Part shown: positions 1 through 64,000 of the stretch, piece after piece
How positions within the stretch are numbered: position 1 is the first letter of the stretch
Layout of the letters: each line of letters starts with the position of its first letter
Assembly: GCA_013314735.1 (NCBI GenBank)
Contig: JABUFD010000004.1
Span: 62,001 to 126,000, forward strand
Source: Anaerolineae bacterium
Lineage (GTDB): Bacteria; Chloroflexota; Anaerolineae; Anaerolineales; Anaerolineaceae
Length of the DNA stretch: 64,000 nt
Direction of reading: 5' to 3'
Translations under genes and position numbers: made by a program
Notes under the pieces: model-generated
Databases searched by the model: none
What the model was told of the DNA's origin: nothing
The model's input: the letters and a program-made list of their open reading frames with translations, nothing else

Positions 1-785
1 TGTAGGGTTTCGATCACAGAAAGGGTAGTTGATTTTTTCTGGCCAATGGCAACATAGACACAATTCACGTCCTCATCGCGCTGCGCGAGAATTGCATCCA
101 CCGCCACGGCAGTCTTCCCTGTCTGACGGTCTCCTACTATCAACTCCCGCTGCCCCTTTCCAATTGGCAGCAATGCATCAATGATTTTGATCCCGGTTTG
201 CAGGGATTCATGCACCGGCTCACGTTGAACAATCCCCGGTGGGTTTCGCTCCAGCACCCAAAAATCTGAAGCAGTAACCTGTCCACCGCCATCCAGCGGA
301 TCCCCTAATGGCGTAACAACCCGACCGATTAAGCGCGGTCCAACCGGAATCCGAAGGCGTTCGCCGGTGCTTGTTGCCAGGTCACCCCCGCTGATCCCTT
401 CATCGGCGCCCAGCAGAATCACATCGAGATGGTTGTGATCCAGGTTGAGCACCAGTCCCCGCACTCCAGTGCTGAATTCCACCAGGCCGTCAGTGCGCAC
501 ATGCGGTAAACCGCTCAAGGTGGCAACGCCATTCCCGATATGTTGAACCGTCCCTACATCCTTGAATTTTACATTGGAGCTGACATTGTCAAGGTCTGTG
601 GTGACAACGCCGGTTAATCCGCCAAGGCGCGCCTGCGGCCGCTTCTTTTTGCGTTCTTCGCGCAGGTTATGGCTGAGTTCATCATAGGTTTGCACCTCTG
701 CCTTGTGAAAAGTTTCATCACTGGCAGCAACCCGCAGCTGCTCAATGCGTTTCTGCATTTTTTTTGTCAGTTCAGATGTGCTCAT
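1..785 (-). CDS. atpA: N-type F1Fo ATPase subunit alpha, 5' part only
   Basis: This is the N-terminal half of an F1 alpha subunit. The gene reads leftward and runs off the window edge, so no stop is visible. The start ATG at 785 follows the atpF stop closely. The translation contains the beta-barrel N-terminal domain and the P-loop GDRQTGKT (bases about 90-120), which binds nucleotide at the non-catalytic sites of the F1 hexamer. The N-terminus carries a basic stretch (EERKKKRPQAR) not typical of standard alpha subunits, as expected for the alternate (N-type) alpha family. It is the last visible gene of the operon atpD-C-Q-R-B-E-F-A. In N-ATPase operons the gamma gene atpG follows, and would lie outside this window. 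Confidence 0.93.
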   Translation of the reverse strand, partial: MSTSELTKKMQKRIEQLRVAASDETFHKAEVQTYDELSHNLREERKKKRPQARLGGLTGVVTTDLDNVSSNVKFKDVGTVQHIGNGVATLSGLPHVRTDGLVEFSTGVRGLVLNLDHNHLDVILLGADEGISGGDLATSTGERLRIPVGPRLIGRVVTPLGDPLDGGGQVTASDFWVLERNPPGIVQREPVHESLQTGIKIIDALLPIGKGQRELIVGDRQTGKTAVAVDAILAQRDEDVNCVYVAIGQKKSTTLSVIETL

Positions 786-808
786 GGATTTATCCTTTGG
801 TGTTTCTG

Positions 809-1600
809 TCACGCAGCCACTTCCTTCGGCATCCAATCATCCAAGGTTTCCCGGACTTCATCACGGAGGTCATTCAACCGGGAAGCGATCGAATTTTCCA
901 CGATCATATCGCCAATGCGAATCCGTGTTCCCATGATTAATGAAGGGTCTATCTCAATTTCCACGCTGACGTTGCGGTTTGCCAATGCGCTGAAGGTGCG
1001 AACCAGCAGGCGCTGTTGTTCCGGTGAAAGTTCATGGGCGGTGGCAACATACACGGTCGGTTTGCGTTCCCCCAACGACTCCCGCAAAGTTTGCACCTGG
1101 CGAATGTTCCCCCGCCCCAGGTTCCACAACGTATCATTGATCTCCCTGACAAAAATCTCGTTCAGCTCCATCGGGGCCGCTTTCGATATCACCCGCCCGC
1201 CGACTTCTATGATCGCATCGAGCACTTTCTGATGGTATTCATCCATCGCCTGGGTCTGCAATGCGATTGCCTCAGTACTTGCTTCGTTGAGAATTTGTTC
1301 TGCCTCCTCGCGAGCGCGTGCGAGCATGCGTTCATGGTTCAGGGCAATCTGGTCTTCAGCCTTGTTGATGATCTCTGCAACCATCTCGTCGGCCTGTTCC
1401 AGTTGTGCTGCCAACGAAGCACGCAACTTCTCGGCTTCCTGTTTTTGGGCAGTTAGCTCCTCAATTAATTGCCGCTTTTCAGCTGCACGCTTTTCTACTG
1501 CGGCTACAACTTTTTTGAAAAGGAGTGCCCACAGTAAAAAAGCAAGGATCAGGAAATTGACGATTTCAAAGACGATTGTTGGGATACTAATATCCAGCAT
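809..1600 (-). CDS. atpF: N-type F1Fo ATPase subunit b, with delta-like C-terminal region
   Basis: A 263-residue peripheral-stalk protein. One N-terminal membrane helix (about residues 8-30, VFEIVNFLILAFLLWALLF) is followed by a charged coiled coil rich in Ala, Glu and Lys (about 33-150). The C-terminal 100 residues resemble the C-terminal domain of the delta/OSCP subunit, including IDPSLIMGTRIRIGD near residue 215. Standard b subunits are about 160 residues, so this one is extended by roughly a delta domain. No separate atpH is present between atpF and atpA, and the extension probably replaces it. This arrangement is a known mark of the alternate N-type ATPases. The gene lies between atpE and atpA with gaps of about 20 bases. 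Confidence 0.93.
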   Translation of the reverse strand: MLDISIPTIVFEIVNFLILAFLLWALLFKKVVAAVEKRAAEKRQLIEELTAQKQEAEKLRASLAAQLEQADEMVAEIINKAEDQIALNHERMLARAREEAEQILNEASTEAIALQTQAMDEYHQKVLDAIIEVGGRVISKAAPMELNEIFVREINDTLWNLGRGNIRQVQTLRESLGERKPTVYVATAHELSPEQQRLLVRTFSALANRNVSVEIEIDPSLIMGTRIRIGDMIVENSIASRLNDLRDEVRETLDDWMPKEVAA

Positions 1601-1622
1601 CGTTTTACCGCCTTTCGTTGGT

Positions 1623-1895
1623 TCAGCTGAAGAAACGGTTCAGTAGTGGGTTCGCAAAAATTAAGATCAGCACCACAAGGAGAACATAAATTGCCGTCGA
1701 TTCCAACAATGCCATCGAAATGATCAGCGTGGTCCTCAGGTCACCAGCCGCTTCTGGCTGACGGGCAATGCCTTCCAATGCCTTTTGCGCCGCTTTGCCT
1801 TCTGATAAGGCAGGCACCGCAGTACCCAGCACAATCGATGCACCGCTGACAATGATGGTTACAACGGTGATTAAAACTTCAGGGGACATGTCCAT
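1623..1895 (-). CDS. atpE: N-type F1Fo ATPase subunit c (ion-binding ring)
   Basis: A 90-residue proteolipid with two membrane helices joined by the polar loop ARQPEA (residues 44-49). The second helix carries the ion-binding carboxylate E65 in the context L63-L-E65-S66-T67-A-I-Y70. This matches, at identical numbering, the E65, S66, T67 and Y70 ligands of the sodium-binding c ring of Ilyobacter tartaricus. Position 32 in helix 1, a glutamine in that species, is a second glutamate here, and paired carboxylates are typical of N-ATPase c subunits. The sequence therefore predicts Na+ ligands, but the coupling ion must be measured, since such rings can also carry protons. A ribosome-binding site (GGAGG) sits just upstream of the start at 1895. 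Confidence 0.95.
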
Positions 1896-1924
1896 GATCT
1901 AAATACCTCCAAAAAAATGCAAAA

Positions 1925-2608
1925 TTAAGCTGCCGAATGGGCAGCATCATCAACTGATTCATCTTGTTCACCCTCATCAACGGTTGCGACACCGGCCGCA
2001 ACATACACCGAAGCGAGGACGGTAAAAATGTAAGCCTGTATCAAACCGGTGATGGCGCCGTATGCCGCCAGGATCGAAGGCGCAATCAAAGGCACCAGCA
2101 TCAACAATATCGCTACAATCAAATCCACACTGATCACGTTGCCAAATAAACGCAGTGTCAATGACAGCGTCCGGGTAAGCTGCCCGATGATCTCGAATGG
2201 AAGCAAGAAGATCGGGTCGGCCAACTCGCGAAAGTACCGTCCAACACCTTTCTTGCGGATGCCCCAATAGTACACCGAGAAAAATACCACCAACGCCAGC
2301 GCAGCGGGTGTGTTCAGGTCACGGGTCGGATTGGTTACACCTGGGATCAAACTGAGAACATTCGATGCCGCGATAAAAAGGAAGAATGTACCCAGGAATG
2401 GCAGATAGGACATCGCGCTGATACCCATCACATCACTCAGCTGATCGTGGAGGAAATCCACCACCATCTCCAGGGCAACCGGTGCTTTCTTCCCCAGGTA
2501 CCAGGCAATCAAAGCCAGGATGGCCATGATGATCCAGGTGGATGTTACTGTATCCGTCACCGGGATTCCGAACAGGTAAAACATCACATGCGGTGTTACC
2601 GCGTCCAC
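1925..2608 (-). CDS. atpB: N-type F1Fo ATPase subunit a
   Basis: A polytopic membrane protein forming the ion half-channels. The conserved helix SLTLRLFGN contains the essential stator arginine. The open frame extends up to 2866, but that start would overlap atpR by about 270 bases and add a non-membrane extension. The GTG at 2608 is preferred because GGGAGG lies 4 bases upstream, it overlaps the atpR stop by only 13 bases, and it gives a normal 227-residue subunit beginning near FYLFGIPVTDT. An ATG at 2584 is the alternative. The protein ends in an acidic tail (DEGEQDESVDDA). It is translationally coupled to atpR and followed by atpE. Confidence 0.9.
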   Translation of the reverse strand: MDAVTPHVMFYLFGIPVTDTVTSTWIIMAILALIAWYLGKKAPVALEMVVDFLHDQLSDVMGISAMSYLPFLGTFFLFIAASNVLSLIPGVTNPTRDLNTPAALALVVFFSVYYWGIRKKGVGRYFRELADPIFLLPFEIIGQLTRTLSLTLRLFGNVISVDLIVAILLMLVPLIAPSILAAYGAITGLIQAYIFTVLASVYVAAGVATVDEGEQDESVDDAAHSAA

Positions 2609-2907
2609 TGCGCCTCCCTTCTTCCACCATCGCGGTCCAACCAGCCAGGTCGCTTCAGGGCGACCCCGATTACCCCGCCAAAGTAGATCAACAAGAATAA
2701 TAACAATCCAACCGCCAGCCGCAGTAACCCTTGCTGTACCAGGTGCCACAGGAAAAAGCCAATCAATGCCATCCGCAGCCCATACGATACCACGACCCGC
2801 ACCTGTGACCAGCCCGGGACCTGGGGGGAAAGATGTCGCACAGTCCATATTTGGGACAAGACGCACAACCCGCCGACAACTGCTGCCAGGAATACATCAA
2901 TTACCAT
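2596..2907 (-). CDS. atpR: N-ATPase accessory membrane subunit AtpR
   Basis: A 103-residue protein with three predicted membrane helices (about residues 3-20, 37-57 and 62-85). Its placement between atpQ and atpB, its length and its helix pattern match AtpR, a small membrane protein found only in N-type ATPase operons. Arginines lie near the membrane helices (R40, R45 and R63 by my count). Roles in c-ring assembly or ion binding have been proposed for the family, and nothing here tests them. The start overlaps the atpQ stop by 7 bases and the end overlaps the preferred atpB start, so translation is probably coupled. Confidence 0.85.
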   Translation of the reverse strand: MVIDVFLAAVVGGLCVLSQIWTVRHLSPQVPGWSQVRVVVSYGLRMALIGFFLWHLVQQGLLRLAVGLLLFLLIYFGGVIGVALKRPGWLDRDGGRREAQWTR

Positions 2908-3237
2908 TGGTCCTCTTCATTCTCCTCAAACACATCATCGGCTTCATCATCCTCAATATATTCGATATAGTTGTGTTTCCGTGGTTTCTCTTTCAACCGT
3001 TGAATCGCTTTTGCCAGGTTGTAGTACCCGGAACCGATCCCCAACAGCAGCAGGCCAATGGTGAAGATATGAACAGTCCCCAGGAAGCGATCAAGAAAAT
3101 GTCCGATCAACACACCACCGAAAATCGGGAGAGCCAATTCCCATCCGAGGGAGATTGCGGCAAACGATTCCCGCCAAAGCCGGCTGAGATGCTGTTGCTC
3201 ATCACGGTTATTCTGTTCATTCATCACAAGCTCTATT

Positions 3238-3248
<11 letters not shown>
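2901..3248 (-). CDS. atpQ: N-ATPase accessory protein AtpQ (AtpI/AtpZ-like)
   Basis: A 115-residue protein with a polar N-terminus, two membrane helices (about residues 33-55, LGWELALPIFGGVLIGHFLD, and 61-80) and a strongly acidic tail (DDEADDVFEENEEDQW). This is the AtpI/AtpZ-type layout, and by position it is AtpQ of the N-ATPase operon. Proteins of this family are thought to assist c-ring assembly or Mg2+/ion handling. The start at 3248 overlaps the end of atpC by 11 bases, and a second ATG at 3224 is also possible. The end overlaps atpR. Confidence 0.82.
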
Positions 3249-5065
<1,817 letters not shown>

Positions 5066-5109
5066 TTATTTTAACATGAAATTCACCCCCCACCGGAGGA
5101 TGGTAAAAA

Positions 5110-5748
5110 TTAATTTACGGGCTGCCGGGTAATGCCCTCAAAAAATTTGTGAACCTTCTCTGCAAACCGCATCGCGATCGTGAATTGGCGTGGTTCGAGG
5201 TAATCCAGGTACAGAAGCTCCCCACTGGCCTGACCATCCTGAACAGTCAGGATGCCGATACTGGGCTGGCGGTTTTTATAAATTGGCAGGCTGGCGCTGC
5301 CCGGGTTGAAAAGCAGCCGCCCATTCTGCCGCCGATTGAGAGCTGCGTGAATGTGCCCAAACACGATCACATCTGCTTCCTGCGGCGACAGGCGTTGAAC
5401 ACGCTCCTCAAAATAGGCAAACGAAGTGGGACCTGCCAGCAGGCTTATAGTGCGATCACGAACATAACTGAGAAGGGACCCCTGTCCGTGCATCATGGCA
5501 ATCCGAACCCCTTCGATCTCGAGCAAAACCTGGTGTGGAAAATGGCATCCCAGTAACAAATCTGCGTTCCCCTGCACCACATGCACCGGGGCTACCGCTG
5601 CCAGCTGGTCAATCACACCTGGAGTGGATACATCACCAGCATGCAGGATCAAATTTACCGCTTGCGCCTTGAATAGAGGGATAACCTGCGGATGCAGCTG
5701 TAGGACACGGTCTTTGACATGGGTATCAGCCAGTACACCAATTTTCAT
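5110..5748 (-). CDS. YfcE/MJ0936-family metallophosphoesterase
   Basis: A 212-residue calcineurin-like phosphoesterase of the small YfcE/MJ0936 type. Metal-ligand motifs appear in the usual order: D-x-H near the N-terminus (LADTH), GD (LHAGDVS), GNAD (VQGNADLL), MHG (MMHGQG) and GHIH (FGHIH). These bind two divalent metals and hydrolyse phosphodiesters. The physiological substrate of most members is unknown. Length and motif spacing are normal. It lies about 100 bases downstream of the next minus-strand gene and ends just before the atpD upstream region. It is not obviously related in function to its neighbours. Confidence 0.85.
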   Translation of the reverse strand: MKIGVLADTHVKDRVLQLHPQVIPLFKAQAVNLILHAGDVSTPGVIDQLAAVAPVHVVQGNADLLLGCHFPHQVLLEIEGVRIAMMHGQGSLLSYVRDRTISLLAGPTSFAYFEERVQRLSPQEADVIVFGHIHAALNRRQNGRLLFNPGSASLPIYKNRQPSIGILTVQDGQASGELLYLDYLEPRQFTIAMRFAEKVHKFFEGITRQPVN

Positions 5749-5821
5749 GGTGTGATTCTACCATGCGCGGTTGACATGCCGCTCCACCTTGCCATCCTGT
5801 TGCCGGTCAGTCACCTGCCGA

Positions 5822-7177
5822 TCACGGTTCACCCAGGTACACATCGAGGCCTTTCCGCAGGGCATTGAGAGAAAACACCTCCCGCTGGTAGGCCAGGGCA
5901 AACAGGCGACCCAGTTCATCGACCTGGCCTCGCTCAGCCATCAGGAGAAGATCCTGGTCGCTTAACCCTTTTTCTCTCAACACGGCGCGCAGCCCTTCTG
6001 CATCAACCACTCCCTGGAACGCCATCCGCGTGATGAAATACTCAACCTCATCAGGCGGTAACGTCATCAGGTCATCCAGAATACCCCACAGCATTGCGGT
6101 ATCATCATCGGTGAGAGCGAATTCCTCCTGTAAACTCACCGCCTGTCCGCTGTCTTTTACGACAAATGCCAGGAGATTGCTTCGCTCCGCACCGCTTTCT
6201 GCCTCCATGACAATGATTTCGTAGTAACCGGGCAACACCACCAGGCCGTCAATCTCCCATGCCGGTCCAGAGGACAACGGTTCTTCCATGATCAACACAC
6301 CATCTCGATAGATGTACCAGTGATACCCATTTGCGGCCGATGATTGAAGGCTGTGGCTCAAGCCGCTGCCGGTCATCGCGATGCCAATCCACTGGCCTCC
6401 AGCGGGGTCAACCAGAAGCATGCCAGGTTGACTCTGATATGCCACATTATTATTACGGTCAATTGCCTGAATCACCCACCACCACTGACCTTTGGCCAAA
6501 ACAGGAAGCGGTTCCGTGGTGAGATGACCCGCCAGCACCGTTTGCTTTACCAAGGATAGTGCTTTGCAACCTTTTTCAGACCAGCCGATTTGACTCGGGC
6601 TTTCACGGCAGAACAGAAGCCGATAACTGGTGGAATCAGCCGGCAGGTCGCCAAACACCGACCAGGTGATTCCGCCGGCATCCACGGCTGCCAACCCGGC
6701 AACATCAACCGACGGTTCGATAGAATAAGCTGTGCGATAGATATCAGTACCACCCTCCAGGCGATGGATTTTCCCAGCACCATCTTCCACACGAACAAAC
6801 CACTGGATACGGTTTTGGCTGGCATCCTCCAATACACCCGCATCCAACAGATACCCGGGGATTTCCCACTGGTACACCCAATATCCCTCACGGCTGCGCC
6901 CAACCCGGCTCATTTCTTCTTTCGCGGCAAGCGTTTGGGTGCCAAATTTGGCTGATGCAACCGCATCCAGCCACACATGGTCAATCTCCTGCTTGCTTTC
7001 ACGCAGCAGAAGCGTAACCAGGACCGAGGGTTGTTCAGCCGGGGCTGCACCGACCAACAGGTTCACTGGAGAAGGTTCCAGCACAAGCACATCACCTGAA
7101 GCCAATATGTTACATCCGACACACAATAAAACTACAGCGCAGAAAATGTGAAACTGGTTGACAAATTTTTGAATCAT
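5822..7177 (-). CDS. Exported protein of unknown function
   Basis: About 451 residues from the ATG at 7177, which has AAAGG 8-12 bases upstream (a GTG at 7186 is also open). The N-terminus is a signal peptide (FHIFCAVVLLCVGCNILAS). A Cys lies at the cleavage region, but the lipobox is imperfect, so lipoprotein status is uncertain. The middle is beta-rich with repeated WWWVIQAIDRNNNVAYQS-like strands reminiscent of Ig/FN3-like modules. The C-terminal 90 residues are helical and acidic (about 365-451, many Asp, Glu and Leu). No catalytic motif was recognised. It is transcribed toward the phosphoesterase with a 73-base gap and divergently from the M32 peptidase. Confidence 0.6.
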   Translation of the reverse strand: MIQKFVNQFHIFCAVVLLCVGCNILASGDVLVLEPSPVNLLVGAAPAEQPSVLVTLLLRESKQEIDHVWLDAVASAKFGTQTLAAKEEMSRVGRSREGYWVYQWEIPGYLLDAGVLEDASQNRIQWFVRVEDGAGKIHRLEGGTDIYRTAYSIEPSVDVAGLAAVDAGGITWSVFGDLPADSTSYRLLFCRESPSQIGWSEKGCKALSLVKQTVLAGHLTTEPLPVLAKGQWWWVIQAIDRNNNVAYQSQPGMLLVDPAGGQWIGIAMTGSGLSHSLQSSAANGYHWYIYRDGVLIMEEPLSSGPAWEIDGLVVLPGYYEIIVMEAESGAERSNLLAFVVKDSGQAVSLQEEFALTDDDTAMLWGILDDLMTLPPDEVEYFITRMAFQGVVDAEGLRAVLREKGLSDQDLLLMAERGQVDELGRLFALAYQREVFSLNALRKGLDVYLGEP

Positions 7178-7410
7178 CGGGCGCACCTTTTATGATTGCC
7201 GTGAAGTTTCCCCTAATTATACAATTCAGTTCCACAGAGGTACATGCCATCCTACAGCAGTATCCTGCCGGACATGATAAATCGAGCCTGAAGCATGTAG
7301 GATTCGCACCCTGAATGCGGTACAATTCTTAAATAAATCGTTCACCAAAAATACGTTCATGACCACCCTTACTATTCGTTAATATTCATTTTTAATGCCA
7401 GGAGATTAAC

Positions 7411-8913
7411 ATGGAACAATTGATTGCAAAAATCAAAGCGATCCAGGCAGAAGTAACCGCTATTGAACATGCGGCGGCACTGCTGGGATGGGATCAGGTG
7501 ACATACATGCCCAGCGGTGGGGCCGAAGACCGGGGAAATTCGTTGGCGGCCCTCTCCAACATCGCCCACACAAAATTAACCGCGCCTGAGATCGGCGAAA
7601 TGCTGGCGGAACTGGAGCCTCACATTGCCGAATTGAATCCTGAATCGGATGACGTACGCTGGTTCAAAGTGACCAAACGCAATTATGAAAAACAAACCCG
7701 GCTGCCGGCAGAATTTGTGATGCGCTTCGCGCGCGAAACCACCATCGCGCAAATGAAATGGCAGGAAGCCCGTGAGAAGTCGGACTTCTCCATTTTCCAA
7801 CCCAACCTGGAGAGCCTGGTGGAAATGGCAAAAGAAGCCGCTGGCTTCTTCGCACCATATGACCACCCCTATGATGCCCTGCTGGACATGTATGAACCGG
7901 GCATGAAAACCGCTGACGTCAAAGCCATCTTCAATGACCTGCGGCCGCGTCAGGTGGAATTGATCAAGGCCATCATGGATTCACCCCAGGTGGATGACAG
8001 TTTCCTGTTCCAGCAGTTTCCAAAGCAGGCGCAGTGGGACTTTGGCATGGAAGTGCTGAATGCGTTCGGATATGATTTCAACCGCGGACGCCAGGACTAT
8101 ACTATCCATCCGTTCACTACATCATTCGGGGTCAATGATGTGCGTATCACCACTCGAATCCTGGAAAACAACCTGGTTTCGGGGATGATGAGTACGATGC
8201 ACGAAGGCGGTCACGGTCTCTATGAACTGGGTCTGGATCCCGCCCATGCCTACGATGCCCTGGGCAGCTCCGCATCCCTGGCAATCCACGAATCGCAGTC
8301 TCGCATGTTTGAAAACCTGATCGGCCGCTCAATGCCTTTCTGGAAACATTTTTATCCCCGCCTGCAAAGCTATTTCCCCTCCCAGTTGGGAAATGTCGGT
8401 CTTGAACAATTTTACCGGGCGGTCAATAAAGTACAGCCTTCCTTAATCCGCGTTGAAGCAGATGAGGCAACCTATAACCTGCATATCATGCTGCGGTTGG
8501 AAGTGGAGATGGGATTGATTGAAGGAAAGATCGCCGTCGCACACCTGCCGGAATTCTGGAACAGCAAGATGGAAGAATACCTGGGAGTTGTCCCGCCTGA
8601 TGATGCCCAGGGCGTGCTTCAGGATGTACACTGGTCCAATGGCCTGTTCGGTTACTTCTCCACTTATGCATTGGGCAACCTGGTCTCCGCCCAATTGTGG
8701 GAAGTGATGAATCGCGACATGCCCAACCTGTACGAGGATATTGAAAAAGGCAAATTCTATGACCTGCTGACCTGGCTTCGAACCAATATCCACAATCACG
8801 GCAGCCGCTATGAACCGCAGGAATTGATCGAACGGGTAACAGGCTCCCGTATAACGCCGGAACCCTATGTAAAATACCTGACTGATAAATACAGCGCCAT
8901 CTACAAATTCTAA
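7411..8913 (+). CDS. M32-family metallocarboxypeptidase (Taq carboxypeptidase)
   Basis: A 500-residue cytosolic zinc carboxypeptidase that removes C-terminal residues from peptides. The zinc motif HEGGH is at residues 264-268. Family motifs HPF (233-235) and HESQSR (293-298) supply further ligands and substrate contacts. Length matches M32 enzymes of about 500 residues, and no signal peptide is present. AGGAG lies 6 bases before the ATG. A TACAAT box at 7321-7326 is a possible -10 element, but no convincing -35 is visible. The gene is closed by a strong hairpin terminator at 8925-8959, so it is probably monocistronic. Confidence 0.93.
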   Translation: MEQLIAKIKAIQAEVTAIEHAAALLGWDQVTYMPSGGAEDRGNSLAALSNIAHTKLTAPEIGEMLAELEPHIAELNPESDDVRWFKVTKRNYEKQTRLPAEFVMRFARETTIAQMKWQEAREKSDFSIFQPNLESLVEMAKEAAGFFAPYDHPYDALLDMYEPGMKTADVKAIFNDLRPRQVELIKAIMDSPQVDDSFLFQQFPKQAQWDFGMEVLNAFGYDFNRGRQDYTIHPFTTSFGVNDVRITTRILENNLVSGMMSTMHEGGHGLYELGLDPAHAYDALGSSASLAIHESQSRMFENLIGRSMPFWKHFYPRLQSYFPSQLGNVGLEQFYRAVNKVQPSLIRVEADEATYNLHIMLRLEVEMGLIEGKIAVAHLPEFWNSKMEEYLGVVPPDDAQGVLQDVHWSNGLFGYFSTYALGNLVSAQLWEVMNRDMPNLYEDIEKGKFYDLLTWLRTNIHNHGSRYEPQELIERVTGSRITPEPYVKYLTDKYSAIYKF

Positions 8914-8924
8914 GCCTGCCTCAC

Positions 8925-8959
8925 AAAAGCGGTGTGCTGGTCGCCAGTACACCGCTTTT
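8925..8959 (+). terminator. Long-stem terminator after the M32 gene
   Basis: A 16-base-pair stem (8925-8940 with 8944-8959, one G-T wobble) closed by a 3-base loop. The stem starts with AAAA and ends with TTTT, so it can act in either direction. It separates the M32 carboxypeptidase from rex. Confidence 0.85.
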
Positions 8960-9054
8960 ATGTCACGGGTATCCCCCCATGGGGGAACGTATACACAGAA
9001 TGGCAATTCTGTACTATCATAAGAGTAATCGCTCACCTAATCCCGGAGGCTGCT

Positions 9055-9684
9055 GTGAACCAGATCATTCCCACCCCCAGTTTGAAACGCCTTCCCATGT
9101 ACTACCGCGAGTTGATCCGTGCGATTGACAGTGGTATCCGCTACATGAACTCAAGTCAATTGGGGAAAGTTCTTGGCATTCCATCCACCCAGGTTCGCAA
9201 AGACCTCAGTTATGTGGCAGATCAGGGACGCCCCGGGGTGGGATATAACACCAGAAGCCTGGCAGATACGCTGGAGAACTTCCTCGGCTTGCCCCAGCCA
9301 AAAAATGCTGTGCTGGCCGGCGTGGGGAACCTGGCAAATGCACTGATCCTGTTCCCGGGTTTCCGCCATTATGGCATCCATATCCTGTACCTGTTTGACA
9401 ATGACCCTGGCAAAATCGGGCAGGAACTGGCAGGCAGGCCGATTTATGATATCCACGATATGGCTGAGATCATCCATGAACAGCATATCCCGATCGGCAT
9501 CATCAGCACCCCATCTGCCGCAGCCCAGCAGGTAGCCGATACAATGATCGAAGGGGGTGTCAAATCCATCTGGAATTTCGCTCCCATCACGGTGCATGCG
9601 ACCAGGAATGTATTTGTCCTTAATCAGGACCTGACCGTTGAGATGGCCATTCTCTCCTTCAGCACCCTGCACTCGGATGAGTAA
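9055..9684 (+). CDS. rex: Redox-sensing transcriptional repressor Rex
   Basis: A 209-residue NADH-responsive repressor. The N-terminal winged helix (about residues 7-75) contains the recognition region QLGKVLGIPSTQVRKDLSY. A Rossmann domain with a GVGNLA nucleotide loop (about 88-93) senses the NADH/NAD+ ratio, and the C-terminal helix (TVEMAILSFSTL) is the domain-swap helix. The frame is open upstream, but the GTG at 9055 is chosen because CGGAGG lies 5 bases before it and the length then equals the family norm. Rex usually represses fermentation and respiratory genes when NADH is low. No clear Rex operator was found in the intergenic regions of this window. It is followed after 17 bases by an SDR gene. 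Confidence 0.95.
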   Translation: MNQIIPTPSLKRLPMYYRELIRAIDSGIRYMNSSQLGKVLGIPSTQVRKDLSYVADQGRPGVGYNTRSLADTLENFLGLPQPKNAVLAGVGNLANALILFPGFRHYGIHILYLFDNDPGKIGQELAGRPIYDIHDMAEIIHEQHIPIGIISTPSAAAQQVADTMIEGGVKSIWNFAPITVHATRNVFVLNQDLTVEMAILSFSTLHSDE

Positions 9685-9701
9685 CGATACCCGGAGGTAA
9701 A

Positions 9702-10703
9702 ATGAAAATTTTCCTCACCGGCGCAACCGGTTTCCTTGGCCGGTCCGTTTTGGCTCTGCTACGGGAGCATGGGCATGACGTGCATTGTTGGGTTCGTCCC
9801 AGCAGGGATCTGTCCTTGATCCAGGAGCTTGATGCCCATTGGACAGCCGGCAGTCTGCTGGATACCCCTGCGATAAAGGAAGCCATGCGCGGAGCGGATG
9901 CACTGATCCACAATGCTGGGGTGTATTCATTCTGGGAACCTCAACCCGCTGTGTATGAAGAAACCAACATCAACGGCACTTTCAGCGTTTTTTCGGCGGC
10001 AGCCGAGGTTGGACTAAAACACACGCTTCTGGTCAGTTCGGCGGTCATCTATGGCAATGCACGTCCGCAGCCGTTTACCGAGTCCACCCCGCCCGGTGAT
10101 ATCCGCTTCAGCCGTTATGCCGACAGCAAGTATTTTGGTGAGTTGTTCGCCCGAAAAATTGCCCGTGAACGGTCCCTGCCACTCACCATCATTCAACCCG
10201 GCGCGATCATTGGACCCGGCGATTCCAAAGCCAGCGGTGCGTATGTTGCCAATGTAGTGGATCGGAATTTGCCTGTCCTGGGTCTATTGAACTCCATCAT
10301 TACCTTTGTCCATGTCAACGACGTCGCCTGGGCGATTGTCAGTGCGGTGGAAAATGCCAGGACGAAAGGTGAAACCTATCTTGTCGGAAGCCAGCCAATC
10401 AGTGTTGCCCAATACCTTACAAAAATCAGTGACGTTTCCGGCATCCCGCTGCCGAAGATCACCTTGCCGGATACACTGATCCTGACCCTTGCCCACCTGC
10501 TGACATTTTGGGCTGACCGCCGCGCGAGCGAGCCGAAATGGGGGCTGTCACTTGATCAGGCACGCACCTTTCGGGCAGGTTTTCAATTCGATGGCTCCAA
10601 AGCAGAACGCGATTTGGGTTTACACTATACCCCCATCGACCAGGCAATCGAGGAAACGGTTCATTGGTATTTGCTGCACAAGGCCAGTGAATTGTCCGAT
10701 TAG
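9702..10703 (+). CDS. NAD-dependent epimerase/dehydratase-family SDR
   Basis: A 333-residue extended short-chain dehydrogenase/reductase. The N-terminal GATGFLG motif (residues 7-13) binds NAD(P), and the catalytic Y-x-x-x-K is visible as YADSK near residue 140, with an upstream serine in LVSSAV. The C-terminal part is divergent. The overall type is that of dihydroflavonol-reductase-like or 3-beta-HSD-like SDRs, and the substrate cannot be read from sequence. CGGAGG lies 4 bases before the ATG. It probably forms a two-gene operon with rex and may be read on into the sugar-kinase gene 68 bases downstream. Confidence 0.85.
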   Translation: MKIFLTGATGFLGRSVLALLREHGHDVHCWVRPSRDLSLIQELDAHWTAGSLLDTPAIKEAMRGADALIHNAGVYSFWEPQPAVYEETNINGTFSVFSAAAEVGLKHTLLVSSAVIYGNARPQPFTESTPPGDIRFSRYADSKYFGELFARKIARERSLPLTIIQPGAIIGPGDSKASGAYVANVVDRNLPVLGLLNSIITFVHVNDVAWAIVSAVENARTKGETYLVGSQPISVAQYLTKISDVSGIPLPKITLPDTLILTLAHLLTFWADRRASEPKWGLSLDQARTFRAGFQFDGSKAERDLGLHYTPIDQAIEETVHWYLLHKASELSD

Positions 10704-10771
10704 CTGATTGAGAGTCGCCCCTGGCGGTGGTACAATTTTTTCATTCACCAAGCATACAGGAGACGGGCTGA

Positions 10772-12250
10772 ATGTTATTGGGCATTGACCTCGGTACTTC
10801 ATCACTAAAAACGATCCTGATGGATGCGGATGGACACATCTGCGCCCAGGCAGCCGCGGACTATCCCATCCACACCCCACATCCGGGATGGGCGGAGCAG
10901 TCCCCCGAAGACTGGGTACAGGCGGCCATAGAAACCACCCGCCATATCGTTGCGCTGGTGCCAAGTGCCAAAACCAGCATTCAGGGCATTGCATTTTCCG
11001 GCCAAATGCACGGCCTGGTTGTGGTGGGAAAGGATGCACAACCGCTGCGGCCGGCAATCATCTGGGCGGACCAGCGCAGCAGCGAGCAGGTTGACGAAGT
11101 GCACACCGCGATTGGGCGGGAACAACTGGGGAACCTTACCGGCAACCCGCTTGCTGCTGGTTTCATGCTCCCCTCATGGCTGTGGCTGCGCCAGCATGAA
11201 CCAGCAATCACCAACATCGCTGCCTGGCTTCTGCTGCCCAAGGACTATCTGCGCCTTGTGCTCTGCGGAGAAATCGGCACAGAACCTTCCGATGCCTCCT
11301 CCACCGGGTTGTTTGACCCATTCCACAGCTCCTGGCAGCAGGTGCTGTGCGCAGCATTGCACATCCCCGCCGATAAGTTGCCTCCGCTGTTTGCTTCTGC
11401 AGCCGTAGCCGGTGCCTTGCGCCCGGTAATCGCGGATCAAATGGGCATTCCGGCAGGTATTCCGGTTGTCTTCGGCGCCAGCGACCAGGCGGCACAGGCA
11501 CTGGCCAACGGTGTGATCGGGCCGGAAACCGGATCTACCACCATCGGTACTGGCGGGCAGTTGTTCCTGCCCATGCGCCATCCCCGCCATGATCCCGCCT
11601 TACGGTTGCACTGCTTTTGCCACGCGGTCCCCCACACCTGGCACCTTGAATCCGCAATTCTCAGCGCAGGCCTATCCCTGCGCTGGCTGAAGGAAAGCCT
11701 CCTGGAAAACCATCACAGTTACCAGCTTCTGGCGGATACTGCGGCGGACGTTGCCCCCGGCGCAGAAGGTCTTCTCTTCCTGCCGGACCTGGCAGGGAAC
11801 CGCACCCCTCATATGAACCCGCATAGCCGCGGCGCATTGATCGGACTGACGCTGCGCCACACACCGGCCCATTTGGCGCGTGCGGTGATGGAAGGTGTGG
11901 TGATGGAAATGCGCCAGGGTCTGGACATTATGACTTCCCTGCAAGGCAATCCACTGCGTATGGTTGCGTCCGGCGGCGGAACCCGCCACCCGCTCTGGCT
12001 TCAGCTCCAGGCGGATATCTACAACCGCCCAATCTTTCGCAGCCAGGTCCATGAAGCCGCCGCAGTCGGCGCCGCCATGCTGGCAGGTATCGGGACCAAA
12101 CTGTACCAATCCGTTGATGAGGCAGTCAACCGGGTTGTTCATTGGGAACAACAACCCACATTGCCGGATCAAGGACGGGTACAATCTTACCAGGCGCTCT
12201 ACCTGCGTTTCTGCCAGGTATATCCAGCCATCCAACATTTGAACCAATAA
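10772..12250 (+). CDS. xylB: FGGY-family sugar kinase, probably xylulokinase
   Basis: A 492-residue carbohydrate kinase with the duplicated actin/hsp70-type fold. It has the phosphate-1 motif GIDLGTSSLK (residues 4-13), the xylulokinase-type SGQMHG motif (76-81), a predicted catalytic Asp at 238 (GASDQ) and the adenosine-binding ASGGGTRHPLW motif in the C-terminal lobe. The likely reaction is ATP-dependent phosphorylation of D-xylulose to xylulose 5-phosphate. Gluconate or another polyol cannot be excluded, because no xylose isomerase gene is adjacent. GGAG lies 9 bases before the ATG. It is followed after 12 bases by the DUF5680-like gene. Confidence 0.85.
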   Translation: MLLGIDLGTSSLKTILMDADGHICAQAAADYPIHTPHPGWAEQSPEDWVQAAIETTRHIVALVPSAKTSIQGIAFSGQMHGLVVVGKDAQPLRPAIIWADQRSSEQVDEVHTAIGREQLGNLTGNPLAAGFMLPSWLWLRQHEPAITNIAAWLLLPKDYLRLVLCGEIGTEPSDASSTGLFDPFHSSWQQVLCAALHIPADKLPPLFASAAVAGALRPVIADQMGIPAGIPVVFGASDQAAQALANGVIGPETGSTTIGTGGQLFLPMRHPRHDPALRLHCFCHAVPHTWHLESAILSAGLSLRWLKESLLENHHSYQLLADTAADVAPGAEGLLFLPDLAGNRTPHMNPHSRGALIGLTLRHTPAHLARAVMEGVVMEMRQGLDIMTSLQGNPLRMVASGGGTRHPLWLQLQADIYNRPIFRSQVHEAAAVGAAMLAGIGTKLYQSVDEAVNRVVHWEQQPTLPDQGRVQSYQALYLRFCQVYPAIQHLNQ

Positions 12251-12262
12251 GGAAATCATTTG

Positions 12263-12724
12263 ATGAACCAGGAAAGTATTGCTTTTTTAATTCGCGCGAA
12301 ACGCGCCACCTACGCTGCCGGGATGCCGCCTTCCACCCCGTCACGACCACGTTCGAAAGACTTGCAGTACCGGGAAGGTTCTTACCTTTATATTGACACC
12401 TATCTGGGCGACATCGATTTCATTGGTGAAGAAGCAGTGTGGCTGGAGGGGCAGGCGATCTGGGGAATGAATTATTACGGATGGATGTTGACGGAATCCA
12501 TCCCGGACGGGTTCTCCGCCTGCCTGAAAGGGGCGCTGCTGGAACTCCCTCAGCACGCTCCCTTCCGCGGGCCTGAGATCTATCATTCAGAAAATTTTAT
12601 TTACCGCTGCCAATGGGAAGGCCGGCCTGAACGCTTCCACGGCGAAGAATGTATCTCCATCGAAGGCGAAGTGATCTATCGGCTGGCTTTCCACGGCGGA
12701 TCGATTCTGTCTTTTACCGGGTAG
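12263..12724 (+). CDS. DUF5680-like small protein
   Basis: A 153-residue soluble protein with no signal peptide. Features are an N-terminal AKRATYAAG motif, a central block with many Tyr, Gly and Trp residues (SYLYIDTYLGDIDFIGEE, then WGMNYYG) and a C-terminal YHGG-like strand (RLAFHGGSILSFTG). This resembles the DUF5680 family, whose members stand alone or follow an XRE-type helix-turn-helix. The DNA-binding part is absent here. The function is unknown. AAGGAA lies 8 bases before the ATG at 12263. It is tightly spaced after the sugar kinase and 35 bases before the Tat-exported protein, so the three may be co-transcribed. Confidence 0.65.
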   Translation: MNQESIAFLIRAKRATYAAGMPPSTPSRPRSKDLQYREGSYLYIDTYLGDIDFIGEEAVWLEGQAIWGMNYYGWMLTESIPDGFSACLKGALLELPQHAPFRGPEIYHSENFIYRCQWEGRPERFHGEECISIEGEVIYRLAFHGGSILSFTG

Positions 12725-12759
12725 ATCACAAACCCGGGTCCATTCATCAAGGAGTTCCA

Positions 12760-14877
12760 ATGAAAACAGCCATCACACGGCGAGAAGTCCTTAAACTGAC
12801 ACTGCTGACGGCATCTGCCCTGCCTTTGGCAACCTGCAATGCCAATCTCGGCCAATCAGAGAAGGCAGAGGTGGCAGACTTGCACAGGCAAGCGGCTCAA
12901 TGCCAGTCATCTGTGACCGCCAAATACACCTATCCCATGCAGCCTCCTGAGGGATACCCCACCGAAAGCGCCATCGATCCTTACCGATTTGAACCGGATG
13001 GCACCACCTTTGCGGAACGTAAACAGGAATTTATCGATTTCCTCTTACAAACCCCTTCCCCTGAAGGCGGAAAGTCCCCCTTTGTCGAGGTATTGCGGCT
13101 TGCCAACGGATTGGAACCCAATCATAAAGCGCTCCATGACGCCCTTGACCAGATTGACCAGCGATTGGATACCGCCGATTTTGGAATGCAAGTGCTGCTG
13201 TGGCTCCTGTTCAAATTCGAAGACAACCCGTTGCTGCACCCGGACATGACCGAGCGCATCCGGCAGACCGTATTTAACTTCAAATACTGGCCGGAAGAAC
13301 CCGGCGTAGACGATATGTGTACCTGGACTGAGAACCACCAGATACTGTTCGCTACCGCCGCCTACCTGTTCGGTCAGCGTTACCCGGATGCCGTTTTCAC
13401 CAACAGCTGCCAGACGGGACGTGAGAAAATGGAACGCAACCGGTCCCGCATCATGCGCTGGTTGGAGCTGCGCTACCAGACTGGTTTCAGTGAATGGCTC
13501 TCCAACGTGTACTATGTCGAGGACCTGGCGCCGTTGTTCTCGTTGATCGAATTTGCGGAAGATGAGGAGATCATCGCCCGTGCCAGCATGGTCACCGACC
13601 TGATGCTGCTTGACCTGGCACTCAATACTTTCCATGGTATTTTTGCCAGCAGCCATGGGCGGTCCTATGAACGACACAAAAAGGAATCGGCCGGCGAATC
13701 CACCAGCGGCCTGGCAAAAGTATGCTTTGGTATGGGCAGCTACCGTAACAGCCTGTGTATGGTGCCATTCGTCCTCAGCACACGCTACACATTTCCACCG
13801 GTGATCGAAGCCATCGGCCAGGATATCTCCCGCCCAGCGATGTTAAACCGCCAGCGCACCGGCATCTTGATCGATGAGGCCGGACAGTTGGGCTTGAAGC
13901 TGGATAATTTTGAGGACGCAATGCGTTTTCTCAGCCTGGAAGCTTACCTGCATCCCAAAACAGCCCCCATCAACCTGGCATTGTTTGATGCCTATCAATG
14001 GTGGGACAACAGCTTTCTCAGCCCAATGAAGGATTTCCGTGGGTTGCTGAACGGACTGAAAAAAACCGGGACATTACCCCTGGTGTTGGGTCCGTTTGAA
14101 TGGGATGCCTGCCGCAACACCCGTGAAGCGGCGGATATTACCACATACCGCACCCCCGACATCATGCTATCCAGCGCGGAGGAATACCGGGTAGGCTATG
14201 GCGGAGACCAGCAGTCGATCTGGCAGGCCATCATCGGTGAAAATGCGACCACCTTCACCACCCACCCCGGCCCGTTCAAGAATGGCACTCCGGATTACTG
14301 GACCGGTTCCGGCATCCTACCGCATGTGCGGCAGGTGGAAAATGTACTGCTGTGTATTTACCATATCCATAAAAAACCCACGCTGTATGCGCCCACCCGG
14401 TACGAATTTACCCATGCCTGGCTGCCGCAGACAGCTTTTGATGAATTTCGCCAGGAAGGCAGGTGGTGCTTTGCCCGTAAAGCGCGCGGATATCTTGCCC
14501 TGTATTCAGCACAACCCACGCGTTGGCAGGATGACAATGACCTGATTGCGGATGGCCGGAAAAATGTATGGATTGTCGAAATGGGCAGCGAAATCCAGAA
14601 TGGCAGCTTTGCTGACTTCACCCAGCAAATCCTGGAGGCGGTGGTCAATGTCAACGGCCTCTCCGTGGAATACCATTCACCCAGCCAGGGCAAACTGTCG
14701 TTGCGCTGGAAAGGCAAGCTGTACCAGAATGATGAACTGGTTCCCATGCAACGCCACCCACGTTACAGCAATCCCTATCTGGAGGTGGAGTATCCGGCCA
14801 GGGAGATAAAGGTCGACAAAGAGACCCTGGGACTGCGGTTGAATTTCTCAGAAAACCAGCGTTCATTCACTGGTTGA
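12760..14877 (+). CDS. Tat-exported protein of unknown function (705 residues)
   Basis: The ATG at 12760 (AAGGAG 6-7 bases upstream) gives a twin-arginine signal peptide (TRREVLKLTLLTASALPLATC). A Cys at its end suggests a possible lipoprotein, although the -1 residue is Thr. The mature part has an alpha-helical region of about 350 residues rich in Trp, Tyr and Glu (for example DMCTWTENHQILF), then a beta-rich C-terminus. That two-part layout recalls alpha/alpha-toroid polysaccharide lyases, but I see no family signature and assign no activity. A longer frame beginning at 12649 overlaps the upstream gene and is rejected. The Tat signal implies export in folded form, possibly with a cofactor. 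A bidirectional terminator follows. Confidence 0.75.
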   Translation: MKTAITRREVLKLTLLTASALPLATCNANLGQSEKAEVADLHRQAAQCQSSVTAKYTYPMQPPEGYPTESAIDPYRFEPDGTTFAERKQEFIDFLLQTPSPEGGKSPFVEVLRLANGLEPNHKALHDALDQIDQRLDTADFGMQVLLWLLFKFEDNPLLHPDMTERIRQTVFNFKYWPEEPGVDDMCTWTENHQILFATAAYLFGQRYPDAVFTNSCQTGREKMERNRSRIMRWLELRYQTGFSEWLSNVYYVEDLAPLFSLIEFAEDEEIIARASMVTDLMLLDLALNTFHGIFASSHGRSYERHKKESAGESTSGLAKVCFGMGSYRNSLCMVPFVLSTRYTFPPVIEAIGQDISRPAMLNRQRTGILIDEAGQLGLKLDNFEDAMRFLSLEAYLHPKTAPINLALFDAYQWWDNSFLSPMKDFRGLLNGLKKTGTLPLVLGPFEWDACRNTREAADITTYRTPDIMLSSAEEYRVGYGGDQQSIWQAIIGENATTFTTHPGPFKNGTPDYWTGSGILPHVRQVENVLLCIYHIHKKPTLYAPTRYEFTHAWLPQTAFDEFRQEGRWCFARKARGYLALYSAQPTRWQDDNDLIADGRKNVWIVEMGSEIQNGSFADFTQQILEAVVNVNGLSVEYHSPSQGKLSLRWKGKLYQNDELVPMQRHPRYSNPYLEVEYPAREIKVDKETLGLRLNFSENQRSFTG

Positions 14878-14932
14878 TATCACTGGACCTGCGACACTTG
14901 GTCTATCAATATGAGGCAGTTAACAGATACAG

Positions 14933-14966
14933 CACACCGCCGATTTTACAAAAAATCGGCGGTGTG
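14933..14966. terminator. Bidirectional terminator between convergent genes
   Basis: A perfect 15-base-pair stem (14933-14947 with 14952-14966) with loop ACAA. T runs lie at the 3' side in both directions. It serves the Tat-exported protein gene (plus) and the M28 peptidase gene (minus). Confidence 0.88.
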
Positions 14967-14986
14967 TTTTGGGTTGATCTGGTTGT

Positions 14987-16330
14987 TTAGAGAATACCCT
15001 GCAACTTCAGGGTTTCCTCGTAGCCGTGGTCACGAATATCCTTCATCACAGCTTCCTGGCCTTTGCGCACCATTGGCAGTTGCGTACCATCATCGATTGC
15101 CATCCGCAGCAGTACCCGTGCCGCGGATACACAGGCCTGCTTCAGTTCATTGAATTTAACCTTGTCCAATGTATCCGCCGTGGTGTGGATCCATGCAGTT
15201 GGTATGTCCGGGCGCGAGGTGACGGCCATCAACGTGGAAAGGCCCTTGAGTGCAAACGGGAAATGATCCGAATGCGGCACATACGTTTTATCATTGACAG
15301 TAATCCCAATCTCATCCCCTGGCAGTGACTTGAGAAATGCCGCGTATTCGGGTGCTTCCTGCGTCATCAGGACCAGTGGCGCAGCCATGCCGACAATATC
15401 CGCGTTAAACACGGCCCGGATGCTGTCCAGCAGTTCCGGGTGGGCATCAGCATAATGGAAAGAACCGTACAAACCCAGTTCCTCACCGGAGAAAAGGACA
15501 AATCTCAGGCCAGTCTTCAATTGACCTGCAAGGGGTGCCAGCACACGCGCGCATTCCAGTGCCAGGATACTGCCAGATGCATTATCATAAGCACCCTGTG
15601 CAATATCATGCCCATCATAATGCCCGCCGACAATGATCCATCCCGCATCCGGATCAGTCCCCGGAATTTCACCCACAATGTCACGTGCGGTCATTTTCTC
15701 ATTGGTGGAAGTGGTTGAAACCTGTGCGGTAAGGGTCAGTCCGGCTTTTAATTGCCGCAGCAAGTACATTCCAGTTTCATACGAAACCCCCACCGCCGGC
15801 ATTTTCAGCGGCATTTCTCCCAGGCTGACCGAGCCGGCAGGCTTCATGCTGCCGGGCGTCCCATTGTAGATCACCAATCCCACCGCGCCAGCCTGCTGGC
15901 ATAACGCGTACTTGATGGAGCGGTGCGGTCCCTGGGTATTGGTCAGGATCACCTTTCCGGCAATCGCACTGCCCAATGCCTCAATCCCTTCCTTGGTGCC
16001 GTCCCCGATATCGAATAATTCGGCGGCAGCCACCCCGGCGGGTGAACACGCCATTTCCCAGGCGTCCAGTTTCTCCTGGCGGTTATTGAACGCAACCACC
16101 AGGCTGGCTTCACCGCGGTGCCATCCCAGCATCGTAAACGGCTCCGCATGTACATTTTGCAATCCAAAAGATTCCATCTGGGATAGAAAGTAATCACCAG
16201 CTCGCTGCTCATCCTCACTGCAGGCAAACCTGCCATTGCAGTAGTCACAGGCATAACTCATCATGCGTTCCACTGCATCCGAAGCCCATACCTCGCCGAT
16301 AATTTGGCGGTCCAATTGTGCCAGATTCAT
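14987..16330 (-). CDS. M28-family metallopeptidase with PA-like insert
   Basis: A 447-residue aminopeptidase. The zinc-binding and catalytic region is clear: GGHYDGHD (His and Asp ligands), YDNASG (bridging Asp), FSGEELGLYGS (catalytic Glu and Glu ligand) and the late HSDHFPF histidine. A protease-associated domain appears to lie between about residues 110 and 215 (GKVILTNTQGPHRSIKYALC). The ATG at 16330 has GGAGG 6 bases upstream; the longer frame to 16378 is rejected. No signal peptide is seen, which is unusual for PA-M28 enzymes and suggests cytoplasmic action. It releases N-terminal residues from peptides, with unknown specificity. It is divergent from the coiled-coil gene. Confidence 0.9.
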   Translation of the reverse strand: MNLAQLDRQIIGEVWASDAVERMMSYACDYCNGRFACSEDEQRAGDYFLSQMESFGLQNVHAEPFTMLGWHRGEASLVVAFNNRQEKLDAWEMACSPAGVAAAELFDIGDGTKEGIEALGSAIAGKVILTNTQGPHRSIKYALCQQAGAVGLVIYNGTPGSMKPAGSVSLGEMPLKMPAVGVSYETGMYLLRQLKAGLTLTAQVSTTSTNEKMTARDIVGEIPGTDPDAGWIIVGGHYDGHDIAQGAYDNASGSILALECARVLAPLAGQLKTGLRFVLFSGEELGLYGSFHYADAHPELLDSIRAVFNADIVGMAAPLVLMTQEAPEYAAFLKSLPGDEIGITVNDKTYVPHSDHFPFALKGLSTLMAVTSRPDIPTAWIHTTADTLDKVKFNELKQACVSAARVLLRMAIDDGTQLPMVRKGQEAVMKDIRDHGYEETLKLQGIL

Positions 16331-16455
16331 CTGATACCTCCATTCGAAAGCGACAATGGTAAGAATTATACACACCATCCATCAATCCAACACATCAGAA
16401 CCTGCACCAATTCGGATGCGGCTTTCTTTTTTTTCGATTATGCTACAATCAAAAT

Positions 16456-19173
16456 ATGGCGGTACCTCAATTCTCCATCACCCCATTCGAACTGATTCTT
16501 TCAGCTGTACCGGTAGCGGTGTTATTCATCGTCATCCTGGTTTATATCATCTCCGCCTACTGGCGTGAGGATGCCCGTACAAGGGTGAAGGAATTTAGCA
16601 GCAACCTCCGTGAAACGCAAACAAATCTCAAACTGGCGGAACAGCGACTGCGAAAATTTGCCCAGGTGAGGGGAGAAATTCCGTTTGTCGACGCCTACGA
16701 CCATACCAACCGCACGCTGGAACAATGCGTGGTGGCACTCAAAAGTCAATACCAGGGTTACAGCGAAGTACAACAGGAAATCGCTGACCAGATGGTTAAC
16801 ATTCCCCGCAACATGATCATGGCGCCTTACTTGTGGTTCGAAACACGGCGCAAGCAGCAGCGTTTCCAACGCGAACTCTCCCACCTTAAACACCTGTCAC
16901 AGGAGTTGGAATCCGCCCTGCGGGAGTTGGAAAATGTGGGCAGAACGACAGCAACAGCCGCCCGTAGTGCGTATCAGCAATTGTTGGAACTGGGAAATAT
17001 CCTGCAAACCCTGGCTCAGCGGCAGATTCACGGTGAAACATTCACCCGCGTTCGCCAACGGTATGCTTTTATCTATGATGAACTTAACCATCTCCCACCT
17101 CATTTTTTACAGCCATCGGCTGAACCGTCAGAAACCAATTTCCAGAATCACGCGGAAGTGGTGAAGGTGGCCGGAATGTTGGATCGGCATTCCGCTGAGT
17201 TGTCAGCACTACTGCACAGCGCCCAGAATTGGGAAGCCCAACATAACCTGATCCACGAGCAGCTTCATCAACTGACCGAACGGCAGCATGAGATTGCGGC
17301 ACGTCTGGGGCAAATCCCGGTCGGAGTCGATTCCACCCCGCTCCTTCAGACACTCAATGAGTGCCGGGGGTTGATTCGCAATGTCCGTGAACGCGCACGG
17401 CGAACGGAGGCCGATGAACTGCGTTACCTGTTGCGGGAGACCCGCCAGATTGAACGCATTTTCAGCGGCCTGATCGATGAGATCAACCAGTTGGTCCGCA
17501 TGTTCGACGGATATCAGCAGCTTCGCAGCCAATTGGACGGCGAATGGCAGCAGCTGAAAACAATTGCTTACCGGTTGTCGCAGAACCCTTTTTTGCCTGT
17601 GCAACTAGATCAAACTGCCACCGCGTTGAATACCATCCACAAGGAAATCAACGATTTGCCGGAGCTCAACCGCCCGATGACACCGGACGAATTGCGCCGC
17701 AGCTTTCATCAAACGCAGACTTTGCTGCAAAACAGCCAGAAATACACGCCGGAATTGGAAGTATTACAAAACAACCATGCCGATTTACTGGTGTTGTTGA
17801 AACGTTTGAAAACCGCAGAAATCGAACAGTGGTCTGACCAGATGACTGCCATACACCAGACAACTGTAGTATTCCACCCGGATAATTATCACCGCATCTC
17901 CGCATTAAAAGACCTTGATATTGCCGAGGAAATTCAAGGAATCAAAATCAAGGCGGGTTTGCTGCCTACTCTGAACAGCAGTGTGCGCGAAAGCCAGGTG
18001 ACACAACTGCTGGGACAGGCGGGCGAATTGGATGCGCAGCGAAAGTTATTGGATGACGCCTGTCAGAGCCGTTTACAGCAGTACCGCATTTTGAAAGGAA
18101 TTGACCAAAAACTGCGTGAAAAAGTGGCTGATATGGAACAAGCCATTGAGCGACTTGATTCCCTGATGCTGGACGATACCAGCCTGCAACAGAAAGCGGC
18201 ACGGTCTGTCAGGGTGTATGACAAGAAACGGGAATCACTCCTGCGATTACTGAATTCTCCTGGTGAAGGAATGTTGGAAAACAAAGCACGCGAGTTGGAT
18301 ACCCTCGACCAGCAGATTGCCAAAGATGTGCGCGTCTGGTTTGAGGATTTGTCGCGCCGCCAGCACGAAGAAGAGGACAGCCTGGCGCAGTCGCTGGGCT
18401 TTATCCGGAGCATGGTCGTATTGAATGAACCGATTCTGACCCAGGCTGAAGAGAAGCTTCAACAAAACAAAAAAGGAAAGCTTTCCATTGAGTATAGCGA
18501 AGGACTCTCCTTGTTGGAACAGGTGGACCAACTGGCAGCCATAGCAGATACCCACCACGCCACCCAGACATTGGTGGGTGATATGCAGCTGTTGGGAACT
18601 GAAGTAAAACAGGTTCACGAAACCCTGGAAACATCCCTTTATCGGTGTGTCCAGAAGATCGAAGGAACCGCCCGTTGGATTGATCCCAGCGGTTGGAACC
18701 AGCGCGCGCTATCTTTTGACCGCTTGCGGAAAGAAATCAATGCCATTCAACAGGAGACACAACAACTGGCACAAAATGGCGAATCTTTTGATCGGTTTTC
18801 CCACCAGGCAAACAGTATGGTTCAGCGCCTGTCGGAAGCAGAAAAACGCCTCGATCAGATCATCAACGAAGCAGAACAGGAACGCAAGTTGGTCGAAGAA
18901 GCCGAAAAAGCTGTGGATGATACCATTCAGCTTTGGCGAAAACTGGCAGACAACGCAAACAGTGACCGCAACCTGCGCTACAGCGTGCAGGAGGTGTTGC
19001 AGCAATACCAGCAGCAATACACCCAGGAACGCAAGAAATTCGAGCGTGGCAACCTCCCGCTGGAAGGTTACCTGCGCTCATTGAAGCAAATCAACCGCCG
19101 TCTGAATGCGGAATCGGTGTCATCGGATGATGGAAAACGGGTTGATATCACAGGCCGTACTTTCAGTCGATGA
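16456..19173 (+). CDS. Membrane-anchored giant coiled-coil protein, EzrA-like layout
   Basis: A 905-residue protein. A single N-terminal membrane helix (about residues 10-35, AVPVAVLFIVILVYIISAYW) leads into almost 850 residues of helical, heptad-rich sequence loaded with Gln, Glu, Arg and Leu and nearly free of Cys. The C-terminus is short and polar. The arrangement (outside N-terminus, one helix, long cytoplasmic spectrin-like coiled coil) matches EzrA of Bacilli, a regulator of FtsZ rings, but this protein is about 350 residues longer and no specific EzrA motif is seen. The role is therefore unproven: a cell-division or cell-shape scaffold is an inference. TACAAT at 16444-16449 sits 6 bases before the ATG and there is no ribosome-binding site, so the mRNA may be leaderless. 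Confidence 0.75.
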   Translation: MAVPQFSITPFELILSAVPVAVLFIVILVYIISAYWREDARTRVKEFSSNLRETQTNLKLAEQRLRKFAQVRGEIPFVDAYDHTNRTLEQCVVALKSQYQGYSEVQQEIADQMVNIPRNMIMAPYLWFETRRKQQRFQRELSHLKHLSQELESALRELENVGRTTATAARSAYQQLLELGNILQTLAQRQIHGETFTRVRQRYAFIYDELNHLPPHFLQPSAEPSETNFQNHAEVVKVAGMLDRHSAELSALLHSAQNWEAQHNLIHEQLHQLTERQHEIAARLGQIPVGVDSTPLLQTLNECRGLIRNVRERARRTEADELRYLLRETRQIERIFSGLIDEINQLVRMFDGYQQLRSQLDGEWQQLKTIAYRLSQNPFLPVQLDQTATALNTIHKEINDLPELNRPMTPDELRRSFHQTQTLLQNSQKYTPELEVLQNNHADLLVLLKRLKTAEIEQWSDQMTAIHQTTVVFHPDNYHRISALKDLDIAEEIQGIKIKAGLLPTLNSSVRESQVTQLLGQAGELDAQRKLLDDACQSRLQQYRILKGIDQKLREKVADMEQAIERLDSLMLDDTSLQQKAARSVRVYDKKRESLLRLLNSPGEGMLENKARELDTLDQQIAKDVRVWFEDLSRRQHEEEDSLAQSLGFIRSMVVLNEPILTQAEEKLQQNKKGKLSIEYSEGLSLLEQVDQLAAIADTHHATQTLVGDMQLLGTEVKQVHETLETSLYRCVQKIEGTARWIDPSGWNQRALSFDRLRKEINAIQQETQQLAQNGESFDRFSHQANSMVQRLSEAEKRLDQIINEAEQERKLVEEAEKAVDDTIQLWRKLADNANSDRNLRYSVQEVLQQYQQQYTQERKKFERGNLPLEGYLRSLKQINRRLNAESVSSDDGKRVDITGRTFSR

Positions 19174-19290
19174 TAACAGGTTTCACCTTTGTAGAATATT
19201 TGCTACAATAAAAAAGTTTTTGAAACCTGAGGTTGCCATTGGCAATTCCGACATCGAAGCCATACCATGAAAAGCGAGGGAAGAGATAAT

Positions 19291-20424
19291 ATGGCCAAAC
19301 ATCTGAAGCTGCGCATCCCGGCTCGCATTAACATCCTGGGAAATCCGGCAGATGCAAATGAAGGCGATTTTGCCACAATATCGGCGGCAGTCAATCTGCA
19401 TGCCTATGCTGAGATCACTCCCCATGACAGTATATCGTTATCTCTGTGCCCGGCGATGGAAGGATCAATGCCTGCACAGTGTGAGGTCTTTCCTTGCTCC
19501 AGCAGCCGCTTTGATTACCATGGCGACCTTTCATTAATCAAAGCAGGGATCAAAGTTCTCCATGATTACAGCCCAGAATTCCGGGCAAAATACCAGCAAC
19601 AGGGATTTCATGCGAATTTCTGGACTGAAGTCCCACGGCAATCCGGGCTGGGCGGTTCCTCGCTGTTTATCCTGTTGCTGTTGGGCGGTCTGCGCGCTTA
19701 TTATGAACTTGATCCCTTCCGCCATAACGATTACGTTCTGGCAGAACTGACCCAGCGTGCAGAATCAGCCGAGTTGGGAATCGCCTGCGGCTTTGCGGAT
19801 CGGCTGGTACCCTTGTTTGGCGGTATTGCGTACATTGATTTCCGCGGGAAATTATTGCCTACACCAGTGGATGAATCCCCGTATGCCACGTACGAACGGC
19901 TGGATGAGTGGGTGGAAAGCTTGCCTTTGGTGCTGGGGTCAACCGGCGTCCAGCATGATTCCGGTGATGTCCACGGCCACATGCGGCCCAGGTACATAGA
20001 ACAACACCTCGAATACCTGCGCTGCGGCGGTAACATGCCCCCCATGGTACAGTGGATGAGCAATGCCTGGGAAACCGCATGGCGTGGAAAAATTGCCCTG
20101 TTGAAACAGGATTGGCGTCAATTTGGCGCGTTGATGAGCCGTAACCACCAGCTGGTCAACGAGATGATGCAGTATTGCGGTTTTCCAGATGGCGCTGGCT
20201 GGGCCAACAATTGCCTGATCAATGCAGGTCGGGAATTTGCTCTCGGCGCCAAGCTGACCGGGGCTGGGGGCGGGGGTTCCGTGTTCGCATTAACCCTACC
20301 TGGTGAACAGCAACGCTTGATTGATGCATGGCACCAGACCGCCACCGTTTGCTGCCTGGAACATGCCCTGATCCAGCCCATCGAAATCGCCCATCACGGA
20401 TTGCAGATTACGGAGGTCGTTTAA
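19291..20424 (+). CDS. GHMP-family sugar kinase (glucuronokinase-like)
   Basis: About 377 residues from the ATG at 19291 (an ATG at 19267 in the same frame is the alternative). GHMP motifs are present in order: motif 1 PARINILGNPAD, the ATP-binding motif 2 PRQSGLGGSSLF and motif 3 KLTGAGGGGSVFAL. The GNPAD form of motif 1 resembles plant glucuronokinase and related sugar-1-kinases rather than galactokinase (GEH) or mevalonate kinase. The next gene overlaps its stop by one base and encodes a sugar-1-phosphate nucleotidyltransferase, so the pair probably turns a free sugar or sugar acid into an NDP-sugar. The exact substrate is unknown. The preceding 90-base leader has a TACAAT box at about 19204. 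Confidence 0.82.
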   Translation: MAKHLKLRIPARINILGNPADANEGDFATISAAVNLHAYAEITPHDSISLSLCPAMEGSMPAQCEVFPCSSSRFDYHGDLSLIKAGIKVLHDYSPEFRAKYQQQGFHANFWTEVPRQSGLGGSSLFILLLLGGLRAYYELDPFRHNDYVLAELTQRAESAELGIACGFADRLVPLFGGIAYIDFRGKLLPTPVDESPYATYERLDEWVESLPLVLGSTGVQHDSGDVHGHMRPRYIEQHLEYLRCGGNMPPMVQWMSNAWETAWRGKIALLKQDWRQFGALMSRNHQLVNEMMQYCGFPDGAGWANNCLINAGREFALGAKLTGAGGGGSVFALTLPGEQQRLIDAWHQTATVCCLEHALIQPIEIAHHGLQITEVV

Positions 20425-21389
20425 TGCCAGAGTCATCCATCAGGCAAGCCGTCATCCTGGCAGCCGGCAAAGGATCACGCCTGATGCCGTTCACCGCGCA
20501 TTGTTCCAAGGGAATGGCACCGATTATGGGCAAACCCATTGCCGCGCGCGTGGCAGACCAGTTCCTGCCCTTCGGCATCCATGAATTAATCCTTGTGATC
20601 CATCCTGAAGACCAACAGATTCGCCCGTATTTTGAAGAATACGGCCGCACCCATGCCTGTCAATTCACCTTTGTCATCCAGACCGAGCAGAAAGGCATGG
20701 CACATGCGCTGCTCCAGGCGGCACCCCATCTTCACAGCGATTTTTTCCTTTCAGCCTGCGACAATCTGGTGCGGCTGGAGGTCGTTCCTGCGATGATGGA
20801 GGCGTTAACCGATGGGGTATCCTCCGTCTTGCTGCTCAAACAGGTCACTCGTGATCAGGTCAGCAGCACCGGTATCGTCGAATTTGACGGGGAGCGGATC
20901 ATCCGCATCCATGAAAAGCCCTCACCGGAGGAAGCCACCTCAAACATCTCCTCCCTGCCGATGTATCTGTTACGTCAGGAGATCCGCGAGTTCCTTCCGC
21001 TGGTACAGGCATCAAACCGCGGTGAGTATGAAGTTCAGGACGCCATGGAAATGATGCTGTCCCACGGTGACATGCGCGGGGTGATGACGGATTGGCGGCT
21101 GACCCTGACCAATATCGATGACCTGTTCCAGATCAACCTCCATTACCTGGAAACCGAGCAGCCTGCGTGGCTGTCACCTTCTGCGCGTGTTCATCCAAGC
21201 GCCGTATTGATACCACCTTACTTTATCAGCGATGGCGTTCTTATTGCAGAAAATGCGCACCTTGGTCCCTGTATCTACCTGGGTGAGGGCACCCACATCG
21301 GAGAAGGAGCTTCTCTGCAGCATGCAGTAGTGTTACAGCAAGCACATGTCCCACCCCGTGCTTCCATTTCGCACCAGCTTTATTACTGA
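20424..21389 (+). CDS. Sugar-1-phosphate nucleotidyltransferase
   Basis: A 321-residue nucleotidyltransferase. The N-terminal signature LAAGKGSRLMPFTAHCSKGM binds the NTP and is followed by the conserved lysine region. The C-terminal 80 residues contain the short hydrophobic and Gly/His repeats of a left-handed beta-helix. This is the architecture of UTP- or dTTP-glucose-1-phosphate transferases, but the SKGM form of the signature differs from the usual PK(P/A)M. The start ATG overlaps the kinase stop (TAATG) and has CGGAGG upstream, so translation is coupled. With the upstream kinase it probably forms a two-step sugar-activation (salvage) path. A hairpin terminator follows at 21454-21482. 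Confidence 0.82.
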   Translation: MPESSIRQAVILAAGKGSRLMPFTAHCSKGMAPIMGKPIAARVADQFLPFGIHELILVIHPEDQQIRPYFEEYGRTHACQFTFVIQTEQKGMAHALLQAAPHLHSDFFLSACDNLVRLEVVPAMMEALTDGVSSVLLLKQVTRDQVSSTGIVEFDGERIIRIHEKPSPEEATSNISSLPMYLLRQEIREFLPLVQASNRGEYEVQDAMEMMLSHGDMRGVMTDWRLTLTNIDDLFQINLHYLETEQPAWLSPSARVHPSAVLIPPYFISDGVLIAENAHLGPCIYLGEGTHIGEGASLQHAVVLQQAHVPPRASISHQLYY

Positions 21390-21453
21390 TCTCGACCATT
21401 GCGTATTCGCGAAAACAATCGCAGCCTTCGGTAACCTGTTTGAATCTAAACAG

Positions 21454-21482
21454 CCGCCGGATACTGATTCAGCATCCGGCGG
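21454..21482. terminator. Hairpin between convergent genes
   Basis: A 9-base-pair GC-rich stem (CCGCCGGAT at 21454-21462 pairs with 21474-21482) with an inner CTG/CAG pairing. It lies between the nucleotidyltransferase (plus) and the AIM24-like gene (minus). The T run on the plus side is short (TTAATTTGTT), so strength is uncertain. Confidence 0.65.
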
Positions 21483-21506
21483 TTAATTTGTTCTAGCGAG
21501 GCAAGG

Positions 21507-22190
21507 TTACGAATGAGATTGCGGCAGGTAACGGGCCAACTTCTGCGCCAGGTTACTGAGCGGCATGGTTTGCAGGACAACCTTGCCAGGACCGCTGAGG
21601 GTTGCCAGGAACAGGCCTTCTCCGCTGAAAAGGATGTTACCCAATCCCTTTACTGTTTCGATGTTGTACTGCACAGTCGCTTCAAAAGCAGCGATGTGAC
21701 CCGGATCAATCTTGAGCGTCTGGCCAGGCTTGAGGGTATACTGCACGGTTTCACCGGGGATTTCCAACCAGGCTTTCCCGGGGCCGGTGATCTGCTGCAG
21801 GATGAAGCCTTCACCGCCGAACAGACCCGCACCCAGTTTCTTGCGGAAATGCATTTTCATCTCCACCCCATCCTGCGCGCACATAAAGGCGTCTTTCTGG
21901 GCAATCCAGGTTTCACCGGGCTTCAGGTCCAATTCGACCACCTTGCCTGGTGCTTCCGGTGTCATCACGATCCAGGCGCCATCGACCTGGCTGGTGTAGG
22001 TGGTAAGGAACAGGGATTCACCGGCCAGTGAGCGGCCCAGGCCTTTCATCAAACCGCCGCGGGTATTGGTGGACATTTCGATCCCCTGTGTCATCCAGGC
22101 CATCCCGCCGGATTCTGTGAACAGCGATTCGCCTTTGTTCAGAAACACCGTCAGCATTTGCATCACGGTACCGTCAATTTTTGATTGCAT
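21507..22190 (-). CDS. AIM24 / TIGR00266-family protein
   Basis: A 227-residue beta-strand-rich protein with repeated short hydrophobic Gly-containing segments (GESLFLTTY, GEGFILQQITGPGKAWLEI, GEGLFLATLSGPGKVVLQT). This pattern is diagnostic of the AIM24/TIGR00266 family, named after a yeast mitochondrial protein. The biochemical function is unknown. There is no signal peptide or membrane helix. GGAGG lies 5 bases before the ATG. Upstream, a perfect 18-base palindrome overlaps a TATAAT box, suggesting that a dimeric repressor controls the gene. It is divergent from the DUF123 gene. Confidence 0.85.
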   Translation of the reverse strand: MQSKIDGTVMQMLTVFLNKGESLFTESGGMAWMTQGIEMSTNTRGGLMKGLGRSLAGESLFLTTYTSQVDGAWIVMTPEAPGKVVELDLKPGETWIAQKDAFMCAQDGVEMKMHFRKKLGAGLFGGEGFILQQITGPGKAWLEIPGETVQYTLKPGQTLKIDPGHIAAFEATVQYNIETVKGLGNILFSGEGLFLATLSGPGKVVLQTMPLSNLAQKLARYLPQSHS

Positions 22191-22218
22191 ATTACCTCCA
22201 AAGAATTGTTTGAAAAAT

Positions 22219-22236
22219 TATACTAATATTAGTATA
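22219..22236 (-). promoter_or_regulatory. Perfect 18-base palindrome at the AIM24-like promoter
   Basis: TATACTAATATTAGTATA is its own reverse complement. On the minus strand its right end runs into TATAAT, a good -10 box about 25 bases from the ribosome-binding site of the AIM24-like gene; the -35 region is weak. A symmetric site overlapping a -10 element is the usual form of a repressor operator. The regulator is unknown. Confidence 0.6.
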
Positions 22237-22305
22237 CGAGAATTTGAGGGAATTGTTTCAGGAGAATGCCAGGGAACCTGATCCAATTCGTGGTTTAATC
22301 AACCC

Positions 22306-22800
22306 ATGTTGATTGAACTGATCTCGTCTTTCCCTCCTGAAAAAGGTGTGTACATTCTGTCTTTCTCAATCGATGAACCTGTGGATGTTCGAATTGGCAG
22401 TTTGGGGATTCATCAGTTGCCATGGGGGTTGTACCATTACTGTGGCAGTGCGCGGGGCAGCGGCGGCCTGCGTGCGCGCCTGCAACACCACCTGGCTTCC
22501 AGGGCACACCCGCACTGGCACCTCGACTACCTGCGGGAATGGATGCGACCATTGGGATGCCTTTTTGTGGTCACCGAGGACAACCTGGAATGCAGTTGTG
22601 CCACACTGCTGAACTGCCTGGCTGACTCATCGGTTCCCATCCCGCGTTTCGGCGCATCCGATTGCCAGCATGGGTGTCCTGCCCATCTGATTCAAAACTC
22701 ATCCCTCACACCCGGTACAATCAGGGATGTTGTACGCAACGGCATCAAAAATGGAATACGGTATAATTGGGAAAACTCCGCAACCCCTGAGGTGAAATGA
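22306..22800 (+). CDS. DUF123 GIY-YIG-like nuclease-family protein
   Basis: A 164-residue protein with the GVYILSF and YHYCGSARGSGGLRARLQHH segments of the DUF123 branch of GIY-YIG-type proteins, followed by HWHLDYL. Two Cys pairs follow (residues about 94-102 and 124-128, LECSCATLL and CQHGC). In other organisms DUF123 can be fused to endonuclease III, which points to DNA repair, but its activity has not been settled. The upstream ribosome-binding site is poor. Its stop overlaps the lspA start (ATGA), so it is co-translated with lspA. Confidence 0.75.
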   Translation: MLIELISSFPPEKGVYILSFSIDEPVDVRIGSLGIHQLPWGLYHYCGSARGSGGLRARLQHHLASRAHPHWHLDYLREWMRPLGCLFVVTEDNLECSCATLLNCLADSSVPIPRFGASDCQHGCPAHLIQNSSLTPGTIRDVVRNGIKNGIRYNWENSATPEVK

Positions 22801-23393
22801 AAAAATTACTCCGAAGCTACCTGTACCTGATTGCCATAACCCTGTTGCTGATCGCACTGGATCAGTATACGAAGTTCCTTGTGACATCGAATCTGGCGCT
22901 CGGAGAATCGTACTGCCTGATCGACAGCCTGTGCCCAACCTTTCAGATTGTCCATTGGTACAATACAGGGGTGGCATTTGGATTGTTCCAGGGGAATTCG
23001 GCCTTCTTTGTAGTGGTCAACAGTATTGTTGTTGTTGCGATCCTGATCTTCTATTCCGCCATCCCGCAACGGGATTGGTTATTGAAACTGGCACTGATCT
23101 TTGAAACCGGAGGCGCGATTGGCAATTTAATTGACCGTATCCGCCTTGGTCATGTGACCGATTTTTTCGCGGTGGGCAGCTTCCCGGTGTTCAATATCGC
23201 CGATGCCTGCATCAACATCGGTGTGGCATTGATGTTGTTAAGTGTTTTCCTGGAAGACCGCAAACGAAGGCTTGGTACCCCCGTTGCTGCAGAGGATGCC
23301 GCAGCGTCGTTGGATGAAGAAAGTGTAGACCTGGCAGCCGGGATAGATGAACCACAACATGAAGTCCTCGCTGCGGATGAGGCTTGCGATTAA
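22797..23393 (+). CDS. lspA: Lipoprotein signal peptidase (signal peptidase II)
   Basis: A 198-residue membrane aspartic protease that cleaves the signal peptide from diacylglyceryl-prolipoproteins. Four membrane helices are visible. The conserved boxes are DQYTKF in helix 1, NTGVAFGLF, GNLIDR-x-x-x-G-x-V-x-DFF with the first catalytic Asp, and FNIADACI with the second. A 35-residue acidic C-terminal tail (residues about 162-198) is longer than in most LspA proteins. The start overlaps the DUF123 stop (ATGA, GAGG upstream) and the stop overlaps rluD (TAATG). Its partner enzyme Lgt is encoded at 41678. Confidence 0.95.
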   Translation: MKKLLRSYLYLIAITLLLIALDQYTKFLVTSNLALGESYCLIDSLCPTFQIVHWYNTGVAFGLFQGNSAFFVVVNSIVVVAILIFYSAIPQRDWLLKLALIFETGGAIGNLIDRIRLGHVTDFFAVGSFPVFNIADACINIGVALMLLSVFLEDRKRRLGTPVAAEDAAASLDEESVDLAAGIDEPQHEVLAADEACD

Positions 23394-24328
23394 TGCCTGT
23401 GAATGCACCTGAGACGAAAACCGTTTCATTCAACTACAGTGGACCTGGCAAGGAACGTCTGGATAAAGTTCTTGTGGATCGTTTTCCAGAGCAGTCCCGT
23501 TCCCGCTTGCAGGCGTGGATCGAGGAAGGATTGGTGCTGGTCAACGGCAATGTCCCAGGCAAAACGGGTATCAAACTGGAAACCGGTGATCTCGTCCAGG
23601 TTACAATCCCCCCCATCCGGGAAAGCAAAATTACCCCGGAGGATATCCAACTGGAGATCATCTTTGAGAATCGCGATCTGATGCTGGTGAATAAGCCAGC
23701 CGGCATGGTGGTACATCCTGCCGCAGGGCACAGTAGCGGTACATTGGTACATGCCGCCCTGGCGCATGCCCCAGAAATGGAAGGGGTTGGCGGGGAACAC
23801 CGTCCCGGGGTTGTGCACCGGCTTGATAAGGGCACCTCCGGGTTGATCCTGTTGGCAAAGAACGACTATGCGCATCGCTGGCTGCAGGAGCAATTCAGCA
23901 AGCGCAAGGTCAACAAATTTTATCTCACACTGGTGGATGGTCACCCACCCACCCCTACCGGGCGTATTGATGCTCCCATCGGACGGGACCCCAACCATCG
24001 GAAAAAGATGGCCATTACCGCACCGGGGAAAGGCCGTAAGGCCCTTTCCGAGTACCTGCTGCTGGAATCCTTCCCGCATCACAGCCTGCTGCAGGTGCAA
24101 ATCTTTACCGGCCGCACCCACCAGATTCGCCTCCACACCCGTTTCATCGGCTGCCCGGTGGTTGGCGATACCGTGTATGGCCATCATCATCCATCATTAG
24201 CCATTTCACGCCCTTTCCTGCATGCCGCGCGCCTTGAAATCATCCTCCCCGGCGAAAGCGAACCTCGTTGTTTTACTGCACCGCTGCCTGTTGACCTGGA
24301 ACAAGTGCTGGACGAACTGCGCCGATAA
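23393..24328 (+). CDS. rluD: RluA-family pseudouridine synthase (RluD-like)
   Basis: A 311-residue rRNA pseudouridine synthase. An N-terminal S4 RNA-binding domain (about residues 18-75, RLDKVLVDRFPEQSRSRLQAW) precedes the catalytic domain. The catalytic motif HRLDKGTSGL carries the essential Asp, and GRTHQIRLH is the second conserved box. Members isomerise uridines in 23S rRNA (RluD) or in other rRNA/tRNA sites, and the exact target cannot be told from sequence. lspA followed by rluD is a common gene pair in many bacteria. The ATG overlaps the lspA stop. Confidence 0.92.
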   Translation: MPVNAPETKTVSFNYSGPGKERLDKVLVDRFPEQSRSRLQAWIEEGLVLVNGNVPGKTGIKLETGDLVQVTIPPIRESKITPEDIQLEIIFENRDLMLVNKPAGMVVHPAAGHSSGTLVHAALAHAPEMEGVGGEHRPGVVHRLDKGTSGLILLAKNDYAHRWLQEQFSKRKVNKFYLTLVDGHPPTPTGRIDAPIGRDPNHRKKMAITAPGKGRKALSEYLLLESFPHHSLLQVQIFTGRTHQIRLHTRFIGCPVVGDTVYGHHHPSLAISRPFLHAARLEIILPGESEPRCFTAPLPVDLEQVLDELRR

Positions 24329-24573
24329 TCACAGGCATAAGCCGGAATCAACCTCCCGATCATTCATGAATGAGAATCGTGAGGAATGCTTTCGACTCCC
24401 AGGGAAAATGGGGCAGATATATATGGAGGAATCCTCTTCTCCTGTCGTCCATCATCCTTTCAAGCTGCAACGCGGTAGAATCAAAAATCTACATCGTCCC
24501 AGCCAGCCAATCACATTTGTCATTCCGTTATAATTAGGATGATTTTGGGACACAACCTTATAGGAAAGAAACC

Positions 24574-25608
24574 ATGCAAACCATCGACTACCGCTCTGAT
24601 ACAGTAACCCACCCCACCCCGGCCATGCTCGAAGCCATGCACCGTGCCCCGCTCGGTGACGATGTATACGGCGAAGATCCAACGGTTAATCAATTACAGC
24701 GGGTATCCGCCCGTCTGTTGGGCAAGGATGCTGCTCTGTTTGTTCCCTCCGGCACCATGGGCAACCTGGCCTCGGTGCTGGCGCACTGCGGACGGGGGGA
24801 CGAAGTCATCATGGGAACCAGAGGCCACACCTTCCTGTATGAAGCCGGCGGCATCGCTGCGCTGGGCGGTATCCATCCGCACACCATTCCCAACCAATCG
24901 GACGGCACACTGGCACTGGAAGATATTGAGAATGCGATCCGCAGTGAAGATGTCCATTACCCGCCCAGCCGCCTGCTGATCATTGAGAATACACAGAACG
25001 CGTGCGGCGGATATGCAATCCCAGTTGATTACACCCGCGCAACAGCCGACCTGGCCCATCGGCACGGCCTTAAACTGCACATCGACGGAGCACGAATTTT
25101 CAACGCTGCCATTAAACTGGGTGTCGACGTCCAGGAGTTGTCAAAACCTGCCGACTCTGTTACCTTTTGCCTCAGCAAATCACTTTGCTGCCCGGTAGGG
25201 GCAATCATTGGCGGCGATGCTGATTTCATTGAACGCACACGCCGGATGCGCAAGATGTTGGGCGGCGGGATGCGGCAGGCCGGGGTTCTGGCAGCAGCCG
25301 GGCTGGTCGCGCTGGAAACAATGATTGACCGCCTGGCGGAGGACCACACCCGTGCCCAACACCTGGCAGCAGGTTTGGCGGAAATCCCGGCGATCCACCT
25401 GTATCCGGGCACCCCCCAGACAAATATGGTCTATTTCCGCCTCGCGTCAGATGCCCGTATGGGAACTACAGAACTGGTCAAGGTTTTTGGGTCTGAGGGA
25501 ATTCGTATCGGCGGCCACGGTGATGAATTCCGCCTGGTGACGCATTACTGGATTGATGATGCCGCTGTGGAAAAAACACTGGTACTTTTTAAGAAGTACC
25601 TCTCGTAA
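24574..25608 (+). CDS. ltaE: Low-specificity L-threonine aldolase
   Basis: A 344-residue PLP-dependent aldolase of the beta-eliminating lyase fold, splitting L-threonine or L-allo-threonine to glycine and acetaldehyde. Seen are the N-terminal [13 protein letters not shown] motif, [10 protein letters not shown], the Asp that contacts the PLP ring ([11 protein letters not shown]) and the PLP-lysine in [12 protein letters not shown]. The length is normal. A TATAAT box at 24529-24534 lies 40 bases upstream, but the -35 is poor. The 245-base gap before it contains a 14-base palindrome at 24360-24373 and nothing else I can name. A separate strong promoter unit follows the stop. Confidence 0.92.
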
Positions 25609-25627
25609 AAATTACATCATTTCCAGC

Positions 25628-25656
25628 TTGTCAACCGCTGTCCCTTGTGCTATACT
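25628..25656 (+). promoter_or_regulatory. Strong sigma-70-type promoter of the 21-codon mini-gene
   Basis: TTGTCA (25628-25633) and TATACT (25651-25656) are separated by 17 bases. Transcription should start near 25663, about 38 bases before the 21-codon ORF. Confidence 0.8.
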
Positions 25657-25700
25657 CTGAACGGCAAATCAATAAACCGACTCGAAAGGAGGCTCGTGTG

Positions 25701-25766
25701 ATGGAAGCAAAAGTTGAATACACAATCACCAACGTTCTGAAAACGCGCCTCGTGGAGGGAGCCTGA
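25701..25766 (+). CDS. Putative 21-residue peptide gene upstream of rsgA
   Basis: ATG at 25701, stop TGA at 25764-25766. The ribosome-binding site AAGGAGG (25686-25692) is close to perfect and stands 8 bases before the ATG. The peptide begins MEAKVEYTITN and ends TRLVEGA; it has no membrane segment and is neither rich in one amino acid nor repetitive. Promoter, ribosome-binding site, ORF, two small hairpins (about 25767-25799) and a terminator follow in order within 200 bases, which is the design of a complete short gene or of an attenuator leader for rsgA. I do not recognise the peptide. Confidence 0.6.
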   Translation: MEAKVEYTITNVLKTRLVEGA

Positions 25767-25799
25767 CCGCATTTTGCGGCTGTATATCAAGCTGATATC

Positions 25800-25830
25800 C
25801 CCCTGCCCGGCTCGTTGGGCAGGGGTTTTT
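25800..25830 (+). terminator. Intrinsic terminator ahead of rsgA
   Basis: The stem CCCCTGCCC (25800-25808) pairs with 25817-25825, loop GGCTCGTT, followed directly by TTTTTCTTT. It lies 34 bases after the 21-codon ORF and 100 bases before rsgA. It either ends a separate small transcript or attenuates rsgA. A further 8-base-pair hairpin (25866-25873 with 25879-25886) lies between it and rsgA. Confidence 0.88.
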
Positions 25831-25930
25831 CTTTCCATCCCCCTGCATCCCGGATCAAGAATACCGGGAAGGAATGCATCCTTCCCGCAGCGGAAAATAT
25901 TGTTTGGATTGGAAGAAAAGAACACACATC

Positions 25931-27103
25931 ATGAGTAACAAAAATTACAGCTATCAAGATCAGAAACAAAGAGAAAATCAGAAGAATACCAACAAGCAAA
26001 ACAAAGCAAAACAATACCGGCGCAACCTGCAAAGCCGCGCGCGCCAAAAAGACTGGCAGCAGATGGACGATACTGCCTGGGAAGATAAACCCGCCGATGC
26101 TTTCGAACGCATCATGGCACGCGATGAAAATGACCGCAGGCGCCGTGTGGAAAATAGCGCCCAGGCAGAGCGCCAGTTGAACCTGGGGCTATCGCATGCC
26201 ACCGATGGCAGCCACGGCGTGGTGATGGAAGTCAGCACCGGCCTGTGCCGTGTGTGGCTCAACCAGGACGAAGTGCTGTGCGCGGTGCGCGGTTCATTAA
26301 CCGCACAGGAAACCGGTTTTACCAATGCCATCGCGGTCGGCGACCATGTACTGGTCGACCTCCAACCAGATGGTAGTGGTATGATCGAAGCGGTTCTACC
26401 GCGCAAAAGTGTACTCACCCGGCCTGCCAGTGGGAGTTCACGCCAGCAGGCACTGGTCGCTAATGCTGATAAACTGTTGATTGTGGCGGCATGGCGCAAT
26501 CCGCACATCTGGCCGGAAATGATTGACCGCTACCTGATCGTGGCGGAACGCAATCACTTGCCTGCCGTATTGTGCATCAACAAAATCGACCTTGCGGAAT
26601 CGCAGCAGGATTTATCGGCCTTTGCCAGCATCTACCGTGATTTGCAGTTGGATGTCGTTCTCACCAGCACCACCAGCGGGGTCGGCATCGATTGGCTGCG
26701 GGAGAATCTGCGGGGGAAACTGACCGTTCTTACGGGCCTCTCCGGAGTGGGCAAATCTTCCCTGCTCTCCCAGGTACAGCCCGGTCTTCAATTGAAGGCC
26801 AAAACAGTCAGCGAAGCGAGTGGTGAGGGACGGCATACCACCACCCAGAGTAACCTGTACCACCTGCAAATGGGGGGAGCCGTAGTGGATACACCCGGCA
26901 TCCGGGAATTCGGTCTGGCAGGTATCCGTCCTGCCGAATTGGCCGGGTACTTCCCTGAATTTCAATGGCAGGCAGATGGCTGCCGATTCAATGACTGCCG
27001 CCATCTCGAAGAGCCAGATTGCAGCGTACGCAGGGCAGTGGAAAATGGTTTCATCGCCGAAACACGTTACCAAAGCTACCGGAAAATCCTGGCCGAAATG
27101 TAA
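25931..27103 (+). CDS. rsgA: Ribosome small-subunit-dependent GTPase RsgA
   Basis: A 390-residue circularly permuted GTPase that helps late maturation of the 30S subunit. Motifs occur in the permuted order: NKID (G4) comes before the P-loop GLSGVGKSS (G1) and DTPGIREFG (G3). The C-terminal zinc knuckle is C-x5-C-x-H-x5-C (CRFNDCRHLEEPDC). The OB-fold lies around residues 85-150. The first 60 residues are a charged, probably disordered extension rich in Lys, Gln and Asn that most RsgA proteins lack. The ATG at 25931 has only an A/G-rich stretch upstream; an in-frame ATG at 25874 lies in a hairpin loop and seems less likely. Confidence 0.93.
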   Translation: MSNKNYSYQDQKQRENQKNTNKQNKAKQYRRNLQSRARQKDWQQMDDTAWEDKPADAFERIMARDENDRRRRVENSAQAERQLNLGLSHATDGSHGVVMEVSTGLCRVWLNQDEVLCAVRGSLTAQETGFTNAIAVGDHVLVDLQPDGSGMIEAVLPRKSVLTRPASGSSRQQALVANADKLLIVAAWRNPHIWPEMIDRYLIVAERNHLPAVLCINKIDLAESQQDLSAFASIYRDLQLDVVLTSTTSGVGIDWLRENLRGKLTVLTGLSGVGKSSLLSQVQPGLQLKAKTVSEASGEGRHTTTQSNLYHLQMGGAVVDTPGIREFGLAGIRPAELAGYFPEFQWQADGCRFNDCRHLEEPDCSVRRAVENGFIAETRYQSYRKILAEM

Positions 27104-27133
27104 TCCTCCCCACAGAGGTCACGCTGTCAACGG

Positions 27134-27171
27134 AATAAAAACCCGTCCCGGGCAAGTTGTCCGGGACGGGT
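27134..27171 (-). terminator. Terminator of the liv operon
   Basis: An 11-base-pair GC-rich stem (27141-27151 with 27161-27171, 9-base loop). On the minus strand it is followed by TTTTTATT. It lies 28 bases past the livF stop and marks the end of livKHMGF transcription; the convergent rsgA may share it weakly. Confidence 0.9.
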
Positions 27172-27198
27172 CACTCTCCATCATGAATGCGCAGGGCA

Positions 27199-27918
27199 TT
27201 ATCCGCCCAGGTAGGCTTCTTTGACCTGCGGATTGGTCAACAGTTCCTGCCCTGTGCCTTCCAACACAATTTTGCCGGTTTCGAGCACATACGCCCGATC
27301 CGCGATCGACAACGCCATTTGCGCGTTTTGTTCAACCAACAGCACTGTAGTCCCCTTACTATTGATCTCCTGGATAATTTCGAATACCTGTTCCACCAGG
27401 ATCGGCGCCAGGCCCATCGAAGGTTCATCCATCAACAACAATCTGGGGCGCGTCATCAGGGCACGTGCCATGGCGAGCATTTGCTGCTCACCGCCAGACA
27501 AAGTCCCCCCCAATTGTTTTTGGCGTTCACGCAGGCGTGGGAACATCTCAAAGGCATGCTGCACATCCGCCTCAATATGATCCCGATCATTAAACACGTA
27601 CGCACCCATTTCCAGGTTCTCACGGACGGTCATTCTCGCGAAAATTTTACGTCCTTCTGGTACCTGCACAATCCCCATTTTTACTACATCCTGAGGGGGT
27701 GTGTTGGTGATTTCTTTTCCGCCAAAAAACAGCTGTCCGGGTTGCGGTGTTAACAAACCCGAAACCGAATTCAAGGTGGTTGATTTTCCTGCTCCATTCG
27801 TTCCGATCAACGCAACAATTTCGCCTTCATTCAGGTGAAAACTGATCCCCTTCAGGGCATGGATCGCCCCGTAATATACATGCAGGTCTTTCACCTCGAG
27901 CATCTGGTTCGTTTTCAT
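27199..27918 (-). CDS. livF: Branched-chain amino-acid ABC transporter ATPase LivF
   Basis: A 239-residue cytoplasmic ATPase. It has Walker A GTNGAGKST, the Q-loop region GIVQVPEGRKIF, the signature LSGGEQQMLAMARAL and Walker B LLLMDEP. The VPEGR form and the length are typical of LivF within the HAAT family. It powers uptake of Leu/Ile/Val or related amino acids together with LivG, LivH, LivM and LivK. It is separated from livG by 2 bases and is the last gene of the operon. Confidence 0.95.
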   Translation of the reverse strand: MKTNQMLEVKDLHVYYGAIHALKGISFHLNEGEIVALIGTNGAGKSTTLNSVSGLLTPQPGQLFFGGKEITNTPPQDVVKMGIVQVPEGRKIFARMTVRENLEMGAYVFNDRDHIEADVQHAFEMFPRLRERQKQLGGTLSGGEQQMLAMARALMTRPRLLLMDEPSMGLAPILVEQVFEIIQEINSKGTTVLLVEQNAQMALSIADRAYVLETGKIVLEGTGQELLTNPQVKEAYLGG

Positions 27919-27920
27919 CT

Positions 27921-28754
27921 TTACTCGTCCTTCCCTCGGCTGAATTTTTCCTGCAATGCAGCAGCACCCGGTCCAAGATATGCTTCAATCACCTTCTGAT
28001 TGGACTGTATCTCCGTCGGGGTACCTTCCGCGATCTTCATCCCATAATCCAGCACGGAAATATATTCCGATATACCCATCACCATGCGCATATCATGCTC
28101 AATCAACAGAATCGTAATTCCCAGGTTGTCACGCAGGCTGCGGATGAATTCAATCATCTCATCCGTTTCCTGCGGGTTCATTCCAGCGGTCGGTTCATCG
28201 AGCAGCAGCAGCTTAGGATTGCTGGCCAGGGCACGGGCAATTTCCAGGCGGCGCTGCGCGCCGTATGGCAGGTTGCTGGCCAGATTATCACCCAGGCCCT
28301 CAAGCCCGATGAATTTTAACAGGTCATGTGCCTTTGCCAGCGATTCTGCTTCCTCGCGCCTGTAGCGGCGGGTATGCAGGATCGCGTCCAGCCAATGGTT
28401 GGTGTAGCGGCAATGAGATCCAACCAGGATATTTTCGATCGCTGTCATCTGACTGAACAGCCGAATGTTCTGGTACGTACGTGAGATGCCCAGATGCGCG
28501 ATCCTGTCGGTGGTTTTTCCTTTGATTGATTTGCCGTAAAACAGCACCTCGCCTTCTTCGGGGGTGTAAAAACCAGAAATGCAGTTGAAAAAGGTGGTCT
28601 TTCCAGCACCGTTTGGCCCGATGATGGCATAAATGGTCTTTTCACGGATGGACAGATCGACAGATGAAACCGCCACCAAACCACCAAAACGTTTGGTTAC
28701 AGATTGTGCTTCAATCACAACCGGAGGATGATTGGTTAGGGTCAGTTTGGTCAT
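27921..28754 (-). CDS. livG: Branched-chain amino-acid ABC transporter ATPase LivG
   Basis: A 277-residue ATPase with Walker A GPNGAGKTTFF, the LivG-type degenerate signature LPYGAQRRLEIARAL and Walker B LLLDEPTAGMNP. The AGMNP motif and the longer insert between Walker A and the signature distinguish LivG from LivF. It pairs with LivF under the LivH-LivM channel. Its start overlaps the livM stop by 4 bases. The first 12 residues are an extra polar tail. Confidence 0.95.
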   Translation of the reverse strand: MTKLTLTNHPPVVIEAQSVTKRFGGLVAVSSVDLSIREKTIYAIIGPNGAGKTTFFNCISGFYTPEEGEVLFYGKSIKGKTTDRIAHLGISRTYQNIRLFSQMTAIENILVGSHCRYTNHWLDAILHTRRYRREEAESLAKAHDLLKFIGLEGLGDNLASNLPYGAQRRLEIARALASNPKLLLLDEPTAGMNPQETDEMIEFIRSLRDNLGITILLIEHDMRMVMGISEYISVLDYGMKIAEGTPTEIQSNQKVIEAYLGPGAAALQEKFSRGKDE

Positions 28755-30316
28755 GCAGACACCTCCTCTGAAGATGCTTCGTCATTATCCGGATCATACT
28801 TGGAAAGATGCTGTTTCTCCAATTTCGGGCGCCGCGTCGGCCACAGACCCTCCGGCCGGACGATCATCATCACCACCAACAACACGCCGAAGACCAGCAA
28901 ACGGTAGTCGGTAAGGTCACGCAGCAATTCCGGAATGCCTTTTAGCACAAATGACCCGAGGATGACACCGGGCAGGCTGCCCATGCCGCCAACAATCACC
29001 AGGCAGAGGACATTGATCGAAACCATCAGCACATGGTCTTCCGGGCCGGTAAACTGGTTGCGGGAAGCAAAAATGGCGCCGCCAATCCCCGCGAATGCCG
29101 CGCCCAATGCCAAGGCAAGGATTTTGTACTGGTACGTATTCACCCCGGTCGCACGGGATACGGTCTGGTCACCCTGCACCGAAAGCCAGGCGCGCCCGGT
29201 GCGGGAGTATTGCAAACGGTAAGCAATGAACACCCCCACCAGTACACCCACCAGAATCAGGTGCATAAAATTGACATCAGAATTAAACTTCAAACCGAAA
29301 ATTGCCGGTTGGGCGATCGCCCGTAACCCTTTGGGTCCACCTGTGAACCAGGTCAGTGAGTCGCTTTTGATCAGGATGCGGATAATCTCGCCGAATCCGA
29401 GGGTTACAATCGCCAGGTAGTCGCCACGCAGATTCAGGATCGGCAGTCCCAGCAGAATGCCGGTCAGCGCCGCGACAAGGATGGAAGCCAGCAACGCTGG
29501 CCAGAAGCCCAGTTGGATGCCCAGCGGTTCCGGCGAAGAAAGCAGGCCCATGGCATATGCGCCTATGGCGAAAAACGCCACATAACCCAGTACCAATTGG
29601 CCGGAAAGCCCGACAATAATATTCATCCCCAAGCCAAGCAGGATGTACAATCCCACGGTTCCCATCACATAGTTCCAGTACGACCCCCACACAAACGGCA
29701 TCAGGAACAACAGTAACAGGGCGCCAACCATGAAAAACAATTTGCTGTAGCGGCCTGCCACCACCTGCTGTACGCGTGGAGCCTGCCAGGCAGAACGAAT
29801 TTTCTCCTGGCTGTTTGCCATCCACCGGGCGCGCCATTCTGCCCGTGCCGCCCCTTTGTTAAAAGCACCGCCCAGGATTGCTCCTGCTGCAAAGATGATG
29901 ACTGTGATCAAAATTGCTGGCAGCAAGCCAATGCCGAACAGGTAGGTTTCCATCACATCAGGCGATACCATGACCAGGTAATTGCGAAGGTCCGTTCCGT
30001 TCAGGTGAATACTGCCCAATACTGCCAGCGGAACAGCCAGAATCACACCACCGATCAACCCGGCAGCAGCACTGCTCGTCAGCACATTTTTCCAATCATC
30101 ATTGGGAAGCCCCCTCTTTGAGGAGGCCATCAAACCGCCAAAAAAGCCAAACAAGGCGATAACAAACCCATACGTTACCGGTGTTGGGCGGTAACTATCA
30201 CCGATGATATTGGCCAACACCACCGTAAAGGCAGTCAGAGACAGGAACACCATCACCACACCCAGGGTGATCCCGGTGTTGAGACCCTTCTGGAGAGCTG
30301 TAACATTTTTCTTCAT
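28751..30316 (-). CDS. livM: Branched-chain amino-acid ABC transporter permease LivM, N-terminally extended
   Basis: A 521-residue permease. The core from about residue 210 onward has the LivM signature (YILLGLGMNIIVGLSGQLVLG, then LPILNLRGDYLAIVTLGFGEI) and 8-10 helices. Ahead of it lies an extra region of about 200 residues with four or more helices (about 15-38, 45-62, 80-102, 130-152) and a basic cytoplasmic stretch. E. coli LivM is 425 residues and many bacterial LivM proteins are near 300. The extension is not a recognised domain. The start overlaps the livH stop by one base. Confidence 0.93.
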   Translation of the reverse strand: MKKNVTALQKGLNTGITLGVVMVFLSLTAFTVVLANIIGDSYRPTPVTYGFVIALFGFFGGLMASSKRGLPNDDWKNVLTSSAAAGLIGGVILAVPLAVLGSIHLNGTDLRNYLVMVSPDVMETYLFGIGLLPAILITVIIFAAGAILGGAFNKGAARAEWRARWMANSQEKIRSAWQAPRVQQVVAGRYSKLFFMVGALLLLFLMPFVWGSYWNYVMGTVGLYILLGLGMNIIVGLSGQLVLGYVAFFAIGAYAMGLLSSPEPLGIQLGFWPALLASILVAALTGILLGLPILNLRGDYLAIVTLGFGEIIRILIKSDSLTWFTGGPKGLRAIAQPAIFGLKFNSDVNFMHLILVGVLVGVFIAYRLQYSRTGRAWLSVQGDQTVSRATGVNTYQYKILALALGAAFAGIGGAIFASRNQFTGPEDHVLMVSINVLCLVIVGGMGSLPGVILGSFVLKGIPELLRDLTDYRLLVFGVLLVVMMIVRPEGLWPTRRPKLEKQHLSKYDPDNDEASSEEVSA

Positions 30317-31419
30317 TAGACCTTCTCCTCGGACAAACGTTCACCCAGTAAACCGGAGGGGCGGAAGATCAGTACCAGGATCAGGATGGTAAAAGCGATC
30401 ACATCCTTCAACTGAAAATCTATGCCCAGCATCGCTGGGCCCAACGATTCCAGGATACCAAGGGTCATTCCACCCAGCATAGCGCCGGGAATATTGCCAA
30501 TCCCCCCCATGACAGCAGCGGTGAAGGCTTTCATACCAGGGATATATCCTACATAATGATTTAACAAACCGTTGTGAACCCCCCACATCACCCCGGCAGC
30601 ACCGGCGAGAATACCACTGATGATGAACGTGCGGCTGATAACCGCATCCACATTGATACCCATCAGTGCTGCGGCACCTTTGTCTTCAGCAACCGCGCGC
30701 ATCGAACGCCCCAACTTGGTCTTTTGCACCAGCAAATACAGGCCGAGCATCAACAGGATCGACAGAACAAAAGAAAAGATTCCGGTGTAAGGAACCAGCA
30801 CATTGTTCCCTGCAATCGGAATCTCCAGGCCCAGACCCCGGTCAAGCAGCGTGGGGTTCAGGTAGGTTCGCCGCTGCGGGCCGAAAAGAAGCATGGCGGC
30901 ATTTTGAAGGAATATCGAAGCGCCAATCGCGCTGATCAGCGGCACCAGGCGTGGCGCCTTGCGCAGCGGTCGATAAGCAATTTTTTCAAGGAAATAACCT
31001 GCCAGGGCAGAAACCAGCATGCCCACCAGAAAAGCCACAAGGATCGAGAGCACAGGAAAAGCATTCAACAGCACCTGCTCAGGATTTTCCGGGCCAGGTG
31101 AAGGGATAAAGGCCAGCAATTCAAATACAAAATACCCGGCAAAGGATCCCAACATCATCACTTCGCCGTGTGCAAAATTTATCATTAACAAAATACCATA
31201 CACCAGCGTATACCCAATTGCAATCAGGGCGTACATCCCCCCAATGATCAAACCCGTAATTGCAAATCGTGCCCATGTGTCTGGCCCATACAGGCGTTGG
31301 ATCAGAATGACATCCACCAACCGCCACACCAATAAAGCCAGCACAAGAATCCCTAAAATCATTCGGACCCATTTGCTGGCATTAAGGTCGGATGGGACAA
31401 GCTTTTTCAAAGTTTCCAT
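30316..31419 (-). CDS. livH: Branched-chain amino-acid ABC transporter permease LivH
   Basis: A 367-residue permease with about eight to nine helices. The LivH motif GGMYALIAIGYTLVYGIL and the loop MRAVAEDKGAAALMGIN, which contacts the ATPases, are both present. It is about 60 residues longer than E. coli LivH (308) because of one additional N-terminal helix (residues about 19-35). It is separated from livK by 184 bases that hold a 12-base-pair hairpin. Confidence 0.95.
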   Translation of the reverse strand: METLKKLVPSDLNASKWVRMILGILVLALLVWRLVDVILIQRLYGPDTWARFAITGLIIGGMYALIAIGYTLVYGILLMINFAHGEVMMLGSFAGYFVFELLAFIPSPGPENPEQVLLNAFPVLSILVAFLVGMLVSALAGYFLEKIAYRPLRKAPRLVPLISAIGASIFLQNAAMLLFGPQRRTYLNPTLLDRGLGLEIPIAGNNVLVPYTGIFSFVLSILLMLGLYLLVQKTKLGRSMRAVAEDKGAAALMGINVDAVISRTFIISGILAGAAGVMWGVHNGLLNHYVGYIPGMKAFTAAVMGGIGNIPGAMLGGMTLGILESLGPAMLGIDFQLKDVIAFTILILVLIFRPSGLLGERLSEEKV

Positions 31420-31553
31420 GTGACCTTCTCACTTTCCTGCTTTACACCGATATTCTGCATTGCCAAATGGTCGAAGGCATCTTTGGCAGGTAGATCAACA
31501 ATAAAGAATCAAGCGTTTACCGCTCCTTCAGCGGTAATTATAACAACAGAAAT

Positions 31554-31580
31554 TGGTGGGGAGAGTAACTCTCCCCACCA
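31554..31580 (-). terminator. Intercistronic hairpin between livK and livH
   Basis: A perfect 12-base-pair stem (31554-31565 with 31569-31580) with loop TAA, 24 bases past the livK stop. A second stem TTACCGC/GCGGTAA lies at about 31517-31537. T runs after them are weak, so they more likely trim or stabilise livK mRNA, or terminate partially, than stop all transcription. This gives more binding protein than permease, as is usual for such operons. Confidence 0.65.
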
Positions 31581-31603
31581 TTCACATCAATTCGGCAAAG
31601 AGA

Positions 31604-32815
31604 TTACTTTGTGAAGGGAATCCAGGTGGATCCACCTGCACCATCACTGACAACTTCGTAAAACGAAGGGCCAGAGGCATTGCATTCGCCAGTCGCATCG
31701 CACACCACTGCGCCGGTGAGACCATTGTAATTGGTGCCACGGACGGCCGCAACCATTGCGCTGCGTGGAATATAGAGGGTGTCACCATCAACAAAGGCAA
31801 CGCTCATCGCTGCATTCATCAGGGTGTAAGCTGTATCGTAAGCACTCCAGGTGAAGGCGCTCAACTCACCCGCTGCCAGGCCGAACTTGGTCTGGTATGC
31901 GGTATCAAAGGCGGTCTTCTCATCCGAATCTGGGGGAACCAGGGAAGCAGCAATGGAACCAATGCCGTTTGCACCGGTTTTCTGGGTGAATTCCACACCA
32001 AAAGTGCCATCGCAGCCGAAGAGGGTCACGCCGGTCAGACCAGCCTGCGCCCATTGGTTCGCCATCACAATCGCTTCCGCGGCATATCCACCGTAGTACA
32101 CTGCCTCAGGACCGGCAGCCGCAATCGCGGCCAGAGTGGCGGAATAATCGGCTTCACCGGGGGTAACGGCTTCGTAGGCAACCACTTCACCGCCCATCGA
32201 TTCAAAATTCGCCTGCACTTCGTCAGCAAGGCCCTGACCGTAGGCAGAACCGTCATGCACCAGGGCAAGCTTGCTGACACCCAGGTCGTTCTTCAACATT
32301 TCTGCCGCAAATTTTGCCTGTACCGCATCGGTGAAGGCCAGACGGTTGAAGACGGTGGAACCCATCTGGGTCAGCGGAGGATTGGTGGCGGAAGGTGACA
32401 TCATCGGGAAACCGGCGTCTTCGTAAATCGGCATCGCCGCTTCAGATTCACCCGAGAAAATATGGCCAGCAATGGCAACCATGGTTTCATCGGTGACGAA
32501 CTTGCTGGCAACCGCGGCGCCCTGTTCAGGTGAGCCGCCGGTGTCCTCGGCGATCAGTTCGAAATTAAAACCCTCAAGGCCGCCGGCTGCGTTGACTTCG
32601 TCAATCGCAACCATGGCACCCTGGGAGATGTCCTTGCCAAACATGGCATAGTCACCCAGCATCGGACCGGCCATACCGATTTTAACAGTTTCGCCTTTTT
32701 CAATCACAGCACAGCCAAGGGGATCAGATTCACACGCTTCAGGAACCTTTGAACCGCAGGCTGCCAGTGCAGTGGCGAGCATCACAATTACCAATAAAAC
32801 AGAGAGCTTCTTCAT
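31604..32815 (-). CDS. livK: Branched-chain amino-acid-binding lipoprotein LivK
   Basis: A 403-residue solute-binding protein of ABC class 4 (Leu/Ile/Val or amide family). The signal peptide ends in the lipobox LAAC (residues 16-19), so the protein is anchored by lipid on the outer face of the membrane. A short Cys-containing segment (PEACESDPLGCAVI) precedes the first domain, which starts VKIGMAGPMLGDYAMFGKD. The ATG at 32815 is preferred over one seven codons upstream, because it places the KK at the start of the signal peptide and GAGGAG about 9 bases away. The true ligand is not certain. It is first in livKHMGF and has its own promoter. Confidence 0.94.
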   Translation of the reverse strand: MKKLSVLLVIVMLATALAACGSKVPEACESDPLGCAVIEKGETVKIGMAGPMLGDYAMFGKDISQGAMVAIDEVNAAGGLEGFNFELIAEDTGGSPEQGAAVASKFVTDETMVAIAGHIFSGESEAAMPIYEDAGFPMMSPSATNPPLTQMGSTVFNRLAFTDAVQAKFAAEMLKNDLGVSKLALVHDGSAYGQGLADEVQANFESMGGEVVAYEAVTPGEADYSATLAAIAAAGPEAVYYGGYAAEAIVMANQWAQAGLTGVTLFGCDGTFGVEFTQKTGANGIGSIAASLVPPDSDEKTAFDTAYQTKFGLAAGELSAFTWSAYDTAYTLMNAAMSVAFVDGDTLYIPRSAMVAAVRGTNYNGLTGAVVCDATGECNASGPSFYEVVSDGAGGSTWIPFTK

Positions 32816-32848
32816 TTGTACTTTCTCCTCAAACAATAAGATGTACCA

Positions 32849-32876
32849 ACAATATTTAGACCAGATGGTCTGTAAA
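32849..32876 (-). promoter_or_regulatory. livK promoter with operator-like inverted repeat in the spacer
   Basis: On the minus strand TTTACA (32871-32876) and TATTGT (32849-32854) are 16 bases apart. The spacer holds the inverted repeat AGACCA-TC-TGGTCT (32858-32871). Transcription should start near 32842, 27 bases before livK. A dimeric regulator bound here would block RNA polymerase directly. Confidence 0.6.
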
Positions 32877-33017
32877 CACTTTTCTCCTTGTCCTCATCAT
32901 GAAACTTCTCCGAATTCAAGCGAGGACTGTTTCGATCAAACTGACATTTTTTGTTTTAGAGAATTTCCTCCTTTGTGTCTGAATGTGACGAACTTTGCCG
33001 TTGGGTTTTCCATTCCT

Positions 33018-33049
33018 AACAAAAACCGCCCTCCTGTCTGGTTGGCGGT
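33018..33049 (-). terminator. Terminator of the short unit upstream of livK
   Basis: On the minus strand ACCGCC (33049-33044) pairs with GGCGGT (33030-33025), followed directly by TTTTGTT. It lies 26 bases after the 33-codon ORF and about 200 bases before livK. It would end the transcript starting near 33255 at about 238 bases. Confidence 0.72.
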
Positions 33050-33074
33050 CGTTTGGGCTTTTCCTTGTCCTGCT

Positions 33075-33176
33075 TTACTGGGCCTTTACTTCTCCTGCCA
33101 AACCAGCATTTTTCGCTGTGACAATCAGAGCGAATACCAGAATGTAGTAAAGCATAAGCCAGGGCATAGGGGACAT
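33075..33176 (-). CDS. Putative 33-residue hydrophobic peptide gene (or ncRNA) upstream of livK
   Basis: Minus-strand ATG at 33176, stop TAA at 33075-33077. The peptide has a hydrophobic core of about 17 residues (WLMLYYILVFALIVTA) after a short N-terminus and a polar tail with Lys, Glu and Gln, which is the form of a one-helix membrane peptide. Ten of 33 residues are Leu, Ile or Val, so a leader-peptide role for the liv genes is also possible. No good ribosome-binding site precedes the ATG. A neat hairpin (TTCGCT...AGCGAA) falls inside the ORF, so a non-coding RNA of about 238 bases is the alternative. The unit has a consensus promoter and its own terminator. Confidence 0.45.
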   Translation of the reverse strand: MSPMPWLMLYYILVFALIVTAKNAGLAGEVKAQ

Positions 33177-33261
33177 GATGATCTATCGTATTTGGTTTTG
33201 GAAATTTTTTGGGAGAGTTGGGTGGAATGGAGGTGCATCACACCTTCATATGATTTTGCTT

Positions 33262-33289
33262 ATTATACATGACAGGAAACCATTGTCAA
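33262..33289 (-). promoter_or_regulatory. Consensus promoter driving the short unit upstream of livK
   Basis: On the minus strand an exact TTGACA (33284-33289) and an exact TATAAT (33262-33267) are separated by 16 bases. This is the best promoter in the window. Start of transcription is expected near 33255. The rest of the roughly 170 bases between it and the plus-strand nucleoside phosphorylase promoter shows nothing I can name. Confidence 0.85.
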
Positions 33290-33460
33290 TAGATGACGCG
33301 GATTATTTCGCCGCATTTCACCTTATACGTGTATTTATACGTTTTAAAACATATTGCAGAGCAGAAGAGGTAGTTGCTCATTATGTTTCTCAACACAAAT
33401 TCATAGGGATTTGCTTTGTCCATAAAAACAGGTGACATCTTCCCGTCATCTCTACTCCAA

Positions 33461-33490
33461 TTTCACTACGCGGTAATGAACAGGTATAAT
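33461..33490 (+). promoter_or_regulatory. Probable promoter of the purine nucleoside phosphorylase gene
   Basis: TATAAT at 33485-33490 with TTTCAC at 33461-33466, spacing 18. The expected start near 33497 leaves a leader of about 27 bases containing AGGAGG. The -35 match is only moderate. Confidence 0.5.
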
Positions 33491-33523
33491 AAATGCATGG
33501 AACAGGCAAATTCAGGAGGTTTT

Positions 33524-34360
33524 ATGGAAAACGTGATGACACTCGAACAGATTCAGGAAGCAGCTTCCGCGATCCGCAGCCACATATCCCACCAACCAGA
33601 AATCGCCATGATCCTGGGGTCGGGTCTGGGGTCGCTGGCAGATATGGTGGAAAACCCGGTGCTGATCCCTTACGGCAGTATCCCCCATTTTCCGCAATCC
33701 ACCGTCCAGGGACATTCAGGCCAGTTTGTAGTCGGAACACTGAATGGCAGACAGGTGATGATCATGCAGGGCAGAGTCCATTTTTATGAAGGGTACAGCC
33801 CGAACGAAATCACATTTCCCATCCGCGTCATGAAACTCCTCGGCATTGAGACCCTGGTTGTGACCAATGCTGCGGGTGGCATCAACCGCGCATTCAATGC
33901 CGGTGAATTGATGTTGATTGATGACCACATCAACTTCCTTGGAATGGCTGGCTTTCACCCCCTGCGCGGCAGGAATGAAGAGGAACTCGGTCCCCGTTTT
34001 CCTGATATGAGCCAGGCCTACGATCGCCAATTAAAAGAACTCACACGGGCGAAAGCGCGCCAGTTGGGGATACCACTCCACGAAGGCATCTATTGCTGCC
34101 TGTCTGGTCCTACCTTTGAAACCCCTGCTGAACTTCGCTTTCTGCAAGCCATGGGCGCTGATGCGGTTGGCATGTCCACCGCACCGGAAGTAACTGTAGC
34201 CCGTCATATGAATATGCGGGTATTGGGCATCTCCAGCATCACCAACATCACCTCCCTCGATGGCGAGCACAAGGCTTCCCACGAAGAGGTGATGGCGTAT
34301 GGCAAGCAAGTTGCAATTCACCTGAAAGAACTATTGCTGCATCTGGTACCGGAACTGTAA
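33524..34360 (+). CDS. punA: Purine nucleoside phosphorylase
   Basis: A 278-residue enzyme of the trimeric (family I) PNP/MTAP group, splitting inosine or guanosine with phosphate to base and ribose 1-phosphate. Motifs are GSGLGSLAD (phosphate binding), HFPQSTVQGHSG, QGRVHFYEG, TNAAGGIN and the base-site region GPTFETPAELRFL with downstream SVT/MSTAPEV. The ATG at 33524 has AGGAGG 4-5 bases upstream and is preferred over the ATG at 33497, which falls at the predicted transcription start. The length equals the family norm. The next gene follows after 21 bases. Confidence 0.93.
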   Translation: MENVMTLEQIQEAASAIRSHISHQPEIAMILGSGLGSLADMVENPVLIPYGSIPHFPQSTVQGHSGQFVVGTLNGRQVMIMQGRVHFYEGYSPNEITFPIRVMKLLGIETLVVTNAAGGINRAFNAGELMLIDDHINFLGMAGFHPLRGRNEEELGPRFPDMSQAYDRQLKELTRAKARQLGIPLHEGIYCCLSGPTFETPAELRFLQAMGADAVGMSTAPEVTVARHMNMRVLGISSITNITSLDGEHKASHEEVMAYGKQVAIHLKELLLHLVPEL

Positions 34361-34381
34361 GGTTATTCGGAAAAACCGGCG

Positions 34382-35083
34382 ATGAATGAAATTCTCAAAC
34401 TGTTGAATGAATTCTTCCGTTTGCTTGAACGGTATGAAATCTGGGCCTATGTGATCCTGGGGGTGATCGCATTCTTTTTCATTCAACGGCTGATGAACGC
34501 CATGGATGCCATGAAGTTGGCCACGTTCAAGTTGGAAAAAGATGTGGCTACCCGGCGTTTCCAGGCGAATGTGGCGGGATTGGTCATACTTTTCCTGGTG
34601 GGTGGTTTCATCTTCACATCTGTAACCTTCATTGCCCCGGCTGTACCATGGGATGGCAGCCTCTCCACCCCCACCATTGACCTGCTGGTAACTCCCACCA
34701 CAACCATGGCACCCACAGAAGATGTGGTATTGTTCCCCGGAGAGACCACCCCCACGCCCGTCTTCGGCAGCGATGGCTGCGTGGCCGGGGTGTTTGAATG
34801 GACCTACCCACTGGAGGGTGATGGCATCTCGGGCGTGATCGAGCCACGCGGCACGGTGAATTTTGCCACCCTGGGCTTTTATAAGTATGAGTACGCCCCT
34901 GCCGGTAGCGATGATTGGCAAACAATTTCGGCTGGGAACCAGTTAATCGAAGACCAGCTATTAGGCGGTGCCTGGAACACTGAAACCGTCACACCCGGCC
35001 TGTACCAGCTTCGGCTGATCGCCACCGATAACCAGAATAATTATTTACCGCCATGCACCATCAACGTGCAAATCAACCCGTAA
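34382..35083 (+). CDS. Membrane protein of unknown function
   Basis: A 233-residue protein. Two membrane helices are predicted (about residues 20-39, AYVILGVIAFFFIQRLM, and 61-81, VAGLVILFLVGGFIFTS), separated by a basic stretch. A Thr/Pro-rich linker (TPTTTMAPTEDV, about 100-125) leads to an external beta-rich domain of about 110 residues with two Cys (about residues 138 and 225) that could pair. The end of this domain (TPGLYQLRLIATDNQNNYLPPC) reads like the last strands of an Ig-like fold, similar in style to the beta segments of the exported protein at 5822. No function is assigned. It is probably co-transcribed with punA and the GNAT gene. Confidence 0.65.
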   Translation: MNEILKLLNEFFRLLERYEIWAYVILGVIAFFFIQRLMNAMDAMKLATFKLEKDVATRRFQANVAGLVILFLVGGFIFTSVTFIAPAVPWDGSLSTPTIDLLVTPTTTMAPTEDVVLFPGETTPTPVFGSDGCVAGVFEWTYPLEGDGISGVIEPRGTVNFATLGFYKYEYAPAGSDDWQTISAGNQLIEDQLLGGAWNTETVTPGLYQLRLIATDNQNNYLPPCTINVQINP

Positions 35084-35099
35084 CCCATTGGAGCCCGCA

Positions 35100-35639
35100 A
35101 TGCCAAAAATTGAGATCATGCCATGTACCCCCCAGGAAGCTGCCAGCCTGTATTCAATGAACCATGCTTATTTTACCGATTTCACCTGGCAGATGGATCG
35201 CAAAATTGAACCTCTCGCAGTGGGTACCCGTTTTCACCAGGTGCGTCTTCCCCGGCAAATGATTGTGGAACCGCCACTCACGGCAGAGGAGAGATTGACG
35301 CAGAACCTGCAAGCCGATACGGCATTGGTCGCCTCCCATGACCAGGAAACGGTTGGGTATGTTGTATTGCAAAAAATGCACAACGCCAAAGCCGTACGTG
35401 TGATTGACTTTGTCGTGCGCCAAAAAATGCGGCGAAAGGGTATTGGTACTGCTTTGCTGCTGGCCGCACAGGATTGGAGCCTGCACGAGGGCTGCCAGCG
35501 CATACTCGTCGAAGTGCAATCCAAGAACTATCCCGCCATCCAACTCGTCACCCGCCTTGGGTATGAGTACTGTGGTTTCCATGAGTATCACTTTGCCAAC
35601 CATGATATCGTGGTTTTTTTCTCGACCTACCTCAAATAA
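35100..35639 (+). CDS. GNAT-family N-acetyltransferase
   Basis: A 179-residue GNAT protein. The acetyl-CoA-binding motif A is seen as VVRQKMRRKGIGTALL, with the preceding beta-4 strand AVRVIDF; motif B follows (QSKNYPAIQLVTRLGYEYCGFHEY). The N-terminal half is divergent and contains several aromatic residues, so the substrate cannot be inferred. The family acetylates amines on small molecules, proteins or antibiotics. GGAG stands 6 bases before the ATG. It lies 16 bases after the membrane protein gene and 8 bases before the next gene. Confidence 0.85.
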   Translation: MPKIEIMPCTPQEAASLYSMNHAYFTDFTWQMDRKIEPLAVGTRFHQVRLPRQMIVEPPLTAEERLTQNLQADTALVASHDQETVGYVVLQKMHNAKAVRVIDFVVRQKMRRKGIGTALLLAAQDWSLHEGCQRILVEVQSKNYPAIQLVTRLGYEYCGFHEYHFANHDIVVFFSTYLK

Positions 35640-35647
35640 TTCACCCC

Positions 35648-37624
35648 ATGATCACCGCCATTATCACCATCAATGATATCATCACGGCCGGGATCGCCAT
35701 CACGGCATTCTCCCTGCTGCTGTACGCGCTGGCGTTTAATTTGCGCAACCGTGTCGCACGCAGTTTCAGCCTGCTGATGCTGATGGTGGTGGTCATCTAT
35801 AGCGCTGAAGCAATCGCCAGCAACGCGCAGGACATCGAGTTGATGGAACTGCTGATGTCGGTTGAATGGCTTGGGATCATCTGGCTGCCAGCCACCTATA
35901 CCCGTTTCAGCAAGAGCCTGTTATCGACAACCGGTCTGTCAGTGCGGCGGGGCGTATACTGGTATTCCTTTTTCTTTTCGGTTGCATTCACCGGTTTGTT
36001 GTTGAGCGGGAACCTGGTCGGCGACCTGGTTCAGGCCAACATACCAGCCCCCCATCTGCGCCCAACCACATGGAGCCTGGTATTCACCCTGTATTACGGT
36101 TTCACCATAGCCCTCAGTCTCTACAATGTCTACCGTGCCCATCAACGCACGCGCACTACCACCATGCGCCGGCGTATGGTCTACCTCTTTTTCGGCTGTG
36201 CAGCCCCGGCAGTAGGTGCATTCCCGTACCTGCTTTATGGCTCTGAGGTGGCCCAGGGGATACCGCTGGTCTTCTGGCTGGTCGCGCTGATGCTGAATCT
36301 CACGACCGGCGCGTTCATCGTCATCATGGCCTATTCAGTGGCTTTTTTTGGTGTCAGCCTGCCAGACCGGGTGGTGAAAAGCCGCCTGATGCGCTGGCTA
36401 CTGCGCGGGCCGATCACCGGCGTATTCACCCTCGGCGTGGTAACTATCGTCCGCCGCCTGGGTGAACTATACGGCGGCACCCCATACAGTGCCTATGTAC
36501 CCATTAGCATGGTGGTTTCCATTCTTTTATTGGAATACCTGGTTACCTTGTTTGGAAACCGCATCCAACATGTGCTATTTTACGGCCCCAATAACACAGA
36601 CCTGGAAGAATTGCAGGCCGTTCAGGAACGCCTGGTAACTGAAAGCGATTTGCAGCAATTCCTGGAAATGACTCTGGGAGCCATCCGTGAATTAACCCGG
36701 GCAGATTCCGCCTTTATCGCGGCTGTCGATGGCCTCGACCTGAAACGGATTGCCAGTTCTGGTGAAATCCGGTTGGCAGTACAGGAAGCAGAAACGAAAA
36801 GGCGCTTTGATTTTTTCCCGGAATTTAAGGATTTCTTCCATGGTCATCAATCCGAGGGATTGTTTTCTGAAGAATACTATTCATTGATCCCATTATATAC
36901 AGCCGGCAATGCCGGTTCGTTATCGGTAAATGGAAATCTTCAGGCAAGTGGACAACGGGAGTTAATCGGTATGGTCGGGTTGGAACAAGTGGCCATTGAT
37001 GACCTTGAAGAAGACCAGGATGAAAGCCTTTCTTTCTTGCTGGAGAGGATCACAATTGCGCTTCAAGACCGCCGCGCCCTTACCACCATATTCGCCGCGC
37101 TGCGCAACCTCAGCACAGAAATGGATTCAATTCAACGGATTCGTGCCAATGCCCGTTTCACCCCTGAGAGCTTGATCGACTCGATCGGTGGAGACGAAAC
37201 CGGGGACCATGATCAAGGTGAGATGGCCCGTTGGGTCAAAGAAGCACTGACCCATTATTGGGGAGGGCCAAAGCTGAGTGAGAATCCGCTGACACAATTG
37301 CACATTGTACAGGCAGCCAAAACTGCTGCTGACAGCAGCAATGCCAATGCCCTGCGCACAGTGCTGCGTGGTGCAATTGAGAAAATGAAACCTCAGGGAC
37401 AACAACGCTATACCAACGACTGGTTGCTCTTTAATATATTGGATATGAAATACCTCAACGGGAAAAAAGTGCGAGAGATTGCCGCACAACTCTCCATTTC
37501 GGAGGCTGATTTCTACCGCAAACAACGGGTGGCGGTGGATGAACTGACTCGTTTAATTCTGAAACAAGAGGCCGCCTCCATTACTCCGACCGATTTGGAT
37601 GCGGGATCAGGCATTTTGAGGTAA
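35648..37624 (+). CDS. Membrane sensor with 7TM, GAF-like and C-terminal helix-turn-helix regions
   Basis: A 658-residue protein. The N-terminal 250 residues hold seven predicted helices, with loops like those of the His_kinase 7TM input module (LMSVEWLGIIWLPATYTRFSKSLL). A linker helix and a GAF-like domain (about residues 310-470) follow. There is no H-box, no HATPase domain and no GGDEF domain. The last 70 residues form a helix-turn-helix (about 600-640, KKVREIAAQLSISEADFYRKQ) resembling the DNA-recognition part of sigma-region-4 or LuxR-like regulators. This suggests a one-component regulator that binds DNA from the membrane. Target genes are unknown; the S1/ftsK genes are next. Confidence 0.7.
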   Translation: MITAIITINDIITAGIAITAFSLLLYALAFNLRNRVARSFSLLMLMVVVIYSAEAIASNAQDIELMELLMSVEWLGIIWLPATYTRFSKSLLSTTGLSVRRGVYWYSFFFSVAFTGLLLSGNLVGDLVQANIPAPHLRPTTWSLVFTLYYGFTIALSLYNVYRAHQRTRTTTMRRRMVYLFFGCAAPAVGAFPYLLYGSEVAQGIPLVFWLVALMLNLTTGAFIVIMAYSVAFFGVSLPDRVVKSRLMRWLLRGPITGVFTLGVVTIVRRLGELYGGTPYSAYVPISMVVSILLLEYLVTLFGNRIQHVLFYGPNNTDLEELQAVQERLVTESDLQQFLEMTLGAIRELTRADSAFIAAVDGLDLKRIASSGEIRLAVQEAETKRRFDFFPEFKDFFHGHQSEGLFSEEYYSLIPLYTAGNAGSLSVNGNLQASGQRELIGMVGLEQVAIDDLEEDQDESLSFLLERITIALQDRRALTTIFAALRNLSTEMDSIQRIRANARFTPESLIDSIGGDETGDHDQGEMARWVKEALTHYWGGPKLSENPLTQLHIVQAAKTAADSSNANALRTVLRGAIEKMKPQGQQRYTNDWLLFNILDMKYLNGKKVREIAAQLSISEADFYRKQRVAVDELTRLILKQEAASITPTDLDAGSGILR

Positions 37625-37714
37625 CCTCGCCAAATATTCGTCAGGAAATGTATGCATGATTCAGGAATTGTTGGGTATAATAGGTGAAATTTCCCAGTTT
37701 TTTCAGTTTTCTTT

Positions 37715-37796
37715 CTGTTTACAGGTAGTCGCACATCAATCCCAAAATGTTAAAAAAAGCAATTTGCATCTGTAAACAGGCTCAATTCAGTTGAGC
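37715..37796 (+). promoter_or_regulatory. Inverted repeats and hairpin in the S1-gene leader
   Basis: CTGTTTACAG (37715-37724) and its exact complement CTGTAAACAG (37770-37779) flank an AT-rich stretch. Immediately after comes the hairpin GCTCAA/TTGAGC (37780-37785 with 37791-37796), then AATTCCCTTTTT. A TATAAT box lies upstream at 37676-37681. The set could be an operator pair or an attenuator for the S1-domain gene, or a terminator for the sensor gene. Confidence 0.45.
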
Positions 37797-37874
37797 AATT
37801 CCCTTTTTAATTTTCAGCAGAATCAAACGCCGTAATGATGACACTTATTGTTGGTAACGCCGGGGAGGCAAATA

Positions 37875-38822
37875 ATGGTTGAGAAGAAGGAAGTTAATGG
37901 ACAGGCTCATCAAAGCCCACCGAAGATCGATGAAGGCTGGTGGGATTCGGTGATGAGTGATTCAACCCTGAATGAGGTGGGCCCGGAGCCAGCCATGCGC
38001 GCCGAAATGGAGTATGACCTGAACCTATCAAATGTCGATTGGGATTATGTACAGGAACTGCTGGAAACGGATGCGATCGTCGCACTGACGGTATATGGCT
38101 ATAACCGCGGTGGCTTGCTGGTGGAAGGGGAGAATATTCAAGGGTTTGTTCCTGTTTCCCACCTTACCCGCATGTCAGCTGTTCAGGATGATTCTTCCCG
38201 TTATGAGCTGCTGGTGGAATACATGCATGAAACCTTGATGCTGAAAGTGATCGAATGCACCCCACAGCAAAAACGGATTGTGTTTTCAGAACGTGCCGCC
38301 CTGGCAGGCGAAGGGAAACGCAACGACCTTTTCGCCTCTCTCAAACCGGGTGATTTGGCCTCAGGAAAAGTGACCAATATTACCGCGTTTGGGGTGTTCG
38401 TTGACCTCGGCGGTGTCGAGGGATTGATCCATATTTCTGAACTTTCCTGGGGGCGGGTGCAGCAGGCGACCAATCATGTCCGCATTGGTGATACAATTCG
38501 GGTTAAGGTATTGCAAATGAACGAAAGGAACGGAAGGATCGCCCTCAGCCTAAAACAACTTCAGCCCAATCCCTGGGCATCCATCCACCAAAAGTACCAT
38601 ATCGGAGACCACACACGCGCAACGATTACTTCTGTCACTCATTTCGGCGCTTTCGCCCGGCTGCAGGAAGGAATTGAGGGTCTGATCCATGTTTCCTCAT
38701 TCGGCCAGGAACAGCACAAAATGCAAAATTCATTGGCGCCGGGAGATTCCGTAACGGTAAAAATATTGCATATCGATAGTGAACGCCACCGCCTGGGATT
38801 GGGCCTGGTGCAGATGGAATGA
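37875..38822 (+). CDS. S1-domain RNA-binding protein (RpsA-like)
   Basis: A 315-residue protein with three S1 repeats (about residues 58-130, 147-220 and 232-305). The first is degenerate. The second is canonical (GKVTNITAFGVFVDLGGVEGLIHISEL). The N-terminal 50 residues are acidic and unstructured. Ribosomal protein S1 of many Gram-positive-type bacteria has four repeats in about 400 residues, so this is either a short S1 or an S1-like translation factor. GGGGAGG lies 6 bases before the ATG. The stop overlaps the ftsK start (ATGA), so expression of the two is coupled, which is an unusual neighbour for S1. Confidence 0.85.
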   Translation: MVEKKEVNGQAHQSPPKIDEGWWDSVMSDSTLNEVGPEPAMRAEMEYDLNLSNVDWDYVQELLETDAIVALTVYGYNRGGLLVEGENIQGFVPVSHLTRMSAVQDDSSRYELLVEYMHETLMLKVIECTPQQKRIVFSERAALAGEGKRNDLFASLKPGDLASGKVTNITAFGVFVDLGGVEGLIHISELSWGRVQQATNHVRIGDTIRVKVLQMNERNGRIALSLKQLQPNPWASIHQKYHIGDHTRATITSVTHFGAFARLQEGIEGLIHVSSFGQEQHKMQNSLAPGDSVTVKILHIDSERHRLGLGLVQME

Positions 38823-41044
38823 GCAGTAGTACCCGAACCAAGAAGGCAATAGAAGACCAACGCGGATTAAAACCGCTTGACACACAAGATAAGGATAATT
38901 TTTTCACCCATTACAGTGCGGATGTGGGGGGACTCTTCCTGACTACATTGGCTGTGGTTTCATTCCTGGGGCTTTCGAACCTTGCACAGGGAACAGTAGT
39001 GGATCAATGGACTGGCCTTTTAAGGCAGATCTTCGGCATTGGCGCATGGTTCGCAGCATTTGGTATCCTGTTAATCGGGTTGGAGTTCCTTCTGCGCACA
39101 GTCAATCCGCACAGAACAGTCAAAATCATGAACGTGATCCAACTCGAAGCAATGATTCTGTTCCTGCTCCCGCTGCTGTCACTGCTCAATGGACACAGGC
39201 TGGAAGATGCTGTTGAAGGAATGTTCGGCGGCATGGTTGGCTGGGGACTGGCCGAACTGATTGGCTTTCTGCTGCCGCCAATCCTTTCCGGGCTGCTCCT
39301 GATCGGGTTGGTGATTTTCTTTTTCCTTAGTGGTAGCGGATTGCTGAAAGCATTGGTATCCATGCTGGATCGTTGGAGTAAGAACCTGTTGCGGGAAAGC
39401 GTTTTCATTGGCGAAAATGATTGGGAAACCGAACCGGCTGCAACCGGGCAGCACCCTGGCATCCAGGAAGTAGCTTTACCCACTGATGATAGAGATATTC
39501 CCCTTCTCGGAACGATTACAGCCAAAGGTGACCCCAACCGTCCCAGCAACCTGCCACCGATGGATTTATTGCTGCCAGAAACCTCTTTCGAAAACGATGA
39601 GGAACACATCCGCCAGACGGCAGTGTTAATTGAAAAAACCCTGGAAGAATTCCAGATTCCAGCCCGGGTGGTGGGCTACCGGGTGGGACCCACAGTGACC
39701 CAGTACGCGATCGAACCTGGCTACACCGAAGCCGAAAGACCTGATGGCAGTATCCAGCGAAAAAAAGTTCGCATCTCGCAGATATCCGGCCTCAGCCGTG
39801 ACCTGGCGCGCGCCTTATCCGCTGAACGCCTGCGCATTGAAGCGCCAGTGCCCGGTCACTCGTTTGTGGGAATTGAAGTTGCCAATCCGAAATCAACCAC
39901 GGTGCGCCTGCGTGCATTGCTGGAATCAAAAGTCTTTAAAAAAGTGATTGGAAAACCGCTGGCATTGACCCTGGGGCGTGATGTTTCCGGTGAAACCGTG
40001 ATTGCCGACCTGTCTTCAATGCCCCACCTGTTGATTGCGGGCACCACTGGCTCAGGCAAATCGGTGTGTCTCGAAGCCATCACCGCCTGCCTGATCATGA
40101 ACAACAGCCCTGCTGATCTGCGCCTGGCCATGCTGGATCCCAAAATGGTGGAATTGGTACGCTTTAACGGGCTGCCGCACATGCTGGGCAGTGTGGAAAC
40201 CGACCTCGACCGTATGCTGACGGTTCTGCGCTGGGCACTGGTGGAAATGGAAAACCGTTATCGCGTATTGGAATCAGCCCATACCCGTGACCTCGATGCG
40301 TATAACAAGAAGCTTAAACGCCAGGGCAAACCGGGTTTGCCGCGGATTGTGATCATGATTGATGAACTGGCGGACCTGATGATGATCGCCCCGGAACAAA
40401 CCGAACACAGCCTCACCCGCCTGGCGCAGAAAGCGCGCGCCACCGGCATCCACCTGGTGGTTGCCACCCAGCGTCCCAGCACCGATGTGGTAACAGGCAT
40501 GATCAAAGCCAATTTCCCCGCCCGGATTGCATTCCAGGTGGCCACCGGCATCGATTCACGCGTAATCATTGATACCCAGGGCGCGGAAGAATTGCTGGGA
40601 AACGGGGACATGCTCTTCGTCGACCCATCTGTACGGGCCCCGGTACGCGCCCAGGGCGTACTGATCTCTGACAATGAGATTGAACGTATCCTGCGCTACT
40701 GGCAAAATGAATTTGCGGATGAAGAAGAGGCACCTGATGAAGAAGCCCCTTGGGAACCGATGATAGAAAATGCATCGGATGAAATCGACGCATTATTCGA
40801 TGAAGCCGTGGAAACGGTGCTGAAAACCGGGCGCGCCAATGCTTCGTGGTTGCAGCGGTCCCTGCGCATTGGATACCCCCGCGCTGCTTCATTACTGGAC
40901 CAGATGGAAGCCGAAGGAATCATCGGTCCTTCCCGCGGGGGCGGACGTGACCGGGAAATCCTGGTTGAATCCATCCGCGGTGAAGATGAAGCCCACGGTC
41001 GCATGCAGGATGACCATACCCGCATTGATGAGGATTTGGAATGA
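38819..41044 (+). CDS. ftsK: DNA translocase FtsK/SpoIIIE
   Basis: A 741-residue septal DNA pump that moves chromosome DNA during division. The N-terminal part has four membrane helices (about residues 40-185). After an acidic linker comes the motor: the alpha/beta domains (AVLIEKTLEEFQIPARVVGYRVGP), Walker A GTTGSGKSV, Walker B IVIMIDELADLM and the FtsK signature ATQRPSTDVVTGMIKANFP. The C-terminal 65 residues are the winged-helix gamma domain that reads orientation sequences (GRANASWLQRSLRIGYPRA). The membrane and motor parts are complete with a short linker, as in SpoIIIE. Both ends overlap neighbouring genes by 4 bases. Confidence 0.95.
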   Translation: MSSSTRTKKAIEDQRGLKPLDTQDKDNFFTHYSADVGGLFLTTLAVVSFLGLSNLAQGTVVDQWTGLLRQIFGIGAWFAAFGILLIGLEFLLRTVNPHRTVKIMNVIQLEAMILFLLPLLSLLNGHRLEDAVEGMFGGMVGWGLAELIGFLLPPILSGLLLIGLVIFFFLSGSGLLKALVSMLDRWSKNLLRESVFIGENDWETEPAATGQHPGIQEVALPTDDRDIPLLGTITAKGDPNRPSNLPPMDLLLPETSFENDEEHIRQTAVLIEKTLEEFQIPARVVGYRVGPTVTQYAIEPGYTEAERPDGSIQRKKVRISQISGLSRDLARALSAERLRIEAPVPGHSFVGIEVANPKSTTVRLRALLESKVFKKVIGKPLALTLGRDVSGETVIADLSSMPHLLIAGTTGSGKSVCLEAITACLIMNNSPADLRLAMLDPKMVELVRFNGLPHMLGSVETDLDRMLTVLRWALVEMENRYRVLESAHTRDLDAYNKKLKRQGKPGLPRIVIMIDELADLMMIAPEQTEHSLTRLAQKARATGIHLVVATQRPSTDVVTGMIKANFPARIAFQVATGIDSRVIIDTQGAEELLGNGDMLFVDPSVRAPVRAQGVLISDNEIERILRYWQNEFADEEEAPDEEAPWEPMIENASDEIDALFDEAVETVLKTGRANASWLQRSLRIGYPRAASLLDQMEAEGIIGPSRGGGRDREILVESIRGEDEAHGRMQDDHTRIDEDLE

Positions 41045-41658
41045 CCAAAAGTAAAGTTCTCGCGTCAGAATCACCGACCTTCACTGACCGCCTCCGCAAA
41101 ATTTTTCAGAAATCGTTGGAAGCCATCGCATCATTGTTATTAAAGACAGGGCTGACCCCCAACGCGATTACGATCATTGGCTGCCTCGGCACATTGATCG
41201 CTTCGGTCTTGATCGCCCGTGGACATCTCACCTGGGGCGGCCTGGTGGCCCTTTTCTGGGTGGTTTTTGATGCCTTCGATGGGACGATGGCGCGTTTGAG
41301 CGGAAAGGTAAGCCAGTTCGGCGCTTTCCTCGACAGCAGCCTCGACCGCTATGCCGAATTGTTCCTGCTGGGCGGCTTGTTGGTGCACTTCATGGCAAAT
41401 GATCAAACCATCGCCGCCCTGCTGACATTTACTGCCGCCGGCGGGTCATTGATGGTATCGTACACCCGCGCCCGCGCGCAGTCATTGGGATACGAAGCCA
41501 AAATTGGTTTCCTGAGCCGGGTCGAGCGCTTCATTGTCCTCATTCCTTCCCTGCTGTTCCACATCCCGCTCGTAGCTGTCGCCATACTGGCCGTTTTCAC
41601 CAACCTGACCGCAGTACAACGCATGCTGCATGTGTACCGCGCCAGCCGTGGTGAGTGA
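41041..41658 (+). CDS. CDP-alcohol phosphatidyltransferase
   Basis: A 205-residue membrane enzyme with the full family signature: D-A-F-D-G-T-M-A-R, then G 8 residues on, then D-x-x-x-D (FLDSSLD). It has five to six helices. It transfers a phosphatidyl group from CDP-diacylglycerol to an alcohol such as glycerol 3-phosphate or inositol phosphate. The internal pattern (LTPNAITIIG, MARLSGKVSQFGAFLDSSLDRY) is closest in style to the phosphatidylinositol-phosphate synthase and archaeal-type branch, but the substrate cannot be fixed. It starts inside the ftsK stop (ATGA) and is followed after 19 bases by lgt, so it forms an envelope-biogenesis operon. Confidence 0.9.
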   Translation: MTKSKVLASESPTFTDRLRKIFQKSLEAIASLLLKTGLTPNAITIIGCLGTLIASVLIARGHLTWGGLVALFWVVFDAFDGTMARLSGKVSQFGAFLDSSLDRYAELFLLGGLLVHFMANDQTIAALLTFTAAGGSLMVSYTRARAQSLGYEAKIGFLSRVERFIVLIPSLLFHIPLVAVAILAVFTNLTAVQRMLHVYRASRGE

Positions 41659-41677
41659 TAACTTTATGAGGTGATCG

Positions 41678-42493
41678 ATGAGTATCGATAGCGTTGGCAT
41701 CCACCTGGGTCCATTGCACCTGCGCTTTTATGGCTTACTGATCATGACTGGCGTTGTGCTGGCGATGATCCTCACCCTCAAGCGTACCCGCATCCGCCGC
41801 CTGAACCCGTACCTGGTATGGGATATGGTGCCGTGGCTGGTCATTGCCGGCATCATTGGGGCGCGCTTATGGCATATCTTCACCCCGCCCCAGTCGATGA
41901 TTGAAGCTGGCATCACCACCCGTTTCTACCTCACTCACCCATTGGACGCGCTGGCGATCTGGAACGGCGGCCTGGGCCTGCCCGGGGCAGTAATTGGCGG
42001 CGTACTCGCCCTGGTGATCTTTTGCCGCCGCAATCGGCAATCCTTCTGGGATTGGGCGGATACCATCGCTCCTGGCATACCCCTGGCACAGGCTGTTGGC
42101 CGTTGGGGAAACTTCATCAACCAGGAATTGTATGGGAAACCCAGCAGCCTGCCCTGGGCGATCCAAATCGCCCCCCATAACCGCATCCCCGGCTTCAAAG
42201 ACATTGGCACCTATCACCCATTATTCCTGTATGAATGCCTTTGGAATTTGTTCATTGCTGTAATGCTGGTATTGTTGGATCGATACAGGCATACCTGGTT
42301 GCGCAAAGGCGATTTACTATTGGTGTATCTGGCAGGATATGCCTTCGGGCGTTTCTGGTTGGAATTTCTACGCCTGGACCCCTCCCCCGTTGCAGGCATC
42401 AATATTAATCAAGGGATCATGGCTGTCACCTTTCTTGCGGCAGGACTGACCCTCGGAATCAAACATCTGAAACCGCCACTGGCAAAGGAATAA
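41678..42493 (+). CDS. lgt: Prolipoprotein diacylglyceryl transferase
   Basis: A 271-residue membrane enzyme that attaches diacylglycerol from phosphatidylglycerol to the lipobox Cys of prolipoproteins, the first step of lipoprotein maturation. The Lgt signature GRWGNFINQELYG is present, with about seven helices. The conserved H-P-x-F-L-Y-E motif (YHPLFLYECLWN) and R-x-x-x-E late motif (GRFWLEFLRLD) are also seen. GAGGTGAT precedes the ATG. It follows a phosphatidyltransferase gene, which may supply its lipid donor. Confidence 0.95.
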   Translation: MSIDSVGIHLGPLHLRFYGLLIMTGVVLAMILTLKRTRIRRLNPYLVWDMVPWLVIAGIIGARLWHIFTPPQSMIEAGITTRFYLTHPLDALAIWNGGLGLPGAVIGGVLALVIFCRRNRQSFWDWADTIAPGIPLAQAVGRWGNFINQELYGKPSSLPWAIQIAPHNRIPGFKDIGTYHPLFLYECLWNLFIAVMLVLLDRYRHTWLRKGDLLLVYLAGYAFGRFWLEFLRLDPSPVAGININQGIMAVTFLAAGLTLGIKHLKPPLAKE

Positions 42494-42520
42494 GGGTTCC
42501 TGCAGGTCGAGCTGCGAATG

Positions 42521-42554
42521 TCCTGATCATCAGGATGAGAATTTCCCCTATAAT
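42521..42554 (+). promoter_or_regulatory. Inverted repeat and -10 box ahead of the ABC exporter
   Basis: TCCTGAT-C-ATCAGGA (42521-42535) is a 7-base inverted repeat. TATAAT follows at 42549-42554. The repeat lies where the -35 element would be, and no good -35 sequence is present, so it could be an operator or an activator site. Confidence 0.45.
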
Positions 42555-42599
42555 CAGTTGGAGCGAAAATGGTTCGCCAATTAATGTTCGAGATGCACT

Positions 42600-43547
42600 A
42601 TGAATCTGATCGAAGCAGACGCATTAAGCAAAACATTTGATGATTTCCTGGCCGTCGACCGGGTCAGCTTTCAGGTAGGTAATGGCCGGGTGATGGTCCT
42701 CCTGGGGCCGAATGGCGCCGGGAAAACCACTACCATCCGCATGCTTACCAGTATCCTTGTACCATCTTCTGGCTCCGCGCGGATTGCCGGCCATGATGTT
42801 GTCCAGCATCCCGAACGGGTGCGTGCTGCTGTTGGTGTGCTGACAGAACACCATGGGCTGTACAAGCGGATGAATGCAGACGAGTACCTCGACTTCTTCG
42901 GCGAGTTGTATGGGCTGCGGCCAACAGAGTACCGCCAGCGGCGCGATCAATTGTTGGAGCAATTTGGACTGGCCCCTGTCCGTCGGCAGCGCCTGGGGGA
43001 GTATTCCAAAGGGATGCGCCAAAAACTGGCACTTTCACGGGCATTGATCCACGAACCCAGCGTGCTCCTGCTGGATGAACCCACCTCCGCCATGGATCCC
43101 GCCAGCGCCCGTATGGTGCGTGATGCCATCCACAGCCTGCGCAGTCGCAATCGCGCGATTATCCTCTGCACCCACAACCTGGCAGAGGCGGAGGAACTGG
43201 CAGACCAGATCGTGATCCTGCGCCGCGGTCGCATCATCTTTAACGAAACAACAGAAGGCTTAAAACGCAAACTGGTGGGCGTCCCGGAATACCGCATCCT
43301 TTTCGAAGAATCGGTATCGGAACGCAGCCTGCCGGCTGGTGACGGAATCCGCGTTCACAGCCAAACCGCCTACCAGGCAGTGGTCGAAATCTCACAACCG
43401 CAAACCAACGCCGCTGAATATTTACGGAGATTGGTAAATTCCGGATACGCGGTGAGGGAGTTTGCTCAGATCGAACAAAGCCTGGAACAGGCCTACCTGG
43501 ATGCCATTCGTGAATCACCGGAAAATGCAGAGGGAAGCCTGACATGA
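42600..43547 (+). CDS. ABC transporter ATP-binding protein (ABC-2 type exporter)
   Basis: A 315-residue ATPase. It contains Walker A GPNGAGKTTTIRML, the Q-loop region GVLTEHHGLYKRM, the signature YSKGMRQKLALSRAL and Walker B VLLLDEPTSAMDP. The C-terminal 90 residues are the extra domain common in drug, polysaccharide or Na+ exporters of the DrrA/NatA type. It pairs with the permease encoded next, whose start overlaps its stop by 4 bases. The exported substrate is unknown. Confidence 0.93.
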   Translation: MNLIEADALSKTFDDFLAVDRVSFQVGNGRVMVLLGPNGAGKTTTIRMLTSILVPSSGSARIAGHDVVQHPERVRAAVGVLTEHHGLYKRMNADEYLDFFGELYGLRPTEYRQRRDQLLEQFGLAPVRRQRLGEYSKGMRQKLALSRALIHEPSVLLLDEPTSAMDPASARMVRDAIHSLRSRNRAIILCTHNLAEAEELADQIVILRRGRIIFNETTEGLKRKLVGVPEYRILFEESVSERSLPAGDGIRVHSQTAYQAVVEISQPQTNAAEYLRRLVNSGYAVREFAQIEQSLEQAYLDAIRESPENAEGSLT

Positions 43548-44983
43548 ACCTGAAAACAGCATCCAACCATATCCGCCGTGAACTGCATCCGGCATGGGTT
43601 GTTACCCGGCGCGAAGTTCGCGACCAATTCCGCGATTGGCGGGTGATCATCCCCATCGTTGTTTTGACCGCTTTTTTCCCATACCTGATGAACTTCACGG
43701 TATCCCAGATATTGGATTTCGTTGCCCAATATGGCGGCGAAATCATCGGCGAGCGCATGATCCCGTTCCTGTTGATGATCGTCGGCTTTTTCCCGATCTC
43801 CGTTTCGTTGGTGATCTCCCTGGATACATTTGTTGGTGAAAAGGAACGCGGTTCGATTGAGCCACTACTCGATACCCCGCTCAAAAATTGGCAACTATAC
43901 CTGGGTAAGTTGCTTTCTTCCACCGTTCCTCCCTTGTTGGGCAGTTACCTGGGGATGGGTGTGTACCTGGCGGGTTTGGCCTTGCGTGGAATTACACTGC
44001 CGGAGCCAGCCGTGATCCTGATCATCTTCACCCTCACCACCGTTCAGGCACTGATGATGGTCAGCGGCGCGGTGGTGGTTTCGGTACAGGCAACCTCGGT
44101 ACGGGCAGCCAACCTGTTGGCCAGCTTCATCATCATCCCCTCCGCCCTGCTGATCCAGGTGGAAAGCGTCTTGATGTTCTGGGGTCGATCCGTCCAGATC
44201 CTGTGGTGGTTTGTCCTGGGCCTGGTGATCCTATCGTTTTTGCTGATCCGGGCCGGATTGTCACACTTCCAGCGCGAAAAGTTGTTGGGCCGGGAAATTG
44301 ACGTCTTGAACTTCAAGTGGATTTTGCGAACCTTCTGGCAGGCATTGACAGGAAAAGCCAGGAATCCATCAGAATGGTTTCGAATCAGCGTCCGTCCGGC
44401 GCTGCGCGAAATGCGGACCGCGGTTTGGTGTGTTTCAGCCCTGGGAATGGTCGCATTGATCGTAGGATGGAACCTGGTGAAAAAACTGGATTTTGCCATT
44501 CCCATTGACAGTGTTCAGGGGCTGAACCAGAACCTGCAAAGCATGCTGGACCTGGCTTTCTTCAGCGGAGCTTCAATCGTGATGATCTGGCTGCAGAACC
44601 TGCGCGCCGTGCTGTTGACCGGGGTGCTGGGATTCCTTACTTTTGGCGTGGCAGGCACCCTGCCGCTCTTTGCTACAATGACACTGGTAGGTTACCTGGT
44701 GCATTTGCTCAATCTGGGCGGCATACCCATGCTGTACCTTCTCATGATGCTACTGCCGCATGGCCTATTTGAAATACCCGGGTTGGTGATTGGAACCGGC
44801 GCCATCGTGCATGCCGCTGCGAAAATCATTACCCCGTCCAATGAGCAGACCATCGGTGAAGTGTGGCTGCAAGCTCTCGCATTCTGGCTCAAGATCATCC
44901 TTGGGGTGTGCCTTCCGCTGTTGCTGATCGCCGCTGTCGTGGAAGCATGGATCACACCGCGCTTGTTGTTGTGGTTGTTTTAA
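43544..44983 (+). CDS. ABC-2 type transporter permease
   Basis: A 479-residue membrane protein with about ten to twelve helices. The first part has the ABC-2/NatB layout: a cytoplasmic helix (VTRREVRDQFRDW), a helix, a loop with KERGSIEPLLDTPLKNWQLYLGKL that meets the ATPase, and five more helices. The last 170 residues (from about 305) hold a second membrane domain with four to five helices (GASIVMIWLQNLRAVLLTG, then HGLFEIPGLVIGTG). This resembles the stage II sporulation protein M / DUF95 family, so the protein looks like a fusion of an ABC-2 permease and a SpoIIM-like domain. Confidence 0.82.
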   Translation: MNLKTASNHIRRELHPAWVVTRREVRDQFRDWRVIIPIVVLTAFFPYLMNFTVSQILDFVAQYGGEIIGERMIPFLLMIVGFFPISVSLVISLDTFVGEKERGSIEPLLDTPLKNWQLYLGKLLSSTVPPLLGSYLGMGVYLAGLALRGITLPEPAVILIIFTLTTVQALMMVSGAVVVSVQATSVRAANLLASFIIIPSALLIQVESVLMFWGRSVQILWWFVLGLVILSFLLIRAGLSHFQREKLLGREIDVLNFKWILRTFWQALTGKARNPSEWFRISVRPALREMRTAVWCVSALGMVALIVGWNLVKKLDFAIPIDSVQGLNQNLQSMLDLAFFSGASIVMIWLQNLRAVLLTGVLGFLTFGVAGTLPLFATMTLVGYLVHLLNLGGIPMLYLLMMLLPHGLFEIPGLVIGTGAIVHAAAKIITPSNEQTIGEVWLQALAFWLKIILGVCLPLLLIAAVVEAWITPRLLLWLF

Positions 44984-45084
44984 CGCTCACTTCGGTCTAC
45001 AATTTTTTTAGGCCTTTCGATTTGTTAAATTTGTTAATAGAATACGGTACAATAGGAAAATAACCCTTGTGGGAGACCAAAATT

Positions 45085-45882
45085 ATGGCAACCTTACAAT
45101 TCCTGGGCACCTCCAATTCCACCCCTGACTTAGAACATGGCAATACCCACATGCTGCTTTCCATTGATCAGCATAATATACTGATTGATTGCCCGGGAGA
45201 TATCATCCAACGCATTCTGAAGATGCACCTTTCGATGGATCACATCACCGAATTGATCCTGACCCATTTTCACCCAGACCACGTAGGCGGCGTTTCCTTA
45301 CTGCTGATGGATATGTGGCTGATGCACCGCACCCGTCCACTAACCATCATCGCCAACCGGCACACACTGAACGGTCTCCAAAACTTGATGGATGCTTCTG
45401 GCTGGCATTCCTGGCCGAATTTCTACCCGGTAAATTTCGTTGCCATTGAGGAAGATATTGACATCCATACGCCCATCTATGAATCCCCCTCCGTAAAAAT
45501 CACCACCACCTTCGTGAATCATTTTTTGCCAACTAACGCCTTGCGGTTCGATTTTGTGAAATGCGGCAAAGCGATCGCCTATTCATCGGACACAGAACCC
45601 TGCCAGCAATTCATTGACCTGGCACAGGGTGCCAACATCGTGATCCACGAAGCAACCGGGGCAAGCATGGGACACTCTTCAGCTGTAGATGCTGCCCGTG
45701 TGGCAACAAAAGCCAATGCCGATGAACTGGTCTTGATTCATTATGAAAAACGCGGTGAGGAATTGTGGGAGATGGTGCGCGAAGCCCAGCAACAATTTGC
45801 CGGACCGGTATACCTCGCCTATGACTACCAAAAAATCGAGATCACCTGCAAAGGGAAAACCGGATTCCTGGTCGAGCGCTGA
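45085..45882 (+). CDS. MBL-fold metal-dependent hydrolase (RNase Z-like)
   Basis: A 265-residue beta-lactamase-fold protein. The zinc motif HFHPDHVGG is at about residues 60-68; later His and Asp ligands are visible in NHFLPT, YSSDTEP and HEATGA. The N-terminal FLGTSNSTP strand resembles RNase Z and phosphorylcholine-esterase-like members, but the exosite needed for tRNA processing is not seen. It may hydrolyse a small phosphoester or RNA substrate. The ATG at 45085 has GGGAG about 9 bases upstream. It ends 11 bases before the convergent beta-propeller gene with no terminator between them. Confidence 0.82.
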   Translation: MATLQFLGTSNSTPDLEHGNTHMLLSIDQHNILIDCPGDIIQRILKMHLSMDHITELILTHFHPDHVGGVSLLLMDMWLMHRTRPLTIIANRHTLNGLQNLMDASGWHSWPNFYPVNFVAIEEDIDIHTPIYESPSVKITTTFVNHFLPTNALRFDFVKCGKAIAYSSDTEPCQQFIDLAQGANIVIHEATGASMGHSSAVDAARVATKANADELVLIHYEKRGEELWEMVREAQQQFAGPVYLAYDYQKIEITCKGKTGFLVER

Positions 45883-45893
45883 TCGGCCTCTCC

Positions 45894-47714
45894 TCAAGGC
45901 GCAAGTATTTGTACCTGGTCCAGGGCTGCAGCCGTTCCGTCACTCTCACCCAGGCGGATGCGCAGGCCGTTTATGACCCCGCGCCATTCCGGCCAGGCAG
46001 CCATGTTGAATCGGTAGCGGTGGTACTCCCCATCGGAAATCAACGGAAACGAAAAGGATTTGCGGTCATCATAGAATCGTTCCTGGTCGGTCACAATATA
46101 GAGTGTGCCGGTGTCACCAGCATCGATACGTAAAGTGATTTCCAGAATTGTGTAGATGCTGGCATTCACCCCCAGGTTCACCGGTGATGCAATGATTGGG
46201 AAATTGCCAACTGTTTCCAATTGCCAAGCCCCTTCATCCACACCACGGTTCTGTACCTGCTGGATCAAGCGCCAGCCATGGTTTTCATCCGAAAACTCCC
46301 AGGTGAAAGCAGGTAGCAGAATCGACCATGCAGCACTATCACAGTCGTAACCAGTTGCATTTCCCAGCACCCGGCAGGATTGCTGCCGCAAATCGCACAA
46401 TACAACACCATCAACATCGCCCGATCGGGTGGATGTAGGCAGCACCCCAAGCATCCATAGGCCATCAGCAGAAAAACGAAATCCCGCTACCGGCTGACAT
46501 TCTCGGTTGGGAAGGCGCAGTAAGGGCGTGATCTGCCCATTGCGGAGATTTGCCATCCGCCATTCACAGGTGGCGCCATCCTTACGCCAGGCAACCACCC
46601 CATCACCGTCAGGCACCCATTGTGGCGATTCACCATAAAATCCGGCACCAATCACTTCCAGCGAGGTGCGGCCAAAATCCGAGAGGAGAACCTGCCCTCC
46701 CTGCACGACAGCCAGCCGGCTGGAATCCGGCGCCCATGCCGGATGGGTACTGTTGGCAAAGGTCAACGCCGCAAACGAGCCGTCAAGAAAGACCACCCAC
46801 ACACCCTGGTCGGTCCAATACGCCAGGCGGCTGCCATCGGGCGATATTCGCCCACCATATACATCACTGGTTTCAAATTCAGTCAACCAATCGACCGCGC
46901 CAGATGAAAGCCGCACCAGGTAGAGATTCTCAATCCCGGCTGTATCTGGCAGTTGCAGCAGCACACCATCCAATGCCGGAACGTACTGCGCCTCACTTAC
47001 CACCCCGCTCCAATCGAATAACAGGCGAATTTCCTGTGTAACCTGGTCCAGCCAGTAGATACCGGCATCCTGCAAACCAAAACGCTGTACCACCAGTGAT
47101 TTCTGGCTGCCAGACACGCCAATCACTTCATAATTCCGGTCTTGTTTCCACGATGCAGGAATGGGGTACCGCAGAAAATTTTCCACCGAGCAGCCTTGTT
47201 CCACTGCTCCTGATGTATACGCCTGTGTTTCAATATTATTGGGAGAAGCCAGGTAATAAAACGGTTCACTCAGCGGACGGAAAATATTGCTGGCGAGGTC
47301 ATACTGCTGGTATTGAATTTGCTTGCCAGCGATCATACAGCGAGCTACAATCCCATTGACAGCCCCGATCGGGGTGGGCAACAGCCAGGGTTCTACAGGT
47401 GGCGTTCCGGTTTGGGTGGGCACTGGAATTTCAACCAATGGCGCGGGCGGGGTGGGCGTCAACACCTGCGTTGGGGTGGGACTGGGCGTGAGGGGAATGA
47501 CTGTGGGCGGGAGAAATGGGTACGTTTCCTCAGGCAATTCGTTGGGGCTTTCCAGCAAAACGTCGGTTGTCGGGGTAAATTCCGCATCCGGTTGTGTCTG
47601 CTTCAGGCCCTCCATGGCGTTGATCCGATCAACAAGCAATATCCCGAGCATCACAAAGATCAGCAGGACGAACACCCGGCCCCAACGATCCCGATCGCGC
47701 CTTCTACGGTTCAT
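45894..47714 (-). CDS. Membrane-anchored beta-propeller protein with C-terminal lectin-like domain
   Basis: A 606-residue protein. A basic N-terminus (NRRRRDRDRWGR) and one membrane helix (about residues 14-29) anchor it with the rest outside. A Pro/Thr-rich stalk (about 45-110) follows. The body (about 115-450) has repeated SPDGSRLAYW / APDSSRLAVVQGG / FSADGLWML blades typical of WD40-like/TolB propellers. The last 130 residues (about 470-606) form a beta-sandwich of carbohydrate-binding type (IYTILEITLRIDAGDTGTL). No enzymatic motif is seen. It is the last gene of the envelope cluster and overlaps the C39-like gene by 11 bases. Confidence 0.72.
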   Translation of the reverse strand: MNRRRRDRDRWGRVFVLLIFVMLGILLVDRINAMEGLKQTQPDAEFTPTTDVLLESPNELPEETYPFLPPTVIPLTPSPTPTQVLTPTPPAPLVEIPVPTQTGTPPVEPWLLPTPIGAVNGIVARCMIAGKQIQYQQYDLASNIFRPLSEPFYYLASPNNIETQAYTSGAVEQGCSVENFLRYPIPASWKQDRNYEVIGVSGSQKSLVVQRFGLQDAGIYWLDQVTQEIRLLFDWSGVVSEAQYVPALDGVLLQLPDTAGIENLYLVRLSSGAVDWLTEFETSDVYGGRISPDGSRLAYWTDQGVWVVFLDGSFAALTFANSTHPAWAPDSSRLAVVQGGQVLLSDFGRTSLEVIGAGFYGESPQWVPDGDGVVAWRKDGATCEWRMANLRNGQITPLLRLPNRECQPVAGFRFSADGLWMLGVLPTSTRSGDVDGVVLCDLRQQSCRVLGNATGYDCDSAAWSILLPAFTWEFSDENHGWRLIQQVQNRGVDEGAWQLETVGNFPIIASPVNLGVNASIYTILEITLRIDAGDTGTLYIVTDQERFYDDRKSFSFPLISDGEYHRYRFNMAAWPEWRGVINGLRIRLGESDGTAAALDQVQILAP

Positions 47715-49020
47715 AACCCATTAATGCAATTGCTTCCAGGCTGGGGCCGAACCCGGGATGATAGACAAGGCTCTGACGAAAATCATCCAAAGCCCCCTGG
47801 GTATCTCCCAGCGCCAGCTTTGCCTGGCCGCGCCAATACCAGCTTTCCTCGATGTAAGGCTGGCTACTGGAATCAATGGTCTGGGTTGCCAGGTTAATCA
47901 CATCCTGGTAACGCCCGGTGTAGAAGTAGGCATAATAAGGACCAGTCTGGTACCACATCATCCGCCAGGGCCGCCTTTCGGGGTCCAAAGTGGCATAGAT
48001 TTCAAACGCTTTGTCAAAGGCGGCGGAAGCCGGACCATAATCAAATAATAACCGCAGACTGTTGCCGTAATTAAACCAGGCGAAGAACAGGTCTTCCCCG
48101 CTCAGCATATCAATCTCTTCCAGTGCTTTATCACGCGCCCGTTCCGAAGCCCAGGTGGGATCGAGGTAATCCCCCAGCAAAGCGTACACCTCTTCGCGCG
48201 CGTCAGGCGGGTACACGACCATGAAAATGTAATTGAAGGCACGCCATTGGGTGATCAGATCCTCATAGCTGATCGGCAGGAACAGTTCATACTCCGGCGG
48301 TGACAGGTAGGAATCATGTGAAATAAATGCCTGCTGTGATTCATCATATCCAACCAGCAGGTTGTAATGGCCCATCCATATAATCCGGGAGCTGCCCGGG
48401 GTCTGTGGCATATATAGCCCCTTTTCAATTACCACCGGGTATCCTGCAGCGATTAACCGTTTCAGAACATCAAGATCACCACCCTCACGCACTGCCACAC
48501 CGAGCGTGGTCATGTTTTCCACGTAATTGGCCATCTCATATGGTTTCACATTGCGGTCAAGCTCTTCGGGTTTCAGGTAAGCGCCGACTTCTTCACGGGT
48601 GACATTCCACCCCCAATAAGATAATGCCATTGTCAGGTTTGCCGGTGCACAATAATTCCAGGTGCCATGCTGATGAGTGTAAGTAACCCCCTCCAACACC
48701 ACGCTTTGCGGTAAGGCCGTCGGTTGTACGGTTGGTTCAGCGCTGGGCTGTGCTGTGGCGGTTGGCAGATCAGGTGCGGGTGTGGCAGTGCTGGTGGCAG
48801 TCACAGCCATGGTGGGGGTGGCAGTGTATGCACTGCTGCTTTCCTGGGGTATGAAGACCTCTTCCTCCGGCGGTTTAATCCAATAAAACACATCCGCGTA
48901 CCATTCCGTCAGCTTCCAGTACACACGGCTGCGGAAACTGCTGTTGAGGAAGAACAATCCCAATACCACCACAAAAGCAACTGCCACCCACCAGCCTTTG
49001 ATGCGAATCGTTTTCTTCAT
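47704..49020 (-). CDS. Membrane-anchored C39-like peptidase with TPR region
   Basis: A 438-residue protein. One N-terminal helix (about residues 8-25) is followed by a Thr/Ala/Pro-rich linker, then a C39-type papain-fold domain (about 105-275) with catalytic Cys in WNYCAPANLTMAL and His in GHYNLLVGYD. A TPR-like helical region (about 290-438, LALGDTQGALDDFRQSLVYHPGFGPS) ends the protein. It probably cleaves or binds peptides outside the cell. TATAAT (minus strand, 49028-49033) lies so close to the ATG at 49020 that the mRNA may be leaderless; an in-frame ATG at 49026 is too near the -10 box to be used from that transcript. Confidence 0.8.
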   Translation of the reverse strand: MKKTIRIKGWWVAVAFVVVLGLFFLNSSFRSRVYWKLTEWYADVFYWIKPPEEEVFIPQESSSAYTATPTMAVTATSTATPAPDLPTATAQPSAEPTVQPTALPQSVVLEGVTYTHQHGTWNYCAPANLTMALSYWGWNVTREEVGAYLKPEELDRNVKPYEMANYVENMTTLGVAVREGGDLDVLKRLIAAGYPVVIEKGLYMPQTPGSSRIIWMGHYNLLVGYDESQQAFISHDSYLSPPEYELFLPISYEDLITQWRAFNYIFMVVYPPDAREEVYALLGDYLDPTWASERARDKALEEIDMLSGEDLFFAWFNYGNSLRLLFDYGPASAAFDKAFEIYATLDPERRPWRMMWYQTGPYYAYFYTGRYQDVINLATQTIDSSSQPYIEESWYWRGQAKLALGDTQGALDDFRQSLVYHPGFGPSLEAIALMGYEP

Positions 49021-49027
49021 GGGCATG

Positions 49028-49057
49028 ATTATAACCTACCAGTCAAGGAACACCCAA
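49028..49057 (-). promoter_or_regulatory. Possible internal promoter giving a leaderless mRNA
   Basis: On the minus strand TTGGGT (49052-49057) and TATAAT (49028-49033) are 18 bases apart, inside the end of the L,D-transpeptidase gene. The predicted start falls at 49020-49021, the A of the ATG of the C39-like gene. Confidence 0.5.
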
Positions 49058-50181
49058 TCGCCGGGTTGCGCCCAGGTGTACAGCCAATGCGCGTCTGCCA
49101 GGCTGAGATTGACACAGCCGTGGGAATTTGGCCACCCGAAGGCATCATGCCAGTACGCGCCATGCAGTGCCCACGATCCCTGGTAATACAGGATCCAGGG
49201 CACATCTTCCAGGTAATAATTTCCAATGGTAGCGGGATCAGGCGACAACAAACCATGTTTCTCGGTCGTATGATAAATGGTATAAGTACCGGGACCTGTC
49301 CACCCACGTTCGCGGCCGGTGGATACCAGCGTGGCAAAGATCATCCGCCCCTCGTCAAAAACAGTCAGCGTTTGTTGAGTGAGGTCGACTTCGATCCATC
49401 GCCCATCGGCTGCATTGCGGTTCTCTGGCATATCAGAAGACACAAAAGCAAAATCCTGGTCTCGGACCCATTCTTCATCGCCAATCATGAACCAGCGCGC
49501 ACCGAGTGTATCTTCGGCGACCTCATGAACCACGAACAGGCTGTAACGCCTGTGCCAATGCATAGTTTTCCTCCCGCCGGCTTCGATGTCGGCGCTGCCA
49601 TAACTGAATGCGTCAGCGACCATCCAACCAAAACCTGAGGCTGGCATCTCAATGAGAATGATCCCGCCGAAGCGTGACGGCGTTACCGGTTGCACAAACT
49701 GGCTGGAAATCCATCCCCCCTCTTCCACTTCGTACACTACCACACCATTCAGAGTTTCGGAGCGTGTATAACTGATATAGACCTCATCTCCCGGCAAAGT
49801 ACGCCGACGGGCGCCAGACACAGCCGCATCATAGCCGGTCTGGTACAGGACTGCTGGATAGTCTGTCACCAGCGCGTATCCGCTGCTCTCGCCCTGGTCA
49901 ATGGCTGGCTCAACCTCCTGATACCATACCCACGCAGGCACTGCAGAAGTTGTAGTCTCAGTCGGCAATGGCTTTGGCGTCAATGTCACTGGGACAGGCG
50001 TGACTGTCGCCGTAGCATCAGGGATGGTGGACGACATAGTAGAGGTTGTTATGGTACTTTCACCGTTGCCGGGGCTGGCAGTCGATGCCAAAATTACGCT
50101 GCCATCGCGGCAGCTGCTAAAGGCACCACCCAGCAGCGCCAGGAGACTAACGAGAACCGGAAACGATCTGACTTTCAGCAT
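49036..50181 (-). CDS. L,D-transpeptidase (YkuD domain), exported
   Basis: A 381-residue cell-wall enzyme. The signal peptide ends in a lipobox-like FSSC (about residues 21-24), so it may be a lipoprotein. A Thr-rich stalk (about 35-75) precedes a beta-rich region and the YkuD domain (about 250-381). The catalytic motif SHGCVNLSLADA contains the active Cys and His; the upstream HGAYWHDAFG block is also conserved. It makes 3-3 cross-links in peptidoglycan or attaches proteins to it. Its start overlaps the M23 gene by 35 bases. Confidence 0.9.
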   Translation of the reverse strand: MLKVRSFPVLVSLLALLGGAFSSCRDGSVILASTASPGNGESTITTSTMSSTIPDATATVTPVPVTLTPKPLPTETTTSAVPAWVWYQEVEPAIDQGESSGYALVTDYPAVLYQTGYDAAVSGARRRTLPGDEVYISYTRSETLNGVVVYEVEEGGWISSQFVQPVTPSRFGGIILIEMPASGFGWMVADAFSYGSADIEAGGRKTMHWHRRYSLFVVHEVAEDTLGARWFMIGDEEWVRDQDFAFVSSDMPENRNAADGRWIEVDLTQQTLTVFDEGRMIFATLVSTGRERGWTGPGTYTIYHTTEKHGLLSPDPATIGNYYLEDVPWILYYQGSWALHGAYWHDAFGWPNSHGCVNLSLADAHWLYTWAQPGDWVFLDW

Positions 50182-51652
50182 TGCTCACATCTGAGGCCGT
50201 GATGACCCGGCTGAATCGCACCAGCGTGCCCTGGTAGGCAATTCCGCTGCTATAGACAACCCAGCCTTCAAAATTGAATGGGAGCACCCCGCTGGCAGGA
50301 ATCCATTCACCATTGTATTTGCGGGCGATATGCACATGCGTACCGGTGGACGAGCCCCCTTCGCAGGAAGGATGTCCGATCGCTGAACCTTTGGTCACAA
50401 CATCACCTTGATTCACCCGGTTTTCTGTGGCAATGTGAAGATAAAAAATCACCCACCCGGTACGTTCATCACCATCACCATCCAGGTCCAGCACCACCTG
50501 GCCGGTTTCCGTGCGTGCAATCACACCATCCGCCACCGCGGTCACCCAATCGGTGGAGCGGCCGCAGCCCTTCACGCCAGGCGGAGCAAAATCGACAGCA
50601 GCCCATGGTTCACCCTCTCCCCAGCCCGTGTGCGGGCCGCCAGTATATGACCAGGGCACCTGCGTTTCGAAGGGGAACGGCAATTCCAGGTTCACCAGGC
50701 TTCCCGGAATATGCTCCAGGTTTTCCTGCCAGGGATCACCAAAATAGTCGGTGTAGGTTTTCCGAAGCCCCTGGTCTGACACCGCAACCCGGTAGGCCTC
50801 ATAGGGCAGTACGCGGGAAAAGTACACATGCAAAGCAGCCGTAGCGGCATTTTGCCAGGGATCGAAATATTCCAGGCGTCCATCAACAGCATGGCGGAAG
50901 GAAAGCAGGCTGCCTTGCCGCCAGCCGTAATAGGCCTGGTTCAGGGTCAGCGCTGCCGTGTTCAATTGCAGCAGTAAACGCGTGCGCGATGGCGTATCAA
51001 AGCCCAGCACATCTCCTTTTGAAAAATCCGGCGGATTCGGATTGCTGAGTGCGCCGGTCTGGTATTCAAGCAAAGCAAGGAAAACACGAGGGTCAATTGA
51101 AAAATTTTTCGTAGCTTCATCCACGATTTCGCCCCCGCGCAGGTTTCTACCGCTGGTGAAGTCACGGTAATCCTTCAACCATCCCCCTGTTTGATCAACA
51201 AAGGCAACCGCGTCAAATTCGACCGCCTCAGGCCCGTTCACAAAAAAGGCATCCGGCAGAATCTGGTACGAGCTGCCCCACAGCGGTTGATAATAAATCG
51301 GGATTTGCATCGGCAGTCCCATCGGCAGTGTAGTGACAACCGGAGGCAGGATGGGATTGGCTTCACGAATCTCTGCTTCGGTAGTGTTAAAATGCGCTGC
51401 CAGGGCAGGCAAGGTATCGCCGGACTGGGCGAAATACTCCACCAATTCACCGGCGGCATACTGCGGACGTTCAGGCGGCAGTGTCACCGCTGGCAGCGGC
51501 GATGGTTCCACGGTTTCAGCAAGCTCTTCAACGGATTCCACAACCGGCGTTGCGGCAGTATCGATGCCAGCCGGAAGACAGGCGGACAGCACCATCACTG
51601 CCAGCAGAAGGATGATCGCTTGAATTTTCCAATGTGAGGCATTTTTCTTCAC
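50147..51652 (-). CDS. LysM-M23 family lipoprotein peptidase
   Basis: A 501-residue exported protein. The GTG start gives a signal peptide ending in the lipobox LSAC (residues 22-25). A Thr/Pro stalk is followed by a LysM-like region (about 66-115, EYFAQSGDTLPALAAHFNTTEAEI) that should bind peptidoglycan, then a large helical region with no family match. The M23 metallopeptidase domain is at about 345-470, with ligand motifs H-T-G-W...DF and late HVHIAR. The central 200 residues (PRVFLALLEYQTGALSNP) look like a lysozyme-type helical fold, but I cannot prove it. It cuts peptidoglycan cross-links or regulates amidases. Confidence 0.87.
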   Translation of the reverse strand: MKKNASHWKIQAIILLLAVMVLSACLPAGIDTAATPVVESVEELAETVEPSPLPAVTLPPERPQYAAGELVEYFAQSGDTLPALAAHFNTTEAEIREANPILPPVVTTLPMGLPMQIPIYYQPLWGSSYQILPDAFFVNGPEAVEFDAVAFVDQTGGWLKDYRDFTSGRNLRGGEIVDEATKNFSIDPRVFLALLEYQTGALSNPNPPDFSKGDVLGFDTPSRTRLLLQLNTAALTLNQAYYGWRQGSLLSFRHAVDGRLEYFDPWQNAATAALHVYFSRVLPYEAYRVAVSDQGLRKTYTDYFGDPWQENLEHIPGSLVNLELPFPFETQVPWSYTGGPHTGWGEGEPWAAVDFAPPGVKGCGRSTDWVTAVADGVIARTETGQVVLDLDGDGDERTGWVIFYLHIATENRVNQGDVVTKGSAIGHPSCEGGSSTGTHVHIARKYNGEWIPASGVLPFNFEGWVVYSSGIAYQGTLVRFSRVITASDVSNAESQIVSGSR

Positions 51653-51791
51653 GGAACAACCACCTATTTTCTAACTGCATCCATTATACAGGAAGAATGT
51701 TCCACAGGATGCAGGGAGGAAATCCGCTCAGAATATTCTAAACCAAGTGTCGGATACCCGTCAGCTACGGTGCACTTTGGAACGGCAATCG

Positions 51792-53783
51792 TCAGTCAGA
51801 TCCGTCGCTGGTATCCATCGCGCAGCGAAAACCGCCATTATACTTGGAGTTTGCCGGCGCAGCCAGGCCGCGGTTGGTGATGCGAAGCAGCTTGCCTTCG
51901 TAATTAAAGGCGCCGCCCCGAACCACCACGTAAGCACCCTGGTCAGGTCCTTGCGGATTCTCTCCGGGTGAAAACTCATAATAATCGCCCTGGTACCAGT
52001 CGTTGACCCACTCCCACACGTTCCCTGCCATGCCCATTACACCATAAAAGCTGGCGCTGCCCGGGAAAGCATCCACCGGCTTGGTATCCCCGCCGCAGCT
52101 GCCACCCAATTGGAAATAATTGGCCAGCGAGCAATCCAGCCGGTTGCCCCATGGAAACTTTGCATCCTCCACCACCGATGTTGCCGCCTTTTCCCATTCA
52201 GCTTCTGTCGGCAAACGACGCCCTGCCCATTTGCAATACTGGCTTGCCTGGTACCATGACACATTGATCACGGGATAATCGTCATAATCCGGGTTGCCGA
52301 AATAAAAGCCGCGTGTGAATGACGTACTCACAAACGGATCAGAACACACCGAAGCCTCCACACATTTCATATACATCCCATTGCTGACCTCGGTCTGATC
52401 GATCCAATAGGCGTCCAGGTAGACCTCATGCTGCGGCTTTTCATCATTTTCAGCATCGAGATCAAGCGGATTACCGCCCATCATGAAGCTGCCAGCCGGG
52501 ATTAACACCTGGGTCATCCCATCTGCCAGCGAAACCTGCGTTACCTCATTAAAGCCGTCGGCTTGCGCTGGCTCATCAACCACCGGTGTGATCAAGGCTT
52601 CCAGTGTTGGCGTGGCTGGCATCACCTCATCATTGTCCTGGTCAGTTGCCGGCTGCGGGGTGTTTTCCATCACCGCCAAATCGGGCGTGGTGGTAACCAT
52701 CACAGTCTGCATTTGCAGTGCCTGGGCTGTCGCCATACTGCCCTGCCACTGTTTCAAATTCTCGCTGAGGGAGAAGAAGATGAAAAGTGCAATGAACAGT
52801 AACGACATAAAAATGGCACCCGCCCATACCCACAACGGAAGCGCGCGCACACGGGCCTTAAAAGCCATCCATTCCCATTTGCTGATGCGGTTGGATTTGC
52901 GCGAAAACGAGCGTGAACTGCGGCTGTTGCTTTTTTCCCGGAATTTCAGGGTGCTGGTCAGTTGTTCCAATTCATAGGCAAAGATCGCCATGCTGTCAAA
53001 TCGTTTTTTATAGTCTTTTCGCAGGGTGCGTTCGATGAAGATCTCGATCTCCACCGGCAAGTCGGGGATGATTTTGCGCGGTGGCAGATGAGCTTCGGAG
53101 ATATGCTTGAACATGATTTCCGGGGCAGTATCTGCCTTATACGGCAATTGCCCGGTAACCATTACGTAGAATATGATCCCCAGCGCGTACATGTCTGTCT
53201 GGGGAACGGTATCGCCAACCCATTGCTCCGGAGCCATATAATCCGGGGTGCCTACCATGCCGCTGCCTGTCAGGTCAGCCGAAGCCTCCTCCCGCAACAT
53301 TTTCATCAACCCGAAATCCGACAACATCGGGTCTCCCGACTCGGTGATCAGGATATTGGCGGGTTTCACGTCGCGGTGTACCACCCCGTTCTCATGGGCA
53401 TAAGCCAGCGCCCTGGCAATTGGAATTAGCAGTTGGGCTGCTTCATACCAGTCCCAAACCTTGCCACGGGCTATATCATCCTGCAACGTTCCCCCGCTAA
53501 GGTAAGGCATCACCAGGTAAGGTACACCATGCAGGCTGCCAAAATCCAGCAGAGGTACAATATTCGGATGCAGTAATTTACCCAAAATGCGAATCTCACG
53601 CCGGAAACGCTTGAGAAAAATTTCGGAGTACTGCTTGCCGCCAAGTACCAGTTTAATGGCGACGTCACGTCCCAGGCGGCGGTCAATTCCGCGGTATACC
53701 GCAGCCATACCGCCCTGGGCAATTTTATCCGTAATGCGGTATCCCCCAAAAATTTTCCCGACCAACGGATCTTTGGCGTTCAT
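51792..53783 (-). CDS. Transmembrane Ser/Thr protein kinase fused to FGE-sulfatase-like domain
   Basis: A 663-residue protein. The N-terminal Hanks-type kinase (about residues 10-275) has the Gly loop (AQGGMAAVY), the VAIK lysine, the catalytic HRDVKPANIL, DFG and the APEQW motif. A basic linker and one membrane helix (about 320-345) lead to an external Thr/Pro stalk and a C-terminal formylglycine-generating-enzyme-like domain (about 425-655; GSFMMGG, RRLPTEAEWEKAA, GNVWEWVNDWY, RGGAFNY). In such fusions the FGE-like fold is normally a binding or sensor domain rather than an active oxidase. Its start overlaps the ParA stop (ATGA). Confidence 0.93.
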   Translation of the reverse strand: MNAKDPLVGKIFGGYRITDKIAQGGMAAVYRGIDRRLGRDVAIKLVLGGKQYSEIFLKRFRREIRILGKLLHPNIVPLLDFGSLHGVPYLVMPYLSGGTLQDDIARGKVWDWYEAAQLLIPIARALAYAHENGVVHRDVKPANILITESGDPMLSDFGLMKMLREEASADLTGSGMVGTPDYMAPEQWVGDTVPQTDMYALGIIFYVMVTGQLPYKADTAPEIMFKHISEAHLPPRKIIPDLPVEIEIFIERTLRKDYKKRFDSMAIFAYELEQLTSTLKFREKSNSRSSRSFSRKSNRISKWEWMAFKARVRALPLWVWAGAIFMSLLFIALFIFFSLSENLKQWQGSMATAQALQMQTVMVTTTPDLAVMENTPQPATDQDNDEVMPATPTLEALITPVVDEPAQADGFNEVTQVSLADGMTQVLIPAGSFMMGGNPLDLDAENDEKPQHEVYLDAYWIDQTEVSNGMYMKCVEASVCSDPFVSTSFTRGFYFGNPDYDDYPVINVSWYQASQYCKWAGRRLPTEAEWEKAATSVVEDAKFPWGNRLDCSLANYFQLGGSCGGDTKPVDAFPGSASFYGVMGMAGNVWEWVNDWYQGDYYEFSPGENPQGPDQGAYVVVRGGAFNYEGKLLRITNRGLAAPANSKYNGGFRCAMDTSDGSD

Positions 53784-54535
53784 TGCGCACGCTCCTCAAT
53801 CATCGTCAGCAACGCGCGATATGCTTCTGCCACCTTGCTGGAAGGGGCGGTATCCGTGATGCTCAATTGCCGCAGTGGCGCTTCTGCAGCACGGATCGTC
53901 TGTCCGACCTGCACCGGCAGCAACGGTAAACCAGCCCGTTCCCATTCAGCCAGCACCTCTGTATGATGCTTGAGGCGCGGATTGAAGAAAGTGGGAAGAA
54001 TACCCAGGAGTTTCAATTCGGGGTTTAATTCCTGCTGTGCCTGATGGATCAGGTCCATCATCGGCTGCAAGGCGCGCGCGCCCAGGTATTCCGGTCGGGT
54101 TGGAATCATCACCCATTCTGCCGCGGTAAGCGCATTCACGGTTAACAGGTTTAATGAAGGCGGACAATCAATCAAACAATAATCCGCCGGCATACTGCCC
54201 TGCAGGGCATGGATCGCCCGTTTGAGAATGTTCTCGCGACCCATTTTCCCCACCATCACCAGTTCGGCCTGCGTCAGGCGGGTGTCTGCCGGGGCGAGGT
54301 ACAGATTCGGGATCACTTCCCACAGCACCCTGGCAAGCAATTTCTGCCCCATCATCACTTCCGACATACCGGTTTCACCCATCTCGACCCCGCAAGCGAC
54401 GGTCAGGCTGGCCTGGGGATCCAAATCGATCATGAGCACCCGTCTTCCGCGCTGTGAAAGTAGTGTGCCCAACGCATGCACGGTGGTTGTTTTACCAACA
54501 CCGCCTTTTTGAGATGCGATAGTGATCACGCGCAT
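53780..54535 (-). CDS. ParA/MinD-family ATPase without a ParB partner
   Basis: A 251-residue deviant Walker-A ATPase: KGGVGKTTTVHALG at the N-terminus, LMIDLDPQASLT and YCLIDCPPSLN (Walker B region). Such proteins form ATP-dependent dimers that position DNA or protein cargo. The length and lack of a helix-turn-helix place it with chromosomal ParA/Soj-like or orphan positioning ATPases. No parB or parS-like site is adjacent. The gene is first of the minus-strand cluster and is directly coupled to the kinase gene, which suggests that the kinase or the envelope enzymes are its functional partner. Confidence 0.9.
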   Translation of the reverse strand: MRVITIASQKGGVGKTTTVHALGTLLSQRGRRVLMIDLDPQASLTVACGVEMGETGMSEVMMGQKLLARVLWEVIPNLYLAPADTRLTQAELVMVGKMGRENILKRAIHALQGSMPADYCLIDCPPSLNLLTVNALTAAEWVMIPTRPEYLGARALQPMMDLIHQAQQELNPELKLLGILPTFFNPRLKHHTEVLAEWERAGLPLLPVQVGQTIRAAEAPLRQLSITDTAPSSKVAEAYRALLTMIEERAQ

Positions 54536-54716
54536 GCAAAAAACCTCATAAAATACCTTCGTGAAAAAATCACCCTTAGTGTACCATCATTTGCCAACCG
54601 GATTATGGCAAATCACACCGGGATTGCTGCATGAATTGCGCCAGATGATGGGAAGATAATCCCCGGCAATCAGCAGCTTGTTTGCCGGGGAGAAACACAG
54701 TCTGTGATTGATGAAA

Positions 54717-56045
54717 CTACTCCTGGTTGATCTCCCGCGCACGTTCCGCCATCTGCGCCCGTAAGTTCTGTGCATCACGTGGATACGCCCAATAAAAAAG
54801 GCTGAACAACAGACCGCACAGGATCCATGGCACCGGGATGGTCCAAACCATGGCCTGCGTCAGGCCGATCGAATCAGCCAGCCTGCCAGCAAACAGAGCA
54901 ACAAGAGCTGCAAAACCACTTTCGATAAAGGTCGTCATGGCAAATGCGGTGGAACGTAATTCCGGTGGAACGGCACCCTGCATCATTGGTTCCTTGGCGC
55001 CCTTGCCCGGCCAGGAGATGAGCAGTGCGGTTACCAGGCACAAAGCCATAAAAGCACCCAAAGGCCAGTCCTGGGTTTTGGTGAGCATGATCCATGTCAG
55101 GGGAATCCCGCTGAAGACAGATACCTGCCCGACAATCACACGCCCGTATTTCGGGTTCTTCTCTTCCGCCCAGTCCCCAAGGAATCCGCCGATGATATTA
55201 CTGGCCGCAGTTCCGATCACGATCGTGGCGAACACCAACGAGGCAGTGGTTTCATCCAGGCCGCGGATATTGACCAAAAAGGTGATGAAATACAGCCCCA
55301 TCACCACCCATGGCATGGAACCGGATAGCCCCTGCAGGATGGCCACCCATACCGTGGGGATGCGCAATACAGTGAAGATATCCTTGAATTTTACGCCGTA
55401 TTTTGCTGCATCTGCTTCGGTAATTTTCCCCTGCAATTCAGGTTCAGCAGCCCCGCGCACAGGTTCATCCACAAACAACCAGACAACCAGACCGGTAACA
55501 AAGCTGGAGAGCCCCAATGCAATGAAACCCCAGCGCCAAAGGGTGGGTGTTGCCAGGAAACCCAACGAAACCGTGCCAATAATAATCCCAAGCACACCGG
55601 TAGCCTCAAGGATCCCCAGGGCTTTTCCGCGCTTTTTGGGTGGAAACAGGTCAGACATCAGAGAAAACGTTGCCGGCATTAAACAGCCCAATCCCAAACC
55701 GGAAATTGCCCGGATCACCAACAGTTGCCCGAAGTTCTGGGTCAGCCCGCAAATCGCAGTCCATATTCCCCAGATGCCGGTACCCCAGATGATGACCTTT
55801 TTTCGTGAAAGTTTGTCCGCCGCATATCCCCAAAACGGAGCACTTAATGCTTGCAGCAAGCTGCGGATGGTGCCGATTAATCCCAAATTGGAGTATGACA
55901 ATCCCCAGATTTGCTGCAGGGTGGGAAACAACACTGACATGGATTGCCCTTCGCCCTGGTCAATAAAATAACCAAAGGCCAGCGCGAACAGGGTTTTGCC
56001 ATTCTTCCGAAATACATGGTTCTCAGTCTTCTCAGGTGACGCCAC
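54717..56045 (-). CDS. Major facilitator superfamily transporter
   Basis: A 442-residue, 12-helix transporter. The cytoplasmic loop 2-3 motif is seen as GYAADKLSRKKVI, with a related repeat after helix 8 (GFLGDWAEEKNPKYGR). The start GTG at 56045 has AAGGAG 8 bases upstream; the frame is open to a TTG at 56087. The sequence is similar in style to organic-anion or sugar-acid transporters, which suits its divergent neighbour, a UxaA-type sugar-acid dehydratase. The substrate is unproven. An inverted repeat (54661-54669 with 54682-54690) lies beyond its stop, without a clear T run. Confidence 0.87.
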   Translation of the reverse strand: MASPEKTENHVFRKNGKTLFALAFGYFIDQGEGQSMSVLFPTLQQIWGLSYSNLGLIGTIRSLLQALSAPFWGYAADKLSRKKVIIWGTGIWGIWTAICGLTQNFGQLLVIRAISGLGLGCLMPATFSLMSDLFPPKKRGKALGILEATGVLGIIIGTVSLGFLATPTLWRWGFIALGLSSFVTGLVVWLFVDEPVRGAAEPELQGKITEADAAKYGVKFKDIFTVLRIPTVWVAILQGLSGSMPWVVMGLYFITFLVNIRGLDETTASLVFATIVIGTAASNIIGGFLGDWAEEKNPKYGRVIVGQVSVFSGIPLTWIMLTKTQDWPLGAFMALCLVTALLISWPGKGAKEPMMQGAVPPELRSTAFAMTTFIESGFAALVALFAGRLADSIGLTQAMVWTIPVPWILCGLLFSLFYWAYPRDAQNLRAQMAERAREINQE

Positions 56046-56204
56046 TTTCAATGCTCCTTGATCTTGCCCGGTGAATGGGGTTTTCAATTTTGTTCATTCT
56101 ACCACGGACACCGCCGAATGAAATGAAAAGAAACGCCAGCAATCCGTTGCCCGGGGTAGAATATCCATAGTGCCGGTTTTCACCCGGTGCACAGGAGATG
56201 CACA

Positions 56205-57719
56205 ATGCCAGCCATTCTCGAACCACTTTTCCAGATTCACCCGGAGGACTCCGTTGCCATTACGTTGGTCGACCTGTACCCGGGCATGCAGGTCAGCCAT
56301 GCGGGAAAAACCTATACCATTCAGGCTCACATTCCAACCGGCCACAAACTGGCGCTACATGATATACCCGCTGGTGAAACGGTCGTTCGCTACGGTTATG
56401 GCATAGGAACGGCACTCACACCAATCAGCGCCGGGGATTGGGTGCACACCCACAATCTTGTGATCCAGAACTTTGAGCGCGATTTCGCAGTCAAAGGCGT
56501 GCGGCCTGCAGAAAAAAACCAGCGCAAGGGAGATCAAGCCTTCTTTGATGGATACTTACGGCCGGACGGCCGTGTGGGTACCCGCAATTACGTGGCGATC
56601 CTCTCCACCGTCAATTGTGTCAACCCGGTGGTGCGGCACATCCAGCGTTCCGTCATCAATGATGTGCTGCAGCGCTATCCCAACGTGGATGGTGTACTCG
56701 CCATCACCCATGACTCTGGCTGCTCCATTCCTACCGATGGGCTGGATCATGAGAACCTGCGGCGGGTGCTGTCGAACATTGCCGCGCATCCCAATCTTGG
56801 CGGCTGCCTGGCAATCGGGCTGGGGTGCGAGGTGAACCAGATGGAAGAAACCTTCACCAGCAAAGGCGTTCCATTCCTTTCAGTCCAGGCGGAGGGCGGT
56901 ACGCCGGCTACGGTAAAAACAGCTTGCCAGATACTGGAAGCGCTGCTGGAAACCGCCAACAACAATCAACGAACACCACAGCCGCTTGCCAGCTTGCGGA
57001 TTGCGCTGCAATGCGGTGGGAGCGATGCTTTTTCAGGCATCACCGGCAATCCCCTGCTGGGGGAAGTGTCAGACCGGATTTGCGCTGAAAATGGCAGTGT
57101 AGTGATTGCAGAAACCACCGAAATTTTCGGCGCGGAACACCTGCTGCTGCAGCGTGCTGAAAACCCCCGGGTCGCCGAGAAACTGCGCGCCATCCTCTCC
57201 TGGTGGCAGGATTACTCCAAACGGTTGGGGGTCACAGTCGATAATAACCCCTCTCCCGGCAACAAAGCCGGTGGGCTGACGACAATCTTCGAAAAATCAC
57301 TCGGCGCCATCAGCAAATGCGGTACCACTCCGCTGCGGGATGTGCTGGAATATGGCGAAATCTCGCATGCCAGCGGTGTGGGATTTATGGACTCACCAGG
57401 CAATGATGCCGTATCACTCACCGGGCAGTTGGCGGCAGGCTGCAACTTGGTTCTATTTACCACCGGCCGCGGTACCACCTACGCCCCGGGATTGGCGCCC
57501 TGCCTGAAGGTCGCAACCACAAGCGCCATATTTGAACACATGCGCACCGACATGGATATTAACGCGGGAAATCTGCTAGAGGGACAAAGCCTACGGGAAG
57601 CAGGCGATGCCCTCCTCGCAACGATCATTGCCACAGCATCCGGCCAAATGACCAAAAGTGAAACCTTCGCAGATGCCCAGGTGGAACTGGTCCCGTGGCG
57701 GCGCGGCGCAATCGTTTAA
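56205..57719 (+). CDS. UxaA-family altronate (or related sugar-acid) dehydratase
   Basis: A 504-residue lyase of the UxaA/GarD family. The N-terminal SAF-like domain (about residues 10-95) is fused to the C-terminal catalytic domain, as in full-length altronate dehydratase. Family blocks are GYLRPDGRVGTRNY, THDSGCSIP, GCEVNQ, ALQCGGSDAFSGITGNP and the C-terminal TTGRGTTYAP. It removes water from D-altronate or a similar aldonate to give a 2-keto-3-deoxy sugar acid. The exact substrate is not fixed. The ATG at 56205 (AGGAG 8 bases upstream) is preferred to 56187. It is divergent from the MFS gene, and the stop overlaps the convergent lysC stop by 4 bases. Confidence 0.88.
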   Translation: MPAILEPLFQIHPEDSVAITLVDLYPGMQVSHAGKTYTIQAHIPTGHKLALHDIPAGETVVRYGYGIGTALTPISAGDWVHTHNLVIQNFERDFAVKGVRPAEKNQRKGDQAFFDGYLRPDGRVGTRNYVAILSTVNCVNPVVRHIQRSVINDVLQRYPNVDGVLAITHDSGCSIPTDGLDHENLRRVLSNIAAHPNLGGCLAIGLGCEVNQMEETFTSKGVPFLSVQAEGGTPATVKTACQILEALLETANNNQRTPQPLASLRIALQCGGSDAFSGITGNPLLGEVSDRICAENGSVVIAETTEIFGAEHLLLQRAENPRVAEKLRAILSWWQDYSKRLGVTVDNNPSPGNKAGGLTTIFEKSLGAISKCGTTPLRDVLEYGEISHASGVGFMDSPGNDAVSLTGQLAAGCNLVLFTTGRGTTYAPGLAPCLKVATTSAIFEHMRTDMDINAGNLLEGQSLREAGDALLATIIATASGQMTKSETFADAQVELVPWRRGAIV

Positions 57720-59146
57720 TCATCTCCGTTCAGAGGCTGTGTCAGGTGATGCAGGGCAGCCACGGTTGCCTCCATATCTGCCACACTGACCACAATGCTG
57801 ATACTGACCTCGGATGAACCATGTGCTATTGCCAGCACATTCACCTGGGCCTCAGCCATGGCTCCAAACATTTTCCCCGCCACGCCCAGGCGTTGGCGCA
57901 TCCCCGGGCACACAGCTGTAACAATCACCACTTCCTCGGTGGCCCACACCCGGTCGATGTTGCGGTCCATGATTTCCTGGCGCATTTCGTGTTCCAGCAC
58001 CTTTAACACCTGCCGGGTATACTCCATCGGCACCGCGAAGGTAATCGATTGCTCTGATGAAGCCTCTGTAATCAGCGGAACCGTTGCCCCGGTGTTGGCC
58101 ACCGTGCTGAAGATGCGCGCAGCCACCCCTGGCACACCCAGCATTCCGCGCCCTTCCAGCGTTACCAGTTGTACACCACGGATGGCGGTTACCGCCTTGA
58201 TGATCCCCTCACCCGGGAGTGCCTCATGGTCAGCCGTCAGGCAGGTACCGGGATGCGATGGGTTGAAGGTGTTCAGTACCCGCAGTTGAATATCTGCCTC
58301 AATCACCGGGCGGATGGTTTTGGGGTGAAGCACCTTGGCGCCAAAATACGCCAGTTCCGCCACCTCGCGGTAAGAAAGTGAAGTGATCGTACGCGCATCC
58401 CGCGCCAGGCGCGGATCGGCCGTCATCACCCCATCCACATCGGTCCAGATCCACACTTCTCCCGCTTCCAGTGCCACACCCAACAAAGCGGCGGAATAGT
58501 CACTCCCGCCGCGTCCCAAAGTAGTGGTAACACCGTCGGCGGTCGCGCCGATGAATCCGGTTACCACCGGCAATATCTGCCCGGCGAACAGCGGCCCAAG
58601 CATCTGCCGGGTTTGCAGAACCGAGAGCGACATATCCGGCACAGCGGCCTGGTAGTGATCATTGGTGATGATCAATTGGGTCGCATCAACAGCAGCCGCC
58701 GGGATACCCGCGTCCGTCAGGGCGGCAGCCAGCACCCGCACCGCCAGCCGTTCTCCCAGCGCTGCCACGGCATCCAGCGCGCGCGGCGTCGCTTCTCCCA
58801 GGACCAGGATGGCATGCCCAAGGTTGACAAACTCCTCGATCAAAGCATTGATCTCCAGCCAGGCCGCACTGCGCCGTTGGCTATCCTGCACCAGCTGGTC
58901 CACAGCTTCTCGATGGCGGCGGATCAACATCTGCCAGGTTTCATTCAAGGTCGTATCCACCCCCCGGGCAGCATCCACCGCACTGGCCAGCAGGGCACTG
59001 GTGACGCCGGCAAACGCCGAACTGACAATCACTACCTCGCGCCACTCCTTCACAGCAGAAGAGGCAATCCCAATCACCTGCCGGATCGCCTCAATACTCC
59101 CCACTGAAGTACCACCAAATTTCATGATCAATGTTGATTGTTTCAT
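57716..59146 (-). CDS. lysC: Aspartate kinase
   Basis: A 476-residue aspartokinase making L-4-aspartyl phosphate from aspartate and ATP, the first step to Lys, Thr and Met. The kinase signature MKFGGTSVGS is at the start, followed later by GRGGSDYSAALLG and the C-terminal tandem ACT domains (from about 330) for feedback by end products. The ATG at 59146 is preferred; a TTG at 59173 would overlap the upstream gene. It lies 20 bases after the metB-like stop and should be controlled by the same leader RNA. It is monofunctional (no homoserine dehydrogenase fusion). Confidence 0.95.
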   Translation of the reverse strand: MKQSTLIMKFGGTSVGSIEAIRQVIGIASSAVKEWREVVIVSSAFAGVTSALLASAVDAARGVDTTLNETWQMLIRRHREAVDQLVQDSQRRSAAWLEINALIEEFVNLGHAILVLGEATPRALDAVAALGERLAVRVLAAALTDAGIPAAAVDATQLIITNDHYQAAVPDMSLSVLQTRQMLGPLFAGQILPVVTGFIGATADGVTTTLGRGGSDYSAALLGVALEAGEVWIWTDVDGVMTADPRLARDARTITSLSYREVAELAYFGAKVLHPKTIRPVIEADIQLRVLNTFNPSHPGTCLTADHEALPGEGIIKAVTAIRGVQLVTLEGRGMLGVPGVAARIFSTVANTGATVPLITEASSEQSITFAVPMEYTRQVLKVLEHEMRQEIMDRNIDRVWATEEVVIVTAVCPGMRQRLGVAGKMFGAMAEAQVNVLAIAHGSSEVSISIVVSVADMEATVAALHHLTQPLNGDD

Positions 59147-59165
59147 TTTCCACCGCCCAGCCGTT

Positions 59166-60377
59166 TCATCCAACCGCCGCTTTCAGCGCCTGGTCAATAT
59201 CCGCAATGATGTCCCCGACATCTTCAATCCCCACCGCGTAACGCACCAGGTTATCCACCACTCCCAATGCTTTCCGCTCCTCCGGCGCCACGTTGGCGTA
59301 CGACATCAAGGCCGGTTGGGTTGCCAACGATTCCACCGCCCCCAATGAAGGTGTCAGGTATGGGATTTTTAACTGGTCAAGGAAGGTAGAAGTCGCGGTG
59401 AAGTCGCCTTTCACCGTAAAACTGACCACCCCGCCGAATCCGGACATCTGCCGCTGCGCGGTGGCATGATCCTGGTGGTCGGGGCAGCCCGGATACCATA
59501 CCTGTTCCACAGCAGGATGGCCGCGGAGGAAATCTGCCAGACGTTGCCCGTTGCGGTTTTGTTGGCCCACACGCAAACCAAGCGTCTTGATCCCGCGCAG
59601 CAGCAGAAAAGCGCTTTGCGGATCAAGGATCGGTCCCATCGTGAATACCATATCGCGGATACGTGAAATCAGTGCTGTGGAACCGGCGGCTATCCCTGCC
59701 AGCAAGTCATTGTGACCACCCAGGTACTTGGTGGCGGAATGCAGCACAAGATCCACCCCCCATTCTGTCGGGCGCAGGTTGACCGGGGTGGCAAAAGTGG
59801 CATCCAGCATGGTAATCGCGCCACACACCCGTGCGGCAGCACACCATTGCGCCAGGTCAAGCACCCGCAGGTAGGGGTTGGTCGGCGTTTCTGAGAAGAA
59901 TACCCGTGTGGCAGGTGTCACCGCCCTGCGCAGGGCATCAAAATCGTTGATCGGCACCACACTGGCGGTCACCCCAAACCGTGCCAGGATCGTCAACACA
60001 AATTCACGTGTGCGCCGGTAGCAGTCATCCGTCAGAATGACATGATCCCCCTGTTTCAGGAAAGTGAGCAGAGCGGTAGAAATGGCCGCCATTCCGGACG
60101 AAAACGCGACAGCATCTTCGGTGCCCTCCAATGCAGCCATGCGCTCCTCCACAACCCTAACCGTGGGATTTCCATAACGGCCGTATTCAACCCGGCCGCC
60201 GGTATCGCCAGCAGCACGCGCTTCCATAAAAGACACAATATCCGCTGTATTTTCAAACGCAAAATTGGAACTTTGAACAATTGGATCAACCACACTATGG
60301 TAGGCTCTCTGGCGCTGTTCACCAGCATGTACTGATGCGCTTAAGCGGTTATTCCTCTGGCCTGAAACCTGATCCAT
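59166..60377 (-). CDS. Cys/Met-metabolism PLP enzyme (trans-sulfuration family)
   Basis: A 403-residue enzyme of the cystathionine gamma-synthase / O-acetylhomoserine sulfhydrylase / gamma-lyase family. The PLP lysine is in HSATKYLGGHND; other family blocks are YGRYGNPTVRVVEERMAALEG, SSGMAAIST and ETPTNPYLRVLD. The exact reaction cannot be set from sequence, but co-transcription with aspartokinase favours a biosynthetic role in making cystathionine or homocysteine (MetB/MetY-like). AAGGAG and GTGAGG precede the ATG at 60377. A terminator-bearing leader of about 210 bases is upstream. Confidence 0.92.
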   Translation of the reverse strand: MDQVSGQRNNRLSASVHAGEQRQRAYHSVVDPIVQSSNFAFENTADIVSFMEARAAGDTGGRVEYGRYGNPTVRVVEERMAALEGTEDAVAFSSGMAAISTALLTFLKQGDHVILTDDCYRRTREFVLTILARFGVTASVVPINDFDALRRAVTPATRVFFSETPTNPYLRVLDLAQWCAAARVCGAITMLDATFATPVNLRPTEWGVDLVLHSATKYLGGHNDLLAGIAAGSTALISRIRDMVFTMGPILDPQSAFLLLRGIKTLGLRVGQQNRNGQRLADFLRGHPAVEQVWYPGCPDHQDHATAQRQMSGFGGVVSFTVKGDFTATSTFLDQLKIPYLTPSLGAVESLATQPALMSYANVAPEERKALGVVDNLVRYAVGIEDVGDIIADIDQALKAAVG

Positions 60378-60393
60378 ACCTCACACTCCTTGG

Positions 60394-60434
60394 TTTAAAA
60401 AACAAAGGGCAGATTCCGAAACGGCCTGCCCTGC
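60394..60434 (-). promoter_or_regulatory. Leader terminator/attenuator ahead of the metB-like gene
   Basis: On the minus strand GGGCAG (60431-60426) pairs with CTGCCC (60412-60407), with inner CCG/CGG, followed by TTTGTTTTTT. It stands just before the ribosome-binding site. GCAGGGC (60434-60428), which overlaps its 5' arm, can instead pair with GCCCTGC at 60533-60527 in the leader, which would destroy the terminator. A separate perfect hairpin (60508-60527, CCCCATGC/GCATGGGG) lies between. Confidence 0.78.
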
Positions 60435-60478
60435 TGGAAACCCATTGATTAATGCGAAAAAGCTACACTTGTCCTCGT

Positions 60479-60586
60479 CTACTTTTGCCAGGCCGTCAAC
60501 AACTTCACCCCATGCGACCGCATGGGGCAGGGCATCAACATCGTGATGGCTGGTGAGACCGGACAACCTGGATTGGAGCTTTGCAT
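60479..60586 (-). CDS. Putative leaderless 35-codon leader peptide with Met and Cys codons
   Basis: Minus-strand ATG at 60586, stop TAG at 60479-60481. The predicted transcription start is at or within one base of this ATG, so it would be translated without a leader. The peptide has Cys at 8 and 20 and Met at 16, 18 and 22 (ITMLMPCPMR); the Met codons sit at the edge of the pairing segment 60533-60527. Position, size and content are those of a ribosome-sensing leader for sulfur amino-acid genes. A metabolite-binding RNA that happens to contain this ORF is the alternative, but no known SAM, T-box or cobalamin motif is recognisable. Confidence 0.5.
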   Translation of the reverse strand: MQSSNPGCPVSPAITMLMPCPMRSHGVKLLTAWQK

Positions 60587-60593
60587 GGCCTTC

Positions 60594-60622
60594 AGTTTAC
60601 ATTGGTTACAGCAGAGCGTCAA
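60594..60622 (-). promoter_or_regulatory. Promoter of the metB-lysC leader
   Basis: On the minus strand TTGACG (60617-60622) and TAAACT (60594-60599) are 17 bases apart. The expected start is near 60587. The remaining 120 bases up to hom on the other strand contain a TAGAAT box (about 60693) but no clear plus-strand promoter. Confidence 0.68.
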
Positions 60623-60743
60623 GGGAAATGAAAGCCCTGAAAACGCATGTTCGCTGCCAGGTAAATTGAATTCCATATCATCAAATCAATGTTAGAATTG
60701 CAGAATCACACAAGGAAACTCATCATTAAAGGTACATGAACCC

Positions 60744-61784
60744 ATGAAAAATATCGCAGTTTTGGGTCCCGGCCAGGTGGGGCAGGCATTACTGTTGCAG
60801 TTGTTGGAACATCTGGCGAAAGATGATACCATCCAGCTGACTGCCGTGGCCGACAGCACCGGATTATTGCTCGACATGAACGGCCTGGCTCCTTCCCTCA
60901 TCCGACAGGTGATCACGACCAAATCACAACACCTGCCGTTACACACCATGGAAGGCTGTGCCTGCCTCGATTTACTGCCGCAGTGTTTTGGCAACGATAC
61001 GGTGTTGGTGGATACCTCTGCAGCAGAGACAACGATTGACATCCTGCTCGCTGGATTGGATGCCGGATGCGCGGTGGCAATGGCAAACAAAAAAAACCTG
61101 ACCCAGGCCTGGGAACGCAGCGCCCCATTTTTCAACAATCAACGGGTGCGTTTTGAGTCCACGGTTTGTGCTGCTGTGCCTGTGATGAGTGCGATCTCGC
61201 GCCTGGTGAAAGCCAATGACACTGTACAGGAAATTCAGGGCTCACTCAGTGGGACTTTGGGTTTCATATGTGCTCAATTTGACATGGAGATTCCCTATAG
61301 CGAAGCTGTGCTCAGCGCACACCAGTTGGGCTTCACCGAACCCGACCCACGCGATGACCTGGGGGGGATCGATGTCGGCCGCAAAGCACTGATCCTCGCA
61401 CGCGCCAACGGCTGGCCGCTGGAAATGAAAGACATTCGCATCGAACCGATGTACTCTGACGACCTGGCGCGCCTTTCACCCCCTGAGTTCCTGGAGCAAT
61501 GCAACAATATGGATGAAATCTTCACAATGCGGCAGGAACAAGCCCGGGCGGAAGGCAAAGTGCTGCGCTATATTGCCCACGTGAATCCGCACGGCGGGGA
61601 AGCCCGACTGATTGCCGTACCTGCGCAAAGCGAATTTGGCAGCCTGCGGGGCAGCGGTAACCGGGTGGTGATTCACAGCCGTCATCATCGTGAGAATCCA
61701 CTGGTCATCAGTGGTTCGGGCGCAGGCGCCGCCCTGACAGCATCGGGCGTGCTGGCTGACATTCGTGAATTGATCAATTTGTAG
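60744..61784 (+). CDS. hom: Homoserine dehydrogenase
   Basis: A 346-residue NAD(P)-dependent enzyme reducing aspartate semialdehyde to homoserine. The N-terminal nucleotide loop is GPGQVG (residues 8-13). The catalytic-domain blocks are ANKKNLTQA (dinucleotide and Lys), ESTVCAAVPV, GSLSGTLGF and EPDPRDDLGGIDVGRKALILAR with the catalytic Asp and Lys. There is no C-terminal ACT domain, so it may not be feedback-regulated through that route. It is divergent from the metB-lysC arm and is followed after 10 bases by asd. Confidence 0.94.
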   Translation: MKNIAVLGPGQVGQALLLQLLEHLAKDDTIQLTAVADSTGLLLDMNGLAPSLIRQVITTKSQHLPLHTMEGCACLDLLPQCFGNDTVLVDTSAAETTIDILLAGLDAGCAVAMANKKNLTQAWERSAPFFNNQRVRFESTVCAAVPVMSAISRLVKANDTVQEIQGSLSGTLGFICAQFDMEIPYSEAVLSAHQLGFTEPDPRDDLGGIDVGRKALILARANGWPLEMKDIRIEPMYSDDLARLSPPEFLEQCNNMDEIFTMRQEQARAEGKVLRYIAHVNPHGGEARLIAVPAQSEFGSLRGSGNRVVIHSRHHRENPLVISGSGAGAALTASGVLADIRELINL

Positions 61785-61794
61785 GATTGTAGCC

Positions 61795-62847
61795 ATGAAG
61801 AAAATTCCTGTCGGCATCCTTGGCGCTACCGGCGTGGTCGGACAGCGATTCGCGCAATTGCTGGATAATCATCCCTGGTTTGAAGTGACTGTGCTCACCG
61901 GTTCAGAACGAAATGCTGGAAAGCCATATGGCGAAACCTGCAACTGGCGCATCCCCGGCGACCCACCAGCGGCAATGAGCAGCCTGCCAGTATTGCCCAC
62001 CACAGCGGATCTGCCGGTAAAACTGGTTTTTTCAGCCCTTCCTTCCCCAATCGCACGGGAGTGGGAACCGCGCCTGGCCCAGGCTGGTTTGGCGGTGTGT
62101 TCCAATGCTGCTGCGTTCCGCAATGAGCCGGATGTACCACTCATCATCCCCGAGGTCAATGCCGAACACATTGACCTGATCCCCCAACAGCAGGAACGCC
62201 TTGGGTGGAAAGGATTCATCGTAACCAGCCCCAACTGCACCACCACCACGGCAGTCATGCCCCTCAAGCCGCTGCATGACGCTTACCACATCGAACAGGT
62301 GTTCATCACCAGTTTGCAGGCGTTTTCCGGCGCCGGATATCCGGGCCTGTCCGCCCTGGATATCCAGGACAATGTGATTCCCTACATCGCCGGCGAAGAG
62401 GAGAAGATGGAACTGGAAACCCGCATCCTCTTGAGCAAATATGATCCTATGCGGCAGCTGCCGGATGAAACCATACAGGTCAGTGCCCAGGCCAACCGCG
62501 TACCGGTGATCGATGGCCATACGGTGTGCCTTTCAGTCAAATTCCGGGAAAAACCAGACATTGCCGCCATCAGCGGTTTATTGACAGGGTACCGCGGTGC
62601 GGAGATCGTGCGCCAACTGCCCAGTGCCCCTGTGCATCCGATCATCGTTCGCGACGAAATCGACCGCCCCCAACCACGCCGTGACCGCGATACCGATCAC
62701 GGTATGGCTGCCACTGTCGGACGCATCCGACCCTGCCCGATCCTCGACCTGCGGTTTGTCAGCGTTATCCATAATGCCATCCGCGGCGCCGCCGGCGGTG
62801 CAATTCTAAATGCAGAACTGCTTGCTGCCAGAGGCTACCTGGAATGA
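61795..62847 (+). CDS. asd: Aspartate-semialdehyde dehydrogenase (archaeal/yeast-type)
   Basis: A 350-residue enzyme reducing aspartyl phosphate to aspartate semialdehyde with NADPH. The nucleotide loop is GATGVVGQRF (residues 9-18). The active-site Cys lies in TSPNCTTT (about 144), and the conserved SAQANRVPVIDGHT block contains a catalytic His near residue 240. The PNCTTT form is that of the archaeal/fungal branch, not the usual bacterial NCST type. It joins lysC and hom into a complete aspartate-to-homoserine path. The stop overlaps the next gene (ATGA). Confidence 0.95.
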   Translation: MKKIPVGILGATGVVGQRFAQLLDNHPWFEVTVLTGSERNAGKPYGETCNWRIPGDPPAAMSSLPVLPTTADLPVKLVFSALPSPIAREWEPRLAQAGLAVCSNAAAFRNEPDVPLIIPEVNAEHIDLIPQQQERLGWKGFIVTSPNCTTTTAVMPLKPLHDAYHIEQVFITSLQAFSGAGYPGLSALDIQDNVIPYIAGEEEKMELETRILLSKYDPMRQLPDETIQVSAQANRVPVIDGHTVCLSVKFREKPDIAAISGLLTGYRGAEIVRQLPSAPVHPIIVRDEIDRPQPRRDRDTDHGMAATVGRIRPCPILDLRFVSVIHNAIRGAAGGAILNAELLAARGYLE

Positions 62848-63986
62848 CGGGGCGAGCCTGGCAAATCTATGGGACCGCATCGGTGCAGGATATCCTCGGT
62901 GACCATGTCGTATTCCGCAATCTCCAACCGATGGATGCTTCCCTGCCAGGCCTACCCATGCTGCGCGATGATCTGGGCATTGCACCCGGCGATACACCCC
63001 GCAAGACAACTCTCGACTATGCGAAGGTGATTCACCGTATCCTGCTAGCAGCCCGTCCAGGCGGCTTGAAGCAGATAGTCTACATTGGCGATACCCTTTT
63101 CAACGACGGGAGTGCGTTTCGCAACCTGGTCGCGGTTACTGGTTGGGATGCCACCGCGCTGATCACGGCAGAGAACACCGCCAAACCCGCGACCCTGACC
63201 TGGCACCCCACCCCGGGCAGCATCCAGCGACTGTTCACAGCCAACCGGTGGGGATTGGTGTCTGAGTTTCAACGCATCCTCGCACATCAGGGCTTCGCTA
63301 TCGACGAAACGACCGCGGTGGTGGTTGACCTCGATAAAACCCTCCTTGGCGCGCGCGGCCGCAATGACCGGGTGATCGATGCCGCCCGCCTGCAGGCAGC
63401 CTATGCCACTGCGGAAGAAACCTTGCCTGACTTCGACCCGGCAAAATTCGGCACCATATACAACATCCTCAACCAGCCAGCCTGGCATCCCATCACCGCG
63501 GATAACCAGGACTTTCTAGTATATATTTGCCTGCTGGTATATGGCGGCTTCCCGCCGCTGGATGTACTCCTGCGGGAAAAAGAGAACCGCCGCATCGATA
63601 CCTTTTCATCGTTCGAAACCTACATCGATCCACACCTCGATCACCTTCCGCCGCGCCTGCGTACGATGCACGCAGAGTTCCAGAAATGCCTCGTTGCCGG
63701 TGATCCCACGCCATTTAAACGTTTCCGGCAGAATGAATACCACAATACCATTCATGCCATGCAATCCGGTCTTTCGGTCACGAACCCGGATCGACTGCTG
63801 GCAGATTCCATCACAATCACAGCCGAGGTCAAGGCATTTGTCGATGCCTGCCTGGCACAGGGTGCATTGTTATTTGCCATCTCCGACAAACCCGACGAAG
63901 CCTCCCTGCCCACTGCGGAAGAAGCTGCCCGGGGTTCCCTGCCGCTGCACAGGACCAAAGCTGTGGTGGTGGGTCGGGCAATCTGA
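62844..63986 (+). CDS. HAD-like protein of unknown function in the hom-asd operon
   Basis: A 380-residue soluble protein, translationally coupled to asd (4-base overlap). It carries one HAD motif-I-like block, VVVDLDKTLLG (about residues 154-164), with the D-x-D-x-T form of phosphatases and phosphotransferases. Two other HAD-like blocks, YIGDTLFNDG (about 75-84) and AISDKPDEAS (about 346-355), lie far apart, so the fold may be permuted or carry large insertions. No thrB, thrC or metX gene is in the window, so a role in homoserine metabolism (for example as a phosphatase or phosphotransferase) is possible but not shown. Length exceeds that of typical HAD enzymes. Confidence 0.65.
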   Translation: MTGRAWQIYGTASVQDILGDHVVFRNLQPMDASLPGLPMLRDDLGIAPGDTPRKTTLDYAKVIHRILLAARPGGLKQIVYIGDTLFNDGSAFRNLVAVTGWDATALITAENTAKPATLTWHPTPGSIQRLFTANRWGLVSEFQRILAHQGFAIDETTAVVVDLDKTLLGARGRNDRVIDAARLQAAYATAEETLPDFDPAKFGTIYNILNQPAWHPITADNQDFLVYICLLVYGGFPPLDVLLREKENRRIDTFSSFETYIDPHLDHLPPRLRTMHAEFQKCLVAGDPTPFKRFRQNEYHNTIHAMQSGLSVTNPDRLLADSITITAEVKAFVDACLAQGALLFAISDKPDEASLPTAEEAARGSLPLHRTKAVVVGRAI

Positions 63987-64000
63987 CAGGTTTCAACGAT

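Follow-up and report, generated by a model that had tools for sequence, protein, structure and literature searches.

A candidate methionine-responsive leader-peptide attenuator ahead of metB and lysC in an Anaerolineae bacterium and its relatives

Results

A leader ORF, a terminator and methionine-branch genes

The region at 60397–60622 on the minus strand of the window (the whole 64,000-nucleotide stretch of an Anaerolineae bacterium genome analysed here) carries a sigma-70-type promoter, a 35-codon ORF and a terminator, ahead of a metB-like gene followed by lysC. We read it, with a probability of roughly 80%, as a ribosome-mediated transcription attenuator that responds to methionine. An attenuator for methionine-branch genes had been proposed here from the letters of the window (the sequence-only reading); the relatives strongly support that proposal, and they correct the position of its antiterminator. 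The features of the locus, in window coordinates, are as follows.

60617–60622, minus strand: −35 box TTGACG, from a promoter scan; relatives have TTGACN-17-TAAACT/TATAAT in the same place
60594–60599, minus strand: −10 box TAAACT, separated from the −35 box by a 17-nt spacer and lying 7 nt ahead of the leader ATG
60479–60586, minus strand: leader peptide ORF MQSSNPGCPVSPAITMLMPCPMRSHGVKLLTAWQK, 35 codons, with ATG at 60586–60584 and stop at 60481–60479
60552–60564, minus strand: protector segment, predicted to pair with the antiterminator segment when the ribosome is absent
60521–60541, minus strand: Met codons 16 (60541–60539), 18 (60535–60533) and 22 (60523–60521), putative regulatory codons
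60508–60527, minus strand: perfect 8-bp hairpin CCCCATGCGGTCGCATGGGG, spanning Met codon 22, specific to the window
60489–60497, minus strand: putative antiterminator 5' segment GACGGCCTG, a 9-bp match to 60428–60420
60420–60428, minus strand: putative antiterminator 3' segment CAGGCCGTT, overlapping the terminator 5' arm
60397–60431, minus strand: intrinsic terminator GGGCAG-GCCGTTTCGGAAT-CTGCCC, stem 60431–60407, from folding
60406–60397, minus strand: terminator U-run TTTGTTTTTT, directly ahead of the ribosome-binding site of the metB-like gene
60386–60390, minus strand: ribosome-binding site AGGAG of the metB-like gene, from the sequence
59166–60377, minus strand: metB-like gene for a Cys/Met metabolism PLP enzyme, 403 aa, ATG at 60377 (PF01053, E 1e-131)
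57716–59173, minus strand: lysC, aspartate kinase, overlapping the end of metB
60744–61784, plus strand: hom, homoserine dehydrogenase, divergent from metB-lysC
61795–62847, plus strand: asd, aspartate-semialdehyde dehydrogenase, on the divergent side beyond hom

The promoter, the ORF with its Met codons and its Cys codons 8 and 20, the hairpin, the terminator and the ribosome-binding site all lie on the minus strand where the sequence-only reading had placed them. The promoter scan, for which the expectation is 0.5 sites per region, recovers the site in the window leader, and the spacing from −10 box to ATG is nearly identical in three relatives (L014, L017 and L146). From the promoter spacing, the transcript is predicted to start at the leader ATG or next to it. 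The two Cys codons are separate and non-contiguous. No counterpart of the hairpin over Met codon 22 was noticed in the relatives; it adds approximately its own size to the distance between Met codon 18 and the antiterminator segment.

The genes at the locus belong to the aspartate/methionine branch, with the metB-like gene and aspartate kinase on one side and hom and asd divergent from them. The gene orders metB-lysC and metB-lysC-asd recur in relatives (L168 and L169). No NCBIfam model reaches its cut-off on the metB-like product; those for cystathionine gamma-synthase and methionine gamma-lyase score it below theirs. Behind asd, a 380-aa ORF (62844–63986, plus strand) has a HAD-like DLDKTLLG motif and no match in Pfam or NCBIfam.

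The window leader taken alone

On its own the window supplies weak single-locus evidence, and it is sequence comparison with the relatives that makes the case strong. The overall folding of the leader is not exceptional against shuffles (z −0.64), and the terminator is not flagged by a strict consensus scan because of its internal loop. Among 400-nt stretches, 7% of shuffled and 15% of random ones contain a short ORF with three Met per 12 residues; five Met per 12 residues were reached in none of 1000 shuffles. With three Met, a duplex p of 0.14 and a shuffle fraction of 0.045 by itself, the window leader is among the weakest. An Rfam covariance search of the window gives no match to any family, SAM-I (RF00162) included, at gathering scores. 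For the leader region, a covariance-model search, which the sequence-only reading had put forward as a way of recognizing a riboswitch, returns no credible match in Rfam up to E 10, neither SAM-I nor T-box. The window peptide has no match in Pfam, and neither it nor the relatives' peptides have one in NCBIfam.

Similarity to the leader DNA was found in none of 60 relatives because the leader diverges too fast, and sequence identity between the window leader and those of its relatives is low except at the Met codons. The 15-nt segment ATCACGATGTTGATG at the Met core is common to the window and L118 and exceeds every match in 200 shuffles; the 13-nt segment CGATGTTGATGCC is common to the window and L115, L116 and L123, and exceeds every match in 200 shuffles for each. 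A profile made from five same-family leaders of one genus, with the window excluded, places the window ORF first among 1770 frames (E 0.034), and one made from 12 family leaders places it second among 1770 (E 1). The leaders of one genus in the same family (L114–L116, L118 and L123) also contain no more than three or four internal Met; they share the MLM core, and their switch elements are intact. The low Met count of the window is therefore not odd for its family. The kinship of the window leader with those of its relatives is judged from its position, promoter spacing and Met core.

Met-rich leaders and SAM-I alternate ahead of metB orthologues

We fetched 73 loci of metB orthologues, which share 57–60% identity in the window's family and 50–58% in the order. 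A Met-rich leader ORF and terminator stand ahead of the metB orthologue at 40 of these 73 loci in the order, window included. At about 21 of the 73, as judged from pattern, Rfam and coordinates, SAM-I occupies the same place instead, and the remaining loci have neither element or too little sequence. Met leader and SAM-I were not seen together at any of the 73 orthologue loci. Every one of the 13 further orthologues found in the window's family is preceded by a Met-rich leader ORF.

The relatives' leader ORFs are 29–40 codons long and contain a dense Met run, usually with 5–8 Met per 12 residues, as in MSIQFASAASAVLLIAMGMMMAMVMRRFSRQAALAEGKVI (L004) and MLEAFSPVFLSLLAIVMMMGMMMSGRASVWEALVCLRY (L137). 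A sigma-70-type promoter is often close to the leader ATG; some relatives have a predicted leaderless start, and others have a 5' UTR roomy enough for a ribosome-binding site. By folding, a terminator lies between the leader ORF and the first gene at all 40 loci with a Met-rich ORF, and in most relatives it is strong and located about 20–45 nt past the ORF, followed by the gene. Of four clades compared, three show no change in their Met blocks and the fourth shows two substitutions, whereas the surrounding codons mostly vary. Conservation in the relatives' metB leaders does not extend to Cys; of what had been described as a Met/Cys leader, they bear out the Met half but not the Cys half. At four loci (L113, L117, L120 and L135), tandem units of two Met-rich ORFs, each with a terminator, are arranged in series before the metB orthologue.

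Outside the order, SAM-I is the usual element in the same class, and a Met leader is present in one family (L307 and L308). The terminator of the Met-rich leader before the metB orthologue in L307 and L308 is GGGCTGCC. Four switches between Met leader and SAM-I suffice to explain their distribution on a MetB protein tree (FastTree); leader type is therefore stable within clades, with a few exchanges. Searching 350 genomes of the order with a leader-peptide profile gives 24 matches at E 0.01 or better. All 20 matches with E below 0.002, 13 of which are training sequences, lie directly before a metB orthologue, and the four weaker ones resemble coding DNA read on the wrong strand.

The leader ORF covaries with the terminator arm

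For 40 leaders, we tested how well the sequence following the last of the clustered Met codons pairs with the terminator 5' arm. The antiterminator segment begins a median of 15 nt past the last Met codon, immediately beyond the edge of a ribosome paused at that codon. In 26 of the 40, the distance from the last Met to the leader stop is exactly 15 codons. Duplexes are stronger than those of shuffled ORF segments (combined p 2e-24, a value inflated by relatedness). When arms were swapped among 18 clades, segments paired with their own arm at −18.6 kcal/mol and with another clade's arm at −13.3, with p about 0.0002 in each of 20 draws. The better pairing with own than with swapped arms shows covariation between the ORF segment and the terminator arm, whose sequences differ from clade to clade, as seen in the pairs GGCAGC / GGCTGCC, GTGTGGG / CCCACAC and TTGGGTGG / CCGCCCAA. 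Comparison with relatives, which had been suggested alongside the sequence-only reading, finds both the ORF with its Met codons conserved and the alternative stems covarying.

Before the terminator 3' arm is made, the 5' arm pairs with the ORF segment at a probability above 0.5 in 38 of 40 leaders; the shuffled mean exceeds 0.5 in 19. Equilibrium folding predicts switching at about half of the loci and, at the rest, a terminator that persists even with a stalled ribosome, which means that the model needs kinetic, co-transcriptional folding, as in known attenuators. Equilibrium terminator probability, being positive in about half of the loci, was given up as the sole test in favour of the duplex, swap and co-transcriptional tests. 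No conserved structure besides terminator and antiterminator was seen in the relatives.

Predicted switching in the window and a proposed mechanism

The 7-base match between 60533–60527 and 60434–60428, which had been taken for the antiterminator, is present in the window, but relatives support another helix. Segment 60527–60533 precedes the last Met codon, whereas the relatives' antiterminators come after it, and this segment was rejected in favour of 60489–60497. The window carries the relatives' device, with 60489–60497 predicted to pair with 60420–60428; in the absence of a ribosome, 60489–60497 is predicted to be held by 60552–60564, upstream of the Met codons. The predicted terminator probability is 0.77 for ribosome-free RNA and 0.75 when a ribosome sits at the stop or at Met16, and it drops to 0.01–0.02 with a ribosome at Met18 or Met22. 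The footprint assumed affects these values: the probability is 0.47 at Met18 with the edge 3 nt upstream, and 0.75 at Met22 with the edge 3 nt downstream.

From this anatomy, conservation and covariation we infer translation of the leader, stalling and a methionine response, as follows. Transcription would begin at or beside the leader ATG, and a ribosome would trail RNA polymerase. When Met-tRNA is ample, the ribosome would pass the Met codons to the stop and cover or pass 60489–60497; the terminator at 60431–60407 would then form, and metB-lysC would be off. When charged elongator Met-tRNA is scarce, the ribosome would stall at codons 16–22 and occlude the protector at 60552–60564. The freed 60489–60497 could then pair with 60420–60428 before the terminator 3' arm is made, allowing the polymerase to read through. 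The earlier worry that a ribosome stalled on the Met codons masks the antiterminator is true of 60527–60533 only. Since 60489–60497 is downstream of the Met codons, a stall would expose the antiterminator and favour readthrough, so that low methionine would turn the genes on.

Alternative explanations

The window leader might be a decayed version of the device, in which a weak Met ORF is left, the switch is dead and the terminator is constitutive. Its three Met codons, extra hairpin, longer distance from Met18 to the antiterminator and weak single-locus statistics would all suit such a remnant. Decay is nevertheless unlikely, given that the same-family genus described above has similarly few Met codons together with intact switch elements, and that the window terminator and antiterminator are complementary across 9 bp. 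The signal could also be read by the peptide itself, as a nascent chain that arrests the ribosome upon SAM or Met, with the RNA switch following the arrest; TnaC senses tryptophan and the plant CGS1 MTO1 peptide senses SAM in a parallel manner. Peptides are conserved within clades (for example MMMGMMM.RRASVWEA.VCLR), and several relatives' peptides have a hydrophobic N-terminal half. Across clades, however, the Met run alone is common and the N-terminal half varies freely, the conserved C-terminal residues coincide with the antiterminator, and the window peptide is not hydrophobic. We regard a nascent-chain sensor as quite unlikely.

The leader might instead be a Met or SAM riboswitch of a kind not described before, its ORF being there by coincidence; SAM-I takes up this place in sister clades, and the length of the leader leaves room for an aptamer. 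An aptamer leaves the in-frame Met runs at 40 loci unexplained, though, and with no credible Rfam match at E 10 and only terminator and antiterminator structure conserved, this possibility appears very improbable. The hydrophobic N-terminal halves in several relatives would equally suit a functional small (membrane) protein encoded before the terminator by chance. That the ORF segment covaries with a terminator arm, that the distance from Met run to stop is fixed and that the N-terminus is variable all speak against a small protein, which we consider extremely improbable. The methionine-codon attenuator accounts best for the leader.

Other leaders in the window's genome and in the order

One SAM-I was detected in the window's genome, before metK. 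Matches to ATG runs elsewhere in this genome lack a short ORF with a following U-run terminator; the exception is one 118-residue frame with a U-run. Further matches to the leader profile in this genome are insignificant.

In other genomes, direct inspection shows that metA (homoserine O-succinyltransferase family) has a Met-rich leader in L212, L225 and L226, with MSMDMRWGA in both L225 and L226, and SAM-I in other genomes. In L213, cysK is preceded by a mixed Met and Cys leader, METVFFAKMMMCMCMAML (minus strand, about 540–770 of the reverse complement), and then a terminator; the next gene is metA with SAM-I. A short Cys leader (CMCLRRG, CVCLRRG or CMCICLGQG) is often found at cysK in the order (L255, L257, L260, L273, L280, L281 and L284; also L269, L274 and L275). 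Behind several of these come a conserved GAGGCGGGG, then CCCCGC further downstream, and a U-run; no Rfam match was found there. The cysK Cys leader looks like a candidate cysteine attenuator.

Discussion

Methionine biosynthesis is usually described as being controlled by SAM, through the S box, other SAM riboswitches or MetJ, or by Met T boxes. Our comparison suggests that a whole bacterial order has probably swapped a SAM-sensing riboswitch for a Met-codon attenuator repeatedly, in front of one and the same methionine gene. A single genome would in that case sense SAM at metK (through SAM-I) and Met-tRNA charging for methionine synthesis (through a leader peptide) as separate signals, and some relatives would stack two attenuators in series. 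Methionine would join the amino acids that leader peptides monitor, through a widespread attenuator based on counting Met codons. AUG doubles as the start codon, making internal initiation possible in Met leaders. The clean exchange of SAM-I and Met leader before one orthologous gene amounts to a natural experiment, in which swapped leaders make Met-tRNA sensing and SAM sensing directly testable against each other.

Comparison with known systems

We found no description of the Met-leader family in the open-access papers searched, and no match to it in Rfam or NCBIfam. In Streptomyces lividans TK24, a metL leader was proposed upstream of metNIQ, with no clear terminator (PMC8079986). It too is a short ORF, leaderless there and predicted to be so in the window, with several Met codons ahead of methionine genes, but it precedes a transporter operon, its Met and Cys are scattered and it has no comparative support (PMC8079986); the leaders here precede biosynthetic genes, with Met runs, a terminator and a covarying antiterminator, in dozens of genomes. 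Mycobacterial attenuators made of leaderless polycysteine sORFs (Canestrari et al. 2020), as they are presented in the citing paper (PMC9031893), likewise combine a leaderless start, predicted for the window leader, with sulfur-amino-acid codons ahead of sulfur genes; they use Cys rather than Met codons, and the window leader has no contiguous Cys codons. In Actinobacteria, an intrinsic terminator is not obvious in the related cys leaders, and a survey of that group detected no conserved RNA-level control ahead of methionine operons (PMC1262725).

In sister clades, the metB orthologue has SAM-I (the S box, RF00162) where the leaders described here lie. SAM-I differs in that its aptamer senses SAM directly, and the window leader has no match to it. 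For other genes, riboswitches or T boxes are known to have been exchanged with leader peptides (PMC2965389). Leader-peptide attenuation is classical, in the trp, his, thr, ilv, leu and phe operons of Proteobacteria and Actinobacteria (PMC1183508). The classical attenuators share with the present leaders an ORF rich in codons for the product, the protector, antiterminator and terminator arrangement, and readthrough upon stalling, which is predicted here (PMC1183508). Here, by comparison, the amino acid would be methionine, with a single codon that doubles as the start codon; many leaders are near-leaderless, and the antiterminator segment lies inside the ORF at a fixed distance past the Met run.
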